This document shows positions 1 to 64,000 of a stretch of 64,000 bases of DNA, one piece after another; the stretch's first letter is position 1; each line of letters starts with the position of its first letter. The position numbers were made by a program, and so were the translations under genes. The stretch comes from Flexistipes sinusarabici DSM 4947. GTDB taxonomy: Bacteria > Chrysiogenota > Deferribacteres > Deferribacterales > Flexistipitaceae. A model generated the notes under the pieces. It was not told the origin of the DNA and searched no databases. It saw only the letters and a program-made list of their open reading frames with translations. The stretch covers positions 434,001 through 498,000 of the forward strand of contig NC_015672.1 of the NCBI RefSeq assembly GCF_000218625.1. The letters are read 5' to 3'.

Positions 1-63
1 CTTAAAAAGGCAAAGGTTAAAGATTTTATTTTTGAGGATAGAGAGCTTGAAAGCCTTTATTAA
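1..63 (+). CDS. C-terminal end of an unidentified gene upstream of cydA
   Basis: The first 63 bases read as an open frame of 20 codons ending in TAA at 61-63. The tail is charged and ends in LESLY. It ends 19 bases before the cydA start and just before that gene's ribosome binding site, so it is probably the preceding gene of the same transcription unit. Too little is present to name a family. Confidence 0.5.
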   Translation, partial: LKKAKVKDFIFEDRELESLY

Positions 64-82
64 TTAACACAAGGAGGTCGTT

Positions 83-1405
83 ATGGATGCTTTAATGCTT
101 GCCAGACTGCAGTTTGCAATGACTGCAATGTTCCATTTTATTTTCGTCCCGTTGACGCTGGGTCTTTCTGTTTTGGTGGCTATTATGGAAACAATGTATG
201 TGAAAACGGGCAATGAGACGTATCTCAGGATGACTAAGTTCTGGGGGAAGCTGTTTTTGATAAATTTTGCCCTCGGCGTTGTCACCGGTATTACTATGGA
301 GTTTCAGTTCGGTATGAATTGGGCGGAATATTCAAAGTATGTGGGCGATATTTTCGGAGCTCCGCTTGCAATTGAAGCCACTATGGCTTTTTTCCTGGAA
401 TCCACTTTTCTCGGTGTATGGATTTTCGGGTGGAAAAAGATTTCAAAAAAAGCTCATGCCTTTGCTATCTGGATGGTGGCAATTGGGTCGAATTTGTCAG
501 CATTGTGGATTCTTATCGCAAATGCATGGATGCAACATCCGGTAGGGTATGTTATAAGGAATAACAGAGCAGAGTTAAATGATTTTTCCGAAGTGATTTT
601 TTCACCTTATGCATGGCTTAAGTTTTTTCATACTGTGATGGGCGGTTATATCGTGGGCGCATTTTTTGTAATGGGTGTTGCCGCTTATCATATTTTGAAA
701 AAGAATCAGCTGGATTTTTTCAAAAAATCATTCAAAATTGCTGCTGTTTTCGGTTTGGTTATTTCTATTGGGATAGCTGTTATCGGCGATTTCCATGCCA
801 AAGAAGTGGCAAAAACACAGCCGTCAAAGATGGCTGCTATGGAATCTCTTTGGCAGACTCAGGAGAATGCACCTATATATATGTTTGCATGGCCTGATGC
901 TGAGAATGAGCAAAATGCTTTTGAATTTTTGCTCATCCCAGGTCTTTTGAGTTATCTTGCCCACGGTGATTTTAATGCTGAGGTGACGGGACTGAAGGAC
1001 ATCCCGAGAAATGAAAGGCCTCCTGTGTGGCCTACTTTTCTTACTTTCAGACTGATGGTGTGCCTTGGCTTTATTTTTATAGTTCTCAGCCTGCTGGCTT
1101 TTATTTATTCAAAGAAAGATTCTCTGGAGAATAAACGATGGTTTCTGAAGCTTATGCTTTATGCAATACCATTGCCCTATATTGCAGCTCAGCTGGGCTG
1201 GATTGTGGCTGAAATCGGTCGCCAGCCCTGGATTGTCTATGGTGTTATGAAAACTTCAGATGCCGTTTCAAAAAGTGTGACGGCAGGCCAGGTATGGATG
1301 TCGTTAATAGGCTTTTTTATTTTTTACGGCATTTTAGCTGTTGTTGATTTATTTCTTCTTACAAAGTTTTCCAAAAAAGGCCCTGAGCCTGAGAAAACTG
1401 CGTAA
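83..1405 (+). CDS. cydA: Cytochrome bd quinol oxidase subunit I
   Basis: Subunit I of the cytochrome bd quinol:O2 oxidoreductase, an inner-membrane terminal oxidase with high oxygen affinity. The 440-residue protein has the family hallmarks: heme-ligand His18 near the N-terminus, His183 in a FFHTVMGG segment, a Met ligand near 325 in a FRLMVCLGF segment, Glu98 and Glu106 in the proton path, and the GRQPW motif at 379-383. The quinol-binding Q loop (around 240-320) keeps Lys249 and Glu254 but is short, which explains the length against about 520 residues in E. coli. The start is set by an AAGGAGGT site at 71-78. It is followed 23 bases later by cydB. It suggests microaerobic respiration or oxygen scavenging. 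Confidence 0.97.
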   Translation: MDALMLARLQFAMTAMFHFIFVPLTLGLSVLVAIMETMYVKTGNETYLRMTKFWGKLFLINFALGVVTGITMEFQFGMNWAEYSKYVGDIFGAPLAIEATMAFFLESTFLGVWIFGWKKISKKAHAFAIWMVAIGSNLSALWILIANAWMQHPVGYVIRNNRAELNDFSEVIFSPYAWLKFFHTVMGGYIVGAFFVMGVAAYHILKKNQLDFFKKSFKIAAVFGLVISIGIAVIGDFHAKEVAKTQPSKMAAMESLWQTQENAPIYMFAWPDAENEQNAFEFLLIPGLLSYLAHGDFNAEVTGLKDIPRNERPPVWPTFLTFRLMVCLGFIFIVLSLLAFIYSKKDSLENKRWFLKLMLYAIPLPYIAAQLGWIVAEIGRQPWIVYGVMKTSDAVSKSVTAGQVWMSLIGFFIFYGILAVVDLFLLTKFSKKGPEPEKTA

Positions 1406-1428
1406 AAGGTTCTTAAAGGAGGATTATT

Positions 1429-2466
1429 ATGGAAGCGTATGTTTTTCAATTTATATGGTTTGGTCTATGGGGACTTTTGTGGGCAGTATATTTTATGCTT
1501 GACGGCTTTGATCTTGGAGCTGGAATGCTGCATCCTTTTATTGCAAAAAATGATACAGAAAGACGGATGGTAATAAATACATTGGGACCCGTGTGGGACG
1601 GAAATGAGGTATGGTTAATTACCGCAGGAGGTGCTACTTTTGCAGCATTTCCGACCACATATGCCTATATGTTCAGCTATCTTTACACCCCTTTGCTTAT
1701 TATACTTTTTGCTTTGATTTTCAGAGGTGTTTCATTTGAGTTCAGAGGCAAAAATGATTCGGCAGGATGGAAAAAAGGCTGGGATTTTGCCATCTTTATT
1801 GGCAGCTTTATTCCAGCATTGCTGTTTGGTGTGGCTTTCGGAAATATTTTTCAGGGTCTGCCTATAGATGCGGCAGGTTATCATGGAAATCTTTTTACGC
1901 TGCTCAATCCATACGGCATTTTAACCGGCATACTTTTTGTCTGCCTGTTTCTTGTTCATGCTTTTTTGTGGCTGTCTATAAAGGCAACGGGTGATTTGAG
2001 AAAAAGAGCTCAGAAGCTTGCCAAAAAGCTCTGGCCAATTCTTTTGATTGTAGCGGTTCTTTTTCTTGTTCACACCTGGTTTGCCACAAACCTGTATGAT
2101 AACTTTTTTGCAGCACCTGCTGGGTTTGTGATACCTGTACTTGCCGTTGTTGCATTGCTCTTAAGTTATGTGTTTATGAATTCATCGTATGTCAAAGCAT
2201 TCTATGCATCATGTGTTACAATCCTTATGGTGGTTTTTACGGGGATTTACGGGCTGTTTCCTAATCTTATCCCGTCGAGTATCGATACAGCATACAGCTT
2301 AACTGCCATAAACTCATCCTCAAGTGTGTATACACTAAAAATTATGACTGTGGTTGTGGCTATTTTTGTTCCCATTGTTCTGATTTATCAAATTTGGACA
2401 TACAAGGTTTTCAGCGATCCCGTAACGGAAGAAGAAATATATGATGAGGAAGCAGAAGCTTATTAA
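1429..2466 (+). CDS. cydB: Cytochrome bd quinol oxidase subunit II
   Basis: Subunit II of the bd oxidase, the membrane partner that stabilises the heme centres of CydA. The 345-residue protein has about eight membrane segments and the typical N-terminal region with LDGFDLGAGML and GPVWDGNEVW motifs. A strong ribosome binding site (AAGGAGG) precedes the ATG. It forms an operon with cydA and is closed by a hairpin terminator 7 bases after its stop. No cydX-like small ORF is evident in the gap. Confidence 0.97.
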   Translation: MEAYVFQFIWFGLWGLLWAVYFMLDGFDLGAGMLHPFIAKNDTERRMVINTLGPVWDGNEVWLITAGGATFAAFPTTYAYMFSYLYTPLLIILFALIFRGVSFEFRGKNDSAGWKKGWDFAIFIGSFIPALLFGVAFGNIFQGLPIDAAGYHGNLFTLLNPYGILTGILFVCLFLVHAFLWLSIKATGDLRKRAQKLAKKLWPILLIVAVLFLVHTWFATNLYDNFFAAPAGFVIPVLAVVALLLSYVFMNSSYVKAFYASCVTILMVVFTGIYGLFPNLIPSSIDTAYSLTAINSSSSVYTLKIMTVVVAIFVPIVLIYQIWTYKVFSDPVTEEEIYDEEAEAY

Positions 2467-2472
2467 AGATTT

Positions 2473-2498
2473 AACAGGGGGGCAGCCCCCTGTTTTTA
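2473..2498 (+). terminator. Rho-independent terminator after cydB
   Basis: A 9-bp stem (2473-2481 pairs with 2486-2494) rich in G:C closes a GCAG loop and runs into five T residues. It lies directly after the cydB stop codon. Confidence 0.85.
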
Positions 2499-2550
2499 AT
2501 AACAAGTCTGATTTTATGCCTTTCAATTTTATGTGCAATATTTTCACATA

Positions 2551-2578
2551 AACAGTGCAATTTTTGCACTGTTTTTTT
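2551..2578. terminator. Second perfect hairpin with T-tract
   Basis: AACAGTGCAA at 2551-2560 pairs perfectly with TTGCACTGTT at 2564-2573 around a 3-nt loop and is followed by more T residues. It could act as a back-up terminator of cydAB. The stem is symmetrical, so it may work on either strand. Confidence 0.7.
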
Positions 2579-2748
2579 GTTGATATTTTATTTCTCTTTT
2601 CTTAATAATGTGTTAATTTTTGGCATAAAAAATGATATTGATTATTAAAATTGGATTTCACATCTAAATTTAATATGCCTTATTGAAAGAAAAGATGCTG
2701 GAAATCAATGCAGTTTTTTGAACTGTAAAATCATATCGGAGGGTTTTA

Positions 2749-3552
2749 ATGCTAAATTTTAGAAAAATTGTTTCGCTTGTAATGCTGCTGTCATTTATTG
2801 TAGTGGTTTATTCAGGTGTGTTTCTTTTTATTGTACCTGAGGGGAAAGTTGCCTATTGGGTGAACTGGCAGCTTATAGGACTTAATAAAACTCAATATGC
2901 TGAAGTCCATGACGTGGGGGTTTTATTATTTCTCGTTAGTTCCGTTTTGCATATTTATTTAAATTGGAATGCGATATTGAATTACCTTAAAAACAAATCA
3001 AAAAGAATAGTTTTGTTTACGCCAAATTTTATTGCAGCATTGCTGATAACTTTGATTTTTACAGCAGGGAGTCTGTATAAATTTCCGCCTTTTGATAGTT
3101 TCTTAAACATTGCCACCAGCATGGATAAATATTGGGCACAAGAATACGGGACACCTCCCTTTGGACATGCCGAACTTTCGGGACTAAAAAGTTTGTGCAG
3201 CAAGATGAACTTAGATTTTAAAAAGGCAATAAAACTTCTTGAGGATAAAGGTATAACTGTAAAAGACGAAAATGAAACACTTTTGAAAATATCTGAGAGA
3301 GCCGGGATGACCCCTGCTGAAGTGTACAAAATTATAAAGCCGGCCAGGATTGAAGGAAGTGAAGAAGTTCCCACTGGATTGGGAAAAATGACTCTGGGGG
3401 AAGTGTGCAAAAAGTATGATATTGATATAAATAAAGCTTTGAACATTTTGAAGAGCAAGGGATTCCGTGTTACCCCTGAATCACAGGTGAAAGAGCTTTC
3501 AGAACAAAAAGGAAAGCTGCCTATGGATATCTATGAGCTTATAAAGCAGTAG
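2749..3552 (+). CDS. DUF4405-like membrane protein with duplicated C-terminal module
   Basis: A 267-residue protein. The N-terminal ~115 residues have three hydrophobic segments (about 8-30, 55-75, 93-112) with a His in each of the second region's flanks (EVHDVG and VLHIYLNW), a pattern seen in DUF4405/cytochrome b-like membrane domains that can bind heme; heme binding is inference. The soluble C-terminal part carries two copies of a ~55-residue helical module, each ending in a P(A/M)(E/D)(V/I)Y(K/E)(I/L)IK-like motif near residues 195 and 260. The ATG is preceded by CGGAGGG. It lies between cydB and tRNA-Leu with no partner gene, so its role is unknown; a membrane redox or sensing role is only a guess. 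Confidence 0.7.
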   Translation: MLNFRKIVSLVMLLSFIVVVYSGVFLFIVPEGKVAYWVNWQLIGLNKTQYAEVHDVGVLLFLVSSVLHIYLNWNAILNYLKNKSKRIVLFTPNFIAALLITLIFTAGSLYKFPPFDSFLNIATSMDKYWAQEYGTPPFGHAELSGLKSLCSKMNLDFKKAIKLLEDKGITVKDENETLLKISERAGMTPAEVYKIIKPARIEGSEEVPTGLGKMTLGEVCKKYDIDINKALNILKSKGFRVTPESQVKELSEQKGKLPMDIYELIKQ

Positions 3553-3601
3553 GCGGACTTATATGAACTTTTAATTCAGGCCACTTCAGCGGTTTTTAAA
3601 C

Positions 3602-3630
3602 TTGACATTTTTTGTAAACAAGCATATAAA
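3602..3630 (+). promoter_or_regulatory. Sigma70-type promoter of tRNA-Leu
   Basis: TTGACA at 3602-3607 and TATAAA at 3625-3630 are separated by 17 bases, 31 bases before the tRNA-Leu gene. Confidence 0.75.
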
Positions 3631-3660
3631 AACCCTACAATTCAGGCATTTAGCCACTTT

Positions 3661-3749
3661 GCCCGGGTGGCGGAATTGGTAGACGCACAGGACTTAAAAT
3701 CCTGTGGGAGCCTGCTCCCGTGCCGGTTCGATTCCGGCCCCGGGCACCA
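3661..3749 (+). tRNA. tRNA-Leu(UAA), intact copy used as island attachment site
   Basis: An 89-nt gene including encoded CCA. The acceptor stem GCCCGGG (3661-3667) pairs with CCCGGGC (3739-3745). The anticodon loop reads CTTAAAA with anticodon TAA, and a long variable arm (GGGAGCCTGCTCCC) marks a class II tRNA. The 3' part from 3689 onward is repeated at 17988, showing that this gene is the integration target of the island that follows. Confidence 0.97.
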
Positions 3750-3750
3750 T
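3689..3750 (+). repeat. attL: left 62-bp direct repeat (tRNA-Leu 3' part)
   Basis: Identical to 17988-18049. It runs from the anticodon stem through the variable and T arms and CCA of tRNA-Leu. The bases on either side differ from the other copy, so the boundary of identity is sharp. Confidence 0.95.
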
Positions 3751-3808
3751 TATTATCAATAAGTTACATACCAAAGACTCTTATCAGACAAAACAGATTA
3801 TTTTCTCT

Positions 3809-3868
3809 TGGATACACTTTTGGATACATTTTCGGCTCCGGTTTTGATTGGATACACTTTTGGATACA
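3809..3868 (+). promoter_or_regulatory. Arm-type integrase-binding repeats, left end
   Basis: TGGATACA occurs four times, at 3809, 3821, 3849 and 3861, as two pairs with a 12-base step. The same paired arrangement is found beside the integrase start at 17819 and 17831. Repeats flanking attachment sites of this kind are normally the arm-type binding sites of tyrosine integrases or their excisionase. The remaining sequence to 4103 is AT-rich with nothing else I recognise. Confidence 0.65.
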
Positions 3869-4103
3869 TGTGAAAAGTGAAGATAAAAAACCCTGTATAT
3901 CTTGAACATACAAATACATCAGATTGCCTCATAATAAAAAATACAGCCAAATAGGTCTATATCAATTTTGAAAAGCTATGAATTTACAAAAAAATTATTG
4001 TTTTATCATTAGGCCAAAAATTGGCATTATTTTTTAACTTCAGGTATAATAAGAAAATGTTATTGTTTATAGATTTAATTATTAAAAAATATGGGAGAGT
4101 TAG

Positions 4104-4328
4104 GTGAAAACAAAATTATTAACGATTGTAGTTTTTGTTAGTATAAGTTTATCAGTATATTGTGCGGAGACCCCTGAATTAGGCGGAGAAATGGGCAAAG
4201 CTGTTGGTGGAATGATTACAGATGTGTTTTTTGGCCTTGTTTTGCCAGTAGCTTTTCTAATTATAATTGGCCTTATTATTGTTAAATTTATTGAAAAGAA
4301 GCTGAAATCAAGTAAACGCAAGAGATAA
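4104..4328 (+). CDS. Small secreted or membrane protein, unknown
   Basis: A 74-residue protein with a hydrophobic N-terminal segment ending in SVYCAE, like a signal peptide, and a second hydrophobic segment at about 42-62 followed by a very basic tail (KKLKSSKRKR). It would be a small membrane protein with a cytoplasmic basic end. The start is GTG, chosen because GGGAGAG lies just upstream. First gene of the island; no family recognised. Confidence 0.5.
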   Translation: MKTKLLTIVVFVSISLSVYCAETPELGGEMGKAVGGMITDVFFGLVLPVAFLIIIGLIIVKFIEKKLKSSKRKR

Positions 4329-4480
4329 AAGGTAATGAGGAAAGTTTGAAAAATGTTCATAGTAATATATAATATTTTTAATGAGAAAAAAGTGTGTTTC
4401 AAAACGGGGCGACGAGAAAGGGATAGATTGTTTTGTTCTCTATGCTTTGCATTGATGGTTGAATACAAAGGAGGTAATCC

Positions 4481-4702
4481 GTGAAAGAGAAATGCATACT
4501 AATGGAAGTGCAAAATGATGGAGAAGAAATTGTTCTTTTAGATGGACGGAGATTAAAGATTAATTCAAGCGATATTCCAACTGCCTGTGTTTGGTTGCCA
4601 ACAGCGGAACTTGAAATAATAAATGAAAATAGTGAGGGAACATTATCTGTGAGAATTCGCAATATTAGTAACAATGAAGAAGTTAAAGCAGTTTGGTTGT
4701 AA
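4481..4702 (+). CDS. Small hypothetical protein
   Basis: A 73-residue acidic protein with mostly beta-like patterns and no membrane segment. The start is GTG with a near-perfect AAAGGAGGT ribosome binding site 6 bases upstream, the main reason to believe it is expressed. It precedes the restriction-modification genes by about 190 bases. I do not recognise the family. Confidence 0.5.
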   Translation: MKEKCILMEVQNDGEEIVLLDGRRLKINSSDIPTACVWLPTAELEIINENSEGTLSVRIRNISNNEEVKAVWL

Positions 4703-4888
4703 AATTATAGTTGCCATTTAATTATCAGCTATAGTAATGTTTCAAAGGTTCAATAAATCTTCCATTTTATTTTTTAAACTTTACAAAAAATGAATGCGTG
4801 ATCTTTTAAAAATGGTTTGAAAAGTCGGTCAAAATTGATAAACTAATATCAAATATTTTTTTGAGAGTTGGGGTAAATTTCTATAATT

Positions 4889-6466
4889 ATGAGTGAATTA
4901 TTAACAATAAAAGAAGCGAGTATATGGGCGAGCAATTATTTGAATAAACCTGTGACAGCTTCCAATATATCTTATTTGATTCAATACGGCAGAGTGCGAA
5001 AAGTCGGCAAAAACGGCCATACTTATATCGATTTGAATGATTTGAAAAAATATTATCAGCAGAATTCCGGTAAAAAGGAAGTAGACTGGAAGAAGGTACT
5101 GGGGGACGATCTGAACTGGCACTTATCCTTTGCCGATTACAAAGAGTCTGAAACGACAAAACACGTTCACAGACTTCACCCCTATAAAGGTAAGTTTATT
5201 CCTCAGCTGGTGGAATATTTTCTGGATGGTCATACCGATGAATTTAAGAAAGATGTTTATTTCAAGAAAGGCGATATTGTTTTAGATCCTTTCTGTGGCA
5301 GCGGAACAACGCTCGTGCAGGCAAATGAACTGGGATTGCATGCTGTCGGTGTTGATGTATCTGCATTTAATTCATTAATCAGTAATATTAAGACAAGCAG
5401 ACATGATATTGTGGATATAAAGAAAAGCGTCAGGGATATTACTATCCGCTTGAAAAATTTCATAGCTGGCAGAAACAACCTTGAATTTGAAGAACGGTTA
5501 CTTGAGGAACTGAAAAATTTTAATGATAAATATTTTCCTTCCCCTGATTATAAAAGATGGGTCAGGCAGGGCGAAATTAATGAAAAGGAATACAGCCGGG
5601 AAAAGGCTGAATTGTTTCTGGATAAATATTACGAACTTGTAAAAAAATATAATATTAAGCTGAGACAGGAAAGAGACGATACATTTATAGATAAATGGTT
5701 TTTAAAGCCTGTCAGAGAGGAAATAGACTTTGTTTTTGAAGAATTAAAAAAAATCGAAAATCCAGACACCATGAAGATATTATGCGTAATGTTGAGTAGG
5801 ACGATCCGGTCATGTAGAGCAACCACGCATTCCGATCTGGGAACTTTGAAGGAACCCGTCACAGCGACATATTATTGCAGAAAGCATGGTAAAATATGTA
5901 AGCCATTATTTACCATTTTAACATGGTGGGAACGTTATACCAAAGATACATTGAAACGCATTATGGAATTTGAGAAACTGAAAACAGATACTCACCAATA
6001 TTGTATTGCGGGAGACAGCAGAGATGTTGACCTGGTTGAAAGGCTGTATAAAAAGAATCCTGCGCTGGCGGAAATGGTGAGAGATAAAAGAATCAAAGGT
6101 ATCTTTTCTTCGCCGCCTTATGTTGGCTTGATTGATTATCATGAACAGCATGCTTATGCTTATGATTTATTCGGATTTGGGAGAAAAGACGAGCAAGAAA
6201 TAGGCCCTCTTTTTAAAGGCAGTGGTGCAGAAGCTCGTGAATCCTATGTGAATGGTATCTCTTCTGTTCTGAAAAACTGCAAGAAGTATCTGCAGGACGA
6301 TTATGATGTTTTCCTTGTGGCCAATGATAAATTTAATCTTTATCCGAAAATAGCTGAGAAAGCGGGCATGAAGATTTTCAATAAATTCAAGCGCCCTGTC
6401 TTAAACCGGGTTGAAAAAAACAGATCGGCATATGCTGAAATCATTTTTCATATGAAAGAAAAATAA
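4889..6466 (+). CDS. DNA methyltransferase with N-terminal HTH, type II R-M
   Basis: A 525-residue SAM-dependent DNA methyltransferase of the adenine-N6/cytosine-N4 class. Residues 1-60 look like a small helix-turn-helix domain (TIKEASIWAS...), which may bind its own promoter. HPYKGKF at about 97-103 resembles motif X, DPFCGSGTT at 133-141 is the SAM-binding motif I, and SSPPY at 406-410 is the catalytic motif IV. The long stretch between motifs I and IV would hold the target-recognition region. The next gene is a PD-(D/E)XK nuclease 27 bases downstream, so the pair is a restriction-modification system protecting the host from restriction at the shared site. Specificity cannot be read from sequence alone. 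Confidence 0.9.
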   Translation: MSELLTIKEASIWASNYLNKPVTASNISYLIQYGRVRKVGKNGHTYIDLNDLKKYYQQNSGKKEVDWKKVLGDDLNWHLSFADYKESETTKHVHRLHPYKGKFIPQLVEYFLDGHTDEFKKDVYFKKGDIVLDPFCGSGTTLVQANELGLHAVGVDVSAFNSLISNIKTSRHDIVDIKKSVRDITIRLKNFIAGRNNLEFEERLLEELKNFNDKYFPSPDYKRWVRQGEINEKEYSREKAELFLDKYYELVKKYNIKLRQERDDTFIDKWFLKPVREEIDFVFEELKKIENPDTMKILCVMLSRTIRSCRATTHSDLGTLKEPVTATYYCRKHGKICKPLFTILTWWERYTKDTLKRIMEFEKLKTDTHQYCIAGDSRDVDLVERLYKKNPALAEMVRDKRIKGIFSSPPYVGLIDYHEQHAYAYDLFGFGRKDEQEIGPLFKGSGAEARESYVNGISSVLKNCKKYLQDDYDVFLVANDKFNLYPKIAEKAGMKIFNKFKRPVLNRVEKNRSAYAEIIFHMKEK

Positions 6467-6493
6467 ACATTATTAATATAATTGGCGGGATAT

Positions 6494-7549
6494 ATGGCAC
6501 TGGAAAACAGAGTAAAAGAAAAAATAGCAATTGAAGTAATAAAAGTCCTTATTTCAAGGTTTGACAGTTTTCCGGAGGATGCATCCAATATCAGAAATGC
6601 CCCGTTTCATGATGCTTTTCTAAACGCATTTGCTGATAAATTAGACGGAAAAGTACCGGATACTCCTTTCTTTATCAGCCTTGCAAGTTGGCTGCACGGT
6701 TTAAACACAACATTGGGACAAACGTTTTTCGAAAATGTTGCACAGATTTTATCTGATGGGGAGAAAAGAGAATATACATCTAAGAAACTTGGTAATTTGA
6801 CAATTACAAAAAACCACAGAGAAAAAATTTCTGAAATTGCAGCAGATTTAAGCACTTCTACCGAGCTGCCTGATTTGGAAAGAGAAAACAAGCTTTTATT
6901 GCAAAATTATGATGGTGAAAATATAAAAGCGGTGGATTTTTCCGCTGATGTATTCTTTGAAGATGAGGATCAGGTTATTGCTATTGAAATAAAATCTGTT
7001 AAACCAAATTCAGGGGAAATGAAAGGAGAGAAACAAAAGATTCTTGAAGGTAAAGCCGCCTTGCAAAAGAAATTCCCCAAGAAAGAAATCTATTTTTACA
7101 TAGGTTTTCCTTTTGACCCAACTGTTGATCCTGCGGAAGAAAAAGTTACAGGGTATAATAAAGAAAGATTTTTACGTTCAATAATAAATATGAGTAAATT
7201 CTTTGATCCTGAGGAGACACTTGTGGCCAGCGAATTATGGGATTTCCTCTCTGGTCAGAAGAATACTATGGAACAGATTCTGGAAATAATAAACAATATT
7301 GCCACACCTGATTTTCTTGAAAAATTTAGATACTTAAAGTCAGGTGAAAACAGATATAATCAGGATTATATTCCGCTTCTTGATAAATGGTTTTTATCTT
7401 CTGAGAAAGAGCTTGTGCAAAATGACGGAAAAATAAAAGATAAAATAGAGAATGATAAAAGATTAACCAGAATATATAATAAACAGCCTTTCGATGCTAA
7501 AGGCAGCTATATGTTTGAAAGGTATATTGAACTTAAAGAGTTGGTATAA
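6494..7549 (+). CDS. Type II restriction endonuclease, TdeIII-like
   Basis: A 351-residue nuclease. A PD-(D/E)XK core is visible as D152 in DFSADVFFED and E165-x-K167 in IAIEIKS. The SLASWLHGLNTTLGQ region near 62-76 is what I associate with TdeIII-family enzymes (GGNCC cutters), a family call from memory. It cleaves unmodified DNA at the site methylated by the upstream enzyme. An in-frame TTG lies at 6482, but the ATG at 6494 after GGCGGGA is a better start. It is convergent with the small regulator gene at 7555-7770. Confidence 0.82.
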   Translation: MALENRVKEKIAIEVIKVLISRFDSFPEDASNIRNAPFHDAFLNAFADKLDGKVPDTPFFISLASWLHGLNTTLGQTFFENVAQILSDGEKREYTSKKLGNLTITKNHREKISEIAADLSTSTELPDLERENKLLLQNYDGENIKAVDFSADVFFEDEDQVIAIEIKSVKPNSGEMKGEKQKILEGKAALQKKFPKKEIYFYIGFPFDPTVDPAEEKVTGYNKERFLRSIINMSKFFDPEETLVASELWDFLSGQKNTMEQILEIINNIATPDFLEKFRYLKSGENRYNQDYIPLLDKWFLSSEKELVQNDGKIKDKIENDKRLTRIYNKQPFDAKGSYMFERYIELKELV

Positions 7550-7554
7550 TATTT

Positions 7555-7770
7555 CTATTTTTTGATTTCTAGAAAATTCGGTAGTGGCCATTCCATGTCG
7601 ATACAAAGTTTACAGAGGTTTCTAACAGTGATGTTTGCTTCACCTTTGAGAAGTTTTTGCGCTGTATCTGAATTAAGCAATTTGCTTAAGGTTACAGTAT
7701 TATGCTTTCTTTTAAGTTCCTGTAAATATTTGTCTTTTAACACAATATCAATCTTCTGATTATTTTTCAT
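7555..7770 (-). CDS. Small HTH-type regulator
   Basis: A 71-residue protein on the minus strand whose centre (TLSKLLNSDTAQKLLKGEANITVRNL) has the spacing of a short Cro/XRE-type or antitoxin-like helix-turn-helix. It lies between the restriction endonuclease and a divergent gene whose promoter contains a perfect inverted repeat, so it may repress that promoter or act as a control protein of the restriction system. Its own ribosome binding site is weak. The functional assignment is tentative. Confidence 0.5.
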   Translation of the reverse strand: MKNNQKIDIVLKDKYLQELKRKHNTVTLSKLLNSDTAQKLLKGEANITVRNLCKLCIDMEWPLPNFLEIKK

Positions 7771-7813
7771 ACTAACTTTTTATAACATTTCTCGGAAAAA
7801 CGCAATCTTTTTC

Positions 7814-7842
7814 TTGACATTTTGCGGTTTTCCGCATATAAT
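7814..7842 (+). promoter_or_regulatory. Consensus promoter with inverted-repeat operator
   Basis: TTGACA at 7814-7819 and TATAAT at 7837-7842 have a 17-base spacer. The spacer holds TGCGG-TTTT-CCGCA (7823-7836), a perfect 5-bp inverted repeat placed where a bound repressor would block RNA polymerase. It drives the HD-domain gene at 7876. Confidence 0.75.
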
Positions 7843-7875
7843 ATTGGGTATAAAATTAAAGATAGGAGAAGTGTT

Positions 7876-8826
7876 ATGAATGGATTTATTGCAAATTATC
7901 TGGATAAGGAAAATAAGAATTATGGGCTATTTTTTGTGGCAAATATTTTTACCCATGAGACAGAAGAGGGGTTCCCATACCAAAAGCTGGTTTTGTACAA
8001 TGACAGAGGCAAAACCGTTGGATATTCTTTCAATGAGAGCCAAAATGATAAAATATATAAGTATATAAGGATTAGCGGTAAGAAGTTTAAAAACGGAGAT
8101 TCGGGAGTGATAAATATTAATATAAAAAATGCTGAAATAGTTGAGCCATCAATTGAGAACATAGGAAAAACTTTAAATTTAAATACTGCAGAAAAAAAGT
8201 ATTTAAAGGAAATACATGGCTTTATAGATTTAATTCAAGATGCAGAGTTGAAAACCTTTATGACAAATGTCTTTACAGATTGGCGGACTCTTGTCAGTTT
8301 TACCAGAATTCCAGCATCATTAAAGAATCACGATTCTAAAAGAAACGGGCTGATAAAGCATACATTAGACGTCACCAAAATAGCCGATTTTCTTGCAAGA
8401 AATTTTTCTGCCGATATTGATGTAGATTTATGTATCGCAGGGGCTTTAATTCATGACATTGGAAAAACAAGAGTTTATCGAAAAGATTACAAAAAAGGTA
8501 AATACATTTATTCGAAGAAAGCTAATCTTCTCGGCCATAAATATTGCGGGATGAAACTAATAGATAAATTTCTTAATGAATACTGCTACTTATGTGAAAA
8601 TCAGCATATAATGTTATCAAACATTTTTTTAAATCAACATTCAACGGATTATGACCTTGGTATTTCGCATGAAGCTTATATTGTGAAAACTGCAGATGAA
8701 ATGGCTGCCCGGATGAATGTAATCTTGCCTAGTGGCGAAATTAGAAAATACAATAAGACTCTGAAAAAATTTATCATTGATGAAAATTTACTGCTAAATT
8801 CTGAGAACAATGCCGTAAATCAATAG
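7876..8826 (+). CDS. HD-domain phosphohydrolase or exoribonuclease-like protein (YhaM-like)
   Basis: A 316-residue protein. Residues 1-90 look like an OB-fold nucleic-acid-binding domain and residues about 155-300 are an HD metal-dependent phosphohydrolase domain, with H162 in LIKHTLDVTKIA and the HD pair H193-D194 in ALIHDIGKT. OB plus HD is the layout of YhaM-family 3'-5' exoribonucleases. The ATG at 7876 follows ATAGGAGAAG, better than an upstream in-frame TTG at 7822 that lies in the promoter. As island cargo beside a restriction system it may act in nucleic-acid turnover or defence; that is inference. Confidence 0.75.
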   Translation: MNGFIANYLDKENKNYGLFFVANIFTHETEEGFPYQKLVLYNDRGKTVGYSFNESQNDKIYKYIRISGKKFKNGDSGVININIKNAEIVEPSIENIGKTLNLNTAEKKYLKEIHGFIDLIQDAELKTFMTNVFTDWRTLVSFTRIPASLKNHDSKRNGLIKHTLDVTKIADFLARNFSADIDVDLCIAGALIHDIGKTRVYRKDYKKGKYIYSKKANLLGHKYCGMKLIDKFLNEYCYLCENQHIMLSNIFLNQHSTDYDLGISHEAYIVKTADEMAARMNVILPSGEIRKYNKTLKKFIIDENLLLNSENNAVNQ

Positions 8827-9032
8827 TAATTTATACATTTAGAGGCAAATCCAATTATGGAATGTGCATCGCTATTCACCAACTGACGATCATATTTTTT
8901 GAGAAGTGCTGCAGGAGCTTTAAGGCATATACTAAGTTTGGGGTATTGTTCAGCGAGAAATTTCCCTTGATATGACTTAATTGTCCAGCTATCATAAAAT
9001 AATGAATGATATACAGAACTACACAACATATT

Positions 9033-9041
9033 GTTATACGC
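9033..9041 (+). other. Left recombination half-site (R') of cassette array
   Basis: GTTATACGC is the exact reverse complement of GCGTATAAC at 9789-9797, the R'' box of the first attC. That is the expected relation between the first and last bases of one integron cassette, so cassette 1 begins at 9034. No complete attC or attI hairpin is visible just upstream. Confidence 0.7.
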
Positions 9042-9061
9042 CATACCAAAGGAAGTTATGA

Positions 9062-9787
9062 ATGCCTGACAGCTCCCAACTCGACAACAAATATTTCATA
9101 GATGAGTATGTTTACAATTGCCCTTTCTGCAAAAGGGGAAATGTTTCATACATTGTCGAGAATAAAAAAGAATTCGATTGGACTGAAGAAAAGATTTGCT
9201 ACATCTACATTGCCAAATGTTCGTCATGTGGTAATAGGTCAATGCATTTATCCTTCGAGGACATATATCTTTCTAGCTTAGGTTATGCGAATAAATATCG
9301 CTTCAGCATTGACGAACATGAAGACCTTGATTCAAAGTTCTTTTATTCAGTTCCAACATCTTTCTTTGCACTAGATGCTCGAATCCCCAAAGTTTTGCGG
9401 CTTCTTTTTGTAGAAGCCGAAGGCTGTTTAAAAAGCAATTACCTAACTGGCGCTTCTGTCTGTGTTCGTAAAATAATCTATGAGTTAGCAATCCTGGAAA
9501 ATGCCGTAGGAAGCAACTATGACGAAAGAATAAAATCATTAAAAGAAATCCGAACAGATGTTGAGCCAGAATACTTTGACACGCTGCTTACAATTCAACA
9601 ACTAACAAGCGATAAAGTTCATGAAGAGTCCTATGATGGCTGGAATAGTTCACACTTAAAACTCTTGCTTTCCACTCTGGGTGAAATTCTAACCCTAATG
9701 TACGTCATCCCTGAACTACGGAAGGAGAAAAGAACAGCTATTTTAGAGCTAAAAAAGCAACTGTCTGGTGAGGGTGATGCAGACTAA
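9062..9787 (+). CDS. Cassette 1: DUF4145-like zinc-ribbon protein
   Basis: A 241-residue protein. An N-terminal zinc-ribbon-like part has CPFC near residue 20 and CSSC near 53. The C-terminal half contains a helical DUF4145-like region around LTGASVCVRKIIYELA. Proteins of this type are common in defence islands and integron cassettes and are sometimes fused to nucleases, but no catalytic residues are evident here. The ORF fills a cassette bounded by 9034 and the attC at 9789-9848, and its stop lies 2 bases before the attC. Confidence 0.75.
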   Translation: MPDSSQLDNKYFIDEYVYNCPFCKRGNVSYIVENKKEFDWTEEKICYIYIAKCSSCGNRSMHLSFEDIYLSSLGYANKYRFSIDEHEDLDSKFFYSVPTSFFALDARIPKVLRLLFVEAEGCLKSNYLTGASVCVRKIIYELAILENAVGSNYDERIKSLKEIRTDVEPEYFDTLLTIQQLTSDKVHEESYDGWNSSHLKLLLSTLGEILTLMYVIPELRKEKRTAILELKKQLSGEGDAD

Positions 9788-9788
9788 T

Positions 9789-9848
9789 GCGTATAACAAG
9801 GCACTCCAGCCGACCGCTAACGCGTCGGCTGAGTTTAATCGTTAGAGC
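9789..9848 (+). other. attC site 1 (integron cassette recombination site)
   Basis: R'' GCGTATAAC (9789-9797) and R' GTTAGAGC (9841-9848) flank an imperfect palindrome. CAGCCGAC (9807-9814) pairs with GTCGGCTG (9824-9831), and the stem continues through ACTC/GAGT with one extra C, the extrahelical base typical of attC. The terminal loop holds CGCTAACGC. Confidence 0.88.
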
Positions 9849-9851
9849 GTT

Positions 9852-10700
9852 ATGGACGCCATTGCAGCTCTCCGCAAAGAATACGAGCCTAGGCTGGCCC
9901 TAGGGGCTGTGTCGGACTTCTCTCGGGCGCTGTTGGGTGCCGCATTCGACAATCTGCAAAATGAGGGGCCTCTGCGTTTCAATAACTTCTCATACGCGCT
10001 ACGCGAGTTCGTCCGTCACATGCTTAAGGACGCAGCACCGTCTGATGAAGTAAAGGCGTGTATCTGGTTTAAGCCGGATAAGAATAGTAAAACCGGAATA
10101 ACACGAAAGCATAGAGCGAAATACGCCATACAAGGCGGGCTGTCAGATAAGTTTGTCGAAAAAAAGTTAGGTGTCGACTCAGGCAAAACGCTCAAGGATC
10201 TGGTGGCCGCGCATGACACCCTGAGTAGGTACACTCATATTGAGCCGGGAACATTTAATGTGCCACTTGCTGACACCGAAAAGCTGGCAGAGGAGTGCCT
10301 GCAATCTGCAGCTGCATATGTTGAACTTATCTTGGAGTGCCGGCGGTCGGTCCGGGATGCAGTGGCGGACCATGTAGATCAGCATCTAATTGATGAGGTT
10401 GTTGCGAATGGAATCGACGAATTGTACGAGATCGCAACCCATGGCTGGGTAGACGGGCATTGGATCAATGATGTTTCTGTTGACGATATATCGTCGGATT
10501 CTGTGTCGTTGACTGTTGAGGGAAGTATGGATTTCGGACTGCAGTACGGGTCAGATGGCGATGTGAAACGGGATATAGGGTTTGTCACCTCGGCTTCGTT
10601 CCCGTTCGACGCCAAAATACTGGTCGAAATGAAAGCGCCGCTTGGCAAGCACGCGTCAGTAGAACGCCTTAAAGTCGATACGGATAGTTTTTACCAGTAG
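9852..10700 (+). CDS. Cassette 2: unknown protein of high GC
   Basis: A 282-residue soluble protein. The first half is helical with conserved-looking FSRALLGAAFDNLQ and YALREFVRHML segments, and the second half looks beta-rich and acidic. It may belong to the predicted nuclease-associated proteins found in defence cassettes, but I cannot name the family with confidence. Base and codon use (many GCG, CTG, GTG codons) is clearly GC-richer than the surrounding genome, so it looks recently acquired from a higher-GC, perhaps gammaproteobacterial, donor. Its stop lies 2 bases before the next attC. Confidence 0.7.
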   Translation: MDAIAALRKEYEPRLALGAVSDFSRALLGAAFDNLQNEGPLRFNNFSYALREFVRHMLKDAAPSDEVKACIWFKPDKNSKTGITRKHRAKYAIQGGLSDKFVEKKLGVDSGKTLKDLVAAHDTLSRYTHIEPGTFNVPLADTEKLAEECLQSAAAYVELILECRRSVRDAVADHVDQHLIDEVVANGIDELYEIATHGWVDGHWINDVSVDDISSDSVSLTVEGSMDFGLQYGSDGDVKRDIGFVTSASFPFDAKILVEMKAPLGKHASVERLKVDTDSFYQ

Positions 10701-10701
10701 C

Positions 10702-10763
10702 GCTCTAACAATTAGCTGCTGGCGGCACAGCGAAGCTGCGCGCCTGAGCATTCGCGTTATGTA
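10702..10763 (+). other. attC site 2
   Basis: R'' GCTCTAAC (10702-10709) is the exact reverse complement of GTTAGAGC, the first bases of cassette 2 at 9841. R' GTTATGTA is at 10756-10763. The centre folds as GCTGGCGGCACAGC-GAA-GCTG... with an imperfect stem ending in CGCCTGAGC. Confidence 0.82.
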
Positions 10764-10845
10764 TCGGATATCATGTTCATTGTTCGGCTGAACCGATACC
10801 ATGAAATTGTGAGAAAGGTGAAATAAATCGCAGGGGCACATTAAA

Positions 10846-11475
10846 ATGAAGAGTTTGAAATCAACAAACAAACAACATCTTACAATTTTTACGGCATTAA
10901 ATATAGCTGTATTCTGGGTATTCATAATTTCGCCAACTGACCCCAATAAATGGAAACAGATATTTGACTCATTAACTCTAAAGGACAGTCTCTTTTTGTC
11001 AATTTCTCCTATTTTAACACTGGTACTAAGTGGTATATTCTCTGCTACAACAAAGGCACGTCTGGTTTACTGGCGCTACAACTATCCATTACCTGGTAGT
11101 GAAGCATTTTCGGTTCATATGGCAAAAGATCATAGGATTGATCCTGATGCACTCGCTACAAAGTGGGGGCCACTACCTTCAGATCCGAAAGATCAAAATC
11201 GTTTATGGTACAAAATATATAAAATTGTAGAGAATGACATTAGGGTCATGGATTCACATCGAGACTGGCTTCTATCAAGAGATTTAGCTGCTTATTCAGT
11301 GATCTTTTTGTTAGTATTTGTTCCTAGTGTTGTTGGGAGTGGCAAAGCTTGGAAAACTACGTTGATATACATTGCTATTATGATACTTCAGTATTTAATT
11401 ATACTTGTCGCGGCACGCATATACGGAAAAAGGTTTGTATGCAATGTATTATCAATTGATTCTCAGTCAAATTAA
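10846..11475 (+). CDS. Cassette 3a: four-TM membrane protein
   Basis: A 209-residue protein with hydrophobic segments at about 12-29, 49-67, 147-164 and 171-193, and a cytoplasmic-looking loop of about 80 residues between the second and third. The pattern resembles the small 4-TM effectors of defence systems (for example S_4TM-type), but the sequence family is not recognised. It lies 23 bases before the metallo-hydrolase gene with no attC between them, so both share one cassette and likely one function. Confidence 0.7.
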   Translation: MKSLKSTNKQHLTIFTALNIAVFWVFIISPTDPNKWKQIFDSLTLKDSLFLSISPILTLVLSGIFSATTKARLVYWRYNYPLPGSEAFSVHMAKDHRIDPDALATKWGPLPSDPKDQNRLWYKIYKIVENDIRVMDSHRDWLLSRDLAAYSVIFLLVFVPSVVGSGKAWKTTLIYIAIMILQYLIILVAARIYGKRFVCNVLSIDSQSN

Positions 11476-11498
11476 ATTTCTATTATATGGAGGTTTAG

Positions 11499-12524
11499 GT
11501 GGCTCGTTTTCATTTTCTTAATGTGAAGAATGGAGATTGCTCCATTATCGAGCATAACTCCGGACATGTATCAATTATCGATATTTGCAATGCGCGTTTA
11601 CCAAAGAATGAAAGGGTGCTTTCATTAAATGAAATTATTAATCTGACAGCAGAGAGCGAGCAGTTAGCAAAAATTACTGAGGCTAGGAAAAACTACAACC
11701 AGAAAGCAAATCCAGAGAACCCAATCTCATATTTGTCGAAATTTGGAATAAAGCAGATATTTCGTTTGGCAATTACACACCCTGATATGGATCATATGGA
11801 CGGCCTTGTTGACTTGTTTGAATACTCAAGACCGACGAACTATTATGACACATTAAATGAAAAAGAAATGAATAATGGGTGGGAAGGATCACCATATAGA
11901 GAAGAGGATTGGTTGCTATACAAGTCACTTCGAGACAGGCCTCCGGAGACTGATCCAAAAGCGATACGAATTTATTCAGGAGATAATGGTATTTATAGAA
12001 GAAAAAATTGGGATGGAGAACCTCCAGGTGATGCCTTTTTTACACTATCACCTACCCCACAGTTAGTAGCGGATGCGAATGAGGCAGATGATTACAACGA
12101 TGCATCTTATGTTTTTATGTATTGGAGTCCAACTGGACGTGTGATTATTAGCGGGGACTCACATGACAAAGCATGGGATCATATACTTGACACTCATGAA
12201 GACCTTGTGAAGAATGTTGAAATATTGATAGCACCTCACCACGGCAGGAAATCTAAAAGATTCTATGAGTTTTTAGATATACTTAAACCTAAAATGACAT
12301 TCTTTGGGAACGCACCATCTAAAGATTTAGCCTATAGCGCATGGCGAAATAGGAACCTGCCATATATTACAAATAACATGGCTGGATCAATGATCGTTAA
12401 TTGTGACGATAATATGTCTTTATATGTTTCTAATGAGAATTACGCCAAGGATGAAAACGTAAATACATTCTATTCTGAAAATAATAAAGGATGGTATATC
12501 AGGGAAATTGCTCCTTCAAAATAA
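11499..12524 (+). CDS. Cassette 3b: ComEC/Rec2-like metallo-beta-lactamase-fold hydrolase
   Basis: A 341-residue stand-alone MBL-fold protein like the C-terminal hydrolase domain of ComEC/Rec2. It has H94-x3-D98-H99 in THPDMDHMDG, D220 in ISGDSHDKAW and H247-H248 in APHHGRKS, the metal ligands of the fold. Family members hydrolyse nucleic acids or small phosphoesters. There is no signal peptide or membrane segment. The start is GTG with GGAGG 5 bases upstream. Paired with the membrane protein before it, it may be the enzymatic half of a two-gene defence module. Confidence 0.78.
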   Translation: MARFHFLNVKNGDCSIIEHNSGHVSIIDICNARLPKNERVLSLNEIINLTAESEQLAKITEARKNYNQKANPENPISYLSKFGIKQIFRLAITHPDMDHMDGLVDLFEYSRPTNYYDTLNEKEMNNGWEGSPYREEDWLLYKSLRDRPPETDPKAIRIYSGDNGIYRRKNWDGEPPGDAFFTLSPTPQLVADANEADDYNDASYVFMYWSPTGRVIISGDSHDKAWDHILDTHEDLVKNVEILIAPHHGRKSKRFYEFLDILKPKMTFFGNAPSKDLAYSAWRNRNLPYITNNMAGSMIVNCDDNMSLYVSNENYAKDENVNTFYSENNKGWYIREIAPSK

Positions 12525-12531
12525 AAGGTTT

Positions 12532-12593
12532 CATATAACCAGGCTTTTACAGCGGACGCAAAGGGCTGCGCCGCTGAAAAGCAACGTTAGCTG
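12532..12593 (+). other. attC site 3
   Basis: R'' CATATAAC (12532-12539) and R' GTTAGCTG (12586-12593) flank a strong stem. GCTTTT-A-CAGCGG near 12543-12555 pairs with CCGCTGAAAAGC at 12571-12582, with single unpaired bases on one strand as in classical attC sites. Confidence 0.88.
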
Positions 12594-12608
12594 TAAAGGA
12601 GAATGTAA

Positions 12609-13229
12609 TTGAGTGGCCATGAAATAATCCTTTCCTACCTTGAGATCATACTGAGTCCTCAAGTGGTGATTAGTAGCGTCATTGTCGTGTTCTTGCTGAT
12701 CTTTCGAGTTGCGCTTGCCGCCTTAATCGACCGGGTCGCGTCAATTAAATGGGGGCCAGCAGAACTATCTGCGCCCCAGCCGCTTAGTGATAGGCGAACG
12801 ATGGATGGAGAAGTCTCGGGAGACGACACACTCGGCGAATCGGCTGACTCGGACTTGCCCGAGGGCGTTAACGTTTCAGAGGAAGATGCCAGACGACTTC
12901 GCCAAGCCATGCAGTCCGAGAGGGCGCGTGCGCATTTGTGGGAGTACCGGTTCTTAAACCTTTTCCTAGTATTGAATACCCAACGGGTGCTCGATTGGAT
13001 AGCGGGTTTACCTGATCCTCCAACGTTCACGATGTATGATGCTTGGTGGCAACAAGTGATACCTACTGCGGAGCAACGGCGTACAATAATTCAAGTGCTT
13101 GAAGATCACAATTTGATTGTGATAAAAGGTGATCTCATTGAAATTACACCGAAAGGTAGAGAATACATCGAGTGGAGAGGACCGCTTCCAGGGTCTCCAG
13201 TGCAGGCCAAGCGAACTGGTCACAGCTAA
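12609..13229 (+). CDS. Cassette 4: membrane-anchored protein with winged-helix-like tail
   Basis: A 206-residue protein of high GC. It has a hydrophobic segment at about 16-40, an acidic low-complexity linker (about 60-90) and a C-terminal ~80 residues ending in a winged-helix-like pattern (QVLEDHNLIVIKGDLIEITP). The start is TTG with AAAGGAG 5 bases upstream. The stop codon lies inside the R'' box of the following attC, a typical cassette economy. No known family recognised; a membrane-tethered sensor or regulator is a guess. Confidence 0.7.
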   Translation: MSGHEIILSYLEIILSPQVVISSVIVVFLLIFRVALAALIDRVASIKWGPAELSAPQPLSDRRTMDGEVSGDDTLGESADSDLPEGVNVSEEDARRLRQAMQSERARAHLWEYRFLNLFLVLNTQRVLDWIAGLPDPPTFTMYDAWWQQVIPTAEQRRTIIQVLEDHNLIVIKGDLIEITPKGREYIEWRGPLPGSPVQAKRTGHS

Positions 13230-13288
13230 CTATGCCAATGTAGCGGGTCGCAAAAAGCTCGCGCCCGCTGCATTGGCCATGCTAGCTT
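13223..13288 (+). other. attC site 4
   Basis: R'' CAGCTAAC (13223-13230) is the reverse complement of GTTAGCTG at 12586, the start of cassette 4. GCCAATG-T-AGCGGG (from 13234) pairs with CCCGCTGCATTGGC (13264-13277), and a loop of AAAA type lies between. The R' box is degenerate (GCTAGCT at 13281), suggesting decay at the array end. Confidence 0.85.
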
Positions 13289-13324
13289 TTTTATATTTAT
13301 ATTAAAGAGACAATAGGGGAATAT

Positions 13325-14038
13325 ATGGCACGTTTAGAAAAATTAAATAATATCAGTTGGAAACAACCTTTACAAAATAGAAATAAAGAATTTACTTTAT
13401 GGCCTTCCCATAAAAAAGTCGCAAATTTTTGCAATTTTGAAGATGGGACTAAAAGATTATTAAATATTAAATTTGAGGAATACCAAAAAATTAATGTGAC
13501 AGATAAGTTTCAAATCACCAGTGGTAGAGAAATAAGATTCCCAAAGTCATTTCAAGATATTGTAAAGCCTGTTATCCTAAAAAATCCTAATTCTTATTTT
13601 ATTGTAACCGTTCTTGATGTAGAATTAGACCCAGATGATAAAGATACTTTTAATACTTCAGGCTTGGTAACAATAAATACACGAATTGGACAAGAGAAAT
13701 TTAAGAAAGGACTTATTGATCATTGGGGTGGATGTAGTGTAACCGGAATAAAAATGATTGAAATTTTATATGCTTCACATATAAAACCTTGGGCAGATTC
13801 AAGCGACAAAGAACGATTAGATATATCTAATGGATTACTCCTTACTCCTACATTAGATACTTTATTTGACAAAGGCCTAATATCATTTGATAATGATGGT
13901 AAAATAATGATTTCTAAAAGAATTAAACCTTATATATCTGAACTTGGCATAAAATATAGTCTTAAACTTATCAAAAAACCTAATGACCATCAAAAAGAAT
14001 ATCTAAAATTCCATCATCAAAATATTTATAAAAAATAA
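13325..14038 (+). CDS. HNH endonuclease
   Basis: A 237-residue protein whose C-terminal half is an HNH nuclease domain of the HNH_2 type: GGCSVTG near 135, SHIKPW at 151-156, then DISNGLLLTPTLDTLFDKG at 166-184. The N-terminal ~115 residues probably recognise DNA. It is strongly AT-rich, unlike cassettes 2 and 4. It follows attC 4, so it may be the last cassette, but no attC follows it and the downstream end may have been lost. Likely a modification-dependent or stand-alone restriction nuclease; the substrate is unknown. Confidence 0.8.
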   Translation: MARLEKLNNISWKQPLQNRNKEFTLWPSHKKVANFCNFEDGTKRLLNIKFEEYQKINVTDKFQITSGREIRFPKSFQDIVKPVILKNPNSYFIVTVLDVELDPDDKDTFNTSGLVTINTRIGQEKFKKGLIDHWGGCSVTGIKMIEILYASHIKPWADSSDKERLDISNGLLLTPTLDTLFDKGLISFDNDGKIMISKRIKPYISELGIKYSLKLIKKPNDHQKEYLKFHHQNIYKK

Positions 14039-14633
14039 ATTATAAATTTGGCCTTGAATTCCCTGAACGGTGCCATAGATTACCAGTAGTTTCTACTTAT
14101 TAGATAAAAGACAATCTTGGAGTAGTGTCCAAATTCAGAGATTAATCAATCTTTAATATAGATTGATTAACAGCGAAGCTGACCAAACAGAATAATCAAG
14201 AACAATACTACAGATATGTATTTTGCGTTCACCTTTTTCACAAGGTGAATGCAAAATACGAATAACTCTCAATCCCGCCTGTATTTGCAGGATCTAAAAT
14301 CATTCAAAATTTACAGAAAAAACAAAAAATTAGAAAATTCACTGTTATATCGTTGCAAATTGCCATGTTTATCCTGTGTCTTTTTGTGATGCCAAGGGGC
14401 TGCTGTGCCATTTATAACGGTGTCCAAATCCCCCTTAATCTCACGGAGCGCGTGAGTTCATATATAGATATATAGGTCTTCTGAACACCTGAAGTTCGGA
14501 GAATATCGCTAACATACATTTCTTTACAGCATATATCTATAAATAAACTCACAGACAGGAGGAACTCGTCAGGATGATTATCCTGACATTTTTAAATTTT
14601 ATTTGACCGTACCATTTTATTTAAAGAGAGGAG
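14039..14633. other. Non-coding stretch with several hairpins
   Basis: No credible ORF. It contains an inverted repeat near 14144-14172 (TTAATCAATCT ... AGATTGATTAA). A large hairpin of two 18-bp arms with one mismatch lies at 14218-14235 and 14242-14259 around a TTTCAC loop. GTCAGGAT-GATT-ATCCTGAC near 14570-14589 is followed by T-rich DNA. The first two may mark the end of the cassette region or old element ends. The last may be a terminator upstream of the recombinase gene. Confidence 0.5.
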
Positions 14634-15644
14634 GTGCACTATGCAACTGAAAGTAAAAAGGAATTTTGTGGGAGAGAAAATCTATCAAGGAAAGCAGCCA
14701 GTTTTAACTTGGCAAAAGAAGTCGTTGAGTCTGGTAACCAAGAATCGATAAAGAAAACGGCCATGGCAGTCAGGCAGCTTGCAAATTTTGCGGATGAATC
14801 ATTTAATTTAAAAAATCTGGTGAAACTGGATGCTGAAAATATGACAGACTTTGCAGAATATTTAGCCGAAAGGATTGAAAATGGAGAAATTTCGAGAGGC
14901 CATGTAACAAATATTATATCATCCTTGAATCGTGTCTTTAATTATTACTATAGGGATGATTTAAAAATATCTGCAAAAAATTTCGGCATAAACAGAGGAG
15001 AGAGGTTCAACAATATCGATAAAAGCATACCCAATGATGTTCATGACAAGTTTTCTAATTTTTTGACAGAAAAATATATCGAAAAGGGAGATATCAGATA
15101 TGAGGCACTACGACTACAGATTGAACTACAAAGAGAGGCTGGGCTACGTTTCAAAGAATCTGCATTATTCAATGGCCATGAATTACATAGAGATGGCAGG
15201 TTGGACGTCGATAAAGGAACTAAGGGCGGGCAATTACGGACACTTCAGGCAACAGATTCAGTAAAAGAGTTGGTAAAATATGTAAAAGATTTCAGGAAAG
15301 AATACGGCCTTTCTAAATCACTTATCCCGAATAATTATGATTTTAAACAATGGCGGGATTTTGCATACAATACCGCTAAAACGTTCAACAATGAAAGTAA
15401 TGAAAGTTACAATTTTCATGCGAACAGACACAGCTATGCACAACAAAAATATCAGAGTCTGACAAACACATTACCACCAGTGAAATCAGGATATACAAAA
15501 GAAGAACAGATAAAATATATTGCTGAGAAAAATAATATAAGCATTGAACAGGCAAAAGAACTTGATTATAACTCTAGAATGCAGATCTCAGAAGAATTAG
15601 GGCATCATCGTATTGACATAACCAACTATTATTTGGGGAAATAA
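14634..15644 (+). pseudogene. Tyrosine recombinase (integrase-domain type), likely 5' frameshift
   Basis: The 336-residue frame carries the tyrosine recombinase set: R172 in GLRFKES, K197 in KGTKGGQ, H262-x2-R265 in HANRHSYA, His324 in LGHHR and Tyr near 332 in ITNYYLG. The frame's first start is a GTG touching the ribosome binding site. The ATG with ideal spacing (14641) lies in another frame and stops after 36 codons. Fusing MQLKVKRNF from that frame to GRENLSRKAA of this one gives a natural N-terminus, so a 2-base insertion near 14668 probably broke the gene. It is not a typical IntI. It may belong to an older element within the island. Confidence 0.65.
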
Positions 15645-15645
15645 A

Positions 15646-16056
15646 ATGCAGAAAAATAGCCTATTTGAAGAATTTAAGAGAAGATACAACCTAAAAGGTG
15701 CAAACTCCACCGTTAAACAGGATTACCGAATAATAGAAAATTTTTGCCAGATCATTACAGAAAAATATCCTGTGCTTCAGTCTATAAATTTATTAAGCAT
15801 TACTCACAAAAATACTTTTTACAAATATCTGTACAGAAAAGTACAAAAGGGAGAAGTTTCGAAAAATTATGCCAAAGATTGCCTTTATGCAGTTAACAAA
15901 CTTTATAAAAAGATAGGAAAGCCTGAACTGTGCTATGATGTCCAAAAAATAATAAACAGTATGGATGGGAAAAGAAAAATTACAGTAACTGAGGAGGAAT
16001 TTGAAAACATAAAGCAATGGCGGAAGAAATATGGCAAAATATTGCCACCGGGTTAA
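15646..16056 (+). pseudogene. Core-binding domain of a tyrosine recombinase, catalytic part missing
   Basis: A 136-residue protein starting 1 base after the previous gene. It resembles the N-terminal SAM-like core-binding domain of phage integrases (helical, LLSITHKNTFYKYLYRKV and YAKDCLYAVNKLYKKI segments) but ends at GKILPPG before any catalytic domain. A run of T residues follows the stop. It may be a remnant or an accessory protein of the upstream recombinase. Confidence 0.5.
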
Positions 16057-16380
16057 TTTTTTTTTATTTTTCCCTTGACTTAATTATAACAAGGACCAAA
16101 TTACTTTTATTCAACCCTTAATTGGGATCAAAGCAAACAGTATAAGTTTGCCTACTCTGGAGTATTAGACTGTTCAAAAACAGATCTAATGAATAATGTA
16201 TCAGCCGACACACTGAGATAATCATTAATTAAATCGAGCATTATTATATGCTTCACACACTGTTCGCACAAATAATCCCTTTGTGTGTAATCCTGGAGAA
16301 AGAGTTTCAGATAATACAAAGTATAAAAAATAAAACAGAAGAATGCGGTGCGTATTTTCTGCAAACTCGGAGAATTTCTA
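16057..16380. other. Gap before the excisionase gene
   Basis: About 320 bases with no convincing gene. AT-rich; the only structure I noticed is a weak ACACACTG/GTGTGT pairing around 16255-16290. Some upstream in-frame codons extend the small HTH gene into this region but lack a ribosome binding site. Confidence 0.4.
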
Positions 16381-16421
16381 ACGGGGTGATGACCCCGTCT
16401 TGGCAGTACAAGAGGGGTCAT
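16381..16421 (+). promoter_or_regulatory. Mutually exclusive hairpins over the excisionase RBS
   Basis: ACGGGGT (16381-16387) pairs with ACCCCGT (16392-16398). Alternatively ATGACCCC (16389-16396) pairs perfectly with GGGGTCAT (16414-16421), which contains the ribosome binding site of the gene at 16425. Only one can form at a time, the layout of a translational switch. Whether it works as one is inference. Confidence 0.5.
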
Positions 16422-16424
16422 TTT

Positions 16425-16634
16425 ATGAGAAAAATTAAAAATTTGGAGGAACTGGAAAATTTACTGAGTTTGCAACAAGTAGCGGAAACACTGGGGGTAT
16501 CTATGAGTACTCTTTATAAACGGACTGGCGAAAAAGCCCCAGAAAGCGAAAAACTTGAAACTTTTAATGTATTTGGCAAGCTGTATGTACATCCAGACGA
16601 TCTTGTTGAATACATTAACAGGCACGCATCATAA
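16425..16634 (+). CDS. Excisionase-like helix-turn-helix protein
   Basis: A 69-residue protein with a MerR/AlpA-type helix-turn-helix (LLSLQQVAETLGVSMSTLYK) followed by a short wing (FGKLYVHPDDLVEYINRH), typical of excisionases and helix_turn_helix_17-type regulators. The start is the ATG after GAGGGGT; a longer frame upstream has no ribosome binding site. It lies tail to tail with the integrase, 8 bases apart, near the right end. It probably directs excision or regulates the integrase. Confidence 0.75.
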   Translation: MRKIKNLEELENLLSLQQVAETLGVSMSTLYKRTGEKAPESEKLETFNVFGKLYVHPDDLVEYINRHAS

Positions 16635-16642
16635 TTAAATTT

Positions 16643-17800
16643 CTACTTTTGGTTTTTATGGTTAAGTAATTGATCTTGATGTTTTACAACCTCTTCTTTT
16701 AGGTCATTGTCCCTTAAATGCAGGTATCGCTCGGTGACCTGAATAGAGGAGTGCGCTAATATTTCTTTAACTTTGTAATGGTTTGTGCCTGATTGTAAGA
16801 AACTTGTTGCAACAGAATGACGCAAATCATGAATACGGATTTGCGGCAACCCAGCAAGTTTTAATGCATTTGCAAAACTGCCCCTGAAGTCTTTTGTTTT
16901 AAAAAGGTTACCACTGTTAATATCGTTTTTATCTACATAATCTTTTATTTCACTTAAGAATCCTGGAGAAGCATGAACTCTGATTTCTTTTTTTGCTTTA
17001 GTGTACTCTTTAGGCACTCTAATTATGTTATTTTCAAAATCAATCCATTCAATCTGCATGCCTGATACATTAGATTTTCTCAGTCCAGTGGCAAGACTTA
17101 TGAGAAGAAACATATATAATTCCTGGTTTTTACTATGCTCGGCAGCTTCGAGAAGATTTAAAGATTCTTCGATGCTAATAGTTGCAGGGTTAAAATCGGT
17201 CTTTTTATTTTTTGCTATATCTTTTAATTCATTGTCAAAAGGAATCTCTTTCATATACCTGTTATCTATACACCAATTAAAAAACTTCCGTAAGTTTATC
17301 AAATAGTATCTGAGTCCGGAGTTGCCGATCTTTCTTGTGTGGTGTCCGTATCTTTTTATGATTTGGTATTTTTCTTCTGAATACAGTTTTTTTCTTTTGC
17401 TTGGTGTTTTTAATACATTGCAAAAATCTTTGATTACAGAAGGTGTAATCTTGGCAAGAGAGATATCTTTAAAATATGAAAAAATAAGATCCCATCTGTG
17501 CTGTTCTATTTTAGAGGGTTGATTTATACTTAAGTATTTTTCAAGAATAGTCCCGGTGTTTACTTTCTTAGATATTTTGTAACTGCCCGAATCTTTCGCC
17601 TCAAGATATTCATTGAAGGCATCGTTCAAATTGTTAGAGTCTGCTCTGTAAAACTTACCTTTTAGTCTATAATAAATTTGACGCTTTCTGGATAAATTTT
17701 CACCACAATTACAGTATACGTGTCCACCTTTTCTGGCATTTTTGTTATCTGTGGATGTAAATTTTCTGCAATTTTCGCATCTCAGATAAATACCTTTCAT
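16643..17800 (-). CDS. int: Island tyrosine integrase with N-terminal zinc ribbon
   Basis: A 385-residue site-specific recombinase. Residues 1-35 form a small Cys cluster (C8, C11, C30, C32). Residues about 80-180 are the core-binding domain. The catalytic set is R241 (ATGLRKSN), K268 or K270, H324-x2-R327 (HDLRH), H350 (LAHSS) and nucleophile Y359 (TERYLH). The ATG at 17800 is preceded by GAGGTGATT. It starts 188 bases from attR and next to TGGATACA repeats, as expected for the enzyme that inserted the island into tRNA-Leu. Confidence 0.95.
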   Translation of the reverse strand: MKGIYLRCENCRKFTSTDNKNARKGGHVYCNCGENLSRKRQIYYRLKGKFYRADSNNLNDAFNEYLEAKDSGSYKISKKVNTGTILEKYLSINQPSKIEQHRWDLIFSYFKDISLAKITPSVIKDFCNVLKTPSKRKKLYSEEKYQIIKRYGHHTRKIGNSGLRYYLINLRKFFNWCIDNRYMKEIPFDNELKDIAKNKKTDFNPATISIEESLNLLEAAEHSKNQELYMFLLISLATGLRKSNVSGMQIEWIDFENNIIRVPKEYTKAKKEIRVHASPGFLSEIKDYVDKNDINSGNLFKTKDFRGSFANALKLAGLPQIRIHDLRHSVATSFLQSGTNHYKVKEILAHSSIQVTERYLHLRDNDLKEEVVKHQDQLLNHKNQK

Positions 17801-17818
17801 GTTTAATCACCTCGTCTC

Positions 17819-17838
17819 TGGATACACTTTTGGATACA
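17819..17838. promoter_or_regulatory. Arm-type repeats, right end
   Basis: TGGATACA at 17819 and 17831, again with a 12-base step and followed by TTTTCGG as at the left end. They lie immediately upstream of the integrase gene and could serve integrase binding and autoregulation. The rest of the gap to 17987 is AT-rich without other features. Confidence 0.65.
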
Positions 17839-17987
17839 CTTTTTCGGGACAAATGTCAATAAAAAGGTAAAAAATGAAATAAGTGAAAGAAAAGACAGGA
17901 AAGAAAATGTAATTATAAAATATTGATAAATAATGATTTATACAATAGAATATAAGTAAGTACAAAATTATGAAAATTACATAGCGT

Positions 17988-18049
17988 AGGACTTAAAATC
18001 CTGTGGGAGCCTGCTCCCGTGCCGGTTCGATTCCGGCCCCGGGCACCAT
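17988..18049 (+). repeat. attR: right 62-bp repeat (truncated tRNA-Leu)
   Basis: Exact copy of 3689-3750. It lacks the tRNA 5' acceptor strand and D arm, so it cannot be a working tRNA. It marks the right end of the island. Confidence 0.95.
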
Positions 18050-18136
18050 CCTAATTTTTTTGAATTTTATCGTTTTTTTGGTTGTAACCACAGAGTGATT
18101 TAATCGTTTCCCTGTGGTATATCTCATACAGTGAGT

Positions 18137-18259
18137 CCTTTGAATAAATACCCCACCCAACCTCCCCTAAATTAGGGGAGGGGCTTTATCTCCTCTCCTA
18201 TCAAAGAGCAAGGAGGGATTAAGTGGTGGTAAAATTTATAATAATACATTATTCAAAGG
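18137..18259. repeat. Palindromic REP/MITE-like element
   Basis: CCTTTGAATAA (18137-18147) and TTATTCAAAGG (18249-18259) are perfect 11-bp inverted ends. Inside, CCTCCCCTAA/TTAGGGGAGG (18161-18181) is a near-perfect palindrome. This looks like a short non-autonomous repeat just outside attR. The rest of 18050-18500 is AT-rich non-coding DNA with an imperfect AAAGGCTTTAAAG/CTTTAAAAGCCTTT hairpin near 18358-18415. Confidence 0.5.
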
Positions 18260-18502
18260 TATTCTACATTTTTATGTTATGGTGATTGCCACAAAGGTTA
18301 TTAAGGATGTATAAATTTAAAAAGGTTAGGGACAGAGGACTTCAAAAGTCTTAAGCTTAAAGGCTTTAAAGTATTAATTACAATAATATCCCCTTTAAAA
18401 GCCTTTTGCATGTTTTTTCGATTATTGTTATCATTTAAGCAGATATATAAACAAGAAAACAACAAAAAAATTAAAAGGTGTAAAAAGGAAGTTTTAAATA
18501 AT

Positions 18503-19378
18503 ATGAAGCAAAAGATAAACGGGCGAACGATCGAAATTTCCAACCCGCATAAAGTGTTTTATCCAAATGCAAACATTACCAAAGGGGAAATTTTAAATTA
18601 TTACAATCGGATTGCTGAATACATGCTCCCGCATATCAGGAACCGGCTTGTGGTAATGCAACGGTTTCCCGAAGGGATTGGCAAAGAAGGTTTTTATCAT
18701 AAACAGGTACCGGATTATTTCCCCGAGTGGTTGCAGCGAAAAACGGTTACACTGCGGAAAGGGGAAAAACAGGACATTGCTGTTGTCAATAAAAAGGCTG
18801 ATATTATTTATATGGCCGAGAAGGGGGTGATTACGTTTCATATTTGGCTGTCACAAAAGGACAATATTGAAAAGCCTGATAAACTGATTTTTGACCTGGA
18901 TCCTCCTAAAAAGGGTGAATTCAGTGAAGTGAAGTTTGCTGCTTATAAATTGCGAGATTTATTCCAGGACATGGGTCTTATCCCTTATGTTATGACGACC
19001 GGATCAAAGGGGGTGCATGTAGTTACTCCGATAAAACCTGAATATGACTTCGATATTATCCGACAGTATGTTAGAGATATACTCACAGAGTTGGTAAAAA
19101 AATATCCGGATCGATTTACACTTGAGCCCCGAAAAGATGAAAGACAAGGGCGCGTGTTTTTGGATTATCTGCGTCATGCTTTCGGGCAAACGTCCGTGGC
19201 TCCATATTCTCTTCGTCCTATTGAAGGTGCTCCGATAGCCACACTGCTTGAATGGGAGGAATTGCCGTACATTGAGAATTCACAGAAGTACCATATGAAA
19301 AATATTTTCAAGCGACTTTCGCAAAAGAAAGACCCCTGGAAAGAGTTCAAACTTCATAGAAAATCATTGGATATTTGA
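18503..19378 (+). CDS. LigD-type primase-polymerase (NHEJ polymerase domain)
   Basis: A 291-residue stand-alone polymerase domain of LigD, an archaeo-eukaryotic primase family enzyme that fills ends in non-homologous end joining. Visible motifs are FDLDPP (metal-binding aspartates), TGSKGVHV, and the DYLRHAFGQTSVAPYSLRP region with its catalytic Asp. There is no ligase or phosphoesterase domain and no ku gene nearby. The ATG at 18503 follows AAGGAAG; the frame extends upstream but with weak starts. It is cotranscribed with the glycosylase gene one base downstream. Confidence 0.88.
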   Translation: MKQKINGRTIEISNPHKVFYPNANITKGEILNYYNRIAEYMLPHIRNRLVVMQRFPEGIGKEGFYHKQVPDYFPEWLQRKTVTLRKGEKQDIAVVNKKADIIYMAEKGVITFHIWLSQKDNIEKPDKLIFDLDPPKKGEFSEVKFAAYKLRDLFQDMGLIPYVMTTGSKGVHVVTPIKPEYDFDIIRQYVRDILTELVKKYPDRFTLEPRKDERQGRVFLDYLRHAFGQTSVAPYSLRPIEGAPIATLLEWEELPYIENSQKYHMKNIFKRLSQKKDPWKEFKLHRKSLDI

Positions 19379-19379
19379 T

Positions 19380-20177
19380 ATGCCTGAGCTTCCTGATGTA
19401 ACCTATTTCAAGCATTATATTGACCGAGTTGCGCTCCATAAAAAAATATCAGCTGTTCAATGCGACGATGAGCGTGTCTTGAAAAATACGAATTGTCAGG
19501 GGTTGAATCGCATACTCAAAGGAGAGAAGTTTGCAGGAACAAAAAGGCGTGGTAAGTTTTTGATAATAAATCTCGCCAACTCCGGTAAAATGCTGATTTT
19601 ACACTTCGGTATGACCGGTAATATTTCTTACCGTGAGAGTGAAGCCAAGACGGAGGATGAAAAAAAATATTCTCAATTGACAATTGAATTTCATAACGGA
19701 TCGCGTTTGTTCTGGATTAACAAACGTCTTTTGGGTTCCGTACATTTGGTGGACAAGGTTGATGAAGTTGCAACGATTAAGGAAATGGGACCGGACGCAT
19801 TGGAGCTTTCCGAAAATTTATTTTTGAAACTTTTGTCAAAACACGAGCGGAAGAATATTAAAGCATTTTTAATGGATCAGTCAAATATAGCCGGCCTGGG
19901 AAACGAGTATTCTAATGAATTGTTATTTCAGGCGGATATCGATCCGCACAGAAAGATTAAAGGTTTAGGTAACCCTGAGCGGAAGAATATTTATAAAGTG
20001 ATGCGTGATATGCTTGAGAAAGCAATTGAGATCGGTGTGCCGGTTAATCCGTTTCCGGATGACTGGCTTTTGGCGCATATGGATGATATGACATGCCCTA
20101 AAGACGTAAAGCATAATTTGAAAAAAGAAAGAATTGCGGGACGCACGGCAGTTTATTGTCCGGTACATCAAGTGTAG
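19380..20177 (+). CDS. Fpg/Nei-family DNA glycosylase
   Basis: A 265-residue base-excision repair glycosylase/AP lyase. It has the N-terminal PEL motif with catalytic Pro2 and Glu3, a beta-sandwich Lys (GTKRRGKFL), and the H2TH region (SNIAGLGNEYSNELLF). The C-terminal finger keeps the GRTA arginine and CPVH but the usual CxxC-x16-CxxC is altered: the first pair reads CPKD with a His a few residues on. It may bind zinc as C-H-C-H or be zincless. It starts one base after the LigD-polymerase stop, suggesting a joint DNA-end or oxidative-damage repair operon. Confidence 0.87.
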   Translation: MPELPDVTYFKHYIDRVALHKKISAVQCDDERVLKNTNCQGLNRILKGEKFAGTKRRGKFLIINLANSGKMLILHFGMTGNISYRESEAKTEDEKKYSQLTIEFHNGSRLFWINKRLLGSVHLVDKVDEVATIKEMGPDALELSENLFLKLLSKHERKNIKAFLMDQSNIAGLGNEYSNELLFQADIDPHRKIKGLGNPERKNIYKVMRDMLEKAIEIGVPVNPFPDDWLLAHMDDMTCPKDVKHNLKKERIAGRTAVYCPVHQV

Positions 20178-20303
20178 AAAATAAAAACCGCCCGATGCGT
20201 TGAAAATTTATTTGAATCAATTATTCAAAGTGTTGCATTTGCAGATTCTCTCTAATCATTAGACCTTATCTCTCTTTTTTCCTTTAAATAGGACATTTTT
20301 TGT

Positions 20304-20593
20304 CTGGCATCACCCCAAAAATTATATAAAAGTTTTGTTTTACATATACTTAGCTAACATGACACTGATTTCAATGTAATTTGCACGCATTTCGCAGCCG
20401 AAACTCGAAACTACTGCCGCTAACCGTCTACACCCTCCTCTCATAATTGTTTTTATTTGCAAATATTTATCCACTTTACATTCCAACACAGGGTGTGACC
20501 GCTAACCGGTAGTACGTTTCTCAGACATCGGCTGCTTCATTTGTGCAAATTACATTGAAAAATATTTGCACTGCGAAAATGGGGTGACGCCAG
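20304..20593. mobile_element. 290-bp MITE with 9-bp target duplication
   Basis: Terminal inverted repeats CTGGCATCACCCC (20304-20316) and GGGGTGACGCCAG (20581-20593) differ at one base. The element is flanked by direct repeats ATTTTTTGT at 20295-20303 and 20594-20602. Inside it holds a perfect 18-bp inverted repeat (20369-20386 and 20543-20560) and other partly inverted segments around TACT(G/A)CCG. It has no ORF, so it is a non-autonomous transposon mobilised by an unknown transposase. Confidence 0.88.
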
Positions 20594-20735
20594 ATTTTTT
20601 GTGCATTGACGGGTACTTAATAATGAAGTACTTATGGTAATAAAAATATAGACAACGTTATATTTTTATGTTATAGCCAACTGTATACAGTATACCGTTG
20701 GTGTAATAAAGCACAATGAAATATTGGAGTGGGCA

Positions 20736-22682
20736 ATGGCTAAAGTTTTGTATGGTTTTTTCAAGGGTGAGGTAATAGATAACAGGGGAAAGTCTAAAGA
20801 TGAATGGACCGATGCTCCTGTGAAAATCGATGAAGACTTCAACGGTAAAAAATTAAAGACGTTTGTTGATTGGGACGGTTTTCTTGTTTTCGAAGAGAAA
20901 GCCGATATTTTGAACGCTCTGGCAGAGTATATGAGCGAAATAAGTACCTATGGGTGCTGCGGAAGATGTTTTCCCGGCAGAGTGGGAACAAAAATTGTTT
21001 CAGAAGAACTTTTTAAACTCCGGGAAAATTTCAGCAAAGAAAAATTGAATCTTTTGCGTGATTTGTGTGTTTCGATTAACGATTCGGCGAAATGTACCGT
21101 TGCTCCAACCTCTGTGGTTCCCGTTCTGGGATTTATAGATAATTTTGCCGATGAGGCTGAGAATAATTCCAATGCTGAAGCCGGCAAATACGTCCGTCAT
21201 TTAACAGCTCCATGTACTGCCGGGTGTCCGGCTAATGTGAAAATACCTCAGTTTATTGAGGCTATTAAGGATTTCAGGTTTTTGGAAGCACTGGCTATCA
21301 TCAGGGAAACCATGCCTTTGCCCGGCGTATGTGGCAGGGTTTGTCCGCATCCGTGCGAGGAAAACTGCAGAAGGGGGCTAACTGAAGACCCCGTTAACAT
21401 AATGGTTTTGAAGCGTACTCCATGGGATTATGAATATTATCATCACAAGGAACCTGATATCCCAAAATACAGAGAGTCCACAGGTAAGAAGGTTGCCATT
21501 GTGGGAGCCGGACCGGCGGGACTTACGGCGGCATATTATCTGGCTCAGCTGGGTCATTCTGTTAAAATTTACGATATGATAAGTGAGCCAGGAGGTATGG
21601 TTGCAAGAGGTATCCCTGATTACAGGCAGCCCAGAGATTTGCTCAGAAGAGAAGTTGATATAATAAAATCTCTCGGTGTGGAAATTCAATACAATACCAA
21701 ACTTGGTGAAGATATATTTTTGGATGATTTGAAAGCGGATTACGATTCGGTGTTAATTGCTATTGGTGCCTGGAAGAGTCGTGATATGGGCGTTGAAGGG
21801 GAGAAAGAAGGTTATGAAGGAATAGTTGCAGGAGGTATTTATTTCCTCAACGATTTTGCCGCCGGAAGAGAAGTAAATATTGGGAAAAAAGTGCTCGTTG
21901 TCGGTGGAGGTAATACAGCTATCGACTGCGTGAGAACGGCGATTCGTATGGATACCGAAGAGGTGAGTCTGATATACAGAAGGGCAAGAGAACAGATGCC
22001 TGCTGAAGATTATGAAATAGAGGACGCTATTGAAGAGGATGTTAATTTTCATTTTCTGGCAAATCCGGTTAAAATACTGGCGGAAAACGGAAAGGTTGTC
22101 GGAGTGGAATGTGTGAAGATGAAGCTGGGAGAGCCGGATGATTCAGGGAGAAGACGCCCCGTACCTATTGAGGGTTCAAATTTCGTGCTGGAGGTAGATA
22201 CTGTAATTCCTGCGATCGGACAGTATCCTGACCTGAGTTTTTTAAGTGAAAAAGATGGTATTGATGTTACAAAATGGGATACGATAAAAGTTAAAGATGA
22301 TTTATATATTACTGATGTGGAAGGTGTATTTTCCGCCGGTGATTGTGAATGGGGACCTAATACTGTTGTGAAAGCAATAGGTGCCGGCAGATGGGCGGCA
22401 AAAATGATGGACAGATATATGATGGAAGGAAATGTGTACCTGACTGATGAAGAAAAGCTTGAACTGACCCTTTATAACAGTAAAGTTTTTGATAAGAATG
22501 AAAAACTCTGCGATCCTGCTACTATCGAAAGAGTGCACCAGGAGAAGCTATCCCCAGAAGAAAGGGTTGCCCATTTTGAAGAAATAGAAAAACCTTATAG
22601 TGAAAAGCAGGCTTATATGGAAGCTACACGTTGCTTAAGATGCATGAGAATGGCCATGGTTGGGCTGGAAGAAAATAAATAG
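20736..22682 (+). CDS. SfrB-like NAD(P)H-linked FAD/Fe-S oxidoreductase
   Basis: A 648-residue flavoprotein. The N-terminal part has a Cys-rich segment (YGCCGRCFPGR) like the NuoF Fe-S region. It is followed by a GltD-like Fe-S module (CTAGCPANVKIP, CGRVCPHPCEENCRR), an FAD Rossmann motif (VAIVGAGPAGL, about residue 253) and an NAD(P) motif (VLVVGGGNTAID). The ATG at 20736 has GGAG 6 bases upstream, better than an in-frame TTG at 20724. With the NuoG-like gene downstream it matches the SfrAB pair of Geobacter, an NADPH oxidoreductase first described as a soluble Fe(III) reductase. It probably transfers electrons between NADPH and ferredoxin or other carriers; the acceptor is not determined. 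Confidence 0.8.
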   Translation: MAKVLYGFFKGEVIDNRGKSKDEWTDAPVKIDEDFNGKKLKTFVDWDGFLVFEEKADILNALAEYMSEISTYGCCGRCFPGRVGTKIVSEELFKLRENFSKEKLNLLRDLCVSINDSAKCTVAPTSVVPVLGFIDNFADEAENNSNAEAGKYVRHLTAPCTAGCPANVKIPQFIEAIKDFRFLEALAIIRETMPLPGVCGRVCPHPCEENCRRGLTEDPVNIMVLKRTPWDYEYYHHKEPDIPKYRESTGKKVAIVGAGPAGLTAAYYLAQLGHSVKIYDMISEPGGMVARGIPDYRQPRDLLRREVDIIKSLGVEIQYNTKLGEDIFLDDLKADYDSVLIAIGAWKSRDMGVEGEKEGYEGIVAGGIYFLNDFAAGREVNIGKKVLVVGGGNTAIDCVRTAIRMDTEEVSLIYRRAREQMPAEDYEIEDAIEEDVNFHFLANPVKILAENGKVVGVECVKMKLGEPDDSGRRRPVPIEGSNFVLEVDTVIPAIGQYPDLSFLSEKDGIDVTKWDTIKVKDDLYITDVEGVFSAGDCEWGPNTVVKAIGAGRWAAKMMDRYMMEGNVYLTDEEKLELTLYNSKVFDKNEKLCDPATIERVHQEKLSPEERVAHFEEIEKPYSEKQAYMEATRCLRCMRMAMVGLEENK

Positions 22683-22696
22683 TTTGGGGTTTGTTT

Positions 22697-24922
22697 ATGC
22701 CTGAAATATATATTAACAACAAAAAATATCCTTTTAACGAAGGGGATACTGTACTTGAAGTGGCCAAAAGGAATAATATTTATATTCCTGTAATGTGCTA
22801 TCTGGAGAAAATAACTCCCACCGGTGCATGCAGGTTCTGCTTGATTGAAATTGAAGGAATAGATAAGCCCGCGGCGGCCTGTGTAACCTATGCTTTGGAC
22901 GGAATGAAAGTTTTTACCGATACCGAAAAAGTAATAAAAGACAGAAAAAGGATGATGGACTTTGTTCTGATAAAGCACCCTCTTGACTGTCCTGTTTGTG
23001 ATAAAGCCGGGGAATGCATGCTGCAGGATATGGCGTATGAGTTTGGGATAAATGAAGAAAGTGTTCCTTCAGTAAAGCCCGACAAACCGGTTTTTGACTG
23101 GAATTTTATAATAAATGATACGAATTTGTGTGTAATGTGCGAAAGGTGTGTGAAGGTCTGTCATGAGATAACCGGCTGTTCTGCACTGAAGATAGAGGAG
23201 CGGGGATTTAACAACATAATAAACACAACCGATGGCACAGAGCTCAACTGTGACTTCTGCGGGCTATGTGTCGATTATTGCCCTGTTGGTGCTTTGCTGG
23301 ATAAACCTTATAAACACAGCGTAAGATCCTGGGATTTGGATAAGAAAAACACATTTTGCAATATGTGTCCTGTGGGTTGTGAGATTGAGGTAAATATTCA
23401 TGATAATGAGATTTTCAGATGCAGATCCACTGAAAACAGTTTTATCTGTTCGCTGGGAAGGTATGCATTTAAACATCCGGAACATAAGGACAGGATTGAA
23501 ACACCCTTGATGAAAAGTTCCGGGAAGCACTCCGAAGTAAGCTGGAACGATGCCCTGGATGAGTTTAAAGACCGATTAAACAATATTAAAGAGCGCTATG
23601 GGGACGAATCCGTTGCACTACTTCTGGGAAGCAGACTCAGCAATGAAGCTGTTTTTGGATACAAAAAACTTTCGGAAGAATTGAACATTAATAAAGTTGT
23701 AGCTGATATAGAATTTGAGAACGGAAGTTTTTATAAGCTGCATAAGGAAAAGTTTGATACTTATGAAAATATCGGGAGCCTTGAAGGGATAAAAAACTCA
23801 GATTTGATTTTTGTTATAGGTTCTGATTTGGCCAATGAGGCATTAGGTGTCAAATGGAATGTTATGAACGCTGTTATTCATAACAATGCAAAACTGGTCA
23901 CGATCGGTGCACAGAAATATGAATACGATTATTTTACTGATGCCAGTCTCCTTGCCGACTACGGTAATTATGCAGGTATTTTTGAAGATATAAAAACGGC
24001 CGGTGACGATATCCCTGCTAGTATAAGGGAATATATAGACCATGCAGAACATGTGACATTTATTGTCGGTAATGAATACATCTCCTCTGAAAAGCAGCCT
24101 GAAAGTATCTATGCTTTCTATGATTATGTTGGCTCTGATAAAGTAGAAAACTTCTTCCTCGTAAGTGACAAGGCGAATATTACTGCTCTTGTTAATTCGG
24201 GTATTCTGGATAACGGATATACTCCTGCAAAACTGAATAAAGAAATGGTTAATTCTAAAATTAAAGCGGTTCTGGCTGTTGGTTTTTATCCTTCTGAAAC
24301 TTACGGGGCATATAAATCCTTAAATAAATCGATTGACAATGTTGATATGCTTGTTTCTGTGGACATATATAAAAATAAATTTAACTCCAATGCCGATATT
24401 ATCATGCCGGCGCTTACTTCTCTTGAAAGTGAAAGCAGCTACACATCTCTTGATGGCAGATTAATAAAAACGGATGTTGTGCATGAGCATAAATATTCAG
24501 CACTTTCCGATGTTAATATTTTGTCCAAGATGGGGGCTTTGTTTGGCATTGAACTGCCTGAGTCAGCACCGGAATTCTGGAATGAAAATATAGCAGGACA
24601 AAACGGTTATCCGCAAATGGATTTTTATGAGATTGATGGTTTTGTGAGAAAAGAGAATAAGTCTAATGTCAACAAAACGACCTTTTCCTATCAAAAACCT
24701 GCTGAGGGTTCTGTGGAAATTTTTGTAAACGCCAGATATCACAATAATTATTTATCCACAAAGGCTGTTGTTGAGAAAGATGTAGACGGGTATTTGAAAA
24801 AATATTATTTTGATGTTGACGAGACGGTGCTTTCCGGCAAGGATGCCTGCTATGACGGTCAATGCAGTATAAATGATGAAATAGCAAAGGGGACGGTCCT
24901 GATACCTAAGAATCTGAGGTAA
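22697..24922 (+). CDS. SfrA-like / NuoG-like Fe-S oxidoreductase subunit
   Basis: A 741-residue partner of the preceding flavoprotein. In order it has a plant-type 2Fe-2S domain (CRFCLIEIEG), a His-Cys cluster region (HPLDCPVCDKAGECMLQ), two 4Fe-4S motifs (CVMCERCVKVC and CDFCGLCVDYCPVG), a fourth cluster before the molybdopterin-like fold (CNMCPVGCEIEV), and a long C-terminal molybdo-oxidoreductase-like domain that, as in NuoG, probably lacks cofactor. The ATG at 22697 is preferred over a TTG at 22691. It starts 14 bases after the upstream gene and is closed by a strong terminator. Confidence 0.82.
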   Translation: MPEIYINNKKYPFNEGDTVLEVAKRNNIYIPVMCYLEKITPTGACRFCLIEIEGIDKPAAACVTYALDGMKVFTDTEKVIKDRKRMMDFVLIKHPLDCPVCDKAGECMLQDMAYEFGINEESVPSVKPDKPVFDWNFIINDTNLCVMCERCVKVCHEITGCSALKIEERGFNNIINTTDGTELNCDFCGLCVDYCPVGALLDKPYKHSVRSWDLDKKNTFCNMCPVGCEIEVNIHDNEIFRCRSTENSFICSLGRYAFKHPEHKDRIETPLMKSSGKHSEVSWNDALDEFKDRLNNIKERYGDESVALLLGSRLSNEAVFGYKKLSEELNINKVVADIEFENGSFYKLHKEKFDTYENIGSLEGIKNSDLIFVIGSDLANEALGVKWNVMNAVIHNNAKLVTIGAQKYEYDYFTDASLLADYGNYAGIFEDIKTAGDDIPASIREYIDHAEHVTFIVGNEYISSEKQPESIYAFYDYVGSDKVENFFLVSDKANITALVNSGILDNGYTPAKLNKEMVNSKIKAVLAVGFYPSETYGAYKSLNKSIDNVDMLVSVDIYKNKFNSNADIIMPALTSLESESSYTSLDGRLIKTDVVHEHKYSALSDVNILSKMGALFGIELPESAPEFWNENIAGQNGYPQMDFYEIDGFVRKENKSNVNKTTFSYQKPAEGSVEIFVNARYHNNYLSTKAVVEKDVDGYLKKYYFDVDETVLSGKDACYDGQCSINDEIAKGTVLIPKNLR

Positions 24923-24930
24923 ATATAGAA

Positions 24931-24960
24931 AAACCGGAGCTCACGCTCCGGTTTTTTGTT
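24931..24960 (+). terminator. Terminator of the SfrAB-like operon
   Basis: AAACCGGAGC (24931-24940) pairs perfectly with GCTCCGGTTT (24945-24954) around a TCAC loop, followed by more T residues. Confidence 0.9.
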
Positions 24961-25022
24961 TGCAAAAACATATATTTACCACTTTCCGCTTTTTAAGAGC
25001 AATGACATTTTAAGCGCTAAGT

Positions 25023-26567
25023 AGTTAACCCTGAAAAAGGTATATTTTCTTAAAATTTGCCATTATTTTTGTTTATTAAATGTAAACTATACATATATTT
25101 TGGCATACTTTTTATCCAGAAACACTTCGTTTGCAAAATTTGCTAATTTTTTTGCAATATTATCCATAAATTTTTTGAGAAAAAATAAAAGAAAGGCCAG
25201 TATCAGCCTTAGGTTATGACCACTTGCCGCCAAAATTGCATTAGCTTTATCTCCCTCTTTGCCTTTCAGATAATTTCTGTCCATCCGGTTATCTCGCTTA
25301 GTATGACCTATCGTCGCCTCAACACAACTTCGTCTTTTCAATAACCTCTTAAAATTAACTTTGAATTTCTTCATACTGCGTGGAACTACATGGACTTTTG
25401 CATCCCCTCTATAATTGTGCTTCCTGTAACCCAAATCTACCAATATCGTATCTATTGTACCGTTACTACCCAAAAGGGTTTTTGCTTCACATAAATTCTC
25501 TTCTAATGTATGACCGTCATAAGGATTGCCGTGAAATGATTTGCAACTCAGTATAAAATTCTTCTTCAATGTACCAACAAAACCTACTTTGTTACCAAAC
25601 TCATACCTCTTATGGCTCTTGCCCTTGCTAATGCACTCAACCTCTGGACTGTGAAGACTGTAAAGTTTGTTCTTGCTCTTTTTACTCCGATTCCACAAAC
25701 TCTCGTAAAATAACTTTAGCTGTTGAAACTCATCCGAATTCCTCAATTCCTCAGGTAAAACCCTTTCTATAGAACGATATAATTTGCCCATCTTTGTCTT
25801 CATCTTTTTTACTGCCTTACCCGCTCTCTTGTACTGTTTCGCATGAACATAGCCACTATATTTCATCAATAGCTTCTTGCCGGAATATTCATGTGTCTCC
25901 TTTACCTTATCTCATGCTTCTTTGAAAATTTCACAAGATATTTGATCATTGTATAAAAAAGTTTTATGTCCGTTGGAAACGTTATGTTCTTTTCCTGCAC
26001 CGTCGTATCTGCAGCTACTTTCTTTACGTCATTCTTATTAAGATAACCACTACGAAAAGCAGTGTTAATTGTCTCCTCTAAAAACTTCAACAAATCTTCT
26101 TCTTTTAAACGATTCCGAAATCTTGTCATGCTGGTTGGATTTATCGGCACCTTTGTCTGGAATACCTTTTCTCCAGTGAAGTACTGCCAGTAAGGGTTTT
26201 CTTTCCAGCCATGCACCACGTCTTCATCACTCAAATTGTACGTGTATTTCAAATAATGAAACCCAACCATCATACGTATTGGAATTCCTGGGCGACCATC
26301 GTTACGGTGATAAAGACTGCCAAATTCTTTCTCAAAATATTCCCAGTCTATTTTATCTGCTAATTGTATTAATGGATGTTTCATATCTATAATGTTAACA
26401 AGCAGTGGTTCTAAAAGCTCTTGTGTCGTCGAATCTTGCTTCTTAGGACGCATATAATCCCCCGGGTTTTTTGCTTATTCCTTTACTTTTCTGTGGGATT
26501 ACTTTAGCATATTTCCATGGTTAACTCAAGTATTATCAAATAGTTATCTAGTTTCTCAGGGCTAACT
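25023..26567 (-). mobile_element. IS5-family insertion sequence
   Basis: A 1545-bp element with 16-bp terminal inverted repeats, AGTTAACCCTGAAAAA at 25023-25038 matching the inverse of 26552-26567 at 14 of 16 bases. It is flanked by the direct repeat AAGT (25019-25022 and 26568-26571). It contains one transposase gene split by a frameshift. Confidence 0.82.
25087..26453 (-). pseudogene. IS5-family transposase, frameshifted
   Basis: The N-terminal 183 residues (25902-26453) and C-terminal 260 residues (25087-25869) are two frames of one DDE transposase. The N-terminal part shows the IS5-type region GRPGIPIRMMVGFHYLKY and NPYWQYFTGE and the catalytic AADTTVQEKN; the C-terminal part has the later DDE motif region (LVDLGYRKHNY, RRSCVEATIGHTKRDNRMDRN). 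The first frame ends in KKHEIR-stop. The second continues as DKVKETHEYSGKK without a start codon. A -1 shift near 25914-25925 would join them, but no convincing slippery heptamer is seen, so a disabling indel is more likely than programmed frameshifting. Confidence 0.8.
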
Positions 26568-26607
26568 AAGTAACATTGAACGTTGAACTCACCCATCACG
26601 GCATTTT

Positions 26608-28227
26608 TCAAAGAAAACGAAAATTATCCACATCGAACAAACCTTTATCTGTTAATTTTAGATGAGGGATTACTTCCAATGCCATAAAGCTTAGTGTTCC
26701 CAAAGGATCTGTCAATGTGCAGCCCATTTCTGCGATTTGTTCGTTGATACGCTCTAAACTCTCCACTACCGCCTCAGGAGCCTTTGATGTGACGAGCCCG
26801 CCGATTTCAAGGGGGAGTGTGAAGAGGCTGTTATCATCAGATACTGCCAGTCCTCCGCCGTTGTCTATAACAGAATTTACAACCTTTAGGATACTTTCAT
26901 CACTTGTGCCCACAGCCACGATATTGTGACAGTCATGGGCAATGGAAGAAGCAAATGCTCCTCTTTTCAGATTAAAACCGTTAATTTTACAGGATGTACG
27001 GTTTCCGTATCCATATCGTTCGAATACACACAATTTCAGTATGTCATTTTCCAGGTCATATGTTTTTGATGAATCAACCAAATGTTCTGTTATCAAACTT
27101 CCGTCTTTAACTCGAATGCATGCCTGTTCATTGTTCATTTGGGGGATTTCGGACTGGTTGACAATATTCATCGAGTTTTGCAATTTTTCAGGGATCGGTG
27201 TGTGGCTGTTTTTCTGAGAAAAATGGGAGAGATTTTTACCGTCGATGTAAATATCCTTTATTTCAAAAGATTTACTGCTGATGTCGGCGATGATAAAACT
27301 TGCATACATTCCCGGTTTGATTTCTGAATACCTGTCCAGTCCATAATATTTCAATCCGTTTCGGCTGGCGGCTTTCAGAACGTTAACAGGTGGTATCCCG
27401 AGCTTTAAAGCTTTATTAACATTATAACTTATATGTCCGCCCCTCAAAATGTGGTTTAATGATTTGTCATCTGTGCAGAACATTATATCGTCCGGGTACT
27501 CGTTTATAAGTTCGTAAGCTTTATTATCGGTGTGCTCTGCAGAACCCTCTCTTAAGAATATTTTAAGGCCGGCTTCAAGCTTGGTTTTAATATCGTGGTA
27601 TGATTCGCTTTCATGATCATCCATCACACCCGCAGCAACATATTTTAACAAGTCTTCTCCGCTAAGTCCCGGTGCATGGCCGTTAATGACTTTACCCAAA
27701 GCTTTAGCTTTTGCGATTGAGACTACAAATTTTTCTTCGCCCTGGATAACCCCTGGGTTATTCATCATCTCACCTAAGCTTACCGTTTCTTCTTTTTCCA
27801 GCAGAGACGATATTTCATCAATACCCAATTGGGCACCGGATGTGGCAAAAGGTGTTGCCGGGACACATGAAGGAACGGCAAATTTGATATTACAAAAGGA
27901 ATGTTTTGCTTCATCCATGAAATATTCAACTGCGCCCATACCCCCGACATTTGCAATTTCGTGATTGTCAGTAACGACATGAAGAGTACCGTGTTTCAAT
28001 ACGACATCACCGAAAGCAGAGGGAGTGAGATGAGAACTTTCAGTGTGCACGTGGCAGTCGATAAAACCCGGTGTTATATACAGACCGGCACCTTTATAGT
28101 ATTCGTGCGCGTAAGGTTTGGAGTCGGTGATTTCTGCAATAACACCGTTGTTAATCAAAACATTTGATTTGAAAAATACGTTTTTGTCAAAATCGGGGAT
28201 AAAAACGTTTTCAAAAAGTGTTTTCAT
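26608..28227 (-). CDS. ade: Adenine deaminase
   Basis: A 539-residue amidohydrolase-fold enzyme that converts adenine to hypoxanthine and ammonia in purine salvage. Metal-binding PGFIDCHVHTESS near residue 53 and DNHEIANVGG, NGHAPG and CTDDKS later are typical of the Ade family, and the C-terminal domain carries CHNIVAVG. Length is close to the family norm. It starts 3 bases after the permease gene, so uptake and deamination of adenine are coupled in one operon. Confidence 0.93.
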   Translation of the reverse strand: MKTLFENVFIPDFDKNVFFKSNVLINNGVIAEITDSKPYAHEYYKGAGLYITPGFIDCHVHTESSHLTPSAFGDVVLKHGTLHVVTDNHEIANVGGMGAVEYFMDEAKHSFCNIKFAVPSCVPATPFATSGAQLGIDEISSLLEKEETVSLGEMMNNPGVIQGEEKFVVSIAKAKALGKVINGHAPGLSGEDLLKYVAAGVMDDHESESYHDIKTKLEAGLKIFLREGSAEHTDNKAYELINEYPDDIMFCTDDKSLNHILRGGHISYNVNKALKLGIPPVNVLKAASRNGLKYYGLDRYSEIKPGMYASFIIADISSKSFEIKDIYIDGKNLSHFSQKNSHTPIPEKLQNSMNIVNQSEIPQMNNEQACIRVKDGSLITEHLVDSSKTYDLENDILKLCVFERYGYGNRTSCKINGFNLKRGAFASSIAHDCHNIVAVGTSDESILKVVNSVIDNGGGLAVSDDNSLFTLPLEIGGLVTSKAPEAVVESLERINEQIAEMGCTLTDPLGTLSFMALEVIPHLKLTDKGLFDVDNFRFL

Positions 28228-28230
28228 ATT

Positions 28231-29529
28231 CTATGCAGTCCCAAGGTATATGAATCTTGCTATAAAAATAAGCGCCAAAATCCATACGGTAAGTTTAACT
28301 TCGTTAGCTTTTCCTGCCAAAGTCTTTGTTATGGGGTAAAATATAAATCCCATGGCAATACCTGTTGCGATACTGTATGAAAACGGCATAGATATTATTA
28401 CCATAAATGAAGGAAGGGCTTCCGTCATATCCTCCCAATCGATTTTGGTGACTGTTTTCAGCATGAAAACTCCTACAATTACCAGCGCCGGTGAAGTTGC
28501 ATAGGCCGGTATTGATTCGGCTAAGGGCGCAAGGAACATACTTAGTAGAAAGAGGATGCCGACTACAACGGATGTTAAGCCTGTTCTACCGCCTTCAGCT
28601 ACCCCTGAAGCACTTTCTATGTATGTTGTGATGGTTGATGTTCCTAAAACACTACCGAAACAGGTTCCTACAGCGTCTACAGTTAATGCTCTGTTGACAC
28701 GGGGAAATTCACCGTTCTTTTTGATAAATCCTCCTTGCTTTGCAACGCCAACCAAAGTTCCCGTTGTGTCAAACAAATCAACAAACAAAAACGCAAAAAC
28801 GATACCGAAAAAGCCGATATCCAGAGCCGAGGAAATATCCAATTTGAAAAATACCGGTGATAGATCCGGCGGCATTCCTACGATACCTTTAAATTCAGAT
28901 AGCCCTGCCAAGAGTCCTATGATCCATATAATCAGTATGCCGATAAGTATAGCACCTTTTAATTTTCTGGCGATAAGAGCACCGATTATAATTATTCCTA
29001 TAATCGTCATTATTGCGGATGCCGCTGTCATATCACCGAGTGAGACAAGAGTGGCAGGGTTTTTGACAATAATGCCGACCTCCTTCAAACCTATCAATGC
29101 TATAAAAAGACCTATACCACCTGCTGTGGCAAGTTTAAGAGATTCTGGGATGGAATAGACAATGACTTCCCTTATTCTGGCAACGGTGAGAATAAGAAAT
29201 ATTACACCTGAGATAAAAACTGCCCCGAGAGCTGTCTGCCAGGAATAACCCATCTGCCCTACAACGGTGAACGCAAAATAAGCGTTCAAACCCATACCTG
29301 GAGCCAGCGCAAAAGGATAATTGGCGAACAGCCCCATGAAGATAGTACTGAAACCTGCCGCAATAACCGTTGCCAGCATTACAGCTCCAAAATCCATTCC
29401 GGTTTTGGAAAGTATTGCAGGGTTTACAAAAATGATATAAGCCATGGTCATAAAAGTAGTAATACCTGCGATAATTTCGGTTTTTACGTTGGTGTTGTGT
29501 TCGGAAAACTTGAATAAACGTTCTAACAT
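28231..29529 (-). CDS. NCS2/AzgA-family purine permease
   Basis: A 432-residue transporter with 12-13 predicted membrane helices. The N-terminal EIIAGITTFMTMAYIIFVNP and the PGMGLNAYFAFTVV and DLFDTTGTLVG motifs are those of adenine/guanine/hypoxanthine permeases (AzgA/PbuG group), proton symporters in the inner membrane. First gene of the operon with ade, which favours adenine or hypoxanthine as substrate. I see no purine riboswitch in the leader. Confidence 0.9.
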   Translation of the reverse strand: MLERLFKFSEHNTNVKTEIIAGITTFMTMAYIIFVNPAILSKTGMDFGAVMLATVIAAGFSTIFMGLFANYPFALAPGMGLNAYFAFTVVGQMGYSWQTALGAVFISGVIFLILTVARIREVIVYSIPESLKLATAGGIGLFIALIGLKEVGIIVKNPATLVSLGDMTAASAIMTIIGIIIIGALIARKLKGAILIGILIIWIIGLLAGLSEFKGIVGMPPDLSPVFFKLDISSALDIGFFGIVFAFLFVDLFDTTGTLVGVAKQGGFIKKNGEFPRVNRALTVDAVGTCFGSVLGTSTITTYIESASGVAEGGRTGLTSVVVGILFLLSMFLAPLAESIPAYATSPALVIVGVFMLKTVTKIDWEDMTEALPSFMVIISMPFSYSIATGIAMGFIFYPITKTLAGKANEVKLTVWILALIFIARFIYLGTA

Positions 29530-29564
29530 AATATAACCCTCTTATCATATTTTTATGTAATTTT

Positions 29565-29593
29565 TGTTTATCCCCGGCGGATAAATATGTCAA
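29565..29593 (-). promoter_or_regulatory. Probable promoter of the permease-ade operon
   Basis: On the minus strand TTGACA (29593-29588) and TAAACA (29570-29565) are 17 bases apart, about 35 bases before the permease start. Confidence 0.5.
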
Positions 29594-29641
29594 TACTTTT
29601 AGATATTGGCAACTTCACATTTTTTAAAAGACCATATTATA

Positions 29642-29830
29642 GTGAGGTAGTGAGATAGTGAGATGGGGAGATGGAGAGATGGTGAAGTAGTGAGGTAGTG
29701 AGATAGTGAGATGGGGAGATGGAGAGATGGTGAAGTAGTGAGGTAGTGAGATAGTGAGATGGGGAGATGGAGAGATGGTGAAGTAGTGAGATGGTGAGAT
29801 AGTGAGGTAGTGAGGTAGAGGCGAAGGTAG
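29642..29830. repeat. 48-bp minisatellite with 8-bp substructure
   Basis: A 48-bp unit begins at 29642, 29690 and 29738, followed by a degenerate partial copy. Each unit is itself made of GTGAGATA/GTGAGGTA-like octamers. Downstream to 29870 the pattern decays into GAGGTT repeats. No ORF crosses it. At 29874-29906 CCCCGTGAAAT pairs with ATTTCACCGGGG as an imperfect hairpin. Confidence 0.85.
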
Positions 29831-29996
29831 AGGTAAAGGTTGAGGTTGAGGTTGAGGAAGTTGAAAAGGCCTGCCCCGTGAAATGCGAAAGCCTATTTCA
29901 CCGGGGGTTGAGTTGTTGAGTAGTTGAGTGGTGTATTGGTATATTTGTGTATTGGTTATTGGTGTTTAAGTCCGTTATTTAACGTCTTACGTTTGG

Positions 29997-30323
29997 AACC
30001 TTGAACGTTTAACCCTGAACCCTGAACCTTGAACCTTGAACCCATACTACCCATACTACACATCACATCTTACGTTTCACGTTTCACGCATCACGCATTA
30101 CGTCTTACTGTCACATTCACTTTCACTTTCACTGTATTCTGAACCTTGAACATTGAACTTATCATTGCCGTGCTTCCTATGTTGTTGTAAATCCTCAGAT
30201 ATTACTCAAACAAACGCAACTTGGTATAAATTTTGGGTGTTATCAGTATTAGATTTTTGCTCCATTTGAGTTGAAGCGATATAAAAATTGTCTTTTAAAT
30301 TCTTATGAGATGTTGTAAATTTA
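29997..30323. repeat. Left copy of a ~330-bp direct duplication (polA upstream DNA)
   Basis: Starts with TTGAACC-type heptamers, then CACGTTT-type heptamers, then about 200 bases of unique AT-rich sequence ending in GATGTTGTAAATTTA. It matches 35794-36145 closely, with scattered substitutions and repeat-number differences. It contains no gene. Confidence 0.85.
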
Positions 30324-30329
30324 AATAGG

Positions 30330-30350
30330 AAGTATAATTTACCTGACCCC
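30330..30350. repeat. Short dispersed repeat AGTATAATTTACCTG
   Basis: The motif occurs here, near 30930-30945 and near 33123-33137, and inverted with one change near 33054-33074. It marks junctions within the IS-rich zone and resembles the short palindromic repeats mobilised by REP-associated transposases. Confidence 0.5.
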
Positions 30351-30368
30351 ATTTATTTTCAAATTTCC

Positions 30369-30785
30369 TTATTTAATAAAGTCAGTATTAATATTCTCAT
30401 TTATTTTTTTGACCAGCTTAATTTTTTTGTCTTTAACTTTAACAGGTTGAATTCCAGCAAAAATTTTTTCGAAATTTAAAAAGAAGGAATTATACTCAAC
30501 AAAATTAACAGCAGTAAAATTGCCTTGTCCATCCCATCCTATTTTTTCTGCCAAATCATTGTCTATACTAAATTTTTGAATTTTTAACTTATTGTTTTTG
30601 TTAATAACTCTTTTCATATATTTATCATTTGCAGCAGTTAACCACTCATCAATTACATATGCAATTACCGGCTTTGCACAAAAAAACAAATATTGGTTTT
30701 CGATAAAATACGCAAAGTTACCTCTAAGTAAAGAAAAAAAAGAACATTTGCTCTCTGGCAAGGGGGCATTCATATCATTTAACAT
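30369..30785 (-). CDS. Hypothetical protein
   Basis: A 138-residue protein with no signal peptide or membrane segment; the N-terminal half has aromatic-rich segments (FFSLLRGNFAYFIENQYLFF) and the C-terminal part is Lys-rich. The ATG follows AAAGAGGT with good spacing. Bordered by short dispersed repeats. No family recognised, and it may be a mobile cargo gene. Confidence 0.5.
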   Translation of the reverse strand: MLNDMNAPLPESKCSFFSLLRGNFAYFIENQYLFFCAKPVIAYVIDEWLTAANDKYMKRVINKNNKLKIQKFSIDNDLAEKIGWDGQGNFTAVNFVEYNSFFLNFEKIFAGIQPVKVKDKKIKLVKKINENINTDFIK

Positions 30786-31050
30786 TATTAACCTCTTTTT
30801 TTTTAAATAACATAACTCAAGTTTCGCACTTTAAAAACATCATTTTTTCAATAGAAGTCTTTATGATTTCTTGCATTTTTTCCAGCCTCTCCCAAAAAAG
30901 TGCAAATATTGACTCAGCATCACCGAAACAGTATAATTTACCTGATAATCATTAACAAGTTGAGATGAAGCAGGCACCTCCTTCACTTATGCACATAAAG
31001 TGCTATGCTATTGGTAAGGAACCAAACATAAAAGTTAAAGGAGGTACCAT
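30786..31050. other. Gap with left end of the IS110-type element
   Basis: AT-rich non-coding DNA. A copy of the AGTATAATTTACCTG repeat ends near 30945, and the left end of the IS110-type element must lie between there and 31020. A strong AAAGGAGGT ribosome binding site for the transposase is at 31038-31046. Confidence 0.4.
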
Positions 31051-32073
31051 ATGGCACTATACGGAGGTTTTGACTTGCATTCAACCAATAATTATTTAGC
31101 CATTATTGATGAGAATGACAAACGTATTCTCAAAAAGAAGCTGGACAATGATCCTGATTTGATTATTTCAACATTAAAGCCGTACCAAAATGAGCTTAAA
31201 GGTGTAGTTGTTGAATCTACTTTCAATTGGTACTGGCTTGTAGATCTTTTGATGGACAATGATTTCAAAACACATTTGGCAAACCCTTCCGCTGTTAAAA
31301 AATACGAGGGACTCAAACACAGCGATGACAATGATGATGCACATTGGCTTGCTCATCTTTTAAAACTAAACATTCTACCTGAAGGTTACATTTATCCCAA
31401 GAAGCAACGTCCAATACGGGATTTACTCCGGAAAAGAGGACACCTTGTGCAGCTTCGTACATCTCTTATTCTCAGCTTACAAAATATCATCCAGAGAAAT
31501 TGCGGGACAAAACTTGGAGCTAACATTATTAAACAAACAAAAGAGGACAACCCTTTATTTGAAATGCTTAATTCTGATGAGTCCCTATCACTTTCAGGAG
31601 TTATTAGTAAAGAAAGCATAGACCATCTGTCAAATCAAATACGGCAGATAGAAAAGAAGGTAGAAAACTCGATGGAGCTTCACAGTTCATTTATCAAATT
31701 ACAGTCTATTCCCGGTGTAGGTAAAACATTAGCACTCACAATTATGCTGGAAACAGGCACAATTGAAAGATTTAATAAAGTTGGCAATTTTGCTTCTTAT
31801 TGCAGGAAAGTACCTACAAAGTGGACGAGCAATGACAAAACAAAAGGCAGTGGAAATCAGAAAAATGGAAATAAATATCTTGCATGGGCATTTTCGGAGG
31901 CGGCTGAATTCATAAAGAAATTCGATCCTGCGGCAAAATCGTATTACCAACGCAAAATGTCTAAAGGAAATCGAATGATTGCTCATTCTGCTGTGGCACA
32001 TAAACTCAGCAGAGCTGCTTTTTATATTATGCGTGATGATGTAGTTTATGACAGTAAGAAGTTATTTGGATAG
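31051..32073 (+). CDS. IS110-family transposase (DEDD recombinase)
   Basis: A 340-residue RNA-guided-type recombinase. The N-terminal RuvC-like DEDD domain starts with GGFDLHSTNNYLAI (first Asp at 8) and has VVESTFNWYWLVD and HSDDNDDAHWLA for the other acidic residues. The C-terminal Tnp20 domain has LQSIPGVGKTLALTIMLETG and the likely nucleophile Ser in GSGNQKNGNKYLAWAFSEAA. Length is normal and the frame is intact, so the element may still be active. Confidence 0.92.
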   Translation: MALYGGFDLHSTNNYLAIIDENDKRILKKKLDNDPDLIISTLKPYQNELKGVVVESTFNWYWLVDLLMDNDFKTHLANPSAVKKYEGLKHSDDNDDAHWLAHLLKLNILPEGYIYPKKQRPIRDLLRKRGHLVQLRTSLILSLQNIIQRNCGTKLGANIIKQTKEDNPLFEMLNSDESLSLSGVISKESIDHLSNQIRQIEKKVENSMELHSSFIKLQSIPGVGKTLALTIMLETGTIERFNKVGNFASYCRKVPTKWTSNDKTKGSGNQKNGNKYLAWAFSEAAEFIKKFDPAAKSYYQRKMSKGNRMIAHSAVAHKLSRAAFYIMRDDVVYDSKKLFG

Positions 32074-32080
32074 AATGGTT

Positions 32081-32342
32081 GAAGCGGGGAACCGGAAAGG
32101 GGAGTGGTAAAACCACATTGCCTGATTGGAAGCCGCTTCGACCTGTAGATTGAGTACTTTGCTGCCTATGCGATGAGCTTACTAGGGATTGGTTAAAAAC
32201 CATGGTTTCTGATATCAAATTTTATAGACATCGCATGGTACTGACGTTTTTCTGGTTCGCGGAATGCGAAACGGGTATCCCGGAATATTGGTGATACCTA
32301 AATCCTGATGGGTGTCTGGTGCAGCAAATATTATGCTGACAC
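32081..32342 (+). ncRNA. Candidate bridge RNA region of the IS110-type element
   Basis: Several nested stems: GAAGCGG (32081-32087) with CCGCTTC (32133-32139) enclosing GTGGT/ACCAC (32104-32108, 32112-32116); ATGCGATG (32168-32175) with CATCGCAT (32229-32236); TTCGC/GCGAA (32256-32270); GGTATC/GATACC (32274-32298); and CAGCA/TGCTG (32322-32338). The region directly follows the transposase gene and has no ORF. Structure plus position suggest a guide RNA; target and donor loops are not assigned. Confidence 0.5.
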
Positions 32343-32552
32343 ATATATTGAAAACAGAGGTGCAGAAAAGGTGCTTAATTTGCAAATATTATAGTTTAGT
32401 AAATAGATTGCATAAAAATGCGTACAGTGGAGGAATATCTACTTGACAAAAAACTTGTTATGGGTGTCCCCTTTTTTTAGAGTTCTCTGATTTTACTTTG
32501 AGCCTTTTCAAATTCTTCAAATTTATTCATTTCTTAGACCGGGTAATTTTGG

Positions 32553-32642
32553 CATATAACGCCGTAAATCACCGGCGGTAAAAAGCAGAGAGGCGAAGGA
32601 ACAGCGCTTTTCACCGTCCGAGTGCATTTGCCTTGTTAGCGG
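32553..32642 (-). other. Orphan attC site, minus orientation
   Basis: Read on the minus strand, CCGCTAAC (R'', 32642-32635) and GTTATATG (R', 32560-32553) flank a long imperfect stem: GGCAAATGCAC...CGGACGGTGAAAAGC pairs with GCTTTTTACCGCCGGTGATTTACGGC. It lies 2 bases beyond the stop of the DUF2628 gene in the correct cassette orientation. Confidence 0.82.
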
Positions 32643-32644
32643 TT

Positions 32645-33016
32645 TCAACCTTCACTATTTTCTTTCATATAAAGTGCAACAGCCCCTTCTGGGTTTGCCG
32701 CTGCTACTGTTTCTTTATATTCATATCCTCGTTTTGGCAAGTTGCTCTCCCTCCATTTATTCCCATTAACACCAAAAATTATTTTGACAATAATGGAGGC
32801 TACCCTAATCAGGGCATCACCGCCTGAACCAGAACCTGATGCACCAATAATAAAACCCAATACGAGGAATGCAATCAAAACCCCTACACCAAGCCCCCAC
32901 ATTTTCTTTACCATAGCCCAGATAAAGCTAAAGAAAAATGCTGGCCATGACCATCCCTGTTTTACAGCTTCATAGTTTCCTTGAGGGTTGGCATAAATTT
33001 TATACTGCTTCATCAT
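32645..33016 (-). CDS. DUF2628-type small membrane protein (integron cassette gene)
   Basis: A 123-residue protein. The N-terminal soluble part (KQYKIYANPQGNYEAVKQG) leads into WSWPAFFFSFIWAMVKKMW and a second hydrophobic stretch at about 46-62, the pattern of DUF2628 proteins, which are recurrent in chromosomal integron cassettes. AAAGGAGA precedes the ATG. The attC follows its stop, but upstream the cassette start is replaced by a short dispersed repeat, so the cassette is truncated or stranded. Function unknown. Confidence 0.78.
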   Translation of the reverse strand: MMKQYKIYANPQGNYEAVKQGWSWPAFFFSFIWAMVKKMWGLGVGVLIAFLVLGFIIGASGSGSGGDALIRVASIIVKIIFGVNGNKWRESNLPKRGYEYKETVAAANPEGAVALYMKENSEG

Positions 33017-33200
33017 TTGTCTCCTTTTGGTTTCGAGTTTTTTACCAGTAAATAGGGTCAGGTAAATAAGTATATTATTTTATCCTCAAATGTTTTGTAT
33101 GTAGATTCTATAAAACCTTTGAAGTATAATTTACCTGTCTCCATTCAATTTACCCATTCAATTTCCATTCAATTCACAGGTTAGCCTCTGGTATTTTGGG

Positions 33201-33561
33201 CTATGAATTAAGTTCAAATAAAATCTTTAAAGACTGGTTAATTTCCTGTACCTTATCTATTGACAATTTCCCCCGAATTTTGACTAACCTATGACGATGA
33301 TCTATTGGACGTGTCTGCAAGCAGTCTGCTATCGATTTTTTTTGATAAACCATTGTTGGATGAAGGATAAATTTCAACATTGGTTTGTATTCGAGTTTTT
33401 TTTGGACTCCATTCAGTAATTGGAACAACTTGGATAACAGGAACTCTTTCATTATAAATATCATTAGTCACAACTATGCATGGTCTAATTTTTCCTGTTT
33501 CTGAACCTTTTGTCGGATCGAGATTGACGTCAATAATCATACCTCTTTTCAGCGTTGTCAT
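33201..33561 (-). pseudogene. MazF/PemK-type toxin, frameshifted at an A8 run
   Basis: A ribosome-independent mRNA endonuclease family protein: LKRGMIIDVNLDPTKGSE, KIRPCIVVTND and VVPIT are the typical N-terminal motifs. The frame runs off at eight A residues (minus strand; T8 at 33336-33343) into a short false tail. One fewer A restores a normal C-terminus (SIADCLQTRPIDHRHRLVK) that stops at 33201. The start at 33561 overlaps the antitoxin stop as ATGA. It may be a pseudogene, a phase-variable gene, a slippage product or a base-calling error. Confidence 0.8.
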
Positions 33562-33791
33562 TCCGGCCATCCGTTTAATGCAGTTTCGGTCAATTCTTTT
33601 AGATCATTATCTTCAGAATAGATTTCAGAATATAGCTCAGCGGATTTTCGTAGATTTTCAAGTTCCATTTCTTTTTTGTAATGTTCTATAGCTACACGAA
33701 GCATAGAGCTTTTATCCTTAAATCCATAGGCTTTAAAATTGTTCAAAAATTGTGCTTGTGATTCTTCAACGCTGAATTTTGCCTGTAACAT
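33558..33791 (-). CDS. RHH-like antitoxin of the MazF-type pair
   Basis: A 77-residue protein with a short beta start (MLQAKFSVEE) and two helices typical of a ribbon-helix-helix DNA-binding antitoxin, then an acidic C-terminal tail that would bind the toxin. The ATG at 33791 follows AAAGGAT; an upstream in-frame ATG at 33866 has no such site. It overlaps the toxin gene by 4 bases (ATGA). It would neutralise the toxin and repress the operon. Confidence 0.75.
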   Translation of the reverse strand: MLQAKFSVEESQAQFLNNFKAYGFKDKSSMLRVAIEHYKKEMELENLRKSAELYSEIYSEDNDLKELTETALNGWPE

Positions 33792-33873
33792 ACAATATCC
33801 TTTTTGGCGCTTATGTTGGGCCCTAATATACAGACCTACTTTAATGCCCAATTCATTAAAAGTCAATTAAATT

Positions 33874-35492
33874 CTTTAATTTTGCATTAGAAAATAACAA
33901 ACTCCGATTTTGATATTTTTCCTGTTGTTTTTAAAATACAAGAAAAGATTTTCCAAATATTACTTCATTCATACTTTACTAAAGCATAAATTTTCTCCAT
34001 TTACACCGTTTTTAGACACAGCAATACTGCCTATTGCCTGAATTGTCCACAAAGTTAACATAAGTAAAGAAAAAAGGTCACAACGTTAAACATTCTGTCC
34101 TCCACTGTTCCATTTTTTTGAACATATCCACACTGCAGCACAACTTCAGTTTATTACCGCCGTGGGACACAAGTTTCCCCGCTATAGATATGACCTGATA
34201 ACGTATACTACCCATCTCTTTATTTTTATAGACACCTCCCATTATGATTCGTTTGAGGTACATAATCAGATTATATGCCAGTATTCCTGTCTTAAACCAT
34301 AAGCCGTTACCCGCAAGATTACCCGAAGGAAAGCTTTTTAAATTAAAACCATACTTTGCTTCTTTTATATTGTATTCACAAACACCGCGCAAATTATAAA
34401 AATGTACCACCTTTTCTGCATCCAGTTTTGAATTAGTTGCAATAACACGATATTCATATTTATCACCAAGAAGCTCCGGAACTGTGGGGTTGTCTGACTC
34501 AATTTTCTTACGAACAACTATTATACGGAAACTCTCCTTAGTGTTTTCCATACAGTGAATAAACTCTGCTATTTCCTCATTATCGCTTTCATCTCCATAC
34601 CTATTTCTATATCTTTTCCATGAATCAGATGGTATATGATTTATTCCTTTACGAACTGAACTATCAAGGTCACCTCCTATAAAAAACGTTAAATCGTTAT
34701 CAAAACAGTAATTCAATACTTTAGATTGGTAACCGGCAGAATCATTACGAACATTGGATACTTCTATACCACAAGATTCAAGATATTTATGGACTCTCTG
34801 AAGCTGTTCAAGTATGCCAACCTGGGCACTTACATTGCCTTCCCGAAATTCCTCGTCTATACAATAACCGCTCTCTCCTATAAAACACGTCATAGAACTG
34901 TATGCTTTAAATTTCTTATAACAATACTTGGCATCCCTTTTATACACCTTTGCATAAGTGGCGTCCTGATCCAGAGTAACTGAAAATAAATTTTCTCTTT
35001 TTAAAGCATCTTTCACTATTTTATAGTTGAGACTGCCCAGTTTGCTGATTGTTTTATTAACTGCTACTTCATCCAACATGCTTTCTGTTTTTGAAAAATA
35101 CCTACTGATGCTGGAACTATCCGGGATATCTTCAATACCGCTGATATAGCTTAAAACCTTATCAAAAGAAAGTTTGTCGATATCACTGAAACTCCTGCCA
35201 CCGCATATCATCGATAGAATAACAGGAATTATTTTAGAAGATGGCGGTTTGCCTCTGTTAGAGCCTGGATGATCAAGTTCTTTATCAAGGAAATCTCGGA
35301 TGCCCATCTTATCTAACAGTGGGATTAACAAAGATATTCCACCAAATGGGGTAATTTTATCATTGCTTCTTTCTAATTTGTAGTTTAGTTTGCTCATTGT
35401 AAGTCACCTTTTTGGTTGTGGTTTTTGTTTTCTTAAAACCTTAATCTACAACATCTTAAAGGTGGCTTGCAACTCCTAATGCAATCTTAAAG
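33874..35492 (-). mobile_element. IS1380-family insertion sequence
   Basis: Inverted ends CTTTAATTTTGCATTAG (33874-33890) and the inverse of 35476-35492 match at 15 of 17 bases. Direct repeats AAATT lie at 33869-33873 and 35493-35497. The 1619-bp length fits the family. It contains one intact transposase gene. Confidence 0.78.
34078..35397 (-). CDS. IS1380-family DDE transposase
   Basis: A 439-residue transposase. The N-terminal region PFGGISLLIPLLDKMGIRD and the ICGGRSFSDIDKL segment are typical, the first catalytic Asp is in SVTLDQDATYAKVY, later RNDSAGYQ and FFIGGDLDSSVRK provide the second acidic region, and LRGVCEYNIKEAKYGF carries the catalytic Glu. The frame is intact, so the element may be active. 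Confidence 0.92.
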   Translation of the reverse strand: MSKLNYKLERSNDKITPFGGISLLIPLLDKMGIRDFLDKELDHPGSNRGKPPSSKIIPVILSMICGGRSFSDIDKLSFDKVLSYISGIEDIPDSSSISRYFSKTESMLDEVAVNKTISKLGSLNYKIVKDALKRENLFSVTLDQDATYAKVYKRDAKYCYKKFKAYSSMTCFIGESGYCIDEEFREGNVSAQVGILEQLQRVHKYLESCGIEVSNVRNDSAGYQSKVLNYCFDNDLTFFIGGDLDSSVRKGINHIPSDSWKRYRNRYGDESDNEEIAEFIHCMENTKESFRIIVVRKKIESDNPTVPELLGDKYEYRVIATNSKLDAEKVVHFYNLRGVCEYNIKEAKYGFNLKSFPSGNLAGNGLWFKTGILAYNLIMYLKRIIMGGVYKNKEMGSIRYQVISIAGKLVSHGGNKLKLCCSVDMFKKMEQWRTECLTL

Positions 35493-35519
35493 AAATTGTT
35501 TGAGATAGCTGGTAAGGGG

Positions 35520-35793
35520 TGAGGTTGAGGAAGAAATGGAGAGATAGTGAAATGGTGAAGTGGGGTATTAGTGTTAAGTGTTAAGTATTAAGTATTAAGT
35601 GCTGAGTGCTAAGAGCTAAGGTAGAGGCAAAAGTATTAAGCTTCGGAGGCAGGGGTTTAGCCCTGCATATGTACGGAACTTTGTTTGAGAGCTGACGTTA
35701 TACTGTGGCGGGACTGAACCCCCGCATCCGAAAGATGACTATGCTTTTTTGGGGTTCATTATTCTCTTGACTGCAACTTGGTATGAGTGGGTA
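35520..35793. repeat. Degenerate repeats and a 25-bp inverted repeat
   Basis: TTAAGTG/TTAAGTA heptamers at about 35572-35630. A 25-bp imperfect inverted repeat lies at 35642-35666 and 35708-35732 (TTCGGAGGCAGGGG... and its inverse), with mostly transition differences, REP-like. No gene. Confidence 0.7.
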
Positions 35794-36145
35794 TTGAACC
35801 TTGAACCTTGAACCTTGAACCCTGAACCTTGAACCTTGAACCCATACTACCCATACTACCCATACTACACATCACATCTTGCGTCTCACGTTTCACGTTT
35901 CACGTTTCACGCATTACGTCTTACTGTCACTGTCACATTCACTTTCACTTTCACTGTATTCTGAACCTTGAACCTTGAACTTATCATTGCTGTGCTTCCT
36001 GTGTTGTTGTAAATCTTCAGATATTATTCAAACAAACGCAACTTGGTATAAATTTTGGATGTTATCAGTGTTAGATTTTTGCTGCACTTGAATTGAAGCT
36101 ATATAAAAATTGTCTTTTAAATTCTTATGAGATGTTGTAAATTTA
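35794..36145. repeat. Right copy of the ~350-bp direct duplication, upstream of polA
   Basis: Closely matches 29997-30323, with extra TTGAACC and CACGTTT heptamers. It ends 30 bases before polA and so probably contains the polA promoter region; no clear consensus promoter is visible. Confidence 0.85.
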
Positions 36146-36174
36146 GATAAAAATCCTTTTGGAAAGGTTGATTT

Positions 36175-38556
36175 ATGCGTTTAATTATTGATGGTCATTC
36201 AGTTGCATACAGGGTATATTATAAAACTCCCAAGCTTACGAACACCAAGGGAGTACCGACATCAGTGGTTCATACTTTTCTGAATATTCTGCTGAGTCTT
36301 AAGGAAGAGCTCAATCCTGAGGAAATGATCGTGACTTTTGATTCAAAAGGCAAAACTGAACGTCACGGCCTGGATGAGGAATATAAAGCAAACAGACAGC
36401 CCGCTCCCGAGGATCTTATTCCTCAGATTGAAATACTTAAAAATGTTATTCCGCTGCTGGGAGTGAGTGTTTTTGCAAAAGAGGGAGTTGAGGCTGATGA
36501 TATTATTTTTACCCTGTCTGAGGATTGTGAGGATGACGTTTATATAGTTACCAAAGATAAGGATATATATCAGCTTGTTAATGAAAGAGTGAAAATTTAC
36601 GATTATCAGAATGATAAGGTAATCGGTGTGAAGGAAGTTGTTGAAAAATTCGAGGTTACTCCTGAACAGATCCCTGATTTCCTGGCGCTTGTGGGCGATG
36701 CTTCCGACAATATCCCCGGTGTGAAAGGTATCGGTCCCAAGACTGCAGCTCCTTTACTTAAGAAATACGGGAGCCTGGAGAATATCTACAAGCATCTTGA
36801 TGATTTGAAATCCTCAGTGAGGGATAAACTGGAAAAATACAGGGATGACGCTTTCTTAAGCAAAGAATTGACTGAGCCCATCAGAACTGAAATTGAATTT
36901 GATAAAAGTGAAAGATTCGATGAAAGCAGTCTTTTGGAGTTTCTGGAAAAATATGAGCTGAACCAGATAAAACAAAGGCTTTTCGGCAAAAACGAAAATG
37001 TCGATCTGGGTAACGGTGATGTCGGCAAACCTGACTTAGCCGCTTTCGTGGAAGATTCGTTTTATACGGCTGATTCACACAACTACAATATAGAAAAAGA
37101 TTACAAAAAAGCTTCACAGGCTAAATATGTTTTTTCATACAAGAACATATATAAACATCTTCAATCGCCTGTAAAAGGCGTTCTCGATCTGGAAATAATT
37201 TCCTGGCTCAACGATCCGGATTCCGGCGGCATAAAAAAGCAGAAGGAAGAGGATGTCAGTGCATTTTTGAAAAGACTGAATGAGCAGGCGGAAAGTATTT
37301 ATACAGAATTTAAAAAGAATGATTTTGAAGATGTGTATGAAAATATAGAAGTTGCCACTGCCGAGGTTTTGGCCTGTATGGAACTTGACGGTATCAAACT
37401 CAGCAGAGAAAAGTTGAAAACAGTTGATGATGAGCTTGCAAGTGAATTAAATCGGATTGAGGGAAAAATATTTTCAGCATTGAACAAGGAAATCAATCTC
37501 AATTCGCCTAAACAGCTTTCTGAAGTTTTGTTTGATGAGCTGGGTATAAAACCATACAAAAAAACAAAAACGGGATATTCTACCAACGAAGAATCACTGA
37601 AAAATCTAATTATAATGAACCCCGGATATGCAGAGCTTCTGGAGTTGATACTAACACACAGAGAGTATTCAAAATTAAAAAATACCTATACAGGGAAACT
37701 CGGTGACTATGTAAATTCAAAGACCGGCCGTGTTCACTCAACTTTTAACCAGGTAGGTACAGCTACAGGGCGTCTCTCATCTTCTAATCCGAATTTGCAG
37801 AATATACCCCAAAGGGGGAAAATCGCTTCCAAGGTGAGGTCAGCTTTCATACCGGAAGACGGTTATTCGCTTATCTCTTTCGACTATTCCCAAATTGAGC
37901 TGAGGCTTCTGGCGCACTTGTCCGGTGATGAAACGTTACTGGAAGCCTACAAAAAGGATGCGGATATACACAAAAAAACTGCAGCTTCCATTTTTAACAT
38001 CGATGAAAAGGATGTTGACAGTAATTTAAGAAGGATTGCAAAGGCGGTGAATTTTGGTATTATTTATGGGCTGAGCCCTTACGGTCTGGCCAGAGATACC
38101 GGGGTAAGCCAAAAGGAAGCCAAAGAGTTTATTGATAAATATTTTAAATTGTATCCTAAAGTTGATTCATATATCAAAGATGCCTTAAAACGTGCCAAAG
38201 AGCAGGGTTATACAGAAACACTTTTTGGAAGAAAACGTTTTGTCAAAGAACTTTCAAGCAAAAACAAAGCTCTGAGCAGCAGAGCGGAGAGAATTGCAAT
38301 AAATGCACCGATACAGGGATCTGCAGCTGATATTATAAAAAAGGCAATGCTTGATACGTTTGCATATCTTGCAGATAAAAAGGTTAATGGCAGACTTATA
38401 CTTCAGGTTCACGATGAACTGATTTTTGAAATTAAAGATGGTGAAGTGGATACAGTTTTTCAGAAACTCAAAGATATAATGGAAAAAATCGTTCATCTGG
38501 ATGTCAATATGAGTGTTAAAGGGAAGATCGGCAAAGATTTGGGGGCATTGAAATAA
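36175..38556 (+). CDS. polA: DNA polymerase I, proofreading domain degenerate
   Basis: A 793-residue polymerase for Okazaki-fragment processing and repair. Residues 1-270 are the 5' nuclease (LIIDGHSVAYRVYY, EADDIIFTL, GDASDNIPGVKGIGPKTA). Residues about 280-385 are a shortened remnant of the 3'-5' exonuclease fold without its acidic residues. Residues about 400-793 are the polymerase with motif A FDYSQIELRLLAHLSGD, motif B RRIAKAVNFGIIYG and motif C QVHDELIFE. The short length against 928 in E. coli fits loss of proofreading, as in Thermus and many others. GGAAAGG precedes the ATG. Confidence 0.95.
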   Translation: MRLIIDGHSVAYRVYYKTPKLTNTKGVPTSVVHTFLNILLSLKEELNPEEMIVTFDSKGKTERHGLDEEYKANRQPAPEDLIPQIEILKNVIPLLGVSVFAKEGVEADDIIFTLSEDCEDDVYIVTKDKDIYQLVNERVKIYDYQNDKVIGVKEVVEKFEVTPEQIPDFLALVGDASDNIPGVKGIGPKTAAPLLKKYGSLENIYKHLDDLKSSVRDKLEKYRDDAFLSKELTEPIRTEIEFDKSERFDESSLLEFLEKYELNQIKQRLFGKNENVDLGNGDVGKPDLAAFVEDSFYTADSHNYNIEKDYKKASQAKYVFSYKNIYKHLQSPVKGVLDLEIISWLNDPDSGGIKKQKEEDVSAFLKRLNEQAESIYTEFKKNDFEDVYENIEVATAEVLACMELDGIKLSREKLKTVDDELASELNRIEGKIFSALNKEINLNSPKQLSEVLFDELGIKPYKKTKTGYSTNEESLKNLIIMNPGYAELLELILTHREYSKLKNTYTGKLGDYVNSKTGRVHSTFNQVGTATGRLSSSNPNLQNIPQRGKIASKVRSAFIPEDGYSLISFDYSQIELRLLAHLSGDETLLEAYKKDADIHKKTAASIFNIDEKDVDSNLRRIAKAVNFGIIYGLSPYGLARDTGVSQKEAKEFIDKYFKLYPKVDSYIKDALKRAKEQGYTETLFGRKRFVKELSSKNKALSSRAERIAINAPIQGSAADIIKKAMLDTFAYLADKKVNGRLILQVHDELIFEIKDGEVDTVFQKLKDIMEKIVHLDVNMSVKGKIGKDLGALK

Positions 38557-38586
38557 AATGATTATAACTGCTGTGAAGGGTGCGAT

Positions 38587-39627
38587 ATGAGCAAAGTAAA
38601 CAATATTCTGAAAGAAAACGGTGAGTTGAAAAGTGAACTCGAAGGCATTCTCGGTTTGGTCAAAGAAAATGAAGCCAAGTATGAAGGCTTTAAGGTTGTT
38701 GAATATGCTTTCTTGATGTCGGAGAATCTTGAGGATTATTCAAAGAAGCCGTTAAAATATCTTGAAGAAATTTTTTCTATCGACAAAACCCTACTTTTTA
38801 TAAACAACAGTGAATTTGATGAGGAAGTTTTCGGTGAGATTGATTATCTGGATAATATTATTTTTACTGAAGACCGGACATTCAGATACTTTTATCTTGA
38901 AAAGAGACCGTATTGTGATTCGGGTAAAACCAATATGATAAATGAGTTTGATTTGAAAGGTGATGAATTTGGCTCATATCTTTTTTCACCTGTAATAGAA
39001 AATAATAAAATTATCGGCAGCCTTAATTTATACAGCAAAGATCCTTCAAGATTTGACGGGGAAACCAGTTTTGATTTTATAAGAGATCTGTCTTTTAAGA
39101 TTTCAGTTTCTCTTAGAAAAATTTATGATTCCCAAAAACTTTACAGACAGTCTCGGGTGGACATAACGAGTAACACCTATTACACTCTTGCTATGTATGA
39201 ATTTCTTAATCAAGCGCTTCACAGATATCTGCGCTATGGCTGTCCTTTTGATTTTTACCTTTTTGAAATAGATGATCTTAAAAAGATTGTGGATAAATAC
39301 GGTCATCGTGCAGGAGATAAATTTATAAGGGACCTGGGCGGTTTGATGAATGAAAATTTCCGTAAAAGTGATATAATCGGCAGATTTGGAAGAGATGTAT
39401 TTTATCTTATTATGCCTCACAGTGACGGTTCTGTGTATGACGATATCGTTTATAAATTTAAACAAATTATTAAGAGTGTATGCAAAGAAAATGGCTTTGA
39501 TACCGATCTTGGTATGATTACAGGTCATGCTGATGCTCCAGCAATTTCCTCTTTTGCAGAAGATGAGAAGTTGTGTTCTGAAGGTATACTGAATATTGTG
39601 GATGAGCTTCTGTCCAAAAACCGATAA
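38587..39627 (+). CDS. DUF484/GAF-like protein with degenerate GGDEF domain
   Basis: A 346-residue cytoplasmic protein. Residues about 1-180 resemble DUF484/GAF sensory domains. Residues about 205-345 are a GGDEF fold (FEIDDLKKIVDKYGHRAGDKFI). The signature reads GRDVF instead of GGDEF, so cyclase activity is unlikely. The RxxD inhibitory-site motif (RKSD) 5 residues upstream is kept, so it may bind cyclic di-GMP as a receptor. Between polA and hisD with short gaps, probably cotranscribed. Confidence 0.78.
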   Translation: MSKVNNILKENGELKSELEGILGLVKENEAKYEGFKVVEYAFLMSENLEDYSKKPLKYLEEIFSIDKTLLFINNSEFDEEVFGEIDYLDNIIFTEDRTFRYFYLEKRPYCDSGKTNMINEFDLKGDEFGSYLFSPVIENNKIIGSLNLYSKDPSRFDGETSFDFIRDLSFKISVSLRKIYDSQKLYRQSRVDITSNTYYTLAMYEFLNQALHRYLRYGCPFDFYLFEIDDLKKIVDKYGHRAGDKFIRDLGGLMNENFRKSDIIGRFGRDVFYLIMPHSDGSVYDDIVYKFKQIIKSVCKENGFDTDLGMITGHADAPAISSFAEDEKLCSEGILNIVDELLSKNR

Positions 39628-39645
39628 ATATCCGGCAGGTGGTGT

Positions 39646-40911
39646 ATGATAATTGACAAGAACAGCGATAAACTTAACAAAATTCTTAACAGGGGAGAAC
39701 TTTTCGACGAGAAATATTTGTCCGTAGTGATGGATATCCTGAAGGATGTAAGAATCAACGGCGATAAAGCTGTAAAATCGTATACAAAGAAGTTTGATAA
39801 TCATGATTTGAATGAAAGCTATGTGATTGGCGTGGATGAGCTGAAGTCATCTTTTGATAAACTGGAGAGCGGATTAAAAGATTCACTGATAAAGGCTGAA
39901 AAGTCCATCCGTTTTTATCATGAAAAACAGATGGAGAAGACGTGGCTTATTAACGGGAATAACGGGATCGTTCTCGGTCAGAAAATCAGCCCTGTTGAAA
40001 ATGTCGGGATATATGTTCCCGGCGGCAAAGCGGTTTATCCCTCGTCAGTTTTGATGAACAGTGTCCCGGCAAATGTTGCAGGTGTGGAAAACATTGTAAT
40101 GTCAACTCCTGCTGCATACGGCAAAGTTCAGGAAAGTGTTTTGGCTGCGGCGTATCTCGGTGGAGTTAAAAAGGTGTATAAAATTGGCGGTGCTCAGGCT
40201 GTGGCAGCCATGGCATATGGAACTGAAACGGTTGAAAAAGTGGATAAAATTGTAGGACCTGGTAATATATTTGTTGCTTTGGCTAAAAAGCTTGTTTTCG
40301 GCTTTGTGGATATTGATATGATTGCCGGTCCGAGTGAGATAACAATAATCGCCGATGAATCTGCCAATCCTCAATTTATTGCTGCGGACATGCTCAGTCA
40401 GGCCGAACACGATGAGATGGCTTCATCTGTTTTAATTACCTATTCAAAAAAGTTGGCTGAAAGTGTAAATGCTGAATTGAAAAAACAGTTGGAAGAATTG
40501 CCGAGAAAAGATATAGCGGAGGCTTCTTTAAAGGATTTTGGTGCCATTGTGTTGGTTGAAAACCTTGAAGAGGCAGCAGAGGTTTCTGATAGGATTGCAC
40601 CTGAACATTTGGAATTGTGCGTGGCAAACCCTTACGAACTGATGTTTAAAGTGCGGAATGCCGGAGCAATTTTCCTGGGGCATTATACACCTGAAGCTGT
40701 CGGGGATTATATTGCCGGGCCTAATCATACTCTGCCAACCGGAGGTTCGGCTCGTTTTTTTTCACCTTTGGGAGCATATGATTTTCTTAAAAGAAGCAGT
40801 ATTGTAAATTTTACCAAGGATGCTTTAAGAGAATGCGCTGAAGATGTTATGGGAATTGCAAACAGTGAAGAACTAACAGCTCATGCCAAGTCTGTGAAAA
40901 TCCGCATTTAA
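39646..40911 (+). CDS. hisD: Histidinol dehydrogenase
   Basis: A 421-residue NAD-dependent zinc enzyme catalysing the last two steps of histidine biosynthesis (L-histidinol to L-histidine). Family motifs are [39 protein letters not shown], the catalytic PEHLEL and the [11 protein letters not shown] region. AGGTGG precedes the ATG. No other his genes are adjacent, so the pathway is dispersed. Confidence 0.95.
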
Positions 40912-40985
40912 TGTTTGCGGTATATTGTGAAAATTGATATGGATTTTTTAAAGATGCACTTGATTCTGGAAATTGGAGAATATAT

Positions 40986-42599
40986 ATGTCTTTTATGATA
41001 AGAATATTTTATTTTGTTTTTTTATCCGTGTTTCTGATATCCTGTTCGGCGATAAACAGCAGTCAGTTTTTTCATAATAAGAAGGAAGGCGCCGGAAATA
41101 TTGCATCTGAAAATTCTTATAAAACAGGTTCAGATAATATGTCAAAAATGGATAACATTTCAGGTGAACCTTTTCTGCCTGATTTTACTTTAAAAAATCT
41201 CTATAAACCTGAATTATCGCTAAAACATGCCGGTATTTTTGATAAAAAACTGGATATTGACCCTGAAGTTAAGGAACAATCAAAATATGATATCCCCATT
41301 GTTGTTACTGAAAGAGTTAAATATTATTTGGAGTTATATGCCAGACGTTATCCCCATACATTTCAGAAGTGGCTTAACCGGTCTTACAAATATATGTATA
41401 TAGTACAGGATATTTTTCTAAAACACGGATTACCGCTTGATCTTGCATGTCTGGCTTTTGCCGAGAGCGGTTTTAATGTCAGCGCTTATTCTCATGCCGG
41501 TGCAGGAGGGATGTGGCAGTTCATCGAATCCACTGGCGAGATATACGGTTTGAAGAATAATTTTTGGGTTGATGAGAGGAGGGATTTTGAAAAATCAACT
41601 GAGGCTGCTGCGGAACATTTGAAGTATTTGTATGAGAATCTTGGAGACTGGTTCCTTGCAATAGCTGCTTATAACGGCGGTTATTATAAAGTTGTCCAGG
41701 GAATAAAACGTTATGATACAAAGAATTTCTTTGAGTTGAAAGAGCACAGATTTTTATACAGGGAAACGGAAAATTATGTTCCCAAATTTATCGCACTTAC
41801 AATACTTTATAACAATTATATGAAATACGGATTTAAAGTGCCGGATACATCGCCACTTGTTTATGATAAGGTTATTCTTAATCAGCCAGTGAATTTATAT
41901 GTCATTGCCGACAGGTTTAATATATCAGTGGAAAAGCTGAAAGAGCTTAACCCTTCGCTTAAAAAGCCTATAACCCCGCCAACAGACGGCTTTGCACTCA
42001 GAGTACCATTCGGGAAAGGCGGAATGGTGAAAACAGCTCTTGCTGAAGGTTCTCCAAAAGATTTTCTCGGTCTGAAAATTTACAGAGCTGAAAGGGGCGA
42101 ATCGGTTTGGAAAATTGCCAATAAATTTAATACATCTGTTTATGAGTTTAAACGTTTAAACGGTATTAATTACAACAGGATAGTATATGACAGAATTGTT
42201 TTTGTCCCCAATAAAAAACTTTATACTGCCGGTTATTATGACAGGTTTCTCAGAGAAGTAAGGCCTTACGTTCCTTCTGTGTATATTGTGAAAAAAGGGG
42301 ACAATCTCTATGACATAGCACACCGTTTCGGTTTGTCCCTTAATGATCTTTTGGCTATGAATAAAGGAATAAATCCACGTCTTATACATCCGGGGGATAC
42401 CGTAGTTGTTTCCAAGAGAACAGAATTCGATTATGTCAGAGTGGCCAAAAACGGCAGTGCAAAATATGTAGTGAGACGTGGCGATACATTGTGGGACATT
42501 GCAAAAAGATTCGGTACCTCTGTAAATAGAATTATGAGGGTGAACGGGCTTGAGAATGCAAAATTAATGCCGGGAAATGTTCTTGTTGTTCCCAATTGA
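40986..42599 (+). CDS. mltD: MltD-like lytic transglycosylase lipoprotein with four LysM repeats
   Basis: A 537-residue cell-wall enzyme that cleaves the MurNAc-GlcNAc bond to 1,6-anhydro ends. A lipoprotein signal ends in LISC with Cys20. The SLT domain (about 140-260) has catalytic Glu160 in AESGFN and the GAGGMWQFI motif. Four LysM peptidoglycan-binding repeats follow at about 296-342, 366-411, 434-478 and 492-537; the last two have the classic KKGDNLYDIA and RRGDTLWDIA starts. GGAG precedes the ATG. It acts in the periplasm, anchored to a membrane. Confidence 0.92.
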   Translation: MSFMIRIFYFVFLSVFLISCSAINSSQFFHNKKEGAGNIASENSYKTGSDNMSKMDNISGEPFLPDFTLKNLYKPELSLKHAGIFDKKLDIDPEVKEQSKYDIPIVVTERVKYYLELYARRYPHTFQKWLNRSYKYMYIVQDIFLKHGLPLDLACLAFAESGFNVSAYSHAGAGGMWQFIESTGEIYGLKNNFWVDERRDFEKSTEAAAEHLKYLYENLGDWFLAIAAYNGGYYKVVQGIKRYDTKNFFELKEHRFLYRETENYVPKFIALTILYNNYMKYGFKVPDTSPLVYDKVILNQPVNLYVIADRFNISVEKLKELNPSLKKPITPPTDGFALRVPFGKGGMVKTALAEGSPKDFLGLKIYRAERGESVWKIANKFNTSVYEFKRLNGINYNRIVYDRIVFVPNKKLYTAGYYDRFLREVRPYVPSVYIVKKGDNLYDIAHRFGLSLNDLLAMNKGINPRLIHPGDTVVVSKRTEFDYVRVAKNGSAKYVVRRGDTLWDIAKRFGTSVNRIMRVNGLENAKLMPGNVLVVPN

Positions 42600-42667
42600 C
42601 AGTTTTTTATTTAATGAGAGTGTGATAGGTTGCTTCGTGGAATTTTGGAAAAAAATGTATAAAAAAC

Positions 42668-42696
42668 TTGACAAAAAAATTTAATTTGGATACTAT
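42668..42696 (+). promoter_or_regulatory. Promoter of the tRNA-tuf operon
   Basis: TTGACA at 42668-42673 and TACTAT at 42691-42696 with a 17-base spacer, 18 bases before tRNA-Thr. Stable-RNA style promoter. Confidence 0.8.
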
Positions 42697-42714
42697 CCAC
42701 ATCCGCTACTTGTT

Positions 42715-42787
<73 letters not shown>

Positions 42788-42793
42788 TTTATA

Positions 42794-42876
42794 GGGGAGA
42801 TACCCGAGTGGCCAAAGGGGGCAGACTGTAAATCTGCTGGCGTTTGCCTTCGGAGGTTCGAATCCTCCTCTCCCCA
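42794..42876 (+). tRNA. tRNA-Tyr(GUA)
   Basis: 83 nt with a long variable arm. Acceptor GGGGAGA pairs with TCTCCCC, anticodon GTA in CTGTAAA. Confidence 0.97.
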
Positions 42877-42881
42877 TTGAT

Positions 42882-42955
42882 GCGGGTGTAGCTCAGTTGG
42901 CTAGAGCATCAGCCTTCCAAGCTGAGGGTCGCGGGTTCGAATCCCGTCGCCCGCT
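42882..42955 (+). tRNA. tRNA-Gly(UCC)
   Basis: 74 nt. Acceptor GCGGGTG pairs with CGCCCGC, anticodon TCC in CTTCCAA. Confidence 0.97.
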
Positions 42956-42972
42956 TAAATTTGAGAAGAATA

Positions 42973-43008
42973 AGACGGAGGTAGTAAAAGTGTGCCTTCG
43001 TCTATTTT
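42973..43008 (+). terminator. Hairpin with T-tract between tRNA genes
   Basis: AGACGGAGG (42973-42981) pairs with CCTTCGTCT (42995-43003) with one G-T pair, then ATTTTTG. It may attenuate transcription into tRNA-Thr and tuf or act as a processing site. Confidence 0.5.
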
Positions 43009-43028
43009 TGTTTGTATAAAAGAAATAT

Positions 43029-43102
<74 letters not shown>

Positions 43103-43124
43103 TTAAAACAATGGAGGGAGTACT

Positions 43125-44315
<1,191 letters not shown>

Positions 44316-44321
44316 TAGATA

Positions 44322-44471
44322 ATGAGAGATATTGTGATATTGGCTTGCACTGAGTGCAAAAACAGAAACTATAATACGACGAAAAATAAAAAGACGACCA
44401 CAGGTAAACTGGAATTCAGTAAATACTGCAAGCATTGTAGAAAACATACACTTCATAAAGAGACCAAATAA
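44322..44471 (+). CDS. rpmG: 50S ribosomal protein L33
   Basis: A 49-residue protein ([17 protein letters not shown]...) with the zinc-binding C-type pattern: CTEC at the N-terminal end and CKHC near residue 36, so a zinc-containing (C+) L33. It starts 6 bases after tuf. Too short for many gene finders but clearly real from sequence and from the usual tuf-rpmG-secE order. Confidence 0.95.
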
Positions 44472-44480
44472 GATATAAGT

Positions 44481-44556
44481 AGGCCAGTGGCTCAATTGGC
44501 AGAGCACCGGTCTCCAAAACCGGGGGTTGGGGGTTCGAGTCCCTCCTGGCCTGCCA
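44481..44556 (+). tRNA. tRNA-Trp(CCA)
   Basis: Acceptor AGGCCAG (44481-44487) pairs with CTGGCCT (44546-44552), anticodon CCA in TCTCCAAAA, and CCA is encoded at 44554-44556. It lies between rpmG and secE as in many bacteria. Confidence 0.96.
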
Positions 44557-44581
44557 TATCCTTTTGTATTGGGAGTTCATT

Positions 44582-44764
44582 GTGGGAAAAATTACAACGT
44601 TTTTAACCGAAGTAAAAGAAGAGTTGAAGAAGGTAACGTGGCCAAGCAAAGATGACACTGTCGGTACAACTGCAGTGGTAATTGTGCTTGTAATTGTCAT
44701 TTCTGTGTTTTTGGGAGTGGTGGACGCCGGACTTTCAAGACTTTTCAATTTGTTGATAGGGTAG
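44582..44764 (+). CDS. secE: Preprotein translocase subunit SecE
   Basis: A 60-residue single-membrane-segment subunit of the SecYEG channel. The conserved cytoplasmic part EELKKVTWPSKDD precedes one membrane helix (about 31-52). The GTG at 44582 has GGGAG 8 bases upstream, preferred to a TTG at 44564 near the end of the tRNA. Confidence 0.95.
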   Translation: MGKITTFLTEVKEELKKVTWPSKDDTVGTTAVVIVLVIVISVFLGVVDAGLSRLFNLLIG

Positions 44765-44768
44765 TTTG

Positions 44769-45293
44769 ATGGCTAAAGAATGGTATGTTGTTCACACATA
44801 TTCCGGTTTTGAAAAGCGGGTTAAACAACTGCTGGAAGAAAAAATTAAAAATGAAAATTTATATGATGATATTGATGATGTGCTTATACCCACAGAAGAT
44901 GTAGTTGAACTCAAAAAAGGAAAAAAGAAAATAAGTAAGAAAAAAACTTTTCCGGGGTATATACTTGTTCATATGGAAATGAACACCACTAATTGGCATA
45001 AGGTTAAGTCAATACCTAAAGTAACCGGCTTTGTCGGAGGGATAAATCCTGTTCCGATTCCTGAGCAGGATGTAAAAGCCATGATTGATCTGGCAATATC
45101 CCAAGCTCCGCGTATGGCTGCTAAATATATGAAAGGCGATACTGTGGAGGTCGTCGACGGACCTTTTTTAGGCTTTAACGGTGTAGTGGACGAAGTGAAC
45201 CCTGAGAAAGAAAAAGTAAAAGTAATAGTAAGTATTTTCGGAAGACAGACACCTATTGAGCTCGACTATTTACAAGTTAAACGTGTGGGCTAA
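44769..45293 (+). CDS. nusG: Transcription termination/antitermination protein NusG
   Basis: A 174-residue transcription factor that binds RNA polymerase through its NGN domain (WYVVHTYSGFEKRV at the start) and Rho or ribosomal S10 through the C-terminal KOW domain (GDTVEVVDGPFLGFNGVV). The ATG at 44769 is used rather than a TTG one codon upstream. It follows secE by 4 bases. Confidence 0.96.
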   Translation: MAKEWYVVHTYSGFEKRVKQLLEEKIKNENLYDDIDDVLIPTEDVVELKKGKKKISKKKTFPGYILVHMEMNTTNWHKVKSIPKVTGFVGGINPVPIPEQDVKAMIDLAISQAPRMAAKYMKGDTVEVVDGPFLGFNGVVDEVNPEKEKVKVIVSIFGRQTPIELDYLQVKRVG

Positions 45294-45311
45294 ATTTTTG
45301 GAGGAAATGCA

Positions 45312-45737
45312 ATGGCTAAGAAAGAATTAGGTCAAATAAAATTACAAATACCTGCGGGGAAAGCTAATCCTTCGCCACCAGTTGGTCCTGCTCTGGGTCA
45401 GCGGGGTGTGAATATTATGGAATTTTGTAAGGCTTTCAATGCGGCGACACAAAATCAGGGTGACATGGTTATCCCTGTGATTATCACTGTGTATGAAGAC
45501 AGGTCCTTTACCTTCATTACGAAGACACCGCCAACTTCCATACTTATTAAAAAGGAATTGAATAAAGAAAAGGGCTCCGGCAGTCCCAAGCTTGAGAAGA
45601 TAGGCAAATTATCTGCAGATCAGGTCAAAAAGATTGCTGAGATCAAATTACCGGACTTAAACACCAATGATATAAATCAGGCTGTTAAAATTGTTGCCGG
45701 TTCTGCAAGAAGTATGGGAGTGGAAGTAGAACTTTAA
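45312..45737 (+). CDS. rplK: 50S ribosomal protein L11
   Basis: A 141-residue protein of the GTPase-associated centre, binding 23S rRNA and contacting elongation factors. The N-terminal proline-rich region ([19 protein letters not shown]) and C-terminal rRNA-binding region ([18 protein letters not shown]) are typical. GGAGG lies before the ATG. Cotranscribed with rplA. Confidence 0.97.
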
Positions 45738-45752
45738 ATTTAAGGAGTAATC

Positions 45753-46460
45753 ATGGCTAAACATGGGAAAAAATATAAAGAAGCTTTAAGTAAGATTGAC
45801 AGGCTTAAAAGCTATGAATTGCAGGAAGCTTTGAGCCTGCTCAAGGAAGTAACTTTTGCCAACTTTGACGAGACAGTGGAAGCTGTTGTTAAATTGGGAG
45901 TTGACCCGAGGCATGCAGATCAAATGGTCAGGGGGTCAGTAAGTTTGCCCCATGGAACTGGCAAGACCGTGAGAGTTCTTGTTTTTGCAAAAGGGGATAA
46001 AGCCCAGGAGGCAAAAGATGCAGGTGCTGACTATGTAGGCGACGACGATTTGATGAGCAAAATTCAGGGAGGTTGGTTTGACTTTGACAAGGTAGTTGCA
46101 ACGCCAGACATGATGGCAAGCGTAGGTAAGTTAGGTAGGTTGTTAGGGCCAAGAGGGTTAATGCCCAACCCCAAAGTGGGCACAGTAACAAACAATATTA
46201 AAGAAGTGGTAAGTGATCTGAAAGCCGGTATGATAGAATACCGGGTTGACAAGGCCGGGATAATACATGCCCCGGTTGGAAAGAAAAGTTTTGAAAGCAC
46301 ACAGTTGGCTGAAAATCTTAAGTCGTTGATCGATTCGCTGGTAAAAGCGAAACCCGAGTCTGCCAAGGGGCAGTATGTAAGGGGAGTTTATATCTCTACA
46401 ACGATGGGACCAGGACTTAAAGTTGACCAACAACAACTGCTTGGAGAACTGAAACTGTAA
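45753..46460 (+). CDS. rplA: 50S ribosomal protein L1
   Basis: A 235-residue L1-stalk protein and likely translational repressor of the L11-L1 unit. It has the [10 protein letters not shown] motif and a [10 protein letters not shown] region. Normal length. AAGGAG precedes the ATG. Confidence 0.97.
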
Positions 46461-46550
46461 AAATCGAAAGTAATTCTGGTTGAAGAAGCAGGTGTGCAAA
46501 CGTAAATCCTGCGGAAACCGGTTGTTATAGATGCGGCCGGAAATAGGAGG
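46461..46550 (+). promoter_or_regulatory. Probable L10 (rplJ) leader
   Basis: The 96-base gap before rplJ folds with GCAGG/CCTGC (46488-46492, 46508-46512) and CCGG/CCGG stems. A structured leader bound by the L10-L12 complex is known at this position in many bacteria. Assignment rests on position and stems only. Confidence 0.5.
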
Positions 46551-46556
46551 ACTAAA

Positions 46557-47078
46557 TTGAAAAGAAGTGATAAAGAGCAGTTAGTAGAAGAACTTTCAAC
46601 CGAAATATCCGAAGCTTCTGCAATTTTCCTTACAGATTTTAAAGGATTGAACTTTCCTCAGATGGAAAATGTCAGGAGTACAATAAAATCTTTAGACAGC
46701 AACTTTAAAGTTGTTAAAAATAGACTTTTGAAATTGGCCCTGGAAAAACAGGAAATTGAAGGACTTCATGAGCACCTTGTACAACCTACAGCTTGCGCCA
46801 TTGTTAAAGGAGAACCAACAGCAGTTGCCAAAGAGTTCAAAAAGTTTGCCAAAGAATATGACGCTTTCGATATCAAAGGTGGGTATTTTGAAGGGGCAGT
46901 GTTAAGTGATCAGGACATTATCGCCCTTGCGGATATACCTTCCAGAGAGGAATTGTTGTCGAAAATGTTAGGAAGCATGACAGCGCCGGCAAGAAATTTT
47001 GTTTCCCTTCTTGCAAATGTTCCAAGGAACTTCTTGAATGTGCTTAATGCCATTAAGGATCAAAAAGAAAATAATTAA
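46557..47078 (+). CDS. rplJ: 50S ribosomal protein L10
   Basis: A 173-residue protein that anchors L7/L12 dimers to the ribosomal stalk. FLTDFKGL and KVVKNRLLKLAL are typical N-terminal motifs. The start is TTG with AGGAGG 6 bases upstream. Operon with rplL. Confidence 0.96.
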   Translation: MKRSDKEQLVEELSTEISEASAIFLTDFKGLNFPQMENVRSTIKSLDSNFKVVKNRLLKLALEKQEIEGLHEHLVQPTACAIVKGEPTAVAKEFKKFAKEYDAFDIKGGYFEGAVLSDQDIIALADIPSREELLSKMLGSMTAPARNFVSLLANVPRNFLNVLNAIKDQKENN

Positions 47079-47095
47079 CTTATGGAGGATAGGAT

Positions 47096-47479
47096 ATGTC
47101 TATCACAAAAGAACAAGTAGTTGAATTTATCGAAAATATGTCTGTTATCGAGCTGGCTGACTTTGTTAAAGAGCTCGAGGACAAATTTGGTGTTTCTGCT
47201 GCAGCACCTATGGCTATGGCTCCCGGTGCGGCTGCAGGCGGCGAAGCTGCTGAAGAAGCTGCTGAACAAACTGAATTTGATGTTGTGTTATCATCAGCTG
47301 GTGATAAGAAGGTTCAGGTTATTAAGGTTGTCAGAGAGATAACCGGACTCGGCCTTAAAGAAGCCAAAGCTCTTGTGGACGGTGCACCGAAACCTGTTAA
47401 GGAAGGTGTTACCAAAGAGGAAGCTGAAGAACTCAAAGGAAAGCTTGAGGAAGTCGGCGCAGGAATAGAAATAAAGTAA
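47096..47479 (+). CDS. rplL: 50S ribosomal protein L7/L12
   Basis: A 127-residue stalk protein that recruits translational GTPases. N-terminal dimerisation domain, Ala/Glu-rich hinge at about 35-60, and a C-terminal domain with [27 protein letters not shown] precedes the ATG. Confidence 0.97.
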
Positions 47480-47508
47480 CTATTTTTAAAAATTAACGCA
47501 ATATATTC

Positions 47509-47534
47509 ATTAAGGGCGCAGCTGCGCCCTTAAT
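47509..47534. terminator. 26-bp perfect palindrome between rplL and rpoB
   Basis: A fully palindromic GC-rich hairpin centred at 47521, followed by only a weak T-run. It sits where E. coli has an attenuator and an RNase III site, so partial termination or RNA processing to lower rpoBC expression is likely. Confidence 0.6.
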
Positions 47535-47576
47535 GTATCTTAGTAATCAAAATATAATTCCCGGCAGGTGGAAAAC

Positions 47577-50500
47577 ATGACAAAATCTTCAAATTCCATC
47601 GAAAGATTAAATTTTTCAAAAATCAGACAGGAGGTAGATTTACCGGACTTAATCGAAGTCCAGAAGGAATCGTATGCCCAGCTGCTCCAGGAGCATGTAC
47701 CTTCGCACGAAAGATTGGAGAAAGGTCTGGAGCAGGTATTCAGAGAAGTCTTTCCCATTACCGATTTCAATGAGACATCTATTTTGGAATATGTGAGCTA
47801 TGCTCTTGATAAAGCAAAATACACTGCATCTGAAGCAATACAGCGTAAAACAACATATGCTGCTCCGCTCAGAGTAAAAGTTCGTTTAGTGAACTATGAT
47901 ATAGATGAAGAAACTAATGAAAAATCCGTTTTATCGGCAAAAGAGGCTGAAGTTTATCTTTGTGATATTCCATTAATGACGGAAAGGGGTACATTTGTCA
48001 TTAACGGTGTGGAAAGGGTAGTTGTTAATCAATTACACCGTTCCCCGGGGATATTTTTTGAAGATGCTACGGCTGGAAAAAGTGTTGTGGAAAAACACTT
48101 GTATAGTGCGCGAATAATCCCTTACAGAGGTTCCTGGATAGATTTTGAATTTGATGCAAAAAATGTGATGTACGTCAGAATTGATAAAAAACGGAAGATC
48201 CCCGTAACCGTCCTTCTAAAAGCTCTTGGTCTGGATGAACAGAAAATACTCGGTACTTATTACGGTACAGAAACAATACATTTCACTGATGACGGGATGG
48301 TTAAGGATTTTGATCCGGAAAAAATTATTGGCAGAAGAAACAGCTGTGAAATCAAAGATGAAACCGGTGAAATACTTGTAAAAGCTAACTACAAGATTAC
48401 AAAAGCAGCAAGAAAGAGGCTTGTTAAAGCTGGAATCCAATATATTCCGATAAATATAGAGGATATTGAAGAAACATATATAGCTGAAGATATTGCTGAT
48501 CAGGAAGGGGAAATTATTGCAGAGTCAAACACCTCTATCAGCGAAGAAATTCTTGAAAGGTTGAAAGATAACGATATAGAATCTTTTAAAGTTTTGAGTA
48601 TTGATAGGCAGTCAAGCGACAGTGCTATAAGAGATATCTTAGCATCTGACAAGGTTAAAACCCAGGAAGAAGCACTTTTGGAAATATACAAAAAGCTGCG
48701 TCCAGGTGAGCCGGCCACTCTTGAAACTGCACAGAATCTGTTTGATAATCTATTCTTTAATGAAAAACGTTATGACCTATCCCGAGTGGGAAGATTGAAG
48801 ATTAACAAAAGACTGAAATTAAATACACCCCTTGATACAACTACACTGACACCGGAAGATATAGTGGAAACAGTCAGGGTGCTTGACAATATAAGACAGG
48901 GGCTCGATAAAGTAGATGACATCGACCACCTCGGTCACAGACGGGTCAGGGCTGTGGGTGAACAGCTTCAGAATCATATAAGAATCGGCCTTACCAGGAT
49001 GGAAAAAACTGTAAAAGAAAGGATGAGTATTCAGGATATAGAGGAGTTGTCTCCTCAGGATCTCCTTAATGCCAAGCCTCTTTCTGCTTCCATAAAAGAA
49101 TTTTTCGGAAGTTACCAGCTTTCGCAATTTATGGATCAGACAAATCCTCTAAGTGAGGTTACGAATAAAAGGAGACTTTCGGCATTGGGGCCCGGAGGAC
49201 TTAACAGAGAAAGAGCGGGTTTTGAAGTAAGGGATGTTCATACATCTCACTACGGCAGAATCTGCCCTATTGAAACACCTGAAGGTCCCAATATCGGTTT
49301 GATAACCTCTTTAACGACTTTCGCCCGGATAAATGAATTCGGTTTTATTGAAACACCTTACAGAAAAGTTGAAAACAACAGAGTAACGGATGACGTTGTC
49401 TACATGTCAGCCATTGAAGAAGAGGATTTTTGCATTGCGCAGGCTAATGCACCTTTGGATGAAAATGGATATTTTATCAGAGACGTTGTGGCCTCAAGGT
49501 ACAAAGGAGAGTCGGTTACTTCGCCTAAGGAAGATATTCAATATATGGACGTTGCACCGATGCAGATAGTTTCGGTTTCCACTGCACTTGTTCCTTTTCT
49601 GGAACATGATGATGCTAACAGGGCACTTATGGGATCTAACATGCAGCGTCAGGCGGTACCGCTGGTCAAGACAGATGCACCGATAGTCGGCACCGGCATG
49701 GAGAGCAAAGTTGCCAAAGATTCAGGAGCCGTAATAACTGCGAAAAATGCAGGATATGTGGATTACGTAGATGCTGAGAAGGTTGTCATTCGCTATGAGA
49801 AAGAGGATGATTTCGGAATAGATGTTTACGAACTTGTAAAATACAGAAGATCCAATCAGGACACATGCATCAATTACAAACCAATTGTTAATAAAAACGA
49901 CTATGTGGCAAAAGGCGATCCTATTGCTGACGGTCCTGCTACAGACAGGGGTGATCTTGCTCTGGGCAGGAATGTTATTGTGGCGTTTATGCCATGGATG
50001 GGTTACAACTACGAAGACTCAATTCTGGTTTCTGAAAAACTCGTAAAAGAGGATGCTTTTACTTCCATTCATATCGAGGAATACGAAGTTGAAGCCAGAG
50101 ATACCAAACTGGGACCTGAAGAAATTACCAGAGATATACCAAATGTGAGTGAGGAAGCACTTGCTAACCTGGATGAAAGCGGTATCATAAGAACGGGTGC
50201 TCAGGTTAGTGAGGGTGAAATCCTGGTGGGAAAGGTCACTCCCAAAGGAGAGTCTCAGTCCACGCCCGAGGAAAAATTACTCAGGGCAATTTTCGGTGAA
50301 AAAGCCGGGGACGTAAAAGATGCCTCACTAAGGGTTCCACCTGGTATTACAGGTACAGTTGTCGATGTCCAGTGTATGACAAGACGCGGTGTGGAAAAGG
50401 ATGAGAGAACTGAAGAAATTGAGCACGAAGAGTACGAGAAGATAAAGTACGACTATAAGAAGAAGCTGGAATCTCTTGAAGTGGCAAGAAAGAATAAAAT

Positions 50501-51548
50501 AGTCGACTTGCTGAGCGGCAAAACTCTGCAGGATTCATTCGAAACGGAAAGTGTGAAGCTTGATGCCGGCAGCAAACTTACCAAAAAAGTGTTAAACAAG
50601 CTTGACTATTCGGAGCTTGTAATGCTGCCTGTAAAGAAAAAGAATGAATTCGAAAATAAATTGTCGCAGATAAACGCCATATATTTTGATAGAATCAAAA
50701 TGGTTGAGGAAGATTTTAAGGATTTAAAATCGAAAGTTGAGAAAGGCGATGAACTTCCTGCCGGTGTCTTAAAGTCCGTCAGGGTTTATATCGCTGTTAA
50801 ACGCAAGCTAATGGTAGGCGATAAAATGGCGGGAAGACATGGAAATAAAGGTGTTATCTCCAGAATACTGCCTGAAGAGGATATGCCGTTCCTGCCCGAT
50901 GGTACCCCTGCTGAAATTGCACTGAACCCCCTTGGTGTTCCATCCCGTATGAACGTGGGACAGGTATTGGAAACACACCTGGGGTGGGCTGCAAGAGCAC
51001 TCGGTCTGCATATTGCTACACCGGTGTTTGACAGTGCACAGGAATCAGATATTAAAGAAATGTTGAAAAAGAGCGGGTTCCAGGCAGACGGACAGACGGT
51101 TCTTTTTGACGGAAGGACAGGTGAACGCTTTGATCAGGAAGTCACTGTTGGTGTAATGTATATACTAAAGCTTCATCATCTTGTGGAAACCAAAATCCAC
51201 GCCAGATCTACAGGTCCGTATTCATTGGTTACCCAGCAGCCTCTTGGAGGCAAGGCTCAATTCGGCGGTCAGAGACTTGGTGAAATGGAAGTCTGGGCGC
51301 TTGAAGCCTACGGGGCGGCCCATGTGCTTCAGGAGATGCTGACTGTTAAATCGGATGATGTTGAAGGAAGAACAAAGGTTTATGAAGCAATTGTTAACGG
51401 TAATCTGGACTTTGAGGCAAGCATGCCCGAGTCTTTTAACGTTCTGATAAAGGAACTGCAAGGTCTGGCACTCGATGTTGAGCTAATGACAAAAGAAGAG
51501 CTCGACAAAGAGGAAACGACAGAAAAAGTTGATGAAATAGAAAATTAA
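47577..51548 (+). CDS. rpoB: RNA polymerase beta subunit
   Basis: A 1323-residue catalytic subunit. The rifampicin region ([20 protein letters not shown] and GPGGL) shows no resistance-type change that I can see, and the C-terminal [21 protein letters not shown] region contacts beta prime. The ATG at 47577 is preceded by AGGTGG; an in-frame GTG at 47568 lies inside that site. It is followed 11 bases later by rpoC. Confidence 0.97.
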
Positions 51549-51559
51549 TGGAGGGCTAA

Positions 51560-55618
<4,059 letters not shown>

Positions 55619-55620
55619 TG

Positions 55621-55646
55621 AGCGGGAGATTTTCTCCCGCTTTTTT
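55621..55646 (+). terminator. Terminator after rpoC
   Basis: AGCGGGAGA (55621-55629) pairs perfectly with TCTCCCGCT (55633-55641) around a TTT loop, followed by T residues. It separates the rpo and str operons. Confidence 0.92.
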
Positions 55647-55674
55647 GATACGTTAATAAAATCGATAATAAACC

Positions 55675-55703
55675 TTGACATTAGCAAAAACCGTTGATAA
55701 TAT
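55675..55703 (+). promoter_or_regulatory. Promoter of the str operon
   Basis: TTGACA at 55675-55680 and TAATAT at 55698-55703 with a 17-base spacer, 125 bases before rpsL. Confidence 0.75.
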
Positions 55704-55732
55704 CTGAGGCTCATTTTGAGGTAAGTATATTT

Positions 55733-55828
55733 ATGCGTAATGATAATACTGCAGTGCCTAAAAGGCTGATTAAGCAGGATATAAAAGGGATAAAAATACA
55801 AACGTTTCAACTTTTTGGAGGTGTTTAG
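55733..55828 (+). CDS. Possible 31-codon leader ORF of rpsL
   Basis: Runs from an ATG (with GAGGT about 12 bases upstream) to a TAG directly abutting the GTG start of rpsL, spanning the rpsL ribosome binding site (GGAGGTG). The peptide begins MRNDNTAVPKRLIK and ends in FGGV. It could couple translation into rpsL or be chance. Confidence 0.3.
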   Translation: MRNDNTAVPKRLIKQDIKGIKIQTFQLFGGV

Positions 55829-56200
55829 GTGCCAACTTTGAACCAGTTAGTGAGAAAGGGCAGAAAAGAAGTAGGGAAGAAAACAAAATCTCCTGCATTG
55901 AGAGATAATCCTCAGAGAAGGGGGGTTTGTGTAAGGGTTTATACTACAACACCCAAAAAGCCTAACTCTGCATTGAGAAAGGTTGCAAGGGTGAGGCTTA
56001 CAAACGGTGCAGAGGTTACAGCATATATACCGGGAATAGGCCATAATCTGCAGGAACACTCTGTTGTTTTGGTAAGAGGCGGCAGGGTAAAGGACTTGCC
56101 CGGTGTTAGATATAAGATAGTAAGAGGTGCTCTGGATACAGCCGGTGTAACTGACAGAAAGCAGAGCAGATCAAAATATGGCGCTAAAAGGCCAAAGTAG
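55829..56200 (+). CDS. rpsL: 30S ribosomal protein S12
   Basis: A 123-residue decoding-centre protein. [10 protein letters not shown] retains the lysine that is changed in streptomycin-resistant strains, and [16 protein letters not shown] is conserved. The start is GTG after TTTGGAGGTG. First gene of the str cluster rpsL-rpsG-fusA-tuf. Confidence 0.97.
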
Positions 56201-56683
<483 letters not shown>

Positions 56684-56695
56684 AAGGAGGTATTA

Positions 56696-58771
56696 GTGGC
56701 TAGAAAGTATTCGCTCGAAAGACAGCGAAATATCGGTATCATGGCACATATTGATGCGGGTAAAACAACAACAACAGAAAGAATCCTGTTTTATACAGGT
56801 GTAAATTATAAAATCGGCGAAGTTCACGATGGTGCTGCAACCATGGACTGGATGGAGCAGGAAAAAGAGCGTGGAATAACGATTACTTCAGCTACAACCC
56901 AATGTTTCTGGAAGGATCACAGGATTAATATTATAGACACTCCCGGACACGTTGATTTTACTGTGGAAGTGGAAAGGTCTCTTAAGGTTCTCGATGGTTC
57001 AGTTGCAGTTTTTTGTGCGGTAGGTGGTGTTGAACCTCAGTCGGAAACAGTTTGGCGTCAGGCTGATAAGTACGGTGTACCACGGATTGCGTTTGTAAAC
57101 AAAATGGACAGAGTGGGTGCAGACTACTTTAGAGTTGTTGATATGATAAAAAATCGTCTGGATGCGAGACCTTTGGTCTGCCAGCTGCCCATCGGTGTGG
57201 AGGATTCTTTTGAAGGTGTCATTGACCTTATCAGAATGAAAGGTATTGTCTGGCACGGTGAGGAGCTTGGTGCCAAGTATGATTATATAGACATCCCGTC
57301 TGAATACGTTGAGCAGGCTGAAAAATACAGGGAAAGCCTTGTTGAAATGGTTTGTGAAACGGATGAAACATTAATGGAAAAATATTTTGAAGGTGAAGAT
57401 ATCTCCGAAGAGGAATTGGTTTCTGCAATAAGGAAAGGGACGAATAATCTCGAATTTACTCCCGTTTTTTGTGGGAGTGCCTTTAAGAATAAAGGTGTGC
57501 AGCCTCTGCTTGATGCTGTTGTTGACTATATGCCTTCACCACTTGATGTGCCGCCCATCAAGGGAGTTAAACCAGGTACTGAGGAAGAAGTTGTCAGAAG
57601 GCCGGTGGATGATGATCCTTTTGCAGCGCTTGCTTTTAAGATAACTACCGATCCTTATATGGGACAGTTAACATATTTCAGAGTATATTCGGGAAGCCTT
57701 GAGGCAGGCAACTATATTTACAATGCCTCCAAAGGTAAAAAAGAACGTGTTGGAAGACTTCTGAAGATGCATTCAAATAAAAGGGAAGAGATTAAAGAAA
57801 TTTTTGCCGGTGATATCTGTGCTACTGTCGGTTTGAAGTTTACAACCACAGGGGATACACTGTGTGATGAAAAGGATCCTGTAGAACTTGAATCTATGGA
57901 ATTTCCCGAGCCTGTTATCTCGGTTGCTATTGAGCCCAAAACACGCAGCGATCAGGATAAACTATCCTCAGCTTTGGCAAAACTTGCTCAGGAAGACCCT
58001 ACTTTTAAAGTAAAAGTGGATGACGAAACAGGTCAGACCATTATATCAGGAATGGGAGAGCTGCATCTGGATATAATTGTTGACAGGCTGTTGAGAGAAT
58101 TCAAGGTTGAAGCTAATGTAGGAAGTCCGCAGGTTGCTTACAGAGAGACTATCAGAAAGAATGTTAAACAGGAATCTAAATATATCAAACAATCCGGTGG
58201 TAGAGGACAGTATGGTCACGTGTGGCTGGAGCTTGAGCCTCTTGAAGCCGGCGAAGGTTTTCAGTTTGAGAATAAGATTGTGGGCGGTGCTATTCCTAAA
58301 GATTTCATCCCTGCAGTTCAAAAAGGTATTGAAGAGGCAATGGAAGCCGGTGTTCAGGCTGGTTTTCCTGTTGTGGATGTTAAAGTAACCCTTTACGACG
58401 GCTCGTTTCATGAAGTTGACTCATCAGAGATGGCTTTTAAAATTGCGGCTTCGATGGGTTTTAAGGACGGGATGAAAAAGGCCTCTCCGGTTATACTGGA
58501 GCCTATAATGAAAGTCGAAGTTGTTGTGCCTGAAGAGTATATGGGTGATGTTATGGGAGATTTAAACTCCCGGAGAGGAAGAGTGGAAGGTATGGATTCC
58601 AGAGGCAATACTCAGGTTATAAACAGTTATGTTCCGCTTAAAGAGATGTTCGGCTATGCTACGAATCTGAGATCATTAACGCAGGGCAGGGCTACTTATA
58701 CAATGCAGTTTAGCCATTACGAGGAAGTACCTGCGACCATTGCTGAAGAAATTGCAAAATCAAGAGTATAG
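56696..58771 (+). CDS. fusA: Elongation factor G
   Basis: A 691-residue translocation GTPase with P-loop [23 protein letters not shown] and NKMDR, then domains II-V. Normal length for canonical EF-G. GTG start with AAGGAGG upstream. It ends 15 bases before tuf. Confidence 0.97.
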
Positions 58772-58786
58772 AGTCAGGAGGAAAGG

Positions 58787-59977
<1,191 letters not shown>

Positions 59978-59989
59978 TAGAGGTATATA

Positions 59990-60298
59990 ATGGCTGAACA
60001 AAAGATACGAATAAAATTAAAAGGCTACGATCATAAAATACTGGATAAAGCAGTAAAGGATATAGTCAGCACGGCCAAGAGGACGGGGGCACAAACTGTG
60101 GGCCCTATACCATTGCCCACGAAAAAGGAAAAATTTACAGTCTTGAAATCTCCCCATGTCAATAAGAAGGCGAGAGACCAGTATGAAATCAGGACTCACA
60201 AGAGACTTGTTGATATTTTTGAGCACAACCCACAAACTATTGATGCACTTATGAAGCTGGAATTATCAGCTGGTGTGGATGTTGAAATAAAACTATAA
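59990..60298 (+). CDS. rpsJ: 30S ribosomal protein S10 (NusE)
   Basis: A 102-residue ribosomal protein that also partners NusB and NusG in transcription-translation coupling. [17 protein letters not shown] and [15 protein letters not shown] are typical. First gene of the S10 group, 12 bases after tuf. Confidence 0.97.
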
Positions 60299-60313
60299 AG
60301 GTAGGGCAGGTCA

Positions 60314-60958
60314 ATGTTTAAGGCAATATTAGGAAAAAAAATAGGGATGAGTCAGATTTTTACTCCTGAAGGTAAAGTAATTCCTGTTACAGTTATTGAG
60401 GCAGGCCCTTGCACAGTAGTACAGAAGAAAAACGTAGCCAGCGACGGCTACAATGCTTTACAAATGGGGTATCAAAAGATTAAAAAAGTTAAAAATGTAA
60501 CAAAACCTATGTTGGGGCATTTTAAGAAAAACAATCTTGAGCCTTTTAAGGTACTCAAAGAGGTGAAGGTTGAAAATCCTGACGAGTTTGAGATAGGTCA
60601 GGAAGTTACAGTGGAAGCCTTTGCAGAAGGTGACGTAGTCGATGTGCAGGGAAAATCTATCGGTAAAGGATTCCAAGGTGTCATGAAAAGGTATAACTTT
60701 GGCGGCGGTCCTGCTTCGCACGGTTCGAATTTTCACCGTGAACCAGGTTCAATCGGTATGTGTGAAATGCCGGCAGAGACACCCAAAGGGAGAAAAATGC
60801 CGGGAAGAATGGGCGGCAAAAAAGTTACTGTTCAGGGAATCAAAGTAGTTAGAGTTATGCCGGAGAAAAATCTGTTGTTAGTAGCCGGAGCTGTTCCCGG
60901 GCATAAGAATTCCACTGTATTTTTAAGGGAATCTACTAAGAAACAAAAAAGTAATTAG
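60314..60958 (+). CDS. rplC: 50S ribosomal protein L3
   Basis: A 214-residue protein binding near the peptidyl-transferase centre. Motifs GKKIGMSQIF at the start and SIGKGFQGVMKRYNF with GNFHREPGSIG-like SNFHREPGSIG in the loop. AGGGCAGG precedes the ATG. Confidence 0.97.
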   Translation: MFKAILGKKIGMSQIFTPEGKVIPVTVIEAGPCTVVQKKNVASDGYNALQMGYQKIKKVKNVTKPMLGHFKKNNLEPFKVLKEVKVENPDEFEIGQEVTVEAFAEGDVVDVQGKSIGKGFQGVMKRYNFGGGPASHGSNFHREPGSIGMCEMPAETPKGRKMPGRMGGKKVTVQGIKVVRVMPEKNLLLVAGAVPGHKNSTVFLRESTKKQKSN

Positions 60959-60966
60959 AGGTCGTT

Positions 60967-61593
60967 ATGAGCAAATTGGATGTTATAAATACGAATGCAG
61001 ACAAAGTGGATGAATTGGATATATCCGAACAGTTGATGGATTATCCGGAAAAACCCTGGCTTGTTCATGAGGTTGTTAAAATGCAGCTCGCAGGCAGAAG
61101 AGCCGGAACACACGCCACAAAGAACAGGGCTAATATATCCGGAGGCGGTAAAAAACCCTGGAGGCAAAAAGGTACAGGCAGGGCAAGAGCAGGCTCATCC
61201 AGGTCCCCTCTTTGGGTCGGCGGTGCCACAATGTTTGGTCCTCAGCCCCGCAGTTATGCATATAAGATGCCCAAAAAGAAAGTTAGATCGGCTTTAAAGT
61301 CTGCCTTTAGTTCAAAGCTTAAAGATGGTAGCGTGAAAATTTTTGATAAACTTGCTACTGAAAACGGCAAAACTAAAGAAGCTGCTGAGATTTTAGCAAA
61401 ATTGAAAGCCGAAAGAAACGTACTTGTCCTCTTTACCGAGTACGATGAAAAGCTGATAAAAGCATTTAGAAATATCCCTTATGTAAAGTTGTTGAATGTG
61501 CAAGGATTAAATGTGTACGACACAGTACATGCTGAAAATATTTTGATGTCTCAGGAATGCCTTCAAAATGTTATGGAGGTACTGGAAAAATGA
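60967..61593 (+). CDS. rplD: 50S ribosomal protein L4
   Basis: A 208-residue protein; the tunnel loop with KPWRQKGTGRARAGSSRSP is intact. In many bacteria it also autoregulates the S10 operon. Its stop overlaps the rplW start as ATGA. Confidence 0.97.
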   Translation: MSKLDVINTNADKVDELDISEQLMDYPEKPWLVHEVVKMQLAGRRAGTHATKNRANISGGGKKPWRQKGTGRARAGSSRSPLWVGGATMFGPQPRSYAYKMPKKKVRSALKSAFSSKLKDGSVKIFDKLATENGKTKEAAEILAKLKAERNVLVLFTEYDEKLIKAFRNIPYVKLLNVQGLNVYDTVHAENILMSQECLQNVMEVLEK

Positions 61594-61871
61594 TATCTGT
61601 TTATGATGTAATTAAGAAGCCTTTGATTACGGAAAAGGCCGTGAGCCTTAAGGAAGATCAGAACCAAGTCGTATTTTCGGTTCATCCGCAGGCTAATAAA
61701 GTACAAATAAAACAAGCTGTGGAAGAGCTTTTTGAAGTTAAGGTCAAAGATGTAAAGACCATGAATTTTAAGGGAAAAAAGAAGCGTTTCGGCCTTACTC
61801 TGGGAAGAAGAGACGACTGGAAAAAAGCGGTGGTTATGTTAGAAGAAGATCAAAAGCTTGAGTTTGTTTAA
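61590..61871 (+). CDS. rplW: 50S ribosomal protein L23
   Basis: A 93-residue protein at the tunnel exit where trigger factor and SRP dock. It starts with MISVYDVIKKPLITEKAV. The ATG at 61590 overlaps the rplD stop; a longer upstream frame lies inside rplD and is not the start. GGAGGT is upstream. Confidence 0.96.
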   Translation: MISVYDVIKKPLITEKAVSLKEDQNQVVFSVHPQANKVQIKQAVEELFEVKVKDVKTMNFKGKKKRFGLTLGRRDDWKKAVVMLEEDQKLEFV

Positions 61872-61883
61872 GAGAGGAATGTT

Positions 61884-62708
61884 ATGGGTGTTAAAAAATA
61901 TAAACCAACGTCACCTGGTGTCAGGTTCAGAACGAATGATGATTATTCCAATGTAACTGCTGAGAAGCCTGAAAAGTCATTGGTCAAACCTCTGGCTAAA
62001 AAAGGCGGAAGAAACAGTTACGGAAGGATTACCGTCAGGCATAAAGGCGGTGGAAACAAGAGGCTTTACAGAGTAATTGACTTTAAGAGGAACAAAATTG
62101 ATGTTCCCGGTGTCGTTAAAACAATAGAATATGATCCTAACAGAAGTGCAAGGATTGCACTGATCGTGTATGCTGATGGAGAAAAAAGATATATTCTTGC
62201 TCCTATCGGGCTGAAAGTGGGCGATCATGTTTTAAGTGGTAAGGATGCCGACATAAAGCCCGGCAACTCACTGCTGCTGAAAGAAATCCCCGTTGGGACA
62301 GTGTTACACAATGTGGAACTCAGGCCTGGTAAAGGTGGCCAGCTGGCAAGGTCTGCCGGTACATACTCCCAGCTTCTTTCAAAGGAGAAAGGGTATTGCC
62401 ACGTAAGACTGCCTTCCGGTGAAATAAGGCTGGTAAATGCCGAATGCAGGGCAACAGTCGGCCAGGTTAGCAATCCTGAACATGAAAATCTGTCTGTTGG
62501 TAAAGCCGGTAAGAACAGATGGTTTGGAATACGCCCAAGTGTACGCGGCGTTGCCATGAACCCGATAGACCATCCTCACGGTGGTGGTGAAGGCAGAACA
62601 AGCGGCGGCAGGCACCCTGTTACGCCATGGGGTAAACCAACCAAGGGTTATAAAACTAGAAAGAGTAACAAGCCGACAAATAAATATATTATTTCAAGGC
62701 GTAGATAA
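61884..62708 (+). CDS. rplB: 50S ribosomal protein L2
   Basis: A 274-residue protein essential for peptidyl transfer and subunit association. The C-terminal [17 protein letters not shown] motif with the conserved His is present. Follows rplW by 12 bases. Confidence 0.97.
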
Positions 62709-62719
62709 AGGAGGATAAC

Positions 62720-62998
62720 GTGCCGAGATCCCTCAAAAAAGGACCGTTTATAGATGATCATTTGCTGGATAAAGTAAATGCAGCAAAAGAGAAAGGGGAT
62801 AAGAAGGTCATTAAAACCTGGTCAAGAAGAAGTACGATTCTGCCTGAAATGGTGGGTTTGACATTTGCTGTACATAATGGTAACAAATTTATCCCTGTTT
62901 ATGTAACTGAAAACATGGTCGGTCACAAGCTCGGTGAGTTTGCTTTGACGCGTACGTTTCGCGGCCATAAAAAAGACGATAAAAAAGTTAAGAGATAG
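62720..62998 (+). CDS. rpsS: 30S ribosomal protein S19
   Basis: A 92-residue head protein. [15 protein letters not shown] and [17 protein letters not shown] are typical. GTG start after AAGGAGG. Confidence 0.97.
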
Positions 62999-63009
62999 GT
63001 GGGATGATC

Positions 63010-63342
63010 ATGGATGTTCAAGCTAAAGGAAGGTATGTAAGAGTATCTCCCAGAAAAGCTCGTCTCGTAGCTGACTTAGTAAGAGGCAAAAGCGCAGAAG
63101 CCGCGATAGATATTCTTAATTTTACTCCTAAGAAAGCGGCAAAAGATATTACGAAGGTTATCAAATCTGCGGTTTCAAACGCTGAAGAAAATCATGGCGT
63201 GAGAGATGTTTCCGGATTGAAGATAAAGGAAATCAAAGTTGACGGCGGTCCTATTCTGAAAAGATATATGCCGAGAGCCTATGGCCGTGCGACTATGATA
63301 CGCAAAAGGACCAGTCACATAACAGTTGTTTTGTCGGAATAG
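63010..63342 (+). CDS. rplV: 50S ribosomal protein L22
   Basis: A 110-residue tunnel protein with [20 protein letters not shown] and the beta-hairpin region ending in [11 protein letters not shown]. Two in-frame ATGs (63004, 63010); the second has the ribosome binding site AGGTGGG at better spacing. Confidence 0.95.
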
Positions 63343-63355
63343 TGGAGGTGAAATA

Positions 63356-64000
63356 GTGGGGCAAAAAGTACATCCTGTGGGAATTCGGATTGGAGTTAAT
63401 AAAAACTGGAAGTCCGTTTGGTATGCAGGTAAAAGAGAATACAGAAAAAATCTTATGGAAGATCTGAAAATCAGAGATTTTCTTAAAAAAAGGCTGAAAC
63501 AGGCCGGAGTGTCTTCAGTTGATATAGAAAGGATGGGCTCTAAACTTAAAATAACCCTCAATACAAGCAGACCCGGGATTGTTATAGGCAAGAAAGGGGC
63601 TGAGATAGAGAAACTGAAAAAAGAGCTCAATAAGTTTACTGCTGCTGATGTACAAGTTGGTATCAGGGAAATTAAAAAACCTGAAACCGATGCACAATTA
63701 ATCGCTGACAACATAGGTTTCCAGTTGATCAGAAGGGTTGCCTTCCGTAGGGCAATGAAAAAGGCCGTACTACAGGCTATGAAGGCCGGAGCTCAGGGGA
63801 TAAAAGTGATGTCATCCGGGCGACTTGCCGGTTCCGATATGGCGAGAACCGAATGGTACATAAGAGGCAGAGTTCCTCTTCAAACCCTGAGAGCAGATAT
63901 TGAATACGGTTATTCCGAAGCCTTGACCACATATGGGATAATCGGTGTTAAGGTTTGGCTTTTTAAAGGTGAAATAATTGAAGCTAAGAATAATAGTAGT
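63356..64000 (+). CDS. rpsC: 30S ribosomal protein S3 (cut by window end)
   Basis: The first 215 codons of S3, from a GTG preceded by TGGAGGTG. It begins [16 protein letters not shown] and has the KH-domain [20 protein letters not shown]. Near full length; only the extreme C-terminus is missing at 64000. Confidence 0.95.

Follow-up and report, generated by a model that had tools for sequence, protein, structure and literature searches.

The chromosome of Flexistipes sinusarabici DSM 4947, a bacterium of Red Sea brine, carries, directly behind a gene for a DUF2628 protein, a long palindrome that resembles the attC site of an integron gene cassette. This raises the question of whether gene and palindrome form a genuine cassette and, if so, how it came to lie in a genome in which no integron integrase (IntI) was found. 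An initial annotation of the 64,000-nucleotide stretch of DNA analyzed here (the window) had read the palindrome as an attC in the correct orientation. Our analysis leads us to conclude that the DUF2628 gene and its attC are very probably a real, stranded gene cassette, a SALIN (single attC lacking an integron integrase), which would have been formed and moved by IntI elsewhere. The element is classed as a SALIN because the genome lacks IntI and the attC is single.

Anatomy of the attC site

The 88-base palindrome (32641-32554) begins 3 nt beyond the DUF2628 stop codon on the strand of the gene, or 2 nt beyond it when R'' is taken as 8 bases, which bears out the close spacing given in the initial annotation. 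On that strand its 5' half runs CGCTAAC (R'')-AAGGC-AAAT(G)CAC(T)CGG(A)CGGTGAAAAGC, with the unpaired bases in brackets, and its 3' half, after the loop, runs GCTTTTTACCG-CCG-GTG-ATTT, ACGGC, GTTATAT (R'). When compared with RYYYAAC and GTTRRRY, the two boxes are each one position off the strict consensus; the invariant AAC and GTT are kept, and the pairing of R'' with R' is imperfect. The inner stem of the predicted fold has 21 pairs and three unpaired bases, all of which lie on the L'' arm. Unpaired stem bases on one arm of an attC mark the bottom strand for recombination. Because they are one-sided here, the attC strand, and hence the direction of insertion, is fixed. The locus thus consists of one gene immediately followed by an attC of matching orientation, as in a gene cassette.

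The raw hairpin energy of the palindrome is unexceptional (z=-1.6), so that fold energy alone proves nothing for an attC. The palindrome is present as a single copy and is not a common local repeat, a possibility which the initial annotation had itself raised against an attC.

Table 1. Features of the DUF2628 locus and its surroundings (window positions).
Feature	Position	Strand	Details
Island array without integrase	9791-13290		attCs at 9791, 10703, 12533 and a degenerate one near 13226
IS110-type DEDD transposase gene	31051..32073	+	PF01548, PF02371
Repeat, ~190 bp, next to IS110-type gene	32284..32475		Copies in both congeners, 90-93% identical
Possible start of following cassette (TTATATGCC... 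ATG-NKFEEFEKAQSKIREL-stop), truncated	32476..32553	-	Direct reading; 17 aa
attC site	32554..32641	-	R2 and R1 scores, motif-plus-stem scan, congener attC, fold
attC R' box GTTATAT	32560-32554	-	
attC L' arm	32586-32566	-	Spacer between L' and R'
attC loop	32605-32587	-	19 bases
attC L'' arm	32629-32606	-	Unpaired G32625, T32621, A32617; spacer between R'' and L''
attC R'' box CGCTAAC	32641-32635	-	
Cassette gene, DUF2628 protein, intact	32645..33016	-	123 aa; PF10947 E=5e-10
Remaining cassette 5' leader	33017..33048	-	Aligns with the L065 leader, which starts G|TTAGCGGTAAT
Dispersed repeat with Y1 (RAYT-type) transposase gene fragment between inverted AATTTACCTG ends	33049..33180		Cuts off upstream core site
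MazF/PemK-type toxin, broken frame (33289-33570 and 33201-33464), with small upstream ORF	33201..33866	-	Cassette's strand
IS1380-type element	33874..35492	-	~30 further matches in genome

Scores against attC models

The site was scored with two covariance models and compared with the attCs of the cassette array in the island of the same window. The first model, R1, was built from 13 class 1 integron attCs from plasmid integrons and gave the DUF2628 attC 9.2 bits, which is background level; with this model one island attC reached 10.1 bits and another was missed. R1, which also missed the attC of a Desulfobacterales homologue (L029), was rejected as too narrow. The second, R2, is an 18-pair model of 29 R1 matches from plasmids and several chromosomes. 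Its training set took in two sites of this same genome, an island attC and the attC at ~1,899 kb, and left out the DUF2628 attC. An attC covariance search covering 32553-32642 had been proposed as a check, and with R2 it does return a score, of 18.2 bits (E=0.03 for the 64-kb window). The site occupied row 5 of the window ranking. The rows above it belonged to island attCs (9791, which was also matched in reverse, 12533 and 10703), and the best background match below it reached 10.6 bits. Over the whole genome (2,526,590 bp, a single contig) it was the third distinct locus listed by R2, with E=1.3, in a search whose first filter skips some true sites and from whose list two island attCs are absent. 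Given this genome-wide E value and the background level obtained with R1, we regard the attC score as moderate.

In a motif-plus-stem scan the DUF2628 attC reached 77, as high as the top-scoring island site, against no score of at least 72 in 12 Mb of random sequence with matched trinucleotide composition. The tolerances of the scan were set after the site was known, so that the figure is no more than supportive. A first crude stem scan gave no separation of the DUF2628 attC from random sequence, and a search of Rfam returned no attC family match. A 14-site attC alignment (A2), in which the inner stem was misaligned, was left unused.

A sister attC behind a different gene in a congener

The strongest evidence for attC identity comes from comparison with a genome of the same genus (G016). 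Its contig C16 carries a cassette array with attCs at L106 4068-4129, 8760-8855 and 9316-9368. The second of these is 79% identical to the DUF2628 attC over 98 bp and starts 4 nt after a 797-aa gene that is unrelated to DUF2628. A similar palindrome therefore stands behind an unrelated gene in an array, as is predicted for a modular attC. The two stems, a comparison of two sequences only, differ by a compensatory T-A to C-G change and by a G-T to A-T change.

Pieces of flanking DNA are common to this congener array (L106 3391-9478) and to the island array of the window (8980-9037, 14041-14148), at 75-87%. This suggests one ancestral array site that may have come to hold different cassettes.

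The cassette gene and its homologues

The DUF2628 gene is intact and evolves under constraint, with a dN/dS of 0.25 against a 79%-identical homologue, and hydropathy peaks point to a membrane protein. That homologue, the closest relative found, belongs to genome G118 (locus L065; class Desulfobacteria sample), which carries three IntI. The DNA match between the two (82% over 423 bp) extends from the leader through the gene into the first part of the attC. The L065 cassette has an upstream core site, G|TTAGCGGTAAT, complementary to its own R'', and the center of its attC is deleted; the downstream inverse core is CCGCTAATAAGGC in L065 and CCGCTAACAAGGC at the Flexistipes site. The next relative, at 67% identity, comes from a Desulfobacterales MAG (L029/L066) and has a complete 129-base attC that begins inside the end of the DUF2628 gene. 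Upstream of it lie a further attC, ~600 bases away, and, immediately in front of the gene, a GTTAGCG core. The cassette status and the orientation that had been assigned to the Flexistipes gene are supported, and homologues in other phyla carry attC features.

No attC was found with the DUF2628 relatives at 39-61% identity (Halomonas, Plesiomonas and the anaerobes L030 and L067), so DUF2628 is carried by some cassettes and is not a cassette-only family. No DUF2628 gene was found in viral contigs, where the search gave one distant phage match (33%), and a plasmid DNA search with the whole region returned no match.

Boundaries of the cassette and the dispersed repeats

The upstream boundary had been described as lost at an AGTATAATTTACCTG repeat. 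This repeat is real and dispersed, being found at 19 places genome-wide as against 5 for a reversed control pattern, and the junction between its conserved end and the cassette leader lies at 33048/33049. Within the repeat is a fragment of a Y1 transposase gene (33075-33124); the basis for linking it to Y1 is the transposase PF01797 in L036. Where the homologue has GTTAGCGG, the window reads TTACTGG (33051-33045), which overlaps the end of the dispersed repeat, and the upstream core site G|TTRRRY is absent. The boundary is lost by a few bases; this loss is secondary, and the cassette is therefore a damaged one. On the other side, ~78 bases past R' resemble the start of a cassette and are then cut off by a repeat common to the congeners, 38 bp of which recur at genome 1,001,453. 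Both junctions of the DUF2628 cassette are overwritten.

It seems highly improbable that attC hairpins are acted on by Y1 (RAYT-type) elements, which would thereby disperse arrays as single cassettes. Such repeats do cut the cassette on either side, in one case within ~5 bases of the core site, and the attC of the G118 homologue is broken beside GGGGAC-type repeats. By pattern, however, Y1-type repeats numbered 0 in the congener array and 0 at the third attC locus of the genome described below, and for this reason we keep the idea that they favor attC sites as no more than a distant prospect.

The surrounding segment

Pfam matches confirmed that the site lies between an IS110-type and an IS1380-type element, as had been annotated. 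Between a permease gene and polA, the window contains the segment 29628-36045, where G016 has 470 bp and the other congener, G015, ~120 bp; the DUF2628 cassette sits in a segment that is absent from both congeners at the matching place. Besides the cassette, the segment carries the IS110-type gene and the IS1380-type element, a frame-broken mazF-like gene and several copies of a dispersed repeat. Targeting of the attC by the IS110-type element was considered and rejected, as 480 bp separate the attC from the end of the transposase gene and a separate repeat occupies part of this interval.

Two further observations concern this segment. The small ORF upstream of the mazF-like gene is possibly its antitoxin, and the two together (33201-33866) are possibly a decayed toxin-antitoxin cassette. 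In addition, an imperfect direct repeat (350 bp, 89%; 30000-30327 and 35800-36149), upstream of polA, brackets the 5.5-kb block that contains the orphan cassette, and its first copy ends where a Y1-linked repeat starts (30328-30332).

Absence of IntI and other attC loci in the genome

No IntI was found in the Flexistipes genome, in which the best match to TIGR02249 (81 bits, against a cut-off of 265) is a 313-aa XerC/D-like frame, and no complete integron, with intI and attI, is present in this genome. The tyrosine recombinase of the window (16643-17800) is of phage type. Neither the three genomes of the genus nor the 49 genomes of the same class yielded an IntI; across the phylum it was detected in two of 51 genomes, both of another class, i.e., G003 (L057, 506 bits) and G002 (L058, 367 bits). 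A class 1 type attC lies near the intI of G003 (L059 10612-10671).

The genome contains three attC loci, at 443.8-447 kb, 466.6 kb and 1898.8-1899.6 kb. The initial annotation held that this chromosome had received cassettes at more than one site; the presence of attCs at three separate loci agrees with this, and does not distinguish entry from relocation. It had also placed the DUF2628 site 14 kb outside the island. The nearest array attC is in fact ~19 kb away, with no second attC within several kb, and the 14-kb figure fits only on the assumption that the island ends near its tyrosine integrase at ~17.8 kb.

The cassettes of the island array appear to be defence-like, judging by the similarities of their products. 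They include a relative of pPIWI/Argonaute-associated nucleases (PADLOC Aga_Nuclease E=2e-78), a metallo-beta-lactamase-fold protein (PDC-M48B-like) and an HNH nuclease. At the third locus (genome 1,898,767-1,899,581, plus strand), attCs at L056 5768-5899 and 6525-6582 flank a 216-aa ORF of no known family, and the second of them scores 51.9 bits with R2.

Origin of the cassette

For the DUF2628 cassette, recombination by IntI, the route of arrival and present immobility are inferred. An IntI elsewhere would have formed the cassette and spread it, and it would later have been stranded in the Flexistipes chromosome, where the Y1-transposase-linked repeat removed its upstream core site. As the genome lacks IntI, the cassette would be immobile today unless IntI were supplied in trans.

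There is a little less than an even chance that the locus is the remnant of a multi-cassette array (CALIN, cluster of attC sites lacking integron-integrase), in which at least one cassette followed the DUF2628 gene (32476-32553), mazEF perhaps preceded it, and IS elements and repeats broke the array. The sequence past R' offers a cassette-like start, an ATG and a short truncated ORF, yet this ORF has only 17 codons, too few for homology, and a second attC is missing from the neighboring several kb. Upstream, mazEF lies on the same strand with GGCTAAC 14-20 nt past a stop codon; this motif, however, overlaps the end of the dispersed repeat, and the mazF homologues found on plasmids, taken as a set, gave no sign of a cassette context. 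The occurrence of the same attC type in a true array of the congener also fits an array remnant.

A clearly less probable origin, and on the whole an unlikely one, is insertion of a single cassette by IntI at a non-classical genomic site (attG). The locus does have one cassette and one attC with no array near, and attG insertion is an established route into genomes (Loot et al. 2024, cited in PMC12901181 and PMC12690207). Against this, no G|TT can be read because the repeat has overwritten the upstream junction, the surrounding segment is foreign to both congeners and so provides no empty attG site for comparison, and none of the three genus genomes has an IntI.

Slightly more doubtful again is relocation, by which IS elements or homologous recombination would have brought in a piece of an older Flexistipes array with no new cassette entry. 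The congener array with the sister attC ends in the same flank as the island array (75% over 109 bp), for which reason the two arrays look related, and the 350-bp direct repeat brackets the cassette block. Neither congener, however, has a DNA match to DUF2628, and similarity of attCs within a genus is expected anyway.

It is very improbable that the palindrome is a transcription terminator, or a miniature element, that resembles attC by chance. Its position directly behind a gene, its ordinary fold energy and the repeat-rich region are outweighed by the missing T-run at the hairpin base, the single copy, the boxes, spacing and one-sided bulges that fit attC, the empty random-sequence control and, in effect decisively, the sister attC behind another gene in the congener array.

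Relation to known systems

SALINs are an accepted class (PMC9229058, PMC12690207, PMC9024848), with 115 single orphan cassettes in Shewanella (PMC9229058), and IntegronFinder 2 allows that CALINs with a single attC may be true positives (PMC9024848). Like other SALINs, the Flexistipes element consists of one attC behind one gene, with no IntI and the next attC far off; unlike them, it lies in Deferribacterota and its upstream core site is destroyed by a dispersed repeat. Three other sites are CALINs, namely the island of the window (9.8-13.3 kb), the attC pair at genome ~1,899 kb and, in the congener, the L106 array; the DUF2628 element has one attC only. DUF2628 (PF10947) genes outside integrons, as in Halomonas and Plesiomonas, are of the same family and lack an attC. 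Cassette insertion at attG sites, reportedly described by Loot et al. in 2024, would likewise put a lone cassette in the chromosome outside an integron, but the junction at the Flexistipes site is unreadable. The IS110-type element beside the attC recalls the IS1111-attC insertion sequences; it differs from them in that it ends at least 80-120 bp from the attC, behind a separate repeat, with no element inside the attC. No integrons of Deferribacterota are named in the genome paper or the integron-distribution paper, and a literature search for Flexistipes with integron found nothing.

The DUF2628 cassette is a further SALIN, of a class already known from other bacteria and damaged at one end, and it leaves established views of integrons unchanged. 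It ties together Deferribacterota and Desulfobacterota, two phyla that have one cassette gene in common at 79% identity and with conserved cassette ends. The congener pair, with one attC type behind different genes, is useful for tracing the sources of cassettes, and the locus provides a clean case of integron cassettes in an integrase-less lineage.
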